A stretch of DNA of 37,551 nucleotides from an uncultured Eisenbergiella sp. (lineage in GTDB: Bacteria; Bacillota; Clostridia; Lachnospirales; Lachnospiraceae). Where the stretch lies: contig CANRMT010000014.1 in assembly GCA_947631815.1 (NCBI GenBank), positions 1 to 37,551 of the forward strand, written 5' to 3'. Positions 1-37,551 of this stretch are shown piece by piece. Both the position numbers and the translations under genes were made by a program. The notes under the pieces are model-generated. The model saw only the letters and a program-made list of their open reading frames with translations. It was not told the DNA's origin and did no database searches. Numbering within the stretch: the stretch's first letter is position 1; each line of letters opens with the position of its first letter.

Positions 1-2
1 AT

Positions 3-110
3 GGAAGCATCCACCTGATCCGGTACGACGGCGGTCCGATCGAAGTGGAAACCGTCTATGCCGGGACGCCCAACGCGTTCTTTCAGGCCGACCGAAACAA
101 CTTGTATTGA
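3..110 (+). CDS. C-terminal end of an unidentified protein (partial)
   Basis: An open frame (frame 3) runs in from the window edge and stops at TGA 108-110, giving 35 residues that include IRYDGGPIEVETVYAGTP. It is absent from the ORF track because its start lies outside. The frame is free of stops, reads like a beta-strand-rich protein end, and is followed 73 bp later by a rhamnosidase on the same strand, so a secreted or carbohydrate-related partner in one operon is plausible. The fragment is too short to assign a family. The last codons and the stop are duplicated in an 18-bp direct repeat. The other two frames are interrupted or show no protein-like composition. Confidence 0.55.
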   Translation, partial: GSIHLIRYDGGPIEVETVYAGTPNAFFQADRNNLY

Positions 111-137
111 CCGAATAACTTGTATTGACCGAACGGT
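102..137 (+). repeat. 18-bp tandem duplication across a stop codon
   Basis: TTGTATTGACCGAA occurs at 102-115 and again at 120-133, so two adjacent 18-bp units differ only in their last bases. The first unit contains the final Leu-Tyr codons and TGA of the upstream CDS; the second repeats this ending in the intergenic space. It is short and has no evident function, but it matches the pattern of other repeats in this window that start at a gene's stop codon. Confidence 0.7.
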
Positions 138-183
138 CATCAACAATCAACAGGATATCAAAATCCACAAGGAGAGAAAACAC

Positions 184-2367
184 ATGACGAACTGGAACGC
201 CAAATGGATCCGGCCACAGACGGACATGGGCGATGTCTGCCCGGTGTTTGAAAAGGACTTCGAAGCGGCACAGCCGCCCGTTTCCGCCGTCCTGCGCATC
301 ACCGCGCTGGGCGTCTATGAAGCAAAGCTGAACGACCAACGCGTCGGCGATTTCGTGCTGGCCCCCGGCTGGACCTCCTACGAACACCGTCTGCAGTATC
401 AGGAATACGACGTAACCGGACTGCTGACGGCGCACAACCGCCTCGCCGTCACGGTGGGCAAGGGCTGGTATCGAAGCCCCCTGCCCGGCTGGCAGACGGC
501 ATACACCCGCCAGGCGGCGCACAAAACCGCCGGTCTGCTGGCGGAGCTGACGCTGACCTTCGCGGACGGCAGCGCACAGACGGTCTGCTCTGACGAAAGC
601 TGGACCGTTTCGGAGAGCGGGGTCCGTTTTTCCGAAATCTATGACGGGGAAACCTATGACGCCTCCTTTTTTACGGAGGACAAAAGACCGGCTGCCGTAT
701 TCGACGGCCCGTTCCATACCCTGATCCCCCAGCAGGGCGAAGAGATCCGGGAACAGGAGCGCATCTCCCCCGTTTCCGTCTTCACCACGCCCGCCGGGGA
801 AACCGTTGTGGATTTCGGCCAGGAGGTCACCGGATATGTGGAGCTCTCCCTGACCGCGGACGCCGGGCAGCGCGTGCATCTCTCCCATGCCGAGGTGCTG
901 GACCGGGACGGCAATTTCTATACGGAAAACTACCGGAGCGCCAAGGCGGAATATCTTTACATCTGCCGCGGCGGATTCCAGACCTATAAACCGAAGATGA
1001 CGTTTTTCGGCTTCCGCTATATCCGGGTGGACGAATTTCCCGGCGGCCCCGCCTGCGCCCGCGCGGAGAACTTCACGGCCATCGCGGTGCATTCCGACAT
1101 GAAGCGCACCGGCAGGCTCCGCTGCAGCGACGCGCTTTTAAACCGCCTGTTCGATAATATCGTCTGGGGACAGAAGGGGAACTTCCTGGATGTTCCCACC
1201 GACTGCCCGCAGCGCGACGAACGGCTGGGCTGGACGGGGGACGCGCAGGTCTTCACGCGCACGGCGTGCCTGAATTTCGACGCAGAGCGTTTCTTTACCA
1301 AATGGCTGGCGGACATGAGCGCGGACCAGAAGCCGGACGGGCAGCTCTGCCATGTGATCCCGGCCGTGCTGGACGATCCGGACAGCAGCGCCGCCTGGGG
1401 AGACGCCGCCGCGGTCTGTCCCTGGGAGGTCTATCTGGCATACGGGAACCGGGAACTGCTCCGGGATCAGTTCGACTGCATGAAAAAATGGGTGCGCTAC
1501 ATCACCGCCCACACCGCTGACGAAAACCTCTGGACCGGCGGCACACACTACGGCGACTGGCTGGGACTGGATGCGCCCGTCGGCAGCTATAAGGGCTCTT
1601 CCCGGGAGGATTTCATCGCCTCCGCCTTCTACGCCCACTCCACCGAGCTGGTGATCAAGGCGGGACGGGCGCTGGGTGAGGACGTGACGGAATTTGAAGC
1701 GCTTTCCGCGCGCATCCATGCCGCGTTCCGCAAAACCTATCCGGAATACCGCACGCAGACGGAATGCGTGCTGGCGGCACATTTCGGGCTCACCGACGAT
1801 CCGCAGGCCGCGGCGGACCAGCTGGCGCAGATGATCCGCGCCTGCGGCACGAAGCTGCAGACCGGCTTCGTGGGCACGCCCTATCTGCTCCACGTGCTCT
1901 CCGACTACGGCTATGAAACGCTGGCCTGGGACCTGCTGCTGCGCCGGGAGTACCCTTCCTGGCTCTATCCCGTGACCAAAGGCGCCACCACGGTATGGGA
2001 GCACTGGGACGGCATCATGGAGGACGGTTCCTTCTGGAGCCGCGACATGAACTCCTTCAACCACTACGCCTACGGCGCGGTGGCGGACTGGGTCTACAAC
2101 GCGGCCGCAGGCATCCGGACCGTGGAGGAAGCGCCCGGCTACGCGAAGGTGCGGATCGCGCCCCATCCCGACAGCCGTCTGGACTGGCTGTCCGCCGATC
2201 TGGACACCCGCCGCGGCCATATCCGCTCCTGCTGGAAAAAACAGGACGGCCTCTGGCGGTTCGAGATCGATACCCCCGTGGAGGCCGAGATCACCATTGC
2301 CGGAAAGACCCAAACGGTCGGCAGGGGAAGTTACATTTTCTATGCGCCGGTGAAGGAAGCACTGTAA
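184..2367 (+). CDS. Alpha-L-rhamnosidase, glycoside hydrolase family 78
   Basis: Releases terminal alpha-L-rhamnose from plant or microbial rhamnosides. No signal peptide is visible, so it probably acts in the cytoplasm on imported oligosaccharides. The ORF track starts at 58, but ATG 184 is preceded by AAGGAGAGAAAACAC and begins the conserved N-terminus (MTNWNAKWIRP), giving 727 residues. Visible in order: an N-terminal beta-sandwich (about residues 10-160), a second beta domain with the motif VVDFGQEVTGYVEL (about 200-300), the catalytic (alpha/alpha)6 barrel with the GH78 motif DCPQRDERLGWTGD (about 340-352), which supplies the acid residues, and TTVWEHWDG (about 602-610), whose Glu is the expected general base. 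A C-terminal beta domain ends the protein. Length is normal for the smaller GH78 members. The gene ends at a strong terminator at 2455. Confidence 0.95.
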   Translation: MTNWNAKWIRPQTDMGDVCPVFEKDFEAAQPPVSAVLRITALGVYEAKLNDQRVGDFVLAPGWTSYEHRLQYQEYDVTGLLTAHNRLAVTVGKGWYRSPLPGWQTAYTRQAAHKTAGLLAELTLTFADGSAQTVCSDESWTVSESGVRFSEIYDGETYDASFFTEDKRPAAVFDGPFHTLIPQQGEEIREQERISPVSVFTTPAGETVVDFGQEVTGYVELSLTADAGQRVHLSHAEVLDRDGNFYTENYRSAKAEYLYICRGGFQTYKPKMTFFGFRYIRVDEFPGGPACARAENFTAIAVHSDMKRTGRLRCSDALLNRLFDNIVWGQKGNFLDVPTDCPQRDERLGWTGDAQVFTRTACLNFDAERFFTKWLADMSADQKPDGQLCHVIPAVLDDPDSSAAWGDAAAVCPWEVYLAYGNRELLRDQFDCMKKWVRYITAHTADENLWTGGTHYGDWLGLDAPVGSYKGSSREDFIASAFYAHSTELVIKAGRALGEDVTEFEALSARIHAAFRKTYPEYRTQTECVLAAHFGLTDDPQAAADQLAQMIRACGTKLQTGFVGTPYLLHVLSDYGYETLAWDLLLRREYPSWLYPVTKGATTVWEHWDGIMEDGSFWSRDMNSFNHYAYGAVADWVYNAAAGIRTVEEAPGYAKVRIAPHPDSRLDWLSADLDTRRGHIRSCWKKQDGLWRFEIDTPVEAEITIAGKTQTVGRGSYIFYAPVKEAL

Positions 2368-2454
2368 AAAAACTTCTTTCGGCGCCCGTCCGTCTTCGGA
2401 ATCCCGGATGGAGCCGCGCCCGCCTTTATAACCGCATCAGGAATCCGATCCTGC

Positions 2455-2482
2455 GCCAGGCCCGAAAGGGCCTGGCTGTTTT
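2455..2482 (+). terminator. Rho-independent terminator after the rhamnosidase
   Basis: GCCAGGCCC-GAAA-GGGCCTGGC forms a perfect 9-bp GC-rich stem with a GNRA-type tetraloop, followed by TGTTTT. The T-tract is on the plus strand, so it mainly ends rhamnosidase transcription. The same stem also lies just past the stop of the convergent glycerate kinase but lacks a U-run in that direction. Confidence 0.88.
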
Positions 2483-2489
2483 GCTCGCT

Positions 2490-3644
2490 TCAGGCCAGCC
2501 GCCCGTTTCCGGCACATTTCCACAGCCGGAACGCCTGCTCCGCCGTGTCCGCCAGATTTGCCCTGGCCGCATCCTTACACATCGCTTCCTCCAGCGTGCA
2601 GACCCGGCGCAGGATCGGGAAAAACGCGTCGATGCCGTTTTCGTTGCAGGCCGCGGCTTCCTCCGTCACGCCGCCCGCGAAGGCCACCACCGGGATCCCG
2701 TATTTTTTCGCCAGACGGGCCACTCCCACGGGAGCTTTCCCCATGGCGGTCTGTCCGTCCAGGCGGCCTTCGCCCGTCACCACGATATCCGCATCCTTTA
2801 TACAGGACTCCAGCCGCGTTTCCTCCAGCACGATCTGAACGCCGGACTCCAGCCGCGCCTTGGTAAAGGTCAGGAACGCGAAGCCCATACCCCCGGCCGC
2901 ACCGGTGCCGGGGAACAGGGGATCCGCCCTGGGAAACTTCTCCTTCGCCAACTCCGCATATGCTTCCAGCCACCTGTCCATCTGCGGGATCACGGACGGC
3001 GCGGCGCCCTTCTGGGGCCCGAAAACCGCACTGCAGCCCTGCTCGCCGCACAGCACGTTGGTCACGTCGCAGGCGATCCGGAATTCGCACTCCTCCAGCT
3101 CCGGGATCACGCCCTCATCCGTGATCCGGGCCAGTCGCTCCAGTCCCTTCGCGCCGAAGGGCACCTGCTTTCCGTCCCGGTCCAGGAACCCATAGCCCAG
3201 CGCCTGCAGCATGCCTATGCCGCCGTCGTTGGTGGCGCTGCCGCCGATCCCCACGAGGAAGCGCCTGCACCCGACGGCGATGGCGTCCCGAATGACCTCG
3301 CCCACGCCGTAGGTGGTGGTCTCCAGCGGATCCCGTTTCTCTGCGGGCACCAGTGTGAGTCCCGCCGCGCCGGACATCTCCATCACGGCCGTCTTCGTTT
3401 CCTCAATGATGCCGTATGCGCAGCTCACCGGCGCGCCCAGCGGCCCGGTCACCGACACGTTCCGGATCACGCCGTTCATGCCCGTTACCAACGCGTCCAC
3501 CGTTCCCTCTCCGCCGTCCGCCAGCGGGCGCACCAGTACCTGCGCGGACGCGTCGGCCCGCCGGATGCCCTCTGCCGCCGCATACCCGGCCTCCATGGAG
3601 GATAAGCTTCCCTTCATGGAATCCATCGCGATCACTGCTTTCAT
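2490..3644 (-). CDS. Glycerate kinase (GarK/GlxK family)
   Basis: Phosphorylates D-glycerate with ATP (2-phosphoglycerate is the usual product of this family), feeding glycerate from sugar-acid or glyoxylate breakdown into glycolysis. The ORF track extends to 3899, but ATG 3644 follows GGAGGGTTGGAAA and opens with the family N-terminus MKAVIAMDSMKGSLSS, giving 384 residues, the usual length. Family hallmarks seen are PLADGGEGTVDAL, GGSATNDGGIGMLQALG, GTGAAGGMGFA and the C-terminal VVTGEGRLDGQTAMGKAP. It is convergent with the rhamnosidase and appears monocistronic. A leader of about 190 bp upstream contains a 9-bp tandem repeat. Confidence 0.95.
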   Translation of the reverse strand: MKAVIAMDSMKGSLSSMEAGYAAAEGIRRADASAQVLVRPLADGGEGTVDALVTGMNGVIRNVSVTGPLGAPVSCAYGIIEETKTAVMEMSGAAGLTLVPAEKRDPLETTTYGVGEVIRDAIAVGCRRFLVGIGGSATNDGGIGMLQALGYGFLDRDGKQVPFGAKGLERLARITDEGVIPELEECEFRIACDVTNVLCGEQGCSAVFGPQKGAAPSVIPQMDRWLEAYAELAKEKFPRADPLFPGTGAAGGMGFAFLTFTKARLESGVQIVLEETRLESCIKDADIVVTGEGRLDGQTAMGKAPVGVARLAKKYGIPVVAFAGGVTEEAAACNENGIDAFFPILRRVCTLEEAMCKDAARANLADTAEQAFRLWKCAGNGRLA

Positions 3645-3736
3645 TTTCCAACCCTCCGTCTCATTCCTGTTCTCTCCGCACCAATCTGTGCCGGTCCGCG
3701 CGGATCTGCATCGGTCCGCACAGCCCTGCGCGCACG

Positions 3737-3781
3737 GCCTTTGCGGTCTTTGCGCCCTGTGCGCTCTTTGCGGTCCTTCCG
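3737..3781. repeat. 9-bp tandem repeat, five imperfect units
   Basis: The units GCCTTTGCG, GTCTTTGCG, CCCTGTGCG, CTCTTTGCG and GTCCTTCCG lie head to tail in the region between the glycerate kinase start and its likely promoter. A further degenerate unit may lie just before 3737. Because the unit is three codons long, it produces a spurious repetitive extension of the kinase reading frame in the ORF track. Confidence 0.7.
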
Positions 3782-3828
3782 CTCCCGTCACGCACGCCGC
3801 CCGCCAGCCCGCGCAGCGGATCTTTCTG

Positions 3829-3843
3829 TCTATAATCACTATA
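3829..3843 (-). promoter_or_regulatory. Possible glycerate kinase promoter, -10 elements
   Basis: On the minus strand two overlapping TATAAT-like hexamers occur, TATAGT (3843-3838) and TATAGA (3834-3829), in the only AT-rich stretch upstream of the glycerate kinase. No convincing -35 hexamer is present at the right spacing, so this is a weak call that rests mainly on position. The remaining bases of 3645-3884 hold the 9-bp repeat and nothing else that could be recognised. Confidence 0.3.
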
Positions 3844-3884
3844 ACAAAAAAACACCGACCGGGATATATCCGGAAGGCAAAAAG

Positions 3885-4028
3885 TAACATTTCAGCCATA
3901 AACGAGATAACATGCGGATCATGCCTGCATGAATGAGCATGTTGTATCGGCTATGAGCGGAGCGCCATGTCATGAGCAATTTTGAAGCGCGAAGCGCGGG
4001 ATCGCGAATGGCGCGGGCTGAACTGTTA
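3885..4028. repeat. MITE-like element with 13-bp terminal inverted repeats
   Basis: TAACATTTCAGCC at 3885-3897 and GGCTGAACTGTTA at 4016-4028 are inverted copies matching at 12 of 13 positions, bounding a 144-bp non-coding segment. A second inverted pair, GCGCCAT (3962-3968) and ATGGCGC (4008-4014), lies inside, so the right half can fold on itself. There is no ORF. From general recollection, short non-coding repeats with ends of this kind occur in clostridial genomes; that has not been checked here. It ends about 30 bp before the -35 of the blaI-type promoter. Confidence 0.55.
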
Positions 4029-4058
4029 TAAATTGTTTGCGGAAATCGAAAGTCGGGA

Positions 4059-4108
4059 TTGACAGGACGTTCTACAGGATGTAATATGGGAATGTACTAC
4101 ATATTGTA
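4059..4108 (+). promoter_or_regulatory. Promoter with two BlaI/MecI-type operators
   Basis: TTGACA (4059-4064), a 17-bp spacer and TAATAT (4082-4087) form a near-consensus sigma-A promoter. TACAGGATGTA (4073-4083) sits between the -35 and -10, and TACATATTGTA (4098-4108) covers the expected start site. Both are TACA-N3-TGTA dyads with centres 25 bp apart, which matches the TACA/TGTA half-sites bound by BlaI/MecI repressors. Placement over the spacer and start site implies repression of the blaI-M56 pair by its own product. The operators are seen in the sequence; regulation is inferred. Confidence 0.85.
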
Positions 4109-4178
4109 GAACCGCAAGGAAGCGAGGGAAATGTCCGGCGTGTATTGGCCCGCATACGCTGGCGGCAGGGAGGAAGAG

Positions 4179-4538
4179 ATGGGTGATCTGAAAATGGGAA
4201 CTTCGGAAGCAAAATTTGCGGATATGATCTGGGAGCGGGAGCCGATTGCGTCAGGAGAGCTGGCAAGGCTGGCCAGTCAGGTATTTTCCTGGAAAAAAAC
4301 CACTGCCTTTACGGTATTAAAACGGCTGTGCGAACGGGGACTTTTCCAGAATCGGAATGGAGTTGTCACTTCCCTGATATCGAAAAAAGAATTTTATGCC
4401 CGTCACAGCGAGCAGTATGTAAAAGAGGCGTTCGGAGGATCTCTGCCGGCGTTTTTGGCCGCGTTTGGGTCGGGGAAAAAACTGACGGAGAAGGAAATTG
4501 ATGAAATTCAGAAAATCATTGATTCTATGAGGGAATGA
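4179..4538 (+). CDS. BlaI/MecI/CopY-family transcriptional repressor
   Basis: A 119-residue winged-helix repressor expected to dimerise on the upstream TACA/TGTA operators and to be inactivated when its partner peptidase is triggered. The track starts at 4131, but ATG 4179 has GGGAGGAAGAG directly before it and begins closer to the family N-terminus. The winged helix covers about residues 8-75 (FADMIWEREPIASGEL, then KKTTAFTVLKRLCERGL). The C-terminal dimerisation helices hold SLPAFLAAF and LTEKEIDEIQKII, matching the family's SL-F and L-EIEEL-K-I pattern. In S. aureus BlaI cleavage occurs at an Asn-Phe bond; here the aligned position looks like Ala-Phe, so the cleavage site may differ. The gene lies 4 bp before the M56 peptidase and is surely cotranscribed. 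Confidence 0.92.
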   Translation: MGDLKMGTSEAKFADMIWEREPIASGELARLASQVFSWKKTTAFTVLKRLCERGLFQNRNGVVTSLISKKEFYARHSEQYVKEAFGGSLPAFLAAFGSGKKLTEKEIDEIQKIIDSMRE

Positions 4539-4542
4539 ACGA

Positions 4543-6639
4543 ATGCTGGAACAGATTTTTCTGAAGGTAACGCAGATGAGTCAGGCGGCGGGACTGCTCA
4601 TTCTGGCCGTGCTTTTCATGCGCATGCTTTTCAGGGGATTCCCGAAATATATTTCCTATATGCTTTGGAGCGTTGTTTTGCTGCGACTGCTGTGTCCGGT
4701 CACCCTGAAATCCGCATATAGTCCCGTGCCGGATTACGACTCTTTTTTTTACGGATATACGTCGGTGCAGTCGGCCTTCGGACAGACTGCGGCGGAACAG
4801 GTCGTGCCGGAGCAGGCTGCGTCTGAGGCCGAGGAGGTGCCGGAACAGGCTGGAGCTCCGGCGTTGGAAGGGAAAGGAAAAAAGACGGAAAACGGCCGGG
4901 AGGCCGGGAGGCACGCTGTTTTGCCTTTTCCGGCGGGCATAAACCGGACGGACAGGGAAGCATCCCTGTGGGTGCGTTTTTGGACGGCAGGAAAATATGT
5001 GTGGCTCGCGGGTGTCGTCATCCTGTTTTTGTATGGGGCGGCTTCCTTTGTCAGAATCCGCAGGAGAGTGTCTGCAGCGGCACCTCTGAGGGGGAATATT
5101 TATGTCACGGATGCCGGTCTTTCCCCATTTGTCATGGGCGTATTCAGACCGCGGATCTATCTGCCGGAGGGGCTGAACAGGAGAGAGCGGAAATACATTA
5201 TTTTACATGAAAGGCTGCATATCAGACGCCTGGATCACCTCGTAAAACCGCTGGCCTTCGCGGCGCTGTGCCTTCACTGGTTCAATCCCCTGGTATGGCT
5301 CGCCTTTTCCCTCTTTTGCAGGGATATGGAAATGAGCTGTGACGAAGCGGTCATCCGGAAAATGGGAAAAGGAATCCGGGCGGATTATGCCGCTTCCCTG
5401 CTGGCCCTTTCCACACGTAAATATCCTGTCCGGGGGATTCCTGTGGAATTTGGAGAGGGGGATATCAAGGGCCGAATCCAAAATCTGGCGTCCCTGCGAA
5501 AGAGGAAAAAGGCAGTATTGACGGCGGCTCTTGCGGGAGCCTGTGTCTTTCTTTTGTGTGCGGCGTATCTGGCGTTTACCCGCAGGACACCGGAGTCGGA
5601 ATCGACGGGCCGGGAGACGGCTGGTCCGGAGGAGGAATCGACAGAACCGGAGACGGCGGAGCCGGAAGCGGAAGCCGCCGCATTCCGGCCGGAGCTTTTG
5701 CCGGATATTACAGAGCAGTACCGCACTCACACGGGCGATCCCTCGAATCTTTATTATATTGACGAAAATCATGTGTTGTGGGGAAGCGGAAGAAATGATT
5801 TCGGACAACTGGGGCTGGGAACGCGGGATGACGAATTTCACAGCACGGCGGTAAAAATTGCGGAAGACGTGATACATGTGGACCATTCGCAGAAGGGATT
5901 TGTCATTTACCTGACGCGGGATCACAGGCTGTACGGCATCGGAAACGCCGGAGGCGGGGCCTTGCAGCAGTATGAAACCTTCGACGGGAACAGATATGTC
6001 AATGATGAGAACTGTTTTGTGAGCAAACCGTATCTGCTCATGGAGCACGTAAAATACGCGTGCTGCGGAAGGGATGACATTGCCTGTATAGCGGAGGATG
6101 ACAGCGTCTGGATATGGGGGACGGTTTGGTGCGACGGAAATACGCTTCTGGCGCCATGGGTTCCCGATCAGGTCAGTTTTATAAAAGAGCCGAAAAAGAT
6201 TCTGGAAAATGCGGCTCTGGTTACAGGCGGCTGGTGGAACCATGCGGCCCTGCTCCGGGACGGAACTGTCTGGACCTGGGGCTATAACAGCTCCGGGAAC
6301 TGCGGCATTTCGGATTTCGGCGGAGTCAGTGAGCCGGTAAAGGTGGCGGAGGACGTCATCATGGTCTGGACGAATCTGGCCGTAGACAATTATCCGCAGC
6401 CGGATGCGGACGATATCGCCATGGGCTGGACGGGAAAGAAGACCTACCGCGAGGATTATGAGGATATCGCGGAATTTGACGGGGTTTACCCCCGGTTTTT
6501 GAACAATACGGTGATTCTGAAAACAGACGGTTCCCATTGGGTGTGTGGAGAAAATGTGGGAGAACAGGAAAGGACGGTACACGGGGAAGAGGCGGACTAT
6601 TCCGTTGTCTGCACCGGTGATTTTTTGCCCTGCGAGTAG
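4543..6639 (+). CDS. M56 (BlaR1/MecR1-type) membrane metallopeptidase with RCC1-like sensor domain
   Basis: Predicted transmembrane signalling protease that would sense an extracellular signal and relieve repression by the adjacent BlaI-type protein. The 698 residues contain TM1 (about 13-30), TM2 (about 37-53), TM3 (about 149-168), an M56 domain with HERLH at 222-226 (HExxH zinc motif) and SCDEAV near 265-270, and TM4 (about 325-345). After TM4, where BlaR1 carries a penicillin-binding domain, there is an acidic linker and then about 300 residues with at least four or five RCC1-type blades: VLWGSGRNDFGQLGLG, HRLYGIGNAGGG, DSVWIWGTVW, GTVWTWGYNSSGN and GSHWVCGENVGE. No SxxK or KTG penicillin-binding motif was seen. 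The TM2-TM3 loop also holds a short Glu/Ala/Pro repeat (VPEQA twice). Fusion of the two domains in one uninterrupted frame is directly visible; the ligand is unknown. Confidence 0.88.
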   Translation: MLEQIFLKVTQMSQAAGLLILAVLFMRMLFRGFPKYISYMLWSVVLLRLLCPVTLKSAYSPVPDYDSFFYGYTSVQSAFGQTAAEQVVPEQAASEAEEVPEQAGAPALEGKGKKTENGREAGRHAVLPFPAGINRTDREASLWVRFWTAGKYVWLAGVVILFLYGAASFVRIRRRVSAAAPLRGNIYVTDAGLSPFVMGVFRPRIYLPEGLNRRERKYIILHERLHIRRLDHLVKPLAFAALCLHWFNPLVWLAFSLFCRDMEMSCDEAVIRKMGKGIRADYAASLLALSTRKYPVRGIPVEFGEGDIKGRIQNLASLRKRKKAVLTAALAGACVFLLCAAYLAFTRRTPESESTGRETAGPEEESTEPETAEPEAEAAAFRPELLPDITEQYRTHTGDPSNLYYIDENHVLWGSGRNDFGQLGLGTRDDEFHSTAVKIAEDVIHVDHSQKGFVIYLTRDHRLYGIGNAGGGALQQYETFDGNRYVNDENCFVSKPYLLMEHVKYACCGRDDIACIAEDDSVWIWGTVWCDGNTLLAPWVPDQVSFIKEPKKILENAALVTGGWWNHAALLRDGTVWTWGYNSSGNCGISDFGGVSEPVKVAEDVIMVWTNLAVDNYPQPDADDIAMGWTGKKTYREDYEDIAEFDGVYPRFLNNTVILKTDGSHWVCGENVGEQERTVHGEEADYSVVCTGDFLPCE

Positions 6640-6872
6640 CCGCACAGCGGGTGCGGTCATGCGCGGCCGCGCCGGCGGCGGCAGGCAGACCGGATCGGAT
6701 GATCTGCGTTCCCTTTTTATCCGGAACGGGGGAAAAAACGGTTTTGGTATCCTTTTCCCGTCAGCAAAACGCAGGAGGGCGGCGTCCATCCATGGCAGGA
6801 AATTATGAAAAAGCAGAACATAAAGAAGATATTTCCAGGCTGAACGCAAAAATAAATTATTTCAAAAAAGGA

Positions 6873-6901
6873 TTGTTGTCCGCCGCATTTTCCGGTATGC
6901 T
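6873..6901 (+). promoter_or_regulatory. Likely promoter in the 6640-6985 gap
   Basis: TTGTTG (6873-6878), 17 bp, then TATGCT (6896-6901) lies in an AT-rich patch about 85 bp before the next gene. The rest of the 346-bp gap is GC-rich. The track ORF at 6651-7079 covers it, but its composition is Ala/Arg/Pro-rich and resembles no family, so it was not annotated. There is no convincing U-tailed terminator after the M56 gene. Confidence 0.45.
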
Positions 6902-6985
6902 ATATCCAGACTGCTCCTCCCGGGCCCTCACCCGCGGACCGATCTTTGTACCTGCTGCGCGGCGCTGCCGCAGAATGGAGTTCCC

Positions 6986-7840
6986 ATGTCAAAAAGCAAA
7001 GCGCTTTCTTTCCTTTTCACCTTCCTCCTGCTTCTGTCCGGACTGCTCTTCTGCATCCGGCCCGTCTGCGCCGACCTGATTCGGGAGGCCTATATCGGGC
7101 GGGCCGTGGCCCTGCGCATGAACGACGTGATCTTCGCGCATTTCCCCGATATGGACATCGAAGCGGGCATCGCCATTCAGGAAAAAATGGAACGGCACAG
7201 ACAGCTGAACCGCATGACGGCGGCCTATCTGGACGCTGTTGCGGACTGCGTCGGCTCCGGCGCGGCCTGGAGTTCCCCGGACGTAAGCGAAGCCTTTGAA
7301 AAGCTGAGCCAGGACGTGATCCTTGCCCTGCAGCAGGAGGGCGGTTGCGTCATATCTCCGGAGCTGGAGGCGCAGCTTCTGACGGAATTTCGGGAAAAGC
7401 AGGGCGCCGTCCTGTCCATCCTGGAGGAGCTTCCCTCCCTGCCCGACCGCTTCGGCAGACCCGCCCGGGCCGCGCTGATTCTGTATCGGTTTCTCACCTC
7501 CGTCCCCTTCACCGCGGCCGTTCTTTTTCTGACCGCCGCGATCGGCATACTCCTGTATTTCCGCCGGAAGGAAAACGCGGAATGGATCAAAAGCTTCGCC
7601 GCCGCAGGGCTGGCGGACGGCATCGTTCTCGCCATCCTGCTCCCGCTGCTCATTCAGGCCGTCACGCTGCCTCTGACCAACCGGGTCCTGGGGCGCAGCA
7701 TGTTCATAGACGTTTCCGCCTTCCGCCTTTCCGGCACTGTACTCCTGTTGGCCGGGGGCCTGCTGGCCGCCTTTCGGCTCCTTTCCCGCCATGCGGCCGC
7801 GCCGGGCGCTGATCCCGAGACTGCCGTATCAGAGCGCTGA
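6986..7840 (+). CDS. Hypothetical membrane protein
   Basis: A 284-residue protein of unrecognised family. ATG 6986 is preceded by AATGGAGTTCCC. Visible parts are an N-terminal hydrophobic helix (about 8-28, LSFLFTFLLLLSGLLF) that could be a signal anchor, then a mostly helical, charged extracytoplasmic segment of about 130 residues, then three hydrophobic helices (about 168-190, 207-232 and 247-265) and a short polar tail. This is the layout of a small envelope protein with one soluble domain between membrane helices. Its last codons and stop (GAGCGCTGA) form the first unit of a 28-bp tandem repeat that continues downstream. The neighbours, an M56 sensor before and glgX after, give no clear clue. 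It could be a lineage-specific protein. Confidence 0.75.
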   Translation: MSKSKALSFLFTFLLLLSGLLFCIRPVCADLIREAYIGRAVALRMNDVIFAHFPDMDIEAGIAIQEKMERHRQLNRMTAAYLDAVADCVGSGAAWSSPDVSEAFEKLSQDVILALQQEGGCVISPELEAQLLTEFREKQGAVLSILEELPSLPDRFGRPARAALILYRFLTSVPFTAAVLFLTAAIGILLYFRRKENAEWIKSFAAAGLADGIVLAILLPLLIQAVTLPLTNRVLGRSMFIDVSAFRLSGTVLLLAGGLLAAFRLLSRHAAAPGADPETAVSER

Positions 7841-7971
7841 GTTCCAGGCAGCCACAGCAGGGCGCTGAAAGCCAGGCGGCCGCAGCAGGGTGCTGAACCT
7901 CGGACAACTGCGCCGCAACACTGCTCCAAAGCGGCCGTGCGGAGCACTGAGTTCCAGACAGCCGCAGCAGA
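7834..7971. repeat. 28-bp imperfect tandem array starting at a stop codon
   Basis: Two well-matched 28-bp units (7834-7861 and 7862-7889, both beginning GCGCTGA) are followed by more divergent units at 7890-7917 and about 7918-7943, and by a well-matched one at 7944-7971 (GCACTGAGTTCCAGACAGCC). About five units fill 138 bp. The first unit contains the last codons and TGA of the preceding CDS, so the array looks like repeated duplication of a gene end. There are no spacers, so it is not a CRISPR array. Positions 7972-8050 continue with GC-rich sequence of similar flavour and then the glgX ribosome binding site. Confidence 0.8.
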
Positions 7972-8050
7972 GCAGCGGCGCAGCGGCAGCCGTCCCTGAT
8001 GCGGCCCACGGACCGCATCTCATAGAAAAACAGACAAGGAGTGTATCCGC

Positions 8051-10183
8051 TTGAAATCCTTCACGCACGAATTTATCCCCGAGTTCCATAAATCCCTCAC
8101 GCCCACCGCCGAGATCAGCGGGTTTCCGGTGCGCCCCGGCATGTTCGACAACAACGGCGCCATCATGCTCCCCGTGGGCGTGAACTTCACCGTGCACACC
8201 CAGGGCGGCACGGCCTGCACCCTGCTCCTGTTTCACCGGGGAGAGGAGGAGCCCTTTGCCCGGCTGCCCTTTCCCGAGGCCTACAAGATCGGCGACGTGT
8301 ATTCCATGATCGTGTTCGGCCTGAACATCGAAGAATTTGAATACGCCTATCAGGTGGACGGCCCCTATGATCCCCAGAAAGGGCTGATCTACGATCCCGC
8401 CAAGGTGCTGCTGGATCCTTATGCTAAGGCCGTGGCGGGCCAGCGGGAATGGGGAGAGAAAAAGCTGGGAAGCTATCACGCCCGCGTGGTGCGCGATGTG
8501 TTCGACTGGGGAGATATGCCGCAGTCCCCACGCAAGATGAGCGACCTGGTCATCTACGAGCTCCACATCCGCGGGTTCACCCGCCACCCCTCCTCGGGCG
8601 TGGCGCATCCCGGCACCTTCTCGGGATTAAAAGAAAAGATCCCCTACTTAAAAGAGCTGGGGATCAACGCGGTGGAGCTGATGCCGATCTTCGAATTTGA
8701 CGAGAACCGCAATTCCCGCACGGTAAACGGGAAAAAGCTCCTGGAATACTGGGGCTATAACACGGTGAGTTTTTTTGCCCCGAATACCAGCTACAACTCC
8801 ACGCCGGAATACAACCGGGAAGGCACGGAGCTGAAGGAGCTGATCAAGACACTGCATGACAGCGGCATCGAAGTGATCCTGGATGTGGTGTTCAACCATA
8901 CGGCGGAAGGAAACGAAAAAGGCCCCACGTTCTGTTTCAAGGGCTTTGACAATAAGGTCTACTACATGCTGACGCCGGAGGGCCATTATTACAATTTCAG
9001 CGGCTGCGGCAATACCCTGAACTGCAACCATCCCGTGGTCCGGCAGATGATCCTGGAATGCCTGCGCTACTGGACCATCAACTACCGGGTGGACGGCTTC
9101 CGCTTCGATCTGGCCAGCATCCTGGGCCGTCAGGAGGACGGCTCTCCCATGAACAACCCGCCGCTTCTGGAGGTGCTTGCCTACGATCCGGTCCTGCGCA
9201 ACGTCAAGCTGATCGCCGAGGCTTGGGACGCAGGCGGCATGTATCAGGTGGGCAGCTTCCCGGCCAGCAAACGCTGGGCGGAGTGGAACGGCCGCTACCG
9301 CGATTCCATCCGCGGGTTCCTGAAAGGGGACTGCTGGCTCTCCTGGGATGCCGCATGGCGCATCGCCGGTTCCGGCGACCTGTACGGCGGCTATTTCGAC
9401 GATCACAACGACAACTACGCCGGTTACAATTCCTGCGTGAATTTCCTGACCTGCCACGACGGCTTCACGCTGTACGATCTGTATTCCTATAATGAAAAGC
9501 ACAATGAGGCCAACGGCTGGAACAATACGGACGGCGCCAACGACAACCGCAGCTGGAACTGCGGCGCGGAGGGCGACACCGATGACCCGGAGGTCCTTTC
9601 CTTACGTTTCCGCATAATCCGCAACGCCTGCGCGGTGCTGATGTGCAGCCGCGGCACGCCCATGTTCTTCGCGGGGGATGAGTTCGGAAATACGCAGTAC
9701 GGCAACAACAACGGCTACTGCCAGGACAACGAGATCTCCTGGCTGGACTGGACCCTTCTGGAGAAAAACAGGGAGCTGTTCGAATTCTTCAAATTCATGA
9801 TCCGATACCGCCAGCGCCACCCGGTCATCCGCAAAAAGCTGCCCAACGCGGTCTGCGGCATGGAGCCCTTACAGGCCCACGACGTCAACGCGGATATCAA
9901 CGATCTTCCTGAGAACACGCGGACCTTCGGCATCAGCTTCGCGGGCTATGACCGGGAGACCGGTCAGGACGATCTGGTCTATGTGGCCGTCAACACTCAT
10001 TGGGAAGACACCGCGATCACGCTTCCCTCCCAGGGGCTGCGCGGCTCCTGGTATTTGAGCGTCAACACCTGGGGCGACGGCGAGGGCCGGTACTGCTACC
10101 CGGAGGGCACGGAGGTACGCATCGACGGCGGATTCGTCATGCGGCCCCGCTCCGTGGCCGTCTTCACAGGACGGCCGCTCTGA
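8051..10183 (+). CDS. glgX: Glycogen debranching enzyme, GH13_11 (GlgX/isoamylase type)
   Basis: Cleaves alpha-1,6 branches of glycogen or imported glucans in the cytoplasm. The start is TTG 8051, with AAGGAG nine bases upstream and the N-terminus MKSFTHEFIPEFHKS; 710 residues is the normal GlgX length. An N-terminal carbohydrate-binding module 48 (about 30-150) precedes the GH13 barrel. The four GH13 conserved regions are all present: DVVFNH (about 278), GFRFDLAS with nucleophile Asp353, AEAWDAGG with acid Glu390, and TCHDGF with His469-Asp470. A C-terminal beta domain follows. No other glycogen genes are next to it. The gene is followed by a long inverted repeat that separates it from a convergent deacetylase. 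Confidence 0.94.
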   Translation: MKSFTHEFIPEFHKSLTPTAEISGFPVRPGMFDNNGAIMLPVGVNFTVHTQGGTACTLLLFHRGEEEPFARLPFPEAYKIGDVYSMIVFGLNIEEFEYAYQVDGPYDPQKGLIYDPAKVLLDPYAKAVAGQREWGEKKLGSYHARVVRDVFDWGDMPQSPRKMSDLVIYELHIRGFTRHPSSGVAHPGTFSGLKEKIPYLKELGINAVELMPIFEFDENRNSRTVNGKKLLEYWGYNTVSFFAPNTSYNSTPEYNREGTELKELIKTLHDSGIEVILDVVFNHTAEGNEKGPTFCFKGFDNKVYYMLTPEGHYYNFSGCGNTLNCNHPVVRQMILECLRYWTINYRVDGFRFDLASILGRQEDGSPMNNPPLLEVLAYDPVLRNVKLIAEAWDAGGMYQVGSFPASKRWAEWNGRYRDSIRGFLKGDCWLSWDAAWRIAGSGDLYGGYFDDHNDNYAGYNSCVNFLTCHDGFTLYDLYSYNEKHNEANGWNNTDGANDNRSWNCGAEGDTDDPEVLSLRFRIIRNACAVLMCSRGTPMFFAGDEFGNTQYGNNNGYCQDNEISWLDWTLLEKNRELFEFFKFMIRYRQRHPVIRKKLPNAVCGMEPLQAHDVNADINDLPENTRTFGISFAGYDRETGQDDLVYVAVNTHWEDTAITLPSQGLRGSWYLSVNTWGDGEGRYCYPEGTEVRIDGGFVMRPRSVAVFTGRPL

Positions 10184-10215
10184 ACGGCGGCGCATAGCCG
10201 CCCCCGTCAAAGAAC

Positions 10216-10419
10216 GGCAGCCGCCCCGGCAGAAAGCGCCGCCCGCGGCCTGTGTGTATTCCATTTTCCCGGACCGTAGAAAAACGCCGGTTCTTAACGA
10301 AGCAAGTCCGCCAGGACGCCGCTGAGTTTAGAACCGCTGCGTTTTTCTCCGAGCGCGAGCGTGTCCGGAAAAGGAATACACACAGGCCGCGGGCGGCGCT
10401 TTCTGCCGGGGCGGCTGCC
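10216..10419. repeat. Long inverted repeat A: perfect 47-bp arms around a 69-bp core
   Basis: Arm 10216-10262 and arm 10373-10419 are exact reverse complements over 47 bp (outer end GGCAGCCGCCCCGGCAGAAA). Shorter matches continue inward (TTTTCC-GGAC), and the centre 10279-10347 is itself an inverted pair (GAAAAACGC ... GCGTTTTTC; CGGTTCT ... AGAACCG). The whole 204 bp can form one long hairpin or cruciform. It lies exactly between the 3' ends of glgX and the deacetylase gene, so a role in ending transcription in both directions is plausible. The 69-bp core is shared, in reverse orientation, with the element at 19523-19700. No ORF is present. Confidence 0.92.
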
Positions 10420-10436
10420 ACACTTTGGCAAAGGCC

Positions 10437-11246
10437 TCAGAGCGCCGTCAGGCAACCGCCTTTGGCCTCCACGATGACATCATCCACGGCCAGCCACGCG
10501 CTGTCCGCCGACGGATTATACACCGCTCCGCAGTCCGCCGTGAAGCGCAGACCGCGCAGAAGCTGCAGATAATCGATGATCTCGATGTTGGTGGCGTACC
10601 AGATATCGGGACGGTTCCCCATCAGCCTGCAGAAATCCTCGATCACCTTCCAGTTATTGCGCTCCGTATTCTGATCGAACTCATAGCTGTGTCCCCAGAC
10701 ATACATCAGCTTCAGATACTGCTTCTTCGGGAAATCCGCGAAATACTGTCCGTACTCCATCAGCTTCGGGTCGCTGTGGTGACAGGTGGGATGCCACTCC
10801 ATGGGATTCTCCGGCAGCGCGAAATCCGGCACGCTTTCCACCACGCGGCCGTATGCGATGCCGAGGCTTGCAAACAGCGTTTCGATCTCCTTCGTATAGG
10901 AGCCGTTGGGATAGGCATGTCCCCTGACCACATATCCGGTGAGCTTCTCCAGCCCCCTGCGGTCCTCCAGGATCTCCTCCGCCACCTCGGAAAGCGGACA
11001 TCTGGCGATGGTCGGATGGTGCTGCGTATGGGTCGCCACCTCATGTCCAAGGTACAGCGTGCCGACCTCCTCCGCCAGGACCCGTTCGCCCCGTTCCATC
11101 AGTCCATAGTTCAGATTGAAGGTCCCGCGGATCCCGTACCGGTTGAAGATCTCCACCAGCTTCCGATCCTGCTCCCTCCCATCGTCATAGCTCATGGTGA
11201 GCGCCTTCGCCTTCCCCTGCGGGAAGCAATAGTAAATGTTCTTCAT
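10437..11246 (-). CDS. Polysaccharide deacetylase family protein (NodB-like)
   Basis: A 269-residue NodB-homology carbohydrate esterase-type protein. ATG 11246 has a strong TAAAGGAGGAAGAAA site. The TMSYDDG motif (about residues 17-23) gives the catalytic/metal Asp pair, and HEVATHTQHHP (about 68-78) gives the metal-binding histidines. RGHAYPNGSY (about 108-117) corresponds to the family's R-PYG motif. There is no signal peptide, so it may be cytoplasmic or act on small substrates. It starts 12 bp after the DUF5722 gene and is almost certainly its operon partner. The substrate is unknown. Confidence 0.85.
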   Translation of the reverse strand: MKNIYYCFPQGKAKALTMSYDDGREQDRKLVEIFNRYGIRGTFNLNYGLMERGERVLAEEVGTLYLGHEVATHTQHHPTIARCPLSEVAEEILEDRRGLEKLTGYVVRGHAYPNGSYTKEIETLFASLGIAYGRVVESVPDFALPENPMEWHPTCHHSDPKLMEYGQYFADFPKKQYLKLMYVWGHSYEFDQNTERNNWKVIEDFCRLMGNRPDIWYATNIEIIDYLQLLRGLRFTADCGAVYNPSADSAWLAVDDVIVEAKGGCLTAL

Positions 11247-11258
11247 TTTCTTCCTCCT

Positions 11259-13115
11259 TTATCCCTGTGTGATCTCGCTCCAGCTCTCGATGCCGATGAT
11301 GGATTTCGCGAATTCCGTCACGGCCTCCGATCCGGGTCTGTCGATATTTTTAAACACATCGTAGATGAACTTATGATGCCCTCCCTGATAGGAAAGCCCC
11401 AGCGCCAGTCCCTGCGCCACCTCCTCCGACGCGTCTGTCTGACGGGACAGGATCATGGCGTCGATATGAGGATTCCCGGCCGCCGCGTAATAGGCATAAG
11501 CGAAGGCCGCCGCCTGGTTTGCCTCTCCCTTCGCGGAGGAATAGCCCAGCTCGCTCAGAATGATGGGGCGCACCTCCCCGGAGGCCGTGAGCATCTCTTC
11601 ATTCTGCATAAAATCCGTCACCACATGGATATTCTCCATCGTGACGATGGAGGTATCCTCCGAATCGGTGATCAGCCTGTCGATCTTTTCGGAGGAATTC
11701 CAGAAGGTCGTGTTGTTCAGCGGATACGCATACGGATGGTGTGCCAGCCCCCAGTCGAAATTGCCTTCTTTTTTCACGATCTCGTTTATGGCGGTCAGCA
11801 GATCCCTCACGTCGTAGCTGCTATTGGACTGCAGATCCCGGTTCCACTGCTGATCCATGGAGACATAAATGCGGGCGTTGGCGTTGTAGCTTTTGATGCC
11901 GTTGTAAAAAACACGCACCGCGTTGGCGTACTCCCTGGCGTAGGTATCCAGATCCACATACTGCATGTAATTCCAGTCGGCCCGGACGTTCACTTCGTTC
12001 CCCACGATCCAGTTCATGACCGTGCCGTGCTCCGTGTCCCGATACCGCCGCGCCAGAAAACAGGCCACCGCCTCCATCGTCTCGATCCCCGCGTCCTCCG
12101 CCGTGTTGAAGGCATAATAATGGCCGGAGCCGCCGCGGGAAAGCGGGTGGATGAGCTGGGGCTGCGCCGCGCTCTTATTGTTCAGGAGGATCGCCGTAAT
12201 GGTGATGCCCTTTTCCGTCAGCGTGCTGAAAACATGGTCGTACTCCGAGATCCGCTGTCCGTTGAAGGCGTAGGTCTTCCCGTTATGGTCAAAATAAATG
12301 GTGGGGTACGCGCCGTTCGTGGTCTCCCCCAGGATCTTGGAAATGAAGATATTGTACGCGGCGTGATGGACGCCCAGATCGTCCAGCTCGGACCCGGTCA
12401 GCTTCAGCGGATCCACCAAAATGCCCTTGATGGACGCGGGCTTTGGAAAATCTCCCCGATACGCCGCCAGCACCTCCGGATTGGTGATATACTGCGGCTC
12501 GCAAAGCGGCACATATTCCCCGTTCAGCTTCACCGCCACCACGAACTTGGACATCAGCCTGGAATCGGAGCGGTCAATGTTGGTCTGCGCGGACAGGGTA
12601 AACGATCTATCCTTCGTCACGCGGGCGATATAGTTTCCCTCCGGATCGGGCTGCGTATCGTACATCTTCATCTCGAGCAGATAAAAGCTGTCGTCATCGC
12701 TGACCGGCTTTTCCTCCACCGTGCCCCGCAGCTCAAAGCTGCCGGTGCCGGGCCGGATCTCACAGGATTCCACCTTGACAAAACCGTCCCGGTTCTCCTC
12801 CGTCAGCTCCACATATACCTCTGGCTCTTCTGTTTCGGTCTCGGTCTCCGTTTCCGGTTCTGTTTCTGGCTCCGTCTCATATCCGGACTCCTCCGCCTGC
12901 GGTCCGTCCGTCTGCTGCGCGTCCGCCCCAGCCTCGTTCTGAGCCAACTCCGCCTGAACGGGCTGTGCATCCTCCGCCCCTTCCCGCAGGGCATAGAACA
13001 GCCCGCAGCCCAGCGTGACCACGGCAAAAAAAACAGCCGCCGCGTATATGGCGGTCAGGGTCCGCATTTCCCGTCTATTCTTTTTTCTCTTTTTTTTGGT
13101 GTTCACCGCTTTCAA
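11259..13115 (-). CDS. DUF5722-type TIM-barrel (glycosidase-like) membrane-anchored protein
   Basis: A 618-residue protein. The start is TTG 13115 with GGGGGA upstream; a GTG three codons later is an alternative. A basic N-terminus (KKKRKKNRRE) is followed by one membrane helix (about 20-42), an acidic low-complexity linker of Glu/Thr/Pro repeats (about 75-100), a beta-rich segment, and a barrel domain resembling DUF5722. The barrel shows WIVGNEVN (acid/base-like Asn-Glu of clan GH-A folds) and PIILSELGYSS (nucleophile-like Glu), which suggest a retaining glycosidase, although activity is not established for the family. It is first in an operon with the deacetylase, so the pair may modify a surface or dietary polysaccharide. 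Confidence 0.82.
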   Translation of the reverse strand: MKAVNTKKKRKKNRREMRTLTAIYAAAVFFAVVTLGCGLFYALREGAEDAQPVQAELAQNEAGADAQQTDGPQAEESGYETEPETEPETETETETEEPEVYVELTEENRDGFVKVESCEIRPGTGSFELRGTVEEKPVSDDDSFYLLEMKMYDTQPDPEGNYIARVTKDRSFTLSAQTNIDRSDSRLMSKFVVAVKLNGEYVPLCEPQYITNPEVLAAYRGDFPKPASIKGILVDPLKLTGSELDDLGVHHAAYNIFISKILGETTNGAYPTIYFDHNGKTYAFNGQRISEYDHVFSTLTEKGITITAILLNNKSAAQPQLIHPLSRGGSGHYYAFNTAEDAGIETMEAVACFLARRYRDTEHGTVMNWIVGNEVNVRADWNYMQYVDLDTYAREYANAVRVFYNGIKSYNANARIYVSMDQQWNRDLQSNSSYDVRDLLTAINEIVKKEGNFDWGLAHHPYAYPLNNTTFWNSSEKIDRLITDSEDTSIVTMENIHVVTDFMQNEEMLTASGEVRPIILSELGYSSAKGEANQAAAFAYAYYAAAGNPHIDAMILSRQTDASEEVAQGLALGLSYQGGHHKFIYDVFKNIDRPGSEAVTEFAKSIIGIESWSEITQG

Positions 13116-13171
13116 AACGCATCCCCCACACGCTTTGGCGCACGTCCCTGACGCCGCGCCGTCTGGTTTTC

Positions 13172-13201
13172 ATTCTATCATCCCTGACGGGCCCGGCGCA
13201 A
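13172..13201 (-). promoter_or_regulatory. Promoter for the DUF5722-deacetylase operon
   Basis: On the minus strand TTGCGC (13201-13196), an 18-bp spacer and TAGAAT (13177-13172) resemble a sigma-A promoter. It lies about 55 bp before the TTG start in a divergent intergenic region of 244 bp. Confidence 0.5.
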
Positions 13202-13277
13202 TAGGTTTTTGTAATATCTCCGTAACATTTTTTGCGATGGAAAACGGGATGCTGTCAGTGTTTATCGAATAAAAGAA

Positions 13278-13306
13278 TTGAATTTTTATATTCATTATGT
13301 TACTGT
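13278..13306 (+). promoter_or_regulatory. Possible promoter for the DUF6056 gene
   Basis: TTGAAT (13278-13283), 17 bp, then TACTGT (13301-13306) lies in the AT-rich part of the divergent region, about 55 bp before the next start. The -10 match is weak; overlapping TATGTT and TACACT are alternatives. Confidence 0.35.
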
Positions 13307-13359
13307 TACACTAACGCCGAAATCATATCGTTCCAACGATCGCTTCATGAGGATATATT

Positions 13360-15264
13360 ATGATCAGAAAAGAAAAAGGCTTTTTTTACGGACAGGTTCT
13401 CTTCTCTTTCGCCGCGGTGCTGTTCACGCTCATTCTTGTGAGAGGCCGGGAACCCGTGATCTCCTACACATTTGTAAAAGGACTCGTCCTTCCCCTGCTT
13501 TACTGTTTCTTCTATCTCTCCAAATGGATGAACTGCGGCATTTTCACCGCGGCAGTCCTGACCATATGTGCGGTCATCCGATTTGCCCGGAAAGAGAAAA
13601 ATATTTTTCAGAACGCGCAGACGGGCTGTCTGATCTCGGGCTTGTCGGTTCTGCTGTGCTTTTATATCGTAGTGCTCAAAACCGGTTATGCGGACGCATG
13701 GGACCCCTCCCTGCGCACACTGCAGGTGATCAGCTTTATTGGCCTGGAAAGTCTCCTGATCGGAATAACGGGCTGGCTTCGGACACACGGCCCCCGTTCC
13801 GCCGACCGGGAGTTTCAGCTTCCCGCATGGCTGTATACAGCCGTTCCCATTGCCGCTATTCTTTGCTATATCCCCATCGTCCTGTCCGGACGCTACGTCT
13901 ATCCGCAGGGAGATGACTTCGATTACAGCGCGCTCTGCCATCGTGTCTGGGTGGAGGGCCAGGGATTTTCCGGCGTGTTAAAGGCGGCGCTCGCGCAGGT
14001 CGCGGAGGCCTATGTGGGGTGGCAGGGCACTTTTTCCTCCCTTTTCCTGATGGCACTCCAGCCGGGCGTCTGTGACACAGACGGCTATCATCTGGTTCCC
14101 TTCCTGCTGTCCTTTCTCTGCATCGCTGCGACCTGCCTGCTCTTCTACGCACTGCTGTACAAAATATGCGGCGCCTCTAAGAAGGAAACGGTTTTCGCCG
14201 CGTCCTGTGTCAGCCTTTTGATCGTCCAGCTTGTGCCCGCCAAGGCCCACGCATTTTTCTGGTACAACGGCGCCATCCATTATATGGGATCCTTTTCCTT
14301 CCTGATCTGCTTTTTATCCTTTGTCCTGCTCGCATGCCAGGCACGGACGGTCTGGAAACGCCGGATCTTTCTCATCCTCTCTGCGCCCTTCGGAATCCTG
14401 GCGGGCGGCGGGGATCTGGTGAGCGGGCTGACCGGCTGTATCCTGATCGGTTATCTGTTCATCCTCTTTATCTATCTGAAAAAGAAGGAGTGTCTGAAGC
14501 CCCTTCTGTTTTCCGGATTCTTCCTGCTGGCGGCCTTTTCGGCAAATGTCCTGTCTCCCGGCTTCCCGAAACGCGACATGCGCATTCAGCAGGAAATCGA
14601 ATACGGAGCGATAGGTTCCATCCTGAAATCCTTCCAGGTATGTTTCACGCAGGCGGCCGGTGAATTCGTGAGCTGGTATCTCCTTCTCCTCCTGCTGGTC
14701 CTCTCACCCGTGCTGTGGAATATCGCCCGCAGATGCAAATTCCGTTTCCCTTTGCCGGGGATCGTCTCCCTTGCCAGTTACTGCATGCTTTCCGCAATGT
14801 ACACGCCTCTGATCTTCGCGCTGGGAGAATGGCGCCTCGGCCGGATCCAGGATATCATTTATTTCGCCTACGTCCTGCTCCTGACCCTGAACGAATTCTA
14901 TCTGTTCGGATGGATCCAGCGGAAAAAAGGAGCTGAATTCGGATTTTTCCTGTCTCCGAAGACATTCTATGCCCTGACTGCTGCCGGGCTCGTCATCACC
15001 GGACTGCTCACCGTCGGAACGCCGCAGAAGGTCACCAGCGCCGCCATCCTGGATGCGATCCGCACGGGAGAGGCGCAGCGATATGCCGCATGCATCCAGC
15101 GCAATATCGATCTTCTGGAGACCACCGAAGAGACTAGCGTGCAGGTGGAAAAGCCGCCCCGGACGCCAACCGTTTTCGTGGATGAGGAGATCGAACCCTG
15201 GCGGTGCGGGACGGCTGAATTTTTCGGAAAAGAAAAGGTTTATTACCCGGACGAGGCCGAGTGA
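13360..15264 (+). CDS. Multi-pass membrane protein, DUF6056-like
   Basis: A 634-residue integral membrane protein with about 12-14 hydrophobic helices spread over its length. ATG 13360 follows GAGGATATATT. After an N-terminal block of helices (about 10-150), the segment YPQGDDFDYSA (about 185-195) and YVGWQGTFSSLFLMALQP (about 222-240) match the start of DUF6056-type proteins, which resemble GT-C glycosyltransferases: an Asp pair in the first extracytoplasmic loop and many helices. No activity can be proven from sequence. The C-terminal 90 residues are soluble. It is divergent from the DUF5722 operon and may belong to surface glycan assembly. Confidence 0.78.
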   Translation: MIRKEKGFFYGQVLFSFAAVLFTLILVRGREPVISYTFVKGLVLPLLYCFFYLSKWMNCGIFTAAVLTICAVIRFARKEKNIFQNAQTGCLISGLSVLLCFYIVVLKTGYADAWDPSLRTLQVISFIGLESLLIGITGWLRTHGPRSADREFQLPAWLYTAVPIAAILCYIPIVLSGRYVYPQGDDFDYSALCHRVWVEGQGFSGVLKAALAQVAEAYVGWQGTFSSLFLMALQPGVCDTDGYHLVPFLLSFLCIAATCLLFYALLYKICGASKKETVFAASCVSLLIVQLVPAKAHAFFWYNGAIHYMGSFSFLICFLSFVLLACQARTVWKRRIFLILSAPFGILAGGGDLVSGLTGCILIGYLFILFIYLKKKECLKPLLFSGFFLLAAFSANVLSPGFPKRDMRIQQEIEYGAIGSILKSFQVCFTQAAGEFVSWYLLLLLLVLSPVLWNIARRCKFRFPLPGIVSLASYCMLSAMYTPLIFALGEWRLGRIQDIIYFAYVLLLTLNEFYLFGWIQRKKGAEFGFFLSPKTFYALTAAGLVITGLLTVGTPQKVTSAAILDAIRTGEAQRYAACIQRNIDLLETTEETSVQVEKPPRTPTVFVDEEIEPWRCGTAEFFGKEKVYYPDEAE

Positions 15265-15289
15265 CCGGCAGATTCCCTGATCCGGGCGG

Positions 15290-15461
15290 TTCACACCCGA
15301 TAGCCGGTACGAAGGCCCCGGGTTCACGCCCGAATCCGATATGAAGCTCCACTGGATTCACACCCGATAGCTGATACGAAGCTCCACCGGGTTCACGCCC
15401 GATAGCCGGTGCGAAGCTCCACTGGATTCACGCCCGATATCCGGTGCGAAGATCCACCAGG
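15290..15461. repeat. 35-bp tandem array, five units, overlapping the dehydrogenase stop codon
   Basis: Units begin at TTCAC and run 15290-15322, 15323-15356, 15357-15391, 15392-15426 and 15427-15461 (33-35 bp each). On the minus strand the last unit is the true end of the dehydrogenase gene (VDLRTGYRA and its stop); the other four are decayed copies still recognisable as VELRTGYRA-stop and VELRISYRV-stop. This is therefore a repeated duplication of the gene's final codons. It fills the space between two convergent genes. The units are contiguous without spacers. Confidence 0.9.
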
Positions 15462-16384
15462 TTCCCCAGCGGCTCCCCGTTCAGATACCGGCGCAGATTC
15501 TGCGCGAAAAGCTCCACGATCTGCTCCAGCGTCTCCGGCAGCGCGAAGCCGCCCGAGATGTGAGGCGTGATGACGGCATTGGGCGCATCCCAGAGCGGAT
15601 GGGAAGCCGGAAGCGGCTCGGGATCGGTCACATCCAGCGCGGCGCCCGCGATCCGGCTCGCATACAGCGCGTCGCAGAGGGCGTCCGTATCGATGGCACT
15701 GCCCCGCCCCACATTGAGCACTACCGCATTCTTTTTCAGAAGCGCGATGCGCGCCCGGTTCAGCGTGTGCCGGGTGAAGTCATTGCCGGGCAGGCTCATG
15801 GCCACCACATCGGCCCAGGGCAGAAGCCGGTCCAGCTCCTCCATGCCGCACAGCTCTTCCAGCCATTCCGGCTTATCAAAGCTCCGCCGCCGGATACCGG
15901 CCACATGGCAGCCCAGGGCTGCCATTTTTTTCCCGAAGGCGGACCCGATATCCCCGAAACCGACGATGAGCACATTGCTGCCCTCGATCACATCCACAAA
16001 TCCTTCCGATCTCCAGTCATGGGAAAGCTGATTTCGATAATATAAATGGAGCTTCTTGCGCAGCTCGAACAGGCAGCCGATCATATGCTCGGAGATCGCC
16101 AGCCCATAGGCGCCGGTGGCGTTGGCCAAAAGCGCGCCCTCCGGCAGGATCCCCGGTTCGCAGTAGCCCTCCGTTCCCGCGTTATTGAGCTGGATCCACT
16201 TCAGTTCCCCGCACTTTTGCAGCTGGGAAGGCGAACGCAGATTGCCCAGAATGACCTCCGCGTGCCGCAGATCCTCCTCCGTCACCGCGCTTTGCTCCCG
16301 AAAGACAAACGTCCGGCCCGGAGCGGCCTCCCGCAGTTTTTGTTTCTGCCGCTCGTTCAGCGGCGGCGTGACCAGAATATGCAT
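15428..16384 (-). CDS. D-isomer-specific 2-hydroxyacid dehydrogenase family protein
   Basis: An NAD(P)-dependent oxidoreductase of the D-2-hydroxyacid dehydrogenase family; the substrate cannot be fixed. The track ORF reaches 16513, but ATG 16384 follows GGGAGAGATCGGC and opens with MHILVTPPLNE, giving 318 residues, which is normal. The Rossmann motif VLIVGFGDIGSAFG is near residue 133. NVGRGSAID, the Glu of DVTDPEPLP and the His of ITPHISGG are the usual catalytic surroundings. It is monocistronic or paired with the phosphoesterase upstream (85 bp away, same strand). Its last 30 bp are the parent of the tandem array downstream. Confidence 0.9.
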   Translation of the reverse strand: MHILVTPPLNERQKQKLREAAPGRTFVFREQSAVTEEDLRHAEVILGNLRSPSQLQKCGELKWIQLNNAGTEGYCEPGILPEGALLANATGAYGLAISEHMIGCLFELRKKLHLYYRNQLSHDWRSEGFVDVIEGSNVLIVGFGDIGSAFGKKMAALGCHVAGIRRRSFDKPEWLEELCGMEELDRLLPWADVVAMSLPGNDFTRHTLNRARIALLKKNAVVLNVGRGSAIDTDALCDALYASRIAGAALDVTDPEPLPASHPLWDAPNAVITPHISGGFALPETLEQIVELFAQNLRRYLNGEPLGNLVDLRTGYRA

Positions 16385-16469
16385 GCCGATCTCTCCCTTC
16401 TTTTTTTTGCAAATCCGTCCCCAGACGGACATTCCGCGAAAATGCGGTCCCGCGAAGGGCCGTTTTCTC

Positions 16470-17315
16470 CTATCTGTTATAGATCCCCATTTTATTGATG
16501 ATGCCCTCCGCATCGATCCCCGGATGCGTCACATAAAGGCGGCAGATCAGCTCTGCCAGTTCCTCCCCGATCCGGTATTTTCCCGCCAGCTCCTTCACGG
16601 GCCGGCCCCTGTCCACGCTGCGCATGATGTCGGACACCAGCTTTTTCAGATCCTTTTCCGGCAGCTGCGCCATATATGCCTCGGGGGAGTCCGCCTTTAA
16701 ACCCTTGGCCGCTTTCTCTCCGGGATCTGCCTTCATTTCGGGAGCATTCGCTCCAAAGGCTCCCGTTTCCCTTCCGAGCGCGCCCACACCGGAGACTCCC
16801 GCATCCGTCCCGGAGTCCGCCTTTTCCGCCCCCGACACATACAGCGTGCCGCCCTGCGTCCCGGCGGGCAGATCCAGCCGTTCCGCTTGCCATCCATTCT
16901 CCGAAACCTTCAGCACCGCCATCGTGACCGGAAGAAGGAAACGCTTCGGGCCGCAGCTCCCGGGATTCAGAAAAAGCCTGCTGCCCTCGCGCCTTTCCTC
17001 GTATTTATGGGTATGACCGCTCAGCACGATATCGCACTCCGGCAGTTCCCCTGCCTTTTTGCGGTTATGGATCAGGAAAAAACGGACGCCGAAGAGCGTG
17101 ACCGACTGCGTTTCCGGCAGGGGCTTTTCCCAATCCCGATCCGTATTGCCCCGCACGGCGTACACGGGCGCGATCGCGGAAAGCCGCTCCAGGATCTCCG
17201 GTCCGCCCACGTCTCCGGCGTGCAGGATCGCGCCGCAGCCTTTCAGCGCTTCCAGCACCTCCTCCCGTAGCAGCCCGTGCGTATCCGAAAGGATCCCGAT
17301 CCTGTTCTCCGCCAT
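16470..17315 (-). CDS. YfcE/MJ0936-type metallophosphoesterase with C-terminal extension
   Basis: Calcineurin-like phosphoesterase, probably cytoplasmic; relatives hydrolyse phosphodiesters in vitro but their physiological substrates are uncertain. The start chosen is ATG 17315 (AAAGGAGGCACAGGAG upstream), giving 281 residues; the track's extra 32 residues are Gly/Pro-rich readthrough of repeats. Motifs are ILSDTHG, LHAGDVG, VRGNTDR and LSGHTHKYEER. The catalytic domain ends near residue 160. An Ala/Gly/Lys-rich low-complexity linker (about 175-215) then joins a helical domain of about 70 residues (LPEKDLKKLVSDIMRSVDRG onward) that normal 160-180 residue family members lack. The role of this tail is unknown. 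Confidence 0.87.
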   Translation of the reverse strand: MAENRIGILSDTHGLLREEVLEALKGCGAILHAGDVGGPEILERLSAIAPVYAVRGNTDRDWEKPLPETQSVTLFGVRFFLIHNRKKAGELPECDIVLSGHTHKYEERREGSRLFLNPGSCGPKRFLLPVTMAVLKVSENGWQAERLDLPAGTQGGTLYVSGAEKADSGTDAGVSGVGALGRETGAFGANAPEMKADPGEKAAKGLKADSPEAYMAQLPEKDLKKLVSDIMRSVDRGRPVKELAGKYRIGEELAELICRLYVTHPGIDAEGIINKMGIYNR

Positions 17316-17546
17316 CTCCTGTGCCTCCTTTTTCCGGACTGTATGTCCGGCCCTTCTGTTCCCGCCCGGGTACATGTTTCCTTCCGGGCAGACATTTCCC
17401 CCTGAGCCCACATCTCCCTTTTCTCCGGGCAGATATTTCTCCCGGCGGCGCTTTCCCGATCCGCAGATCCTTCCCGTAGAAAATCGTTTCCGGCAAAACA
17501 GCCGCTTCCCCGGCGAAAAAACTTCCCGTCCGGCAAAAAAATCCGC

Positions 17547-17575
17547 TTCCCACCGGAGCGGAATATTGCTATACT
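17547..17575 (+). promoter_or_regulatory. Likely AEC transporter promoter; rest of the 17316-17613 gap
   Basis: TTCCCA (17547-17552), 17 bp, then TATACT (17570-17575) resembles a sigma-A promoter about 40 bp before the AEC start. The remaining divergent gap holds degenerate direct repeats: CCGGGCAGAYATTTC-like units near 17390-17455 and TCCGGCAAAA-like units near 17488-17545. A small GTCGG/CCGAC hairpin precedes the ribosome binding site. Nothing else was recognised. Confidence 0.45.
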
Positions 17576-17613
17576 ATATCCGTCGGCCTTTTGCCCGACA
17601 GGGAGGTTCTTCC

Positions 17614-18546
17614 ATGAATATCATGATCGTGATCCAGCAGATGTGCGTCATGCTGATCCTCATTCTGACCGGCTGTTTTCTCTTCCGGAAAAACAGGCTC
17701 AGCGAGGAATCCGCGGGCCATATCTCCGGCCTGGTGGTGAATATCTGCAATCCCGCGGCCCTGATCTGCTCCGCCTTCGACGAGGGGCCCCGGCTTTCGG
17801 TCCCGGAGCTTGCCTTTTCCTTCGGCGTGATGCTTCTCCTATATCTGGTCCTGATCGCGGCGGGCACCCTGTTCCCGCTCCTTCTGGGGATAAAAAAAGA
17901 AAAGCGTTATCTGTATCACCTGCTGACGGTATACGGCAACGTGGGCTTTCTGGGGATCCCGCTGGTTACCGCCGTCCTCGGAAACAGCGCGCTCATCTAT
18001 GTCTCGATCAACAACCTGATCTACAATCTTCTGTTCTATACCAGCGGCCTTTCCATTCTGCGCAGAAAGGCCGGACTGAAGGGAGGGAACGGGCTTCGGG
18101 ATACCCTGTCCGGCTTTGTCAACATCGGCACCGTTTCCGCCCTGCTGACCATCGTGCTCTACATCATCGATCCGCCCGTGCCCGCCGTGCTGTCGGAAAC
18201 CGTCACCTATGCAGGCCGCTGCACCACGCTGCTGTCCATGCTGGTGCTCGGCGTTTCCGTGGCCCGGCTGCCCATCCGGGAGATCTTTTCCCACAAAAAG
18301 GACTATCTGTTCCTCGCGCTGCGCCTCGTGCTGCTGCCCGTGGGCTGCGTAGTCTGCCTGCGCCCGTTTCTGTCTAACCCGCTGCTGGCGGGCACCTGTG
18401 CCCTGCTGCTGGCCGCGCCCTGCGGCAATCTGCCGCTGATGTGTTCCAAACAGTTCGGGCTGGAAACGGATACGCTGGCGCGGACCATCGTTCTCGCCAC
18501 TCTGCTCTCCGTGCTCACGATCCCCATCGTCGTGATGTTTTTGTAA
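17614..18546 (+). CDS. AEC family transporter (auxin efflux carrier-like)
   Basis: A 310-residue integral membrane protein with about ten hydrophobic helices in two five-helix halves, the AEC/bile-acid transporter layout. The family exports or exchanges organic acids such as malate; the substrate here is unknown. ATG 17614 (GGGAGG seven bases upstream) is chosen over the track start at 17059, which reads back through the divergent phosphoesterase. Family traits include NICNPAALI in the first half (near the broken helix), VYGNVGFLGIPLV and, in the second half, LLAAPCGNLPLMCSKQF. It is convergent with rpe across a 35-bp tandem array that contains U-rich hairpin sequences and may serve as its terminator. 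Confidence 0.92.
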   Translation: MNIMIVIQQMCVMLILILTGCFLFRKNRLSEESAGHISGLVVNICNPAALICSAFDEGPRLSVPELAFSFGVMLLLYLVLIAAGTLFPLLLGIKKEKRYLYHLLTVYGNVGFLGIPLVTAVLGNSALIYVSINNLIYNLLFYTSGLSILRRKAGLKGGNGLRDTLSGFVNIGTVSALLTIVLYIIDPPVPAVLSETVTYAGRCTTLLSMLVLGVSVARLPIREIFSHKKDYLFLALRLVLLPVGCVVCLRPFLSNPLLAGTCALLLAAPCGNLPLMCSKQFGLETDTLARTIVLATLLSVLTIPIVVMFL

Positions 18547-18584
18547 AAAATATATTCGCCGTTTCGGAGTCTGCCGCCGCACTG

Positions 18585-18689
18585 CACCGGAGTCCGGCAG
18601 TTTTTAGGAACGCACCGTACACCGGAATCCGGCGGTTTTTAAAAACACACCGCGCACCGGAGTCCGGCTACTTTCAAAAATTCACTGTG
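18585..18689. repeat. 35-bp tandem array, three units, overlapping the rpe stop codon
   Basis: Units run 18585-18619, 18620-18654 and 18655-18689, each starting CACCGGARTCCGGC. A partial, worn unit may precede them. The third unit includes the last two codons and the stop of rpe (stop complement at 18682-18684). The first two units contain CCGGCAGTTTTTA and CCGGCGGTTTTTA. The CGGCAG of the first can pair with CTGCCG at about 18571 to give a stem followed by T5, so the array may also terminate the AEC transcript. Confidence 0.88.
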
Positions 18690-19359
18690 CATCCCGCGCA
18701 CGGGAATGCTCCCGCAGGATCCGCATGAATTCGGCGGCATCCTTCTGCGGATCGTGAAATACGGCGGAGCCCGCCACGATCACGTTGGCACCCGCATCCA
18801 GTATCTTTTCCACATTGTCCCGGGTCACACCCCCGTCCACCTCCAGATCGATGGACCTGCCGCTTTTGCGGATCAGCTCCGCGGCCTCCCGGATCCGGTC
18901 GGTGGCGCTGGCGAAATAATGCTGACCGCCGAATCCCGGATGAACGCTCATGATCAGAAGCTGGTCGATCTGATCCAGATATTCCTCCACAGCGTCCACC
19001 GGTGTTTCCGGGCGGATCGTCAGCCCGGCCCGGCAGCCCTGCCGTTGGATCAGCGCGATAGTCTCCCGCACGTCCGCACAGGCCTCCAGATGCACCGTGA
19101 TGATATCCGCGCCTGCCTGTGCGAACGCCTCCACATACCGGTGCGGCTCCACGATCATCAAATGCACATCCAGCACCATATCGCAGGACTTCCGGATGGA
19201 TTCCACCACACAGACCCCATAGGAAAGGGACGGGACAAAAATGCCGTCCATCACATCGATGTGCAGATATTTTGCGCCAGCCCCGCGCACTTCGCTGATC
19301 TGCTCCCCCAGCCGCATGATATCCGCGGCCAGGATCGAAGGGGCCAAAATATTTTCCAT
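18682..19359 (-). CDS. rpe: Ribulose-phosphate 3-epimerase
   Basis: Interconverts ribulose 5-phosphate and xylulose 5-phosphate in the pentose phosphate pathway. It has 225 residues, full length. ATG 19359 follows AGAGGTTCTCT. The TIM-barrel motifs are APSILAADI, HIDVMDGIFVPSLSYG (metal ligands His and Asp), LDVHLMI, SVHPGFGGQ and EVDGGVTRDN, all standard. The common SVNPGFGGQ reads SVHPGFGGQ here, and FVPSLSYG replaces the more usual FVPN-G-P. An allulose-6-phosphate epimerase role is the nearest alternative. It is transcribed alone. Confidence 0.93.
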   Translation of the reverse strand: MENILAPSILAADIMRLGEQISEVRGAGAKYLHIDVMDGIFVPSLSYGVCVVESIRKSCDMVLDVHLMIVEPHRYVEAFAQAGADIITVHLEACADVRETIALIQRQGCRAGLTIRPETPVDAVEEYLDQIDQLLIMSVHPGFGGQHYFASATDRIREAAELIRKSGRSIDLEVDGGVTRDNVEKILDAGANVIVAGSAVFHDPQKDAAEFMRILREHSRARDAQ

Positions 19360-19456
19360 AGAGAACCTCTTTTATTCCTTTGTCGCCGGTAAGGACGAGA
19401 AACGGCATGCGCATTCCGCCACTCGCCCGCCGTCCATATTCTGTCGTACACTTATT

Positions 19457-19486
19457 TATGTATCACATTTCCTATAACCCGGTCAA
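19457..19486 (-). promoter_or_regulatory. Promoter for rpe
   Basis: On the minus strand TTGACC (19486-19481), an 18-bp spacer and TACATA (19462-19457) form a likely sigma-A promoter about 95 bp before the rpe start. A one-base-shifted GATACA is an alternative -10. Confidence 0.55.
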
Positions 19487-19522
19487 GCCCTTTCCCACTC
19501 CCGCCCGCAGGAAACCGCCGCC

Positions 19523-19700
19523 CGGCCTGGGTCAGCGCACGGGGAGGGGATGGGGATTCTGCAGACACGCTTTCGCTTCGTGAAAAACGCAGCGGTTCTA
19601 AGCTCAGTTTCGCCTTGTCAGGCTCACTTCGCTAAGAACCGGCGTTTTTCAAGAGTCTGCATGAATTCCCCATCCCCTCCACGCGTGCTGACCCAGGCCG
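19523..19700. repeat. Long inverted repeat B: same 69-bp core as A, different arms
   Basis: The outer arms are imperfect reverse complements about 45-48 bp long (CGGCCTGGGTCAGC on the left; GCTGACCCAGGCCG on the right; GAGGGGATGGGGA against TCCCCATCCCCTC). They bear no resemblance to the arms of element A. The centre 19582-19650 matches the reverse complement of A's centre 10279-10347 at 57 of 69 positions by hand count, including the first 20 and last 9 bases. Similarity continues about 18 bp on one side (GACACGCT). The element occupies the divergent region between rpe and the DUF885 gene and codes for nothing visible. Confidence 0.88.
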
Positions 19701-19714
19701 ATCCGAGATTTACC

Positions 19715-19744
19715 TTCATAATAGAAAATAGAACCTCATATAGA
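19715..19744 (+). promoter_or_regulatory. Possible promoter for the DUF885 gene
   Basis: TTCATA (19715-19720), 18 bp, then TATAGA (19739-19744) lies in the AT-rich stretch between inverted repeat B and the TTG start at 19771. The match is weak and the distance to the start is short. Confidence 0.3.
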
Positions 19745-19770
19745 TAGTAAAAAATGTCAGGAATTCTACT

Positions 19771-21684
19771 TTGAAAAAGAAAAAATATTTCTTTTGCTGT
19801 GCCGCGCTGGTCTGCCTGCTGGGCCTGTGCTGGTTCGGTTCTCAAAGATTCGACAGTCTCTGTTTCCGACATCTGACGGATGCTTTTTTCGTCCAGTCCC
19901 TGGAGGGCGATCCTTTGAGTCTCCATTTTACGCTGGCGCAGCCGGAGCAGTTCGGCGTATCGCCCGATTCCTGTTCTCTGCCGGTCTACGATCCGGACAG
20001 CTCCGGGAAATCCGCGGCCGCAGCGCAGGATCTGCTGGACCGTCTTTCCAGACTCCGTCCCGATCATCTCAAGGACGAAGAGCGCTATACCCGGGAGCTG
20101 CTGATCTCCTACCTGAACACCGCGCTGGAGGGACAGCAGTTCGCCCTGTATGACGAGCCGTTCTCCCCCTCCTCCGGCATGCAGGGAGAACTGCCCCTTC
20201 TGCTGGCGGAATACACGCTGCGCAGCGAAAAGGACGCGGCCGATTATCTCTCCCTCCTGGAATCCGTCCCTTCTTATCTGCAGGGGCTTTCCGATTATGA
20301 AGCCGCCAAAGCACGGGCCGGGCTTTTCATGCCGGAGGAAGATGCCCTGCGGGCGGCGGCGCAGTGCGGCAGCATTATGGATGCCTCCGCGCTGGAAAAG
20401 GGAACCCATTTTCTGCAGACGACCCTTCGGGACAGACTGGACACGCTTCTTACGCAGGGCGCCCTCACCGAAGAACAGCGAAACCTCTATCTCTCGGAAA
20501 ATGACCGTCTGCTCACGGAATCGGTCCTTCCGGCCTACCAGGAGCTGGCCGACGATCTGATCCTGCTGTCAAAAAGCGGCCGAAAGGAGGGCGGGCTGTG
20601 TGAACTGCCGAAGGGACGGGCGTATTACGCCTGGTTGGTCAAAAAAAACACCGGCACCCGGCTGGACATGGACAGCCTTTACACTGTCCTGCGGAAATCC
20701 TTCCGCAAGAACTTTGAAACGCTGAAGGCCCTCGTGTCCCAATATCGGGAAATGACCGGCAGCCTGCCGGATCCTGCTTCTCTGTCCGACGGCTTTCCGA
20801 TCACCGATCCATCCGGCATCCTGGCCGACCTGCAGCAGAAAATGCAGGCGGATTTTCCGCCCCTGACTGCGCTTTCCGATAGCGGCATTTCCTGCACCGT
20901 CAAAAACGTGGACGCGGCGCTGGAATCCTATACCAGCCCGGCCTTTTATATGTCCCCGCCCATCGACGATCTTTTTCACAACACGATCTGCATCAACCGT
21001 TCCTCCACCTCGGACGGGATCGAGCTGTACACCACGCTGGCCCATGAAGGATATCCCGGCCATCTCTATCAGACCGTATATTCTTCCCTCTACGGCTCCG
21101 TCCAAAACGGTCAGCGGGTCCGGGAGCTTCTCTTTTACGGCGGATACGTGGAGGGCTGGGCCTATTATACGGAACAGCTTTCCTACGATTATGCCGCGCA
21201 GCTTCTCGCCGCATCCGGCGCGCCGGACGCCTCCGTCCTGCTGTGCCGCCTCACCTCCGTCCAGCGGGACCTGCAGATCAGCTTGTATTCCCTGCTGGAC
21301 ATGGCCCTCCACTACTACGGCACGGCCAAACCGGATATCCTGCGCTCGCTCACGTCCTTCGGCCTTCCCGCCGAAACGGCGGAGCGCGTATACGATTACC
21401 TGCGCACCGACCCTGCCGTCTATCTGAAATATTACGTGGGCTTCCTGGAGATGCGCGCGCTGCGCGCCCGGGCCGAGGCGCTGTGGGACGACGCCTTCAC
21501 GCCGCTTCGGTTCCATCAGTTCGTGCTGGAGGCGGGGCCCTCCGATTTCACCAGTCTCAACCGGCGGCTCACGGAGCAGGCCGGGACTCACAGCAGTACA
21601 GCTCAAACCTGTTCCGCCAGGATCTCTTCGATCCTGGACATATCCAGATTTTCCCGCAGCGCAGCGGCCAGCAGGTCATACTGA
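19771..21684 (+). CDS. DUF885 family protein (putative zinc peptidase)
   Basis: A 637-residue protein of the DUF885 family, which has a metallopeptidase-like fold and motif. The start is TTG 19771, opening with MKKKKYFFCC. An N-terminal hydrophobic stretch (about 5-22) suggests a signal peptide or anchor, so the bulk is extracytoplasmic. The family motif HEGYPGH (in TTLAHEGYPGHLYQ, about residue 427) and the downstream EGWAYYTEQL are both present and likely bind zinc. A tiny frame (MSGILL) before it ends in a TGA that overlaps the TTG, so coupling is possible. The 3' end overlaps the convergent cbiP gene by 82 bp; the last 25-30 residues are Ser/Ala-rich and look like readthrough past an ancestral stop. 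Confidence 0.85.
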   Translation: MKKKKYFFCCAALVCLLGLCWFGSQRFDSLCFRHLTDAFFVQSLEGDPLSLHFTLAQPEQFGVSPDSCSLPVYDPDSSGKSAAAAQDLLDRLSRLRPDHLKDEERYTRELLISYLNTALEGQQFALYDEPFSPSSGMQGELPLLLAEYTLRSEKDAADYLSLLESVPSYLQGLSDYEAAKARAGLFMPEEDALRAAAQCGSIMDASALEKGTHFLQTTLRDRLDTLLTQGALTEEQRNLYLSENDRLLTESVLPAYQELADDLILLSKSGRKEGGLCELPKGRAYYAWLVKKNTGTRLDMDSLYTVLRKSFRKNFETLKALVSQYREMTGSLPDPASLSDGFPITDPSGILADLQQKMQADFPPLTALSDSGISCTVKNVDAALESYTSPAFYMSPPIDDLFHNTICINRSSTSDGIELYTTLAHEGYPGHLYQTVYSSLYGSVQNGQRVRELLFYGGYVEGWAYYTEQLSYDYAAQLLAASGAPDASVLLCRLTSVQRDLQISLYSLLDMALHYYGTAKPDILRSLTSFGLPAETAERVYDYLRTDPAVYLKYYVGFLEMRALRARAEALWDDAFTPLRFHQFVLEAGPSDFTSLNRRLTEQAGTHSSTAQTCSARISSILDISRFSRSAAASRSY

Positions 21685-23102
21685 CCCTGCAGAAAAGCGG
21701 CCGTATCCGTCTCCTGTACCGGTCCCTCACAGGAGAGCCCCCTGCGGGAAAGGAGCAGCTTTTCCAGGGCCGCAGCCGCGTCCCGGTCGAACAGGCCGTG
21801 AAGATAAGTGCCCGCCACGTTTCCTCTCACGGCCCCTTCCCCGCTGCCGTCAGCCAGGCGGCAAAAGGGAGAGGTATCTTTGCCGGGCGTCGAGATCCCC
21901 ATATGGATCTGATAGCCCGAAAACGCCGCTCCCGTCAGCGGTCCGAAAATGCCCTCCGGCGGTTCGATGACGCCCTCCGACCGAAGTCTCGTTTTCCGGG
22001 CGGCAAAGACCGTCTCCAGAGGCAGAAGGCCCATTCCGCGCATTTCTCCTCCCCGTTCGGTCCCTTCGGGATCCGACAGGCGCTCTCCCAGCATCTGATA
22101 GCCGCCGCAGATCCCCAACACAGGCGTTCCCGCCGCCGCTGCCTTTTGGACCAGCGCCTCCAGCCCGTTCTGACGCATCCATTCCAGATCCGCCATCGTG
22201 CTTTTCGTGCCGGGCAGGATCACCATGTCCGGACGGCCGAATTCCGCCGGGCGGCCGACGTAACGCACATGGACCGCGGGCCGCCGCTGCAGCGGGTTGA
22301 AATCGGTGGAATTGGAAATGCGCGGAAAACGGATCACTGCGATCTCCAGCGGCCTGCGCTCCTTATTTTCCCGCTGGATCACGCTGTCCTCCTCATCGAT
22401 ATCCAGCTGCAGATAAGGCACCACCCCGATCACGGGAACGCCGGTCAGGTCCTCTATCATGCGCAGTCCGGGCCGCAGGATCTCCACGTCTCCCCGGAAC
22501 TTGTTGATGATCACGCCCCGGATCCGCCTCCGCCATGCAGGAGGCAGCAGCATGATCGTCCCGTAGATCTGCGCGAAAACGCCGCCCCGGTCGATATCCG
22601 CCGTCAGCAGGACCGGCGCGTCGAACATGTCCGCGATCCCCATGTTCACCAGATCGTCCTGATTCAGATTGATCTCCGCCGGACTTCCCGCGCCCTCTAT
22701 CACGATCCGCTCATACTCCTGCGCCAGCAGGTCGAACGCCTGCCGTATCGTGCCGCGCAGGGAAGGGCGGTAACGGTAGTACTCTTCGGCGTGCATGACG
22801 CCGACCGCCTCTCCGTTTACGATCACCTGACTTCCCATATCCGTACAGGGCTTCAGCAGGATCGGATTCATCCGCACGGAGGGTTCGGCACAGGCCGCCT
22901 GCGCCTGTACCGCCTGTGCCCTGCCTATCTCCAGTCCGTCCTCCGTGATAAAGCTGTTGAGCGCCATGTTCTGACTTTTAAACGGCGCGACGCGATATCC
23001 GTCCTGATGAAAAATGCGGCAAAGACCCGTCGCGATCAGGCTCTTTCCCGCGCTCGACATGGTTCCCTGGATCATGATCCGTTTCGCCATGGCTGAACTC
23101 AT
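21603..23102 (-). CDS. cbiP: Cobyric acid synthase
   Basis: ATP- and glutamine-dependent amidation of adenosylcobyrinic acid a,c-diamide to adenosylcobyric acid in the cytoplasm. It has 499 residues, full length. ATG 23102 is chosen because AAGGAG sits five bases upstream of it; the ATG at 23090 would be too far. The N-terminal dethiobiotin synthetase-like ATPase domain has MIQGTMSSAGKS and PFKSQNMALNS. The C-terminal class I amidotransferase domain has the nucleophile motif LGICGGYQMLG and the terminal GTYLHGLFD. It is the last gene of the cobalamin cluster, 10 bp after cobD. Also called cobQ. Confidence 0.96.
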   Translation of the reverse strand: MSSAMAKRIMIQGTMSSAGKSLIATGLCRIFHQDGYRVAPFKSQNMALNSFITEDGLEIGRAQAVQAQAACAEPSVRMNPILLKPCTDMGSQVIVNGEAVGVMHAEEYYRYRPSLRGTIRQAFDLLAQEYERIVIEGAGSPAEINLNQDDLVNMGIADMFDAPVLLTADIDRGGVFAQIYGTIMLLPPAWRRRIRGVIINKFRGDVEILRPGLRMIEDLTGVPVIGVVPYLQLDIDEEDSVIQRENKERRPLEIAVIRFPRISNSTDFNPLQRRPAVHVRYVGRPAEFGRPDMVILPGTKSTMADLEWMRQNGLEALVQKAAAAGTPVLGICGGYQMLGERLSDPEGTERGGEMRGMGLLPLETVFAARKTRLRSEGVIEPPEGIFGPLTGAAFSGYQIHMGISTPGKDTSPFCRLADGSGEGAVRGNVAGTYLHGLFDRDAAAALEKLLLSRRGLSCEGPVQETDTAAFLQGQYDLLAAALRENLDMSRIEEILAEQV

Positions 23103-23112
23103 CTCCTCTCCT

Positions 23113-24180
23113 TCAGATCAGCTCCCGCACCGCCGCCAGCAGCCGGTCATTCTCCGCGGGCAGGCGGACGGCAGTCCGATAATCCCCTTCCTCCAGCCCC
23201 GGATAGGTCCGGCAGTCCCTGACCAGGATCCCCCGCTCCGCGAGCCGCGCGCCGAAATCCGGGATCTCCGTATGAAAAAACAGATAATTCGCTTCCCCTC
23301 CATACAACTCGGAAGGATACGGGCTTTCCCGGAAAACGGCCTCCAGCTCCCGCTTCATGCGCCCGCGCTCTGACTGCAGAAGTGCCAGCGAGCGCTCCAG
23401 GTACGCGCTGTCCGCCAGCGCCGCGGTCCCCGCCGCCTCCGCCATCGCGGACACCGGCCAGCTCTGCCCCTGTGCCCATAGCTTCTCCGTCATTTCCGGA
23501 TCGGAACAGAGCGCATAGCCCAGCCGCAGTCCTGCCATGGCATAGAGCTTGGTCAGCGCACCTATGAGAATGAGATTTCCGTACCGCTCCAACTGTCCCC
23601 GCAGCGAATGGGCCGCCGGTTCCTCCAGGAATCCGTTAAAGCATTCGTCCACGCACAACAGCACGCCGCAGTCCCGGCACCGCTCCAGGATGTGCAAAAG
23701 CAGCGCCCGGTCCACGGTCCGTCCCGTAGGGTTGTTGGGATTGCATAGAAAAACCGCCCCCAGATCCGCCGTGATCCGCGAAAGAAAGTCCTCTGTCACG
23801 GAAAATCCGGTTTCCCGCAGGAGCTGAAAGCGGCGGATGCGGCATCCGAAGGCGGACAGCGCGGCTTCATATTCCGAAAAGGTGGGCGCGGTCAAAAGCG
23901 CCGGTTTCCCCCGCACGAGGGCGGCGATCCGCCAGATCAGATCGGCGGCGCCGTTTCCGGGCGTCACACAGTCTTCCGGGACCCCGCAGTGCTGTCCCAG
24001 CGCCCTGCACAGCCGCCGATACCGCATATCCGGATACCTTTCCCCGTGGGAAAGCGCCTCCGCGGCGGCCTGTCGGGCGGACGGCGGCAGACCCGCCGGA
24101 TTGACATTCACCGAAAAATCCAGCGGTTCCCGCCCATAGGTTTCCCGGAAACCGATCCTGTCCCCTCCGTGCGTCAGCAT
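23113..24180 (-). CDS. cobD: L-threonine-O-3-phosphate decarboxylase
   Basis: PLP enzyme making (R)-1-aminopropan-2-yl phosphate, the linker joined to cobyric acid by CbiB. The start chosen is ATG 24180 (MLTHGGDRIGF), which overlaps the cbiB stop by 7 bp; the track start at 24225 would add 15 residues of cbiB readthrough. The 355 residues form a class I/II aminotransferase fold with LDFSVNVNPAGLPP, LCNPNNPTG, the Asp of CVDECFNGF and the PLP lysine in GALTKLYAMAG (Lys211). Histidinol-phosphate aminotransferase is the nearest alternative, but the location between cbiB and cbiP settles the role. Confidence 0.93.
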   Translation of the reverse strand: MLTHGGDRIGFRETYGREPLDFSVNVNPAGLPPSARQAAAEALSHGERYPDMRYRRLCRALGQHCGVPEDCVTPGNGAADLIWRIAALVRGKPALLTAPTFSEYEAALSAFGCRIRRFQLLRETGFSVTEDFLSRITADLGAVFLCNPNNPTGRTVDRALLLHILERCRDCGVLLCVDECFNGFLEEPAAHSLRGQLERYGNLILIGALTKLYAMAGLRLGYALCSDPEMTEKLWAQGQSWPVSAMAEAAGTAALADSAYLERSLALLQSERGRMKRELEAVFRESPYPSELYGGEANYLFFHTEIPDFGARLAERGILVRDCRTYPGLEEGDYRTAVRLPAENDRLLAAVRELI

Positions 24181-25136
24181 AAAAAGATCACAGCCCCTTT
24201 CACAAACATACAGAGCAGCCAGCACAGCGCGCCCGCGGCATACTGCAGACGGTTGGCCCGTACGATATCCTCCGCCTCCACCGGGCGGTCATCGTCCCCG
24301 ATGGTCGGTTTTTCCACCGGTTTCCCGAAATAACTGGAGGTTCCTCCCAGCCGGATGTGAAGCGCGCCCGCACAGGCCGCCTCTGTCTGTCCCGCGTTGG
24401 GGCTGGAATGACGTCTCCTGTCCCGGCAAAAGATCCGCAGCGCGTTTCCGGCATCCAGCCCCAACGGGGCCGCGACGAGGATCCACAAAACGGCCGCGAT
24501 CCGGGACGGGAAGAAATTGGCCGCGTCGTCCAGTCTGGCCGCCGCCCGCCCGAAATACAGATACCGTTCTTTTTTATAGCCCAGCATGCTGTCCATGGTA
24601 TTGACAGCCTTATACAGCACGCCGAACGGCGCGCCGCCCAGGGCCAGATACAGCATCGGCGCTATCTCACCGTCCGAGCTGTTTTCCGCCACCGTCTCCA
24701 CACAGGCCCGATAGACGCCCGCAAAATCCAGCGCGCCGGTATCACGTCCCACGATGCGCCCTACTGCTTCCCTGGCCTTTGCGAGGTCGTCCCGCGCTTC
24801 ATAAACGCGCATGCTCTCCGCCTTCAGACAGCGCATGGCAAGGCACTGCCAGCACAGAAAGCTCTCCCCGGCCAATCCGGCGGCGGGATGCAGCCGATAC
24901 AGGACATATAGGGCCGCCGCGCTCCCGAGCCAATTTCCCGCACCGACGAACAGAACGAGAAACACTCCACCGGCCAGCTCTCCCACGGCATTTTTCGGGA
25001 ACAGCCGCCGAAACCCTTTTTCCAGCAGGGAAATCTCCTTTCCCATCCAGACCACGATATGAAAACTCCCCAGCGGGTCGCCGAACATCAGATCCGCCGC
25101 AAAGCCGATCACGAACGCGCACAAATGCCAGATCAT
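24174..25136 (-). CDS. cbiB: Adenosylcobinamide-phosphate synthase
   Basis: Membrane enzyme attaching aminopropanol phosphate to adenosylcobyric acid. It has 320 residues with about five to seven hydrophobic helices. Family markers are DLMFGDPLGSFHIVVWMG at the N-terminus, ACVETVAENSSDGEIAPMLY, NTMDSMLGYKKERYLYFG and the C-terminal IRLGGTSSYFG. ATG 25136 has a weak ribosome binding site. It follows a 145-bp gap after the phosphatase gene, the largest break within the downstream half of the cluster. No clear promoter or terminator was found in that gap, so it is probably still part of the riboswitch-controlled transcript. Confidence 0.95.
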   Translation of the reverse strand: MIWHLCAFVIGFAADLMFGDPLGSFHIVVWMGKEISLLEKGFRRLFPKNAVGELAGGVFLVLFVGAGNWLGSAAALYVLYRLHPAAGLAGESFLCWQCLAMRCLKAESMRVYEARDDLAKAREAVGRIVGRDTGALDFAGVYRACVETVAENSSDGEIAPMLYLALGGAPFGVLYKAVNTMDSMLGYKKERYLYFGRAAARLDDAANFFPSRIAAVLWILVAAPLGLDAGNALRIFCRDRRRHSSPNAGQTEAACAGALHIRLGGTSSYFGKPVEKPTIGDDDRPVEAEDIVRANRLQYAAGALCWLLCMFVKGAVIFLC

Positions 25137-25281
25137 TCTTTTTCGCCTATCCGTTCTTTATAAATTCCGCACCCTTATGATTCTGCACCCTCCGGCAGCC
25201 GCGGCACGGCAGGCCCAATCCCGGATCCCGAGAAATCTGCGGCGGACAGTTCCCCGCCTCCGGAGCCCCGCGGCAGGTGCC

Positions 25282-26034
25282 TCAGGCTTCCGGCGCACGA
25301 AACGGCGGCTGCGTCCTCACGATATCGCCCAGCACAAAGGGAAGTCCGTCCGTCCCCGGCAGCACCGTGCAGACGATCCCCTGACAGTTCTGCACATGTC
25401 CTTCATAAAACTCCATGGCCGGGCGGGCGTACTTTTCCAGCACGGCCATGATCGTACCGCCATGCACCACGAAAACCGCCGGTTCCCGGGACGAGGCGGC
25501 TTCCATCCGCGCGGCGATCACGCGCGCAAAGGCTTCCTGTACCCGGCGCAAGAAATCCGCTTTGGATTCTCCCCCCGGGCACGGTCCCTCGCATTCTCCT
25601 TCCACCCATTCCCGATAGGCCGCATCCTCCGCCATTTCCTCCGCACTTCGGTTTTCGAAATCGCCGAAATCCATTTCCCGCAGATCATCCACCGCGATCT
25701 GCTCCGCGCCCGGAAAAAGGATCGCGGCGGTCTGCCGGGTCCGGATAAGCGGAGTGACATAGACGCATGCCGGAACGGGCCAGGCTGCCCCGGCCCGGGT
25801 GCCGCGCTCCCCCAAAAAAGCCGCTTCCGCACGGGTCCCGTGCTCCGCAGGGCAGATCGCTTCCGCAAGGGTTCCTCTCTCCGCAGAAAAAACCGTTTCC
25901 AGCCGGATCCCGCGCTCCGCCACCGCCCGGGCCTGTGCGATGCCCTGTCCGCTCAGCGGTTCGTCCGTCCTGCCGATGTATTTCCTCCGCTCGTTTCCGG
26001 CGGTGGCCCCGTGCCGCAGCAGCAGTACCTTCAT
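25282..26034 (-). CDS. cobC: Histidine phosphatase family protein, probable alpha-ribazole phosphatase (CobC-like)
   Basis: Likely removes phosphate from alpha-ribazole 5'-phosphate or from the cobalamin phosphate product. ATG 26034 overlaps the preceding stop as ATGA; 250 residues. The catalytic RHG is in LLLRHGATAGNE (His8), with GRTDEPLSGQG and TPLIRTRQTA following, and VVHGG supplies the second His. Most family members are about 190-210 residues. Here a tandem 12-residue repeat (residues 39-86) is inserted just before the conserved TPLIRT segment. The assignment to cobC rests on context, since the family is broad. The ORF-track extension upstream is readthrough of the short cobU gene. Confidence 0.82.
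   Translation of the reverse strand: MKVLLLRHGATAGNERRKYIGRTDEPLSGQGIAQARAVAERGIRLETVFSAERGTLAEAICPAEHGTRAEAAFLGERGTRAGAAWPVPACVYVTPLIRTRQTAAILFPGAEQIAVDDLREMDFGDFENRSAEEMAEDAAYREWVEGECEGPCPGGESKADFLRRVQEAFARVIAARMEAASSREPAVFVVHGGTIMAVLEKYARPAMEFYEGHVQNCQGIVCTVLPGTDGLPFVLGDIVRTQPPFRAPEA
25777..25920 (-). repeat. In-frame 36-bp (12-residue) repeat, four units, inside the cobC-like gene
   Basis: The four consecutive 12-residue units are AERGIRLETVFS, AERGTLAEAICP, AEHGTRAEAAFL and GERGTRAGAAWP. The first is the normal protein segment; the other three look like successive duplications of it that kept the frame and then diverged. The insertion sits between the family's helix and the TPLIRT strand region, so the fold may tolerate it as a surface loop. 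Confidence 0.85.
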
Positions 26035-26384
26035 GGGAGTTCTCCTTTGATCACCGTGGGGATGCCGCAGATCATGCGCACCACGGCGTCCGCTTCCCGG
26101 GCCAGCAGAATGCACAGACGCCCCGCGGCCTCTCTTCCCAGGCGTTCCCCGCGGTCGATGGGGATGACGCCGCTGCCCACCTCATTGCAGATCACGACCT
26201 CTTTTTCCAGAAGCGCCCGATACAGCTCTTCCATTCCGTCCGGACGGGCGAAAACCATTTTTTCCACATGAAAGACCACCGGCCGTTCATCGAGGCAGGC
26301 ATCCGCCATGTCCTCCTGCCGATACCCCAGCGCGGCGGCAAGGCTGCGTTTCCCGGAGCCCTCTCCTCCGACGATCAAAACCAT
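26031..26384 (-). CDS. Short CobU-like P-loop protein
   Basis: A 117-residue paralogue of adenosylcobinamide kinase/guanylyltransferase. ATG 26384 lies within the end of cobS (10-bp overlap). The track ORF to 27083 reads back through cobS. The P-loop GGEGSGKRS and the C-terminal CobU signature (ICNEVGSGVIPIDRGERLG, then ADAVVRMICGIPTVIKG) are kept. The middle, including the HRxxR-type segment with the guanylylated His of full CobU, is missing, so it may not be a complete bifunctional enzyme. It is embedded between cobS and cobC with ATGA coupling, which argues for a real function in the pathway. Confidence 0.82.
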   Translation of the reverse strand: MVLIVGGEGSGKRSLAAALGYRQEDMADACLDERPVVFHVEKMVFARPDGMEELYRALLEKEVVICNEVGSGVIPIDRGERLGREAAGRLCILLAREADAVVRMICGIPTVIKGELP

Positions 26385-27154
26385 AGACTCACCATCCTGT
26401 CCGTTATGAGATACGCAAAAAGCATCAAAAGCTCCGATACCGTGATGATATATCCGGCCAGATCCCCGGACATGCCGCCGAACTGTTTCTCCGCCATTCT
26501 GCGCAGATACAAAAAGCAGAGCAGGAACACGGCCAGACATGCGGCCCCTCCTGCGGGCGAAAGAAGGCACAGCGCCGCCGTGCAGAGGACCGTCCAGCCC
26601 AGCAGGAAAAAGACGGCCCGGCCGGACGCGGCTCCCCGGAACGTATGCTGCAGTCCCTCCCCGGAGGCGGAAGGGAGACAAACACTCCCCAGGGCTCCCA
26701 GCGTCCGCGCGAACACCTGATGGAGCCCCAGCGTGAGCACCGCCTCCCGGCTGCGGGGCAGCTCCGTGCAGAGGGCGAAAAACGACAGCAGCCAGAGCCC
26801 CGCGTAGATCACGGCGAATGCCCCCGCATGCGGATCCTTCAGGATCTCCCGCTTCCGCGCACTGGGCCCATGGCTCGCCAGCGCGTCCACGGTATCGCAG
26901 AAGCCGTCCATATGGATGCCGCCGGTGATCAGGACCGGCAGCAGCGTCAGACCGGCGGCGAACAGGACATTTCCAAAGGAAAAAACCTCGCAGAGCAAAA
27001 ACCAGCCCCACTGCAGCAGGCCAGCCGCGGCTCCCACCAGGGGAAGGCAGGCCAGCATATATTTCATGTTTTCCTGTTTCCACTCGATCCGCGGCATGGG
27101 TATGACGGAAAACATCAGAAAGGCCATCGCCAGCGACCGCAAAAATTCTCTCAT
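26375..27154 (-). CDS. cobS: Adenosylcobinamide-GDP ribazoletransferase (cobalamin synthase)
   Basis: Membrane enzyme joining adenosylcobinamide-GDP with alpha-ribazole (phosphate) to give the complete cobalamin. It has 259 residues, full length, with about six to seven hydrophobic helices. Visible family features are FSVIPMPRIEW at the N-terminus, the metal-binding GGIHMDGFCDTVDAL, and LKDPHAGAFAVIY. ATG 27154 overlaps the cobU stop (ATGA). Confidence 0.95.
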   Translation of the reverse strand: MREFLRSLAMAFLMFSVIPMPRIEWKQENMKYMLACLPLVGAAAGLLQWGWFLLCEVFSFGNVLFAAGLTLLPVLITGGIHMDGFCDTVDALASHGPSARKREILKDPHAGAFAVIYAGLWLLSFFALCTELPRSREAVLTLGLHQVFARTLGALGSVCLPSASGEGLQHTFRGAASGRAVFFLLGWTVLCTAALCLLSPAGGAACLAVFLLCFLYLRRMAEKQFGGMSGDLAGYIITVSELLMLFAYLITDRMVSLWF

Positions 27155-27711
27155 CCGGTGTTTTCCTCCTTCCCGCTCAGCCGGGCGATCCCGCCCGGAC
27201 AGCCCTTTTTCTGCAGCGGAATGCCGCAGACCAGCTCGAAGACCGCATCCGCCCGCTCCGCCAGGACGGCGTTGATCCGCCCCAGCGCCCGGATATAGGC
27301 GGTGGTGCCGGGATCGTATTCCCGCCCGTCGCTCCCCACGTCATTGGTCACTACGATCAGATCCCGGCACTGGCGGCGCAGCGCTTCCACCCCGTCCAGC
27401 ACCCGGGCGCAGGGATCCGTCCAGGTTCCCGTTTCATCGAACATTTCGTTGGCGGTCAGGTTGCAGATGCACTCCAGCAGCGCGACACCCCGGCCGGGCA
27501 GCGCAAGTCCGGCCAGATCCGTATAGCGCTCCACCGTCTCGAAGCCCCTGCCCTCCCGCATCCTCCGATGCTTTGCGATCTTTCGCTCGCTTTCTTCTCC
27601 ATAGGGCCGCATGGCGGCGATATAATATCTGGGGCCCTCCATGTCTGCGCAGAGCGATTCCGCATAGGCGCTCTTTCCGCAGCCGGATCCCCCGGTCAGC
27701 AGGATCATCAT
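27151..27711 (-). CDS. cobU: Adenosylcobinamide kinase / adenosylcobinamide-phosphate guanylyltransferase
   Basis: Phosphorylates adenosylcobinamide and transfers GMP to it. It has 186 residues, full length. The P-loop is LTGGSGCGKSAYAE. KIAKHRRMREGRGFETVE carries the His expected to be guanylylated; VTNDVGSDGREYD and LVCGIPLQKKG complete the family pattern. The start overlaps the cobT stop (ATGATG). Having both this full-length copy and a short paralogue two genes later is notable. Confidence 0.94.
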   Translation of the reverse strand: MMILLTGGSGCGKSAYAESLCADMEGPRYYIAAMRPYGEESERKIAKHRRMREGRGFETVERYTDLAGLALPGRGVALLECICNLTANEMFDETGTWTDPCARVLDGVEALRRQCRDLIVVTNDVGSDGREYDPGTTAYIRALGRINAVLAERADAVFELVCGIPLQKKGCPGGIARLSGKEENTG

Positions 27712-28772
27712 AACGTTTCTTCTCCCTGCGGCGTGTACGCCGCGACTCCGGCGTCCGCAAATGCGGCGGCCCCGTCATAGACGGAAACGGCCAGATCCAG
27801 CAGCGGCATCATGCAGACCGCCCCGGTCCCCTCGCCCAGCCGAAGACCGGCATGGATCACGGCCTGAAGGGACAGCGCGTCCAGAACGGCCTGCGCGGCG
27901 GGCTCCGCCGAGCAGTGACTGGCGATCATCGCACAGACGCTCCCCGGACACAGCCGTGCGGCCGTCAGCGCGGCGACGGCGCTGATAAAGCCGTCGATGA
28001 GGACCGGCACCCGGTACAGCGCGCCGCCCAGAAACAGCCCGACCATGCCCGCGATGTCAAGACCGCCCAGCTTCCAGAGCACCTCAAACGCGTTTCCGGC
28101 GTCCGGCCGATTGCACTCTTCCGCCCGGCGGACCGCCTCCCGTTTCCGCAAAAGCCCTTCTTCCGAAAGCCCGGCCCCGCGCCCCACGGCGCGCTCCGCG
28201 GGAATCCCCAGCAGAACGGACGCCATGGCACCGGCGGTCGTGGTGTTCCCGATCCCCATTTCGCCGGTAGCCAGAAGCGCATACCCCTGTTCCCGGTACT
28301 CGCGGGCCAGCCGGATGCCCGTTTCGACCGCCCGCTCCGCCTCCTGCGGGGTCATGGCAGGTCCCCGGGAAATATCGCCGGTCCCGTTTCGGATATGCAG
28401 ATCCCGGACGCCCGGCGCCCGCCGGAGCATCCCGATATCCACGGGAAATACCTCCGCTCCGGCAGCCTCCGCCATCCGACAGACGCTGGATCTTCCGCGG
28501 GCGATCATTTCGGCCATGGAAGCCGTCACCGAAGCGTCCGTCTGCGTCACGCCTTGCGCGACGACGCCGTTGTCGGCGCAGAAGACCACCACAGCTCTTT
28601 TTTTCAGGGAAAGCCTTTCACTGCCGGTCAGCCCCGCGATGCGGACACAGATCTTCTCCAGCTCTCCGAGGCCCTCCAGCGGCTTGGCGATCGAATCCCA
28701 CCGCGCCTTTGCGCGCCGCATCGCGCCCTCATCCGGGGGCAGGATCTCCCGGTTGAAACGTCCAAAATCCAT
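27708..28772 (-). CDS. cobT: Nicotinate-nucleotide--dimethylbenzimidazole phosphoribosyltransferase
   Basis: Makes alpha-ribazole phosphate from the lower-ligand base and nicotinate mononucleotide. ATG 28772 (GGAGAGAAA upstream) is preferred over the track start; 354 residues, normal. Visible are RWDSIAKPLEGLGELE at the N-terminus, VVFCADNGVVAQGVTQ, LLATGEMGIGNTT and the catalytic Glu in LRLGEGTGAV. It follows btuD after a 93-bp gap on the same strand and starts the tightly overlapping cobT-cobU-cobS-cobU2-cobC block. Confidence 0.95.
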   Translation of the reverse strand: MDFGRFNREILPPDEGAMRRAKARWDSIAKPLEGLGELEKICVRIAGLTGSERLSLKKRAVVVFCADNGVVAQGVTQTDASVTASMAEMIARGRSSVCRMAEAAGAEVFPVDIGMLRRAPGVRDLHIRNGTGDISRGPAMTPQEAERAVETGIRLAREYREQGYALLATGEMGIGNTTTAGAMASVLLGIPAERAVGRGAGLSEEGLLRKREAVRRAEECNRPDAGNAFEVLWKLGGLDIAGMVGLFLGGALYRVPVLIDGFISAVAALTAARLCPGSVCAMIASHCSAEPAAQAVLDALSLQAVIHAGLRLGEGTGAVCMMPLLDLAVSVYDGAAAFADAGVAAYTPQGEETL

Positions 28773-28865
28773 TTTCTCTCCATACTGCGTCCGGCCGCCG
28801 AATCCTGTACAGGCGAAAGGCCGCCCCCACCCATCCGTTTCCATACGGCGGCGCTTCTCATTTTC

Positions 28866-29621
28866 TTAACTCCACTGGGACAGCAGTCCCCGCATCCACG
28901 CGTAAACGTCCATCCGGTATACCTGCTCCAGCCGCTCCGGCGCGAGCACCTCCGACACACTGCCGCGGGCCACACAGCGGCCCCGGTCCATCAACAGCGC
29001 CCCGGTGCCGCAGGCCTTCGCCAGCGACAGATCGTGCACCACCGAGATCACGGCTTTCCCCGGCCTTTTCAGCCAGTCGGAGATCATGCCGAACACCTGC
29101 TTCTGATAGATCAGGTCCAGATGGTTCGTGGGCTCGTCCAGGAGCAAAAGCTGCGGATCCTGCGCGAACGCCTGCGCCAGAAACGTCCGCTGCAGTTCGC
29201 CGCCGGACAGGGTGAGCACGGACTGCTTTCGCTGCTCCCGCATCCCGGTCAGCTCCAGTGCGGTCTCCACCGCCGCCTCGTCCTCGTCCCCGCGGCCGGA
29301 TAAAAGCCCCGCGGAATAGGCATAACGCCCCAGCGAGACCACCTCCTCCACCGAAAAGGAATAGGCCGCCGGGTGCGACTGCGCCAGCATCCCGATACAG
29401 CGGGCCCGCTGTACGCTCTTCATCCGCCGGACATCCTGCCCCTGGAAAAGGATCTGTCCCGTGTAGGGAACGCCCTGCGTAACGGCGTTTAGGACCGTGG
29501 ATTTTCCTGCGCCGTTGGGGCCCACGATCATCAGCCACTGCCCCTCCTCCACGGTCAGGTCCAGACCGTCCACGACGGTCAGCTCCCCGAAACGCACGGT
29601 GAGCTTTTTGATCTCCAACAT
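28866..29621 (-). CDS. btuD: ABC transporter ATP-binding protein, cobalamin/iron-siderophore type
   Basis: ATPase of the corrinoid importer. The start chosen is ATG 29621, with GGAGGTTCCC directly upstream; the ATG at 29633 lacks a good site. The 251 residues have Walker A GPNGAGKST, signature LSGGELQR, Walker B LLLLDEPTNHLD and the switch His in SVVHDLS. Family proteins also serve haem and siderophore importers, but the riboswitch and the cob genes around it favour B12. Confidence 0.92.
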   Translation of the reverse strand: MLEIKKLTVRFGELTVVDGLDLTVEEGQWLMIVGPNGAGKSTVLNAVTQGVPYTGQILFQGQDVRRMKSVQRARCIGMLAQSHPAAYSFSVEEVVSLGRYAYSAGLLSGRGDEDEAAVETALELTGMREQRKQSVLTLSGGELQRTFLAQAFAQDPQLLLLDEPTNHLDLIYQKQVFGMISDWLKRPGKAVISVVHDLSLAKACGTGALLMDRGRCVARGSVSEVLAPERLEQVYRMDVYAWMRGLLSQWS

Positions 29622-29711
29622 GGGAACCTCCATTCCGGTCCGGGGCAGCGGGCCGCATTTTCCCGACCGTCCGCTACCCTGAAACGCATTCCCGTCAAAA
29701 TACCGACTTTT

Positions 29712-30761
29712 TCAGCCTTTGACCCTTTTTCTGGAGCGGTAAAAAATGATCACGAACACCACCGCGCCCACCAGGCTGGTGACGACGCCGATGGGCAGCT
29801 CCACCGGGTTCAGAAGAATGCGGGCCGTCAAATCCGCCAGCATCAGAAACACCGCGCCGCCGAACAGGGACGCAGGGAGAAGCCGCCGGTGGTTCGGCCC
29901 CGCCAGGAGCCGCACCGCATGGGGCGTCACCAGCCCCACGAAGCCGATGGTCCCGCCGACAGACACACAGACGCCGATGAGACCGGACACGGCCAGCAGG
30001 ATCAGGAGCCGGACCCGGCGCACGTTCACGCCGATGTGACGGGCGTTGTCCTCCCCCACCGCGAAGGCGTTCAGCTCACGCCAGCGGGAAAAAATGACGC
30101 TGCCGCAGACGAGCAGCGCGGCCCCTGTCAGCAGCACATCCGTATAGTTTTTCCCCTGCAGGCTCCCCATCGTCCAGAAAGTGATATGCTGGATGCGGTC
30201 GGCCGCAAAGGTGATGATGACGCTCATGAGGCTGGACACGAACATGGAAAAGACCACGCCGATCAGAATGATCGTATTGGTGGAAAAAGAGCAGTCCATC
30301 CGGTAGGCCAGCCCCAGAATGATCAGCAGGGAAAAAAAGGCGAACAGGATCGCCATGGCGGTGGTGCCCGCAAAGGGCAGGAACGGGACCCGCACGCCGA
30401 AGGCGATGGCGATCACCGCGCCCAGCGACGCGCCGGAGGAAACGCCCAGCGTGGAGCCGTCCGCCAGCGCATTTTTCAAAAGCCCCTGCATGGCCGCGCC
30501 CGCCAGCGCCAGCGACGCGCCCACCAGGGCGACGCAGAGCACCCGCGGGATCCTGACCGACAGGATGATGGCGGCCCCCAGCCCGGAGGGACGCTCCCGA
30601 TGCAGAACCAGGGCCCGCAGCGCCTCCGCGACAGCTGTCAGGGTCTCCCGCAGAGGCACATTGACGCTGCCGACGCAGACGCAAAGGCACAGCACCGCCA
30701 GCGTTATGCCCGCGAAAAGGGCATATTCCCAAAGAGAAAAACGGTCTGACCGTGTTCTCAT
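29712..30761 (-). CDS. btuC: FecCD/BtuC-type ABC transporter permease
   Basis: Membrane permease of the corrinoid importer, with about ten helices. ATG 30761 has GGAGGAACGAT upstream; 349 residues, the normal length. Family motifs are SVRIPRVLCVALVGASLALAG, GLLKNALADGSTLGVSSGA and the C-terminal GTIGFVGLVTPHAVRLL, followed by PVELPIGVVTSLVGA. It lies between btuF (156-bp GC-rich gap) and btuD. Confidence 0.93.
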   Translation of the reverse strand: MRTRSDRFSLWEYALFAGITLAVLCLCVCVGSVNVPLRETLTAVAEALRALVLHRERPSGLGAAIILSVRIPRVLCVALVGASLALAGAAMQGLLKNALADGSTLGVSSGASLGAVIAIAFGVRVPFLPFAGTTAMAILFAFFSLLIILGLAYRMDCSFSTNTIILIGVVFSMFVSSLMSVIITFAADRIQHITFWTMGSLQGKNYTDVLLTGAALLVCGSVIFSRWRELNAFAVGEDNARHIGVNVRRVRLLILLAVSGLIGVCVSVGGTIGFVGLVTPHAVRLLAGPNHRRLLPASLFGGAVFLMLADLTARILLNPVELPIGVVTSLVGAVVFVIIFYRSRKRVKG

Positions 30762-30917
30762 ATCGTTCCTCCGAATCGGGCGGGAAGCGCCTCCCCGCCG
30801 CATACAGCGAAACCGCGCGCCGCGCGGATCCGCCGGACGCGGCAGGGCCGATCCGCCCTGCCATGCCCGGCATGTCTATGCGGTCCGGATGCCCGGCCCG
30901 CCGGAACGGTTTTCCTC

Positions 30918-32030
30918 TCAGTCCCCGCTCCCATACACGAAATCATAGAGCATCTGCGCGCCCTCCGCCAGCCGCGGGGCCGGACGGGAAAGCTCGTCGT
31001 TCTGAAGGTTCAGGATCGCTTTGTTCTGCACGGCGGTGATGTTTTCCCAGCCGGAACGGCCCAGGATCTCCTCCTCCGGCGTAGGGCCCTCCCCGTAATA
31101 CTGGGTAATGGTCAAAATATAATCCGGATCGCGCTCCAGCACCTGCTCCTCGGAGACCTCCGCCCAACCCTCCACATCCGCGAAACAGTTGGTCAGACCC
31201 AGCATGCCCGCGATCTCATCCATGAAGGTGTGGCTTCCAGCGGCCCAGAGCCCCCACTGCAGCGGGGATACCTCAAAGTAGATCGTCTTGCCGCTTCCTT
31301 CTCCGGCCTTTTCCTGCAGATCCGCAAAGGTGCTCTTCATGCCGTCGATCACCTCAGCCGCCTCCGCGTCCTTTCCCATCAGCGCGCCGATGAGCTCGAT
31401 GGCCGTATAGACGCCCGCAATGTCCTGCGCGTCGCTGACCACCACATGTACACCGGCCGCCTCCAGCTGCGCCACCTGCTCCTCGGTCTGCGCCATGGTG
31501 CTCATCAGAAGCACCTGCGGCTCCAGAGAAAGGATCTGCTCGATATTGGTGTCCGCGCCGGACTGGACGGAGGGAACCTCCAGAACCTTGGCCGGATAAT
31601 TGCAGTATTCTCCGCGTCCCACCAGCGCGTCCCCCGCGCCGATGGCATAGAGGATCTCACAGTCAGAAGCGGTGAGCGCCACCACCTTCTCGGCGGGCTC
31701 CTCCAGCGTGATCTCCCGGCCCGTCATGTCCATGACCGTGATCGGCCCGTTTTCCGCCGTCTGCGCGGATCCGGCTTCTCCCGCCTGTCCGGCTTCCTCC
31801 TGTGCGGACTCCGTTTTCGCCGCCTGTGCAGATCCTTCCGCGGATCCGTTCTCCTCCGCCTGCGCGGATCCGTCCGCGGATCCGTTCTCTTCCGCCTGCG
31901 CGGCTTCGCTCACCGCCGCCTGGGAAGCAGTCTCCGGCGCCGTGCCGGAACCGTTTTGTGTGCCGCAGGCGGTCAGAGCCGCCAGCAGCGCGGCGATCAG
32001 GATCGCCGCCAACCGTCTTGTGCGTTTCAT
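30918..32030 (-). CDS. btuF: Corrinoid ABC transporter substrate-binding lipoprotein
   Basis: Binds extracellular cobalamin or cobinamide and hands it to the BtuC permease. ATG 32030 follows AAAGGAGCG. The 370 residues begin with a lipoprotein signal (MKRTRRLAAILIAALLAALT, then Cys22). A long Ala/Glu/Ser/Gly-rich linker (about 25-95) contains the near-identical 12-residue tandem units QAEENGSADGSA and QAEENGSAEGSA. The periplasmic-binding domain follows (VVALTASDCEILYAIGAGDA, then VGRGEYCNYP), typical of class III binding proteins with one backbone helix. It is the first gene after the cobalamin riboswitch, which supports B12 specificity. Confidence 0.92.
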   Translation of the reverse strand: MKRTRRLAAILIAALLAALTACGTQNGSGTAPETASQAAVSEAAQAEENGSADGSAQAEENGSAEGSAQAAKTESAQEEAGQAGEAGSAQTAENGPITVMDMTGREITLEEPAEKVVALTASDCEILYAIGAGDALVGRGEYCNYPAKVLEVPSVQSGADTNIEQILSLEPQVLLMSTMAQTEEQVAQLEAAGVHVVVSDAQDIAGVYTAIELIGALMGKDAEAAEVIDGMKSTFADLQEKAGEGSGKTIYFEVSPLQWGLWAAGSHTFMDEIAGMLGLTNCFADVEGWAEVSEEQVLERDPDYILTITQYYGEGPTPEEEILGRSGWENITAVQNKAILNLQNDELSRPAPRLAEGAQMLYDFVYGSGD

Positions 32031-32137
32031 TTTGAATACGCTCCTTTCTTTTTTTCACCGGACAGAGAAGGAGCATCTTTCACCGCGGCCATCCCAGACC
32101 GTACGGATTTTCTGTCGTTACGGCAGACCGGAAAACG

Positions 32138-32262
32138 CTTCGCGAACCCCGCCACAGTAGCCAGCGCTGCACTTCACAGACCCTGCCGTCAGCTCTGCAG
32201 CACTGCACTCAGCAGGCCCTACTGCCAGCTCTGCATCGCTGCGCTGCGCGAACCCCGCCGCC
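32138..32262. repeat. About 36-bp imperfect tandem repeat in the btuF leader
   Basis: Units CAGCTCTGCAGCACTGCACT (from 32190) and CAGCTCTGCATCGCTGCGCT (from 32226), with a shorter, more divergent unit from 32161, repeat at 29-37 bp. A CGCGAACCCCGCC block occurs on both sides (about 32141 and 32248). The array sits between the riboswitch terminator and btuF, so it is in the transcribed leader only when the terminator is passed. Confidence 0.65.
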
Positions 32263-32265
32263 GTA

Positions 32266-32297
32266 AACAAAAAATTGCTCCCCCGATTGGGGAGCAA
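32266..32297 (-). terminator. Riboswitch-linked intrinsic terminator
   Basis: On the minus strand TTGCTCCCC-AATC-GGGGGAGCAA is followed directly by TTTTTTG, a textbook U-tailed hairpin with a 9-bp stem. It lies about 50-60 bp after the cobalamin aptamer and about 235 bp before btuF. It is the expected expression platform: B12 binding should favour termination. Confidence 0.9.
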
Positions 32298-32334
32298 CAA
32301 AAAGAACGCAACTTCGCCTGCGCGAACTCACGTC

Positions 32335-32515
32335 GTTCCCACCCAACCCCAGAAGTGTTTCATACGCAGACAGGTCTCCCGGCTTGGCTTCATCCTACTT
32401 GGGCGCCTTCCCACCTTGCGGCAGTGACTTGATTGCCCGTTCGTCAGCTTCACGGTTACTGGGATAGCCCGGAAGTTTCATCCGATTCCCTCAACGCATC
32501 AGCGTTGGCGCCTCC
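32335..32515 (-). ncRNA. Cobalamin (AdoCbl-type) riboswitch aptamer
   Basis: On the minus strand the sequence shows the conserved cobalamin riboswitch parts in order: GGCGCC near the start, GGGAATCGGATGAAACTTCC, GCTATCCCAGTAACCGTGAA, CAAGTCACTGCCGCAAGGTG, and the B12 box AGCCAAGCCGGGAGACCTGT (about 32391-32370). A small inserted pair makes the box slightly different from the common AGYCAGGAGACCTGCC. Ends are approximate. It controls the btuF-led corrinoid operon through the downstream terminator. Confidence 0.92.
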
Positions 32516-32549
32516 CGGCGCAAAAGCGTATGCTGTTCGGTTTGCATCC

Positions 32550-32578
32550 AATATACCATCCGGCCCGAAGGCCGTCAA
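32550..32578 (-). promoter_or_regulatory. Promoter of the cobalamin operon
   Basis: On the minus strand TTGACG (32578-32573), a 17-bp spacer and TATATT (32555-32550) form a strong sigma-A promoter. It is placed 30-35 bp before the riboswitch aptamer, so the aptamer is at the extreme 5' end of the transcript, as expected. Confidence 0.85.
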
Positions 32579-32608
32579 TCGCTTTCTGAAAAAACGCATC
32601 CGAAAAGA

Positions 32609-32853
32609 CGCCGTGACACCCCGCCCCGGAAGGACGGCAGACGTAGATCGCGGTGCCTTTGTGTCCGAATGCATCGTTTATCCGCCAGCCGTCCATTTGG
32701 GCCCGTGCCGGAAAATACGGGATGTCTGAGCGAAGCGAGTTTCCCGTATTTTCCGGCAGCTTCGGGCACAAACGGATGGCTGACGGATGATGCATCCGGA
32801 CGCAGGGCACGCGATCTACGTCTGCCGTCCTCCCGGGGCGGGGTGTCACGGCG
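32609..32853. repeat. Long inverted repeat C: arms about 112 bp, short loop
   Basis: Arms 32609-32722 and 32742-32853 are imperfect reverse complements. The outer 35 bp match with one change (CGCCGTGACACCCCGCCCC...) and the inner 17 bp are perfect (TGCCGGAAAATACGGGA); the middle has scattered differences and small indels. The 19-base loop reads, on the minus strand, AACTCGCTTCGCTCAGACA. This resembles the loop-side motif of elements A and B (consensus ACTYRCTTCGYTMAGA). It lies between the metY stop and the cobalamin promoter and could fold into a very long hairpin in RNA or a cruciform in DNA. Confidence 0.9.
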
Positions 32854-32901
32854 CCATGCAGGACGTGAACACAAAAGCGCAGATGCCGCGGCCGACACGC
32901 G

Positions 32902-34209
32902 TTACGCCTTCACCGCCTCGAACGCCGCGTCCAGAGCCGCGATCAGATCCTCCGCCTTCTCAATGCCGATCGACAGGCGGATCGTGTTCGGCCGAATGCC
33001 CTGATCCAGAAGCTCGGCCTCGTTCAGCTGCGAATGCGTCGTGCTCGCCGGATGGATGACCAGTGATTTCACGTCCGCCACGTTTGCCAGCAGGGAGAAA
33101 ATGGCAAGGTTGTCGATGAATTTCTGCGCGGTCTTCGCGTCCCCTTTGATCTCAAAGGTGAAGATTGAGCCGCCGCCGTTCGGCAGGTATTTCTGATAAA
33201 GCGCATGGCTCGGCTCGCTGGGCAGCGATGGATGATGCACCGCCTCCACCTGCGGATGGGCTGCGAGATATTCCACGATCTTCAGCGCGTTGCTCACATG
33301 GCGCTCCACGCGCAGCGACAGGGTTTCCAGCCCCTGCAGGAAAAGGAAGGCGTGGAACGGGGAGAGCGTCGCCCCCGTATCGCGCAGCAGGACGGCGCGG
33401 ATATAGGTGGCAAACGCCGCCGCGCCGACGGCATCGGCGAAGGAAATGCCGTGATAGCTGGGATTCGCCTCCGAGATCCACGGATATTTGCCCGAAGCCT
33501 TCCAGTCAAACTTCCCGCCGTCCACGATGACGCCGCCGATGGCCGTCCCGTGGCCGCCGATGAACTTCGTTGCGGAATGCACGACGATGTCCGCCCCGTA
33601 CTCGATCGGCCGGATCAGGTACGGCGTCGCAAAGGTGGAATCCACCACCAGCGGGATCCCATGCCGGTGCGCGACCTCGGAAAGCGCCTCCAGATCGACC
33701 AGATTGGAATTCGGATTGCCCAGCGTCTCCACGAAGATGGCCTTTGTGTTTTCCCGGATCGCCGCCTCAAAGGAGCCTTCCTCCTCCGGATCCACGAAGG
33801 TCGTCGTAATGCCGGCGGTCAGCGGAAGCGTGTGGGCGAGCAGGTTGTAGGTCCCGCCGTAGATCGTCTTGGAGGCCACGATATGCTCCCCGGCTCTGGC
33901 CAGCGCCTGGAACGTGTAGCTGATCGCCGCTGCGCCGGAGGCCACTGCCAGCGCCGCCGCGCCGCCCTCTAAGGACGCGATGCGCTGTTCAAAAACATCC
34001 TCCGTCGGGTTGGTCAGCCTCCCGTATATGTTTCCCGCGTCCCGCAGCCCGAAACGGTCCGCCGCGTGCTGTGAATTGTGGAACACGTAGGACGTCGTCG
34101 CGTAGATCGGCACCGCCCTCGCGTCCGTAGCCGGATCGGCCTGCTCCTGTCCGATGTGAAGCTGTCTCGTCTCAAATCCCCAGTTTTTGGAATCTCTGAT
34201 GTCCGCCAT
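32902..34209 (-). CDS. metY: O-acetylhomoserine sulfhydrylase (aminocarboxypropyltransferase)
   Basis: PLP enzyme converting O-acetylhomoserine and sulfide (or methanethiol) to homocysteine (or methionine). It has 435 residues, the long form typical of MetY, against about 380-400 for MetB/MetC. ATG 34209 has GGGAGGAAAGAAAA upstream. Family features are ETRQLHIGQEQADPATDARA, PIYATTSYVFHNSQHAAD, RLTNPTEDVFEQRIASLEGG, the PLP lysine in HSATKFIGGHGT (Lys215), and HPASTTHSQL. It has its own promoter and follows a LysR regulator. The nearby B12 operon may be linked through methionine metabolism, but that is inference. Confidence 0.95.
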   Translation of the reverse strand: MADIRDSKNWGFETRQLHIGQEQADPATDARAVPIYATTSYVFHNSQHAADRFGLRDAGNIYGRLTNPTEDVFEQRIASLEGGAAALAVASGAAAISYTFQALARAGEHIVASKTIYGGTYNLLAHTLPLTAGITTTFVDPEEEGSFEAAIRENTKAIFVETLGNPNSNLVDLEALSEVAHRHGIPLVVDSTFATPYLIRPIEYGADIVVHSATKFIGGHGTAIGGVIVDGGKFDWKASGKYPWISEANPSYHGISFADAVGAAAFATYIRAVLLRDTGATLSPFHAFLFLQGLETLSLRVERHVSNALKIVEYLAAHPQVEAVHHPSLPSEPSHALYQKYLPNGGGSIFTFEIKGDAKTAQKFIDNLAIFSLLANVADVKSLVIHPASTTHSQLNEAELLDQGIRPNTIRLSIGIEKAEDLIAALDAAFEAVKA

Positions 34210-34355
34210 TTTTCTTTCCTCCCTGCCATAGTCGTATGCGGGTCGGCATGCACGCCGTTTTTTTCGGCCTTTCGCTGTTCCCCGCGTTTTGTTTCCGTTC
34301 GGTCCCGAAAAGCCGGAAACCCCGGTTTTTTCGGGCCCTGTCGTTGTTTTTTATA

Positions 34356-34385
34356 AGCATACCAGTATGGTAGGTTTTTGTCCAA
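34356..34385 (-). promoter_or_regulatory. metY promoter with a TACCA-N3-TGGTA palindrome
   Basis: On the minus strand TTGGAC (34385-34380), an 18-bp spacer and TATGCT (34361-34356) form the promoter. The palindrome TACCATACTGGTA (34372-34360) fills the end of the spacer and touches the -10, a position suited to a repressor. The adjacent LysR regulator or a cysteine/sulfur regulator of another family could bind it; the sequence does not decide. Confidence 0.65.
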
Positions 34386-34390
34386 TACGC

Positions 34391-34429
34391 AAAAAAAATA
34401 CCCGGTTATAAATTGAATCTATAACCGGG
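34391..34429 (-). terminator. Intrinsic terminator after the LysR gene
   Basis: On the minus strand CCCGGTTATA-GATTCAATT-TATAACCGGG is a perfect 10-bp stem followed by TATTTTTTTT. It ends the LysR transcript just before the metY promoter, so the two genes are separately transcribed. Confidence 0.92.
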
Positions 34430-34469
34430 CTCTCTGTTCTGCATGGCGGCGGGAAACTTTTGCTCCCTT

Positions 34470-35390
34470 CTATTCGGCGGGCAGACAGCTTTTCAGCTTC
34501 TCCACATACCGCTCCCCGACCCCGCTCAGGATCGTATTTTCCCGCGTCACATAGCCGATCTCCATCGTGCTGTTGCGGTTGCTCTCGTCCTCCTGGAACG
34601 GTATGGCCGCGTACTCGCTGCCGTTAAGCTCTTCGCAGATGATCCCGGAGCAGAGCGTATAGCCGTTCAGGCCGACCATCAGGTTCAGCATGGTCGCCCT
34701 GTCGTTCGCCCGGATCGTCCGCGGATACTCGTTCGTTGAAAGGATCTCCTCCGCCAGGTAAAAGGCGCTGTTGTCCCCCTGCTCGAAGGACAGGCAGGGA
34801 TAGTTTTTCAGCTGTTCAAAGCAGATCTGGCTGCAGCCTGCCAGCGGGTGGTTTTTCCAGAGATAGACATAGGCCCGGCATTCGATGAGCGGATGAAACG
34901 TCAGATTCGCCGTACGAAGGAGCTTTTCCATGGGCTTTCGGTTGAGCTCGGAGAGATAAAGGATCCCGATCTCGCTTTTCATCAGGCTGACGTCGCGGAT
35001 CACCTCCGCCGTCTTCGTCTCCCGGATCGCGAACTCGTACTCCGACATGTCAAATTCCTTCGCCATATCCACGAAAGCCTTCACCGCGAAGGAATAATGC
35101 TGCGTGGACACGCCGAACTTCTTTTTCCGGGCATCCCCTTTCCCGTATTTTTCCAGCACGGTCTCGTACTGCCCGTAGATCTGCTTCGCATAGAGCAGAA
35201 ATTCCGCCCCGTCGTTCGTCAGGCTCACGCCCCGCCCGCTCCTGTGCAGCAGCGTGATCCCCAGCTCCTTTTCCAGCTCCTTCACCGCGCTGGTCAGGGA
35301 CGGCTGGGACACATAGAGCTGCTCCGCCGCCTTATTCAAAGAACCCGTCTCCGCGATCGCGATGAGATACCGCAGCTGTATCAGCGTCAT
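34470..35390 (-). CDS. LysR family transcriptional regulator
   Basis: A 306-residue DNA-binding regulator of full family length. ATG 35390 follows GGAGGAGAAGATTGAAAA. The N-terminal helix-turn-helix is MTLIQLRYLIAIAETGSLNK, then AAEQLYVSQPSLTSAVKELE (residues 1-60), followed by a wing and a linker helix. The substrate-binding-like domain spans about residues 90-300. The inducer is unknown. It is followed by a terminator and metY on the same strand, which makes sulfur or methionine metabolism a reasonable guess, but LysR genes more often regulate a divergent neighbour and none is present. Confidence 0.92.
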   Translation of the reverse strand: MTLIQLRYLIAIAETGSLNKAAEQLYVSQPSLTSAVKELEKELGITLLHRSGRGVSLTNDGAEFLLYAKQIYGQYETVLEKYGKGDARKKKFGVSTQHYSFAVKAFVDMAKEFDMSEYEFAIRETKTAEVIRDVSLMKSEIGILYLSELNRKPMEKLLRTANLTFHPLIECRAYVYLWKNHPLAGCSQICFEQLKNYPCLSFEQGDNSAFYLAEEILSTNEYPRTIRANDRATMLNLMVGLNGYTLCSGIICEELNGSEYAAIPFQEDESNRNSTMEIGYVTRENTILSGVGERYVEKLKSCLPAE

Positions 35391-35472
35391 TTTTCAATCT
35401 TCTCCTCCATACCGCAGCGTATGCGGACCGATGCGCGCGTCCCCGGGATCCGGCACTTCTCCTTCCAGCAGC

Positions 35473-37551
35473 TCACTCGATGCTCTTTAACGACTCCGCC
35501 ATATCGATCCGTTCCAGCTTGAGGTACATGAACACATCCACCACCGCCATGAACACGAAGGTCAGCACGATGCTTTTGCAAAAGCTGGCAGGCAGGACGC
35601 GCACGTCAAAGCTGACCATATCCACCCGGATCTGGGACATGACGAACCGGTGCAGCCAAACGCCCAGCCCCTGTCCGACCAGCGCGCCGATGGCCGTCAG
35701 CACCACATTTTCCCGGAACACATAGGAGGCCGTCTCCCCGGGATAAAAGCCCAGCACCTTGATGGTGGCGATCTCCCGGATGCGCTCGGTGATGTTGATG
35801 TTGGTCAGGTTGTAAATGACGATAAAGGCCAGCGCACCGGCGCAAAGGATGATCAGCAGCACGATATAGTCCAGACTGCCCATCATGTTGTTGACCCGGT
35901 CCATGAAATCCCGGTTCACGGAAACCGCCGAAACCTCCTCACACTCCAGCAGGGCCTCCGACAGCGCCCGGAGGTCGGTGTCCTCCCCGGCCGTCAGATA
36001 CAGGCTCTTGTATTCCGGCAGCTCCCCGTTGTCCTCCTCCCAGGTCTCCGGACAAATATAGGCATAGTTGTATACGAAGTTGCGGCACAGGGCGACAACC
36101 TTTCCTTCCAGCCGCTCCCCGTCATCGTTGCGCAGTGACACGGTATCGCCCACGCGGATACCGCATTTATCCGCCACCTCGCGGTTTAAGACCAGTTCTC
36201 CCGGCCCCGGCCAGGCGATGGGCTCCATTTCATCCGTACAGAGATTGATGAAGCTGCCGATCTCCTCCGGATTTTTCGCGATGACCACATTGACCGCTTT
36301 CGTCGCGGCGGGGCCCGTCAGATCCAGCGCCTTCTCGCTGACCGCCGTATAGGCCTCCATGCCGTTTCGCGCCGCGGTTTCCAGCACCCCGGCAAGGCCG
36401 TCCGCCGCTCTGCCGGAAGTCCCCGCCGCTTCGCCGGAATCCCCTGCCGCCCCGTCAGAGCCTTCGGCCGCTCCGACGTCTGCGCTTTCTGCTGCTTCAC
36501 TGAAATCGGCTCCGCCTTCCTCCGGAATGGGATCCTTCAGCGTCAGGCTCATATCGTAGTTCAGGATCTCCTCATACTGCTGGGAGGCCACATCCGCGAT
36601 GGAATCTTTGATGCCGAAGCCCGTGACCAGCAGGGCGGTACAGCCGCCAATGCCCACCACCATCATGAAAAACCGGCGCTTATAGCGCATCACGTTGCGG
36701 ATAGAGACCTTCACGAGGAAGGACAGCCGTCCCCAGAGGAATGTGGCGCGCTCCAGCAGGATGCGCTTCCCGTTTTTGGGCGCCCTGGGCCGGATCAGCT
36801 CCGCCGCCACGCTGTTCAGCTCATACCGGCAGGTCAGCCAGGTGGTCCCCATGGAACACAAAAGCGCCACAGCCAGAGAGATCAGCGCCAGCGGAATGCT
36901 GTACCGGATCCGGATCTCTCCCATCCGGTACATGATCTTGTAAGCCTCCCAGATCACCACCGGGAAAATGAACGCGCCCGCGAAAAAGCCCGCCACGGCG
37001 CCGATCACCGCGGCGCTGCCGGAGTAGAAAAGATATTTCCCCATGATCTTTCCTTCGGAATAGCCCAGCGCCTTGAGCACGCCGATCTGCGTCCGCTGCT
37101 CCTCCACCATCCGGTTCATCGTGGTGATGCACACCAGCGCGGCCACCAGGAAAAAGAAGATCGGGAAGACCCTGGCGATACCGGCTACGATGGAGGAATC
37201 GTTTTCAAAACAGGCATAGCCCAGATTCGTGTCCCGCCCCAGCACATAGGTGTCTGGTTCTTCGATGTCCGCCAGCTCCGCCCTGGCGTCGTCTATCTCC
37301 TCCTGCGCCTCCGCGGTCTTCTCCTCCAGCTCCCGCTCGCCGTCCGCGTATTCCTGCTGTCCCTCTTCCAGGTCCGCCTGCGCGTCCTCCAGCTTTTTCC
37401 GGTTCTCTTCCAGCTCCGCTTCGCCGTCCGCGATCTCGCCTCTGGCCTCTTCCAGTTCCTTCCTGCCGTCCCGGACCTGTGCTTCCCCCGCTTCGACCTG
37501 GGCCAGACGCGCCCGCAGCTCTGTCTCCTGCGCCTCCAGCTGAGAAAGCTG
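35473..37551 (-). CDS. FtsX/MacB-type ABC transporter permease (N-terminus beyond the window)
   Basis: The track begins at a GTG at 37245, but the same frame stays open to the window edge, adding 102 residues, so the true start lies outside. The visible 692 residues begin with a long charged coiled coil rich in Glu, Ala and Asp (for example RKELEEARGEIADGEAELEE), then three membrane helices of the first FtsX domain (EEQRTQIGVLKALGYSEGKI), an extracytoplasmic domain, and the last helices with the second FtsX motif (ERIREIATIKVLGFYPGE). An Ala/Gly/Ser low-complexity stretch interrupts the extracytoplasmic domain near 36380-36500. Such permeases with coiled-coil inserts usually pair with a MacB-like ATPase gene upstream, here outside the window. 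Peptide or lipid handling is typical; the substrate is unknown. Confidence 0.9.
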   Translation of the reverse strand, partial: QLSQLEAQETELRARLAQVEAGEAQVRDGRKELEEARGEIADGEAELEENRKKLEDAQADLEEGQQEYADGERELEEKTAEAQEEIDDARAELADIEEPDTYVLGRDTNLGYACFENDSSIVAGIARVFPIFFFLVAALVCITTMNRMVEEQRTQIGVLKALGYSEGKIMGKYLFYSGSAAVIGAVAGFFAGAFIFPVVIWEAYKIMYRMGEIRIRYSIPLALISLAVALLCSMGTTWLTCRYELNSVAAELIRPRAPKNGKRILLERATFLWGRLSFLVKVSIRNVMRYKRRFFMMVVGIGGCTALLVTGFGIKDSIADVASQQYEEILNYDMSLTLKDPIPEEGGADFSEAAESADVGAAEGSDGAAGDSGEAAGTSGRAADGLAGVLETAARNGMEAYTAVSEKALDLTGPAATKAVNVVIAKNPEEIGSFINLCTDEMEPIAWPGPGELVLNREVADKCGIRVGDTVSLRNDDGERLEGKVVALCRNFVYNYAYICPETWEEDNGELPEYKSLYLTAGEDTDLRALSEALLECEEVSAVSVNRDFMDRVNNMMGSLDYIVLLIILCAGALAFIVIYNLTNINITERIREIATIKVLGFYPGETASYVFRENVVLTAIGALVGQGLGVWLHRFVMSQIRVDMVSFDVRVLPASFCKSIVLTFVFMAVVDVFMYLKLERIDMAESLKSIE

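Follow-up and report, generated by a model that had tools for sequence, protein, structure and literature searches.

We found that the window, a 37,551-nucleotide stretch of uncultured Eisenbergiella sp. DNA, contains two copies of a hairpin-forming repeat from a real and widespread family that occurs in many Lachnospiraceae of the gut. The family is apparently undescribed, and we place it among the dispersed palindromes and MITEs, not in a class of its own. The account that we consider reasonably probable is that of an old family of dispersed imperfect palindromes, restricted to Lachnospiraceae, whose arms are homogenised by template switching and whose cores are flipped, exchanged and sometimes transposed.

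Copies in the window and across the genome

The core of copy 1, matched by BLAST to 40 copies in the same genome, lies at 19582-19650 (+) and reads GAAAAACGC-AG-CGGTTCT ... AGAACCG-GCGTTTTTC around an apical hairpin. The earlier note had counted about 57 of 69 positions in common with the reverse complement of 10279-10347, and recomputation gave exactly 57 (82.6% over 69 bp). To its left is a conserved junction strand, ACGCTTTCGCTTCGT (19567-19581, +), which contains the mini-hairpin GC-TTTC-GC; its consensus, RCGCTYNCGCTYCGT, is conserved outside the search pattern used below. The locus-specific left arm (19521-19566, +) is identical at 41 of 46 positions to the reverse complement of the right arm, which flank comparison places at 19655-19700 (+). 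A repeat search returned inverted arms at 19512-19556 and 19667-19711 (45 nt, 82%), and the covariance model matched 19562-19659 with 106 bits. Copy 2 lies on the minus strand and belongs to the other of two subfamilies. Its core (10279-10347) falls within a covariance-model match at 10270-10367 (103.8 bits), and an inverted-repeat search placed its arms at 10188-10266 and 10369-10447, 79 nt each and 84% complementary. The arms of copy 2 are longer than the 45-48 bp given in the earlier note. Both window copies fold far more stably than chance would give, with z-scores of -13.8 and -18.5 against dinucleotide shuffles.

Copy 2 begins 5 bp past the stop codon of an amylase-domain ORF (8051-10183, +; Pfam), and copy 1 is flanked by a Mem_trans gene (17059-18546, +) and a DUF885 gene (19771-21684, +). 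The window also holds a CobB/CobQ-like gene (21603-23102, -). The sole Rfam match in the window was a cobalamin riboswitch (RF00174, 32352-32530, -, 77.7 bits), the element having no match above the gathering score, and at eight other loci the search gave nothing beyond tRNAs and some weak miRNA hairpins that scored far under the threshold.

The source genome (2.75 Mb in 176 contigs) gave 41 BLAST matches, which include the query matching itself in antisense, and so holds at least 40 copies; copy counts here come from BLAST and covariance-model searches in which a limited number of candidates was scored per genome. At every copy examined (40 of 40) the left and right flanks are mutually reverse-complementary, as the earlier note had predicted, with arms of 46-109 bp. 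The local alignment score between flanks had a median of 109 and a minimum of 63, while flanks from mismatched loci gave a median of 22 and a 99th percentile of 50. Since these alignments begin about 15 nt to the left of the core and 4-5 nt to its right, what lies between the arms is a conserved junction of asymmetric shape. In the predicted fold, the conserved core of about 90 nt forms a three-way junction, a stem with a bulge and an apical hairpin that varies.

The arms had been described as unrelated between loci. We found that they are locus-specific but not wholly unrelated: in the larger subfamily a remnant, GGCAGAAAGCGCCGCC, is common to many arms and the 99th percentile of the cross-locus arm score is 41, against 24 for reversed and 20 for shuffled arms, and copies in two further MAGs have arms that resemble each other. 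A conserved core between locus-specific matching arms recurs in an unrelated genus (genome G116), where seven copies have nearly identical cores (five look identical) and different matching outer arms. Among 32 copies from diverse genera the arms are complementary as a group (own median 48.5, cross 99th percentile 24). A tandem array of an arm unit of about 36 bp lies to the left of the element at L016 in the source genome and to the right of it at L150 in the sister species G002.

Distribution and mobility of the family

A pattern scan of species genomes returned at least 93 stretches from MAGs labelled Lachnospiraceae, Blautia, Eisenbergiella, Butyrivibrio and others; because the scan pattern fixed GAAAAACGCAGCGG and CCGGCGTTTTTC, these two motifs are invariant by design. 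From 25 copies we built a covariance model, R1; it matched in 110 of 299 sampled Lachnospiraceae genera, scoring no more than 13 candidates in each genome. In the samples of other families, of the order and of the class, no match was listed outside Lachnospiraceae under stricter filters that lose weak matches. We found no relevant description of a Lachnospiraceae repeat like this element in the open literature, subscription papers and preprints being outside the scope. The earlier suggestion of an undescribed repeat family is supported. An origin from phages or plasmids was rejected, since an exact pattern search of viral contigs and BLAST searches of phages and plasmids each gave no match.

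In two MAGs (JAMPFM and JAMPHJ; G041, G042) the element forms a unit of about 224 bp (221-240 bp) with CACGGAAATCAATTTTCAGTCAGC at both ends as terminal inverted repeats, and the arms are common to the copies. The identity of the target duplication peaks at 9 bp (0.64, against 0.25-0.36 at 7, 8, 10 and 11 bp; n = 19), with a mean identity of 5.7/9 compared with 2.4/9 for mismatched copies (n = 19). Beyond the ends the flanking DNA shows no complementarity (own 10-17, cross mean 14). Because these copies share their arms and the DNA outside is non-complementary, the arms arrive with the insert, and no other observation shows this as clearly. We counted the two MAGs as one lineage because they are probably close relatives. 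The JAMPHJ record, 'Muribaculaceae bacterium' NALB_7961_20, carries elements (L053 and other loci) near-identical to those of 'Blautia sp.' NALB_7861_7; L080 and L121 are apparently orthologous between the two, and the 'Muribaculaceae' label looks wrong.

In the source genus no intact terminal inverted repeats or target duplications were seen, the window copies included. Outside the JAMPFM/JAMPHJ lineage such an anatomy is clear only in three copies of genome G298, as judged by eye. In G298 (L254-L258) one inner palindrome occurs with two kinds of outer ends: of just four such copies, read by eye, these three bear GTAACAG ends and apparent 8-bp duplications, and the remaining one joins that inner body to CATGGAAATC-type ends. 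A Pfam scan of ten ORFs near unpaired ends did not find a transposase carrying CACGGAAATCAATTTTCAGTCAGC ends; it returned one Transposase_31 (YhgA-like) ORF, around which no matching pair of ends was judged present on inspection, and otherwise mostly ordinary genes. At L197, a very short core-less derivative with MITE ends (1540-1615) adjoins a Transposase_31 (YhgA-like) ORF. When ORFs around 80 loci were clustered, no gene recurred that we took as a candidate partner. We take the repeat to be, most probably, a selfish element that is non-autonomous and moved by a transposase of the host.

Like MITEs, the element in JAMPFM and JAMPHJ is a short non-coding unit with terminal inverted repeats and a fixed-length target duplication; unlike them, it has a structured interior conserved across genera, and its arms, and probably its ends, vary by lineage. 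ERIC/IRU and Correia-type imperfect palindromes have the same arms at every copy. The element resembles these in length, hairpin form and intergenic dispersal, but in two genera its arms are locus-specific. With REP and REPIN sequences it shares the many dispersed intergenic palindromes per genome; those, however, are short palindromes of 20-40 bp with a GTAG tag and RAYT transposases (PMC3733652), whereas the element spans about 150-220 bp and has clear target duplications in one lineage. On a plain reading of the consensus we noted no GTAG (or CGTC) tag.

Concerted arms and exchanged cores at orthologous loci

The family is present in two sister species, G002 and G006; nine other sampled congeners gave no match and G010 gave one marginal 39-bp match. 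We searched G002 and G006 with the flanks of 34 loci, a set that left aside L022 and five loci near contig ends, and the majority were occupied in one or both species. At these orthologous loci the arms are inherited and change in concert, while the core inverts between them and swaps with other loci. Matched arm substitutions numbered 87 over all comparisons, with 27.8 expected by permutation, and 35 with 8.1 expected (maximum 14 of 500) when three comparisons with replaced arms were left out. Arm gap columns were mirrored in 11 cases and one-sided in 2. The pair L031/L168 shows six concerted changes and no one-sided change, and at L010 the arms differ between species on both sides and still match.

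The cores behave differently from the arms. L028 and L178 have both arms nearly identical and cores just 75% identical, the core was closer to that of another locus in 9 of 23 orthologue comparisons, and four further alleles (L174, L175, L177 and L185) have longer, chimeric cores. In 11 of 27 comparisons, rows counted by eye, the core was inverted relative to its flanks; this is so for the window copy at 19582, whose core is inverted in G002. Since cores change and are exchanged while the arms stay, identical cores do not date the arms or the insertion. At the sister-species orthologues of the copy at 10279 (L151, L152) there is about 1.4 kb of extra DNA and a second partial element, and in the source genome the segment between two copies may have been lost.

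Apparent empty alleles were read at eleven loci of the source genome and at six of seven loci of the genus of G116. The alleles of L033, L251, L253 and L249 retain one arm or part of the element, with junctions at short direct repeats at L033 (GCGCATTC) and L249 (ATACAGT); the sister allele of L017, with one arm and the direct repeat CTGCCG, fits deletion likewise. Because one arm is kept and the ends fall at short direct repeats, at least these five look like deletion scars and not virgin sites. Neither arm is present in the sister alleles of L045, L031 and L248, which could be virgin sites. L039, whose sister allele holds one arm only, L013 and L023, which have a short hairpin at the site, L016 and the remaining empty alleles are ambiguous. 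The comparison with empty sites proposed earlier gave only part of an answer, the sister alleles having no independent polarity: several look like deletions and others can be read either way.

Explanations for the matched arms

Template switching between inverted repeats homogenises their arms and inverts the spacer (PMC8604942), and it produces instantaneous compensatory changes (PMC8794818). During replication of the element, a nascent strand would switch template between the two arms, rewriting one from the other and flipping the spacer, and each locus would gain its own matching arms over time. The core would be kept similar by exchange between copies, by constraint or by both; copies would be lost through slippage between short direct repeats; and dispersal would occur, at least sometimes, as a non-autonomous transposon. 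The element shows both hallmarks of quasipalindromes that undergo template switching, namely matched changes of several bases and inversion of the spacer, and arm homogenisation, spacer inversion and instantaneous paired changes are common to it and the published cases. In the core of diverse copies, too, 254 changed cells are two-sided against 18 one-sided, and few are G-U. In those the spacer inversions are substitutions of 2-5 bp (PMC8604942, PMC8794818), whereas the element is a repeat family with at least 40 copies per genome and arms of 46-109 bp. We infer from such footprints in the sequences that template switching produced the concerted arm changes and the inversions; recombination between inverted arms would flip the core too, and selection for pairing would also give matched changes.

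Selection for pairing is central to a second explanation, which we regard as rather unlikely, namely that purifying selection maintains the element as a structured non-coding RNA, or as single-stranded DNA whose fold a protein recognises. The mini-hairpin RCGCTYNCGCTY and the motifs ACGY-AR-CRGTAC-TAA and TAAGTACYG-RCGT are invariant across genera; variable parts are the apical hairpin, the outer arms and the outer portion of the second stem. This conservation of the junction, the AR bulge, the CRGTAC/GTACYG stem and an A.A mismatch fits selection on a fold, as does the covariation. In 33 diverse copies 25 of 30 core pairs show double changes, and 96.4% of cells are paired, with double changes far above the shuffled and slid controls; the alignment is model-fitted, and those controls include three weak antisense rows that the 254-to-18 count omits. 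In 4 of 35 sequences both partners of the two GC pairs of the mini-hairpin are changed, no sequence leaves these pairs unpaired, and the L247 core is unchanged in relatives of G116 whose flanks differ by 7-8%. However, G-U intermediates are very few (25 cells, 14 of them in one column), the changes at L031/L168 are all concerted, orientation is random with respect to genes and flips between species, copies are often lost and Rfam has no match. Among wobble mismatches in the arms, read on the core strand, G-T outnumbers A-C (231 to 177, p = 0.009). This slight excess may point to a degree of constraint on one folded strand, and it is compatible with selection on a folded strand that may act besides template switching. 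An RNA strand bias was rejected, whole-element folding favouring the core strand in only 10 of 40 copies of the source genome.

It is also conceivable, if unlikely, that the junction core is the recognition site of a hairpin-handling enzyme that actively flips and replaces cores within fixed arms, and that rewriting of the outer arms swaps the transposon ends. If true, the element would be a self-templating palindrome able to change which transposase moves it, and the two end types around one inner body in G298 would be read in this way.

The earlier note had offered two origins for the matched arms. We favour its proposal that they are kept matched by conversion, given that changes are concerted and one-sided changes near-absent. 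Its other proposal, in which a bare core inserts and flanking DNA is turned into new arms by fold-back synthesis during that insertion, we consider improbable. It would suit the seven near-identical cores with differing matched outer arms in G116, the one-arm sister alleles of L017 and L039, and L010. Against it, the MITE-like copies of JAMPFM and JAMPHJ, with their 9-bp target duplications, have arms in common, which the earlier note itself had named as a refutation, and flanks beyond the ends that are not complementary; loci swap cores while their arms stay in place, so that a shared core is no date for insertion; and one-arm alleles can be short-repeat deletions, as the repeats at L017, L033 and L249 indicate. 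Very improbable is a core that lands as a mobile module in the loops of pre-existing long palindromes such as terminators: the short hairpins in the L023 and L013 sister alleles would suit it, but arms of 46-109 bp stand at all 40 sites, the L045, L031 and L248 sister alleles have no arm at all, and there is no enrichment at convergent gene pairs. A bidirectional terminator, with A5/T5 around a GC stem in the core, was rejected, as convergent gaps made up 12 of 51 against a background of 34 of 168 (gaps of at least 150 bp) and tandem neighbours showed no strand preference (9 and 11); these counts use rough longest-ORF gene calls, with 18 copies inside spurious or real ORFs.

The element is present in about a third of the sampled Lachnospiraceae genera, often in at least ten copies. 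Dozens of natural replicates are thus at hand, a record of how one palindrome half may be rewritten from the other, in which template switching and palindrome loss can be measured in bacterial genomes. Strong covariation can arise with few wobble intermediates, which calls for caution in taking covariation alone as evidence of RNA function. The element may also illustrate how a non-autonomous element exchanges its ends.
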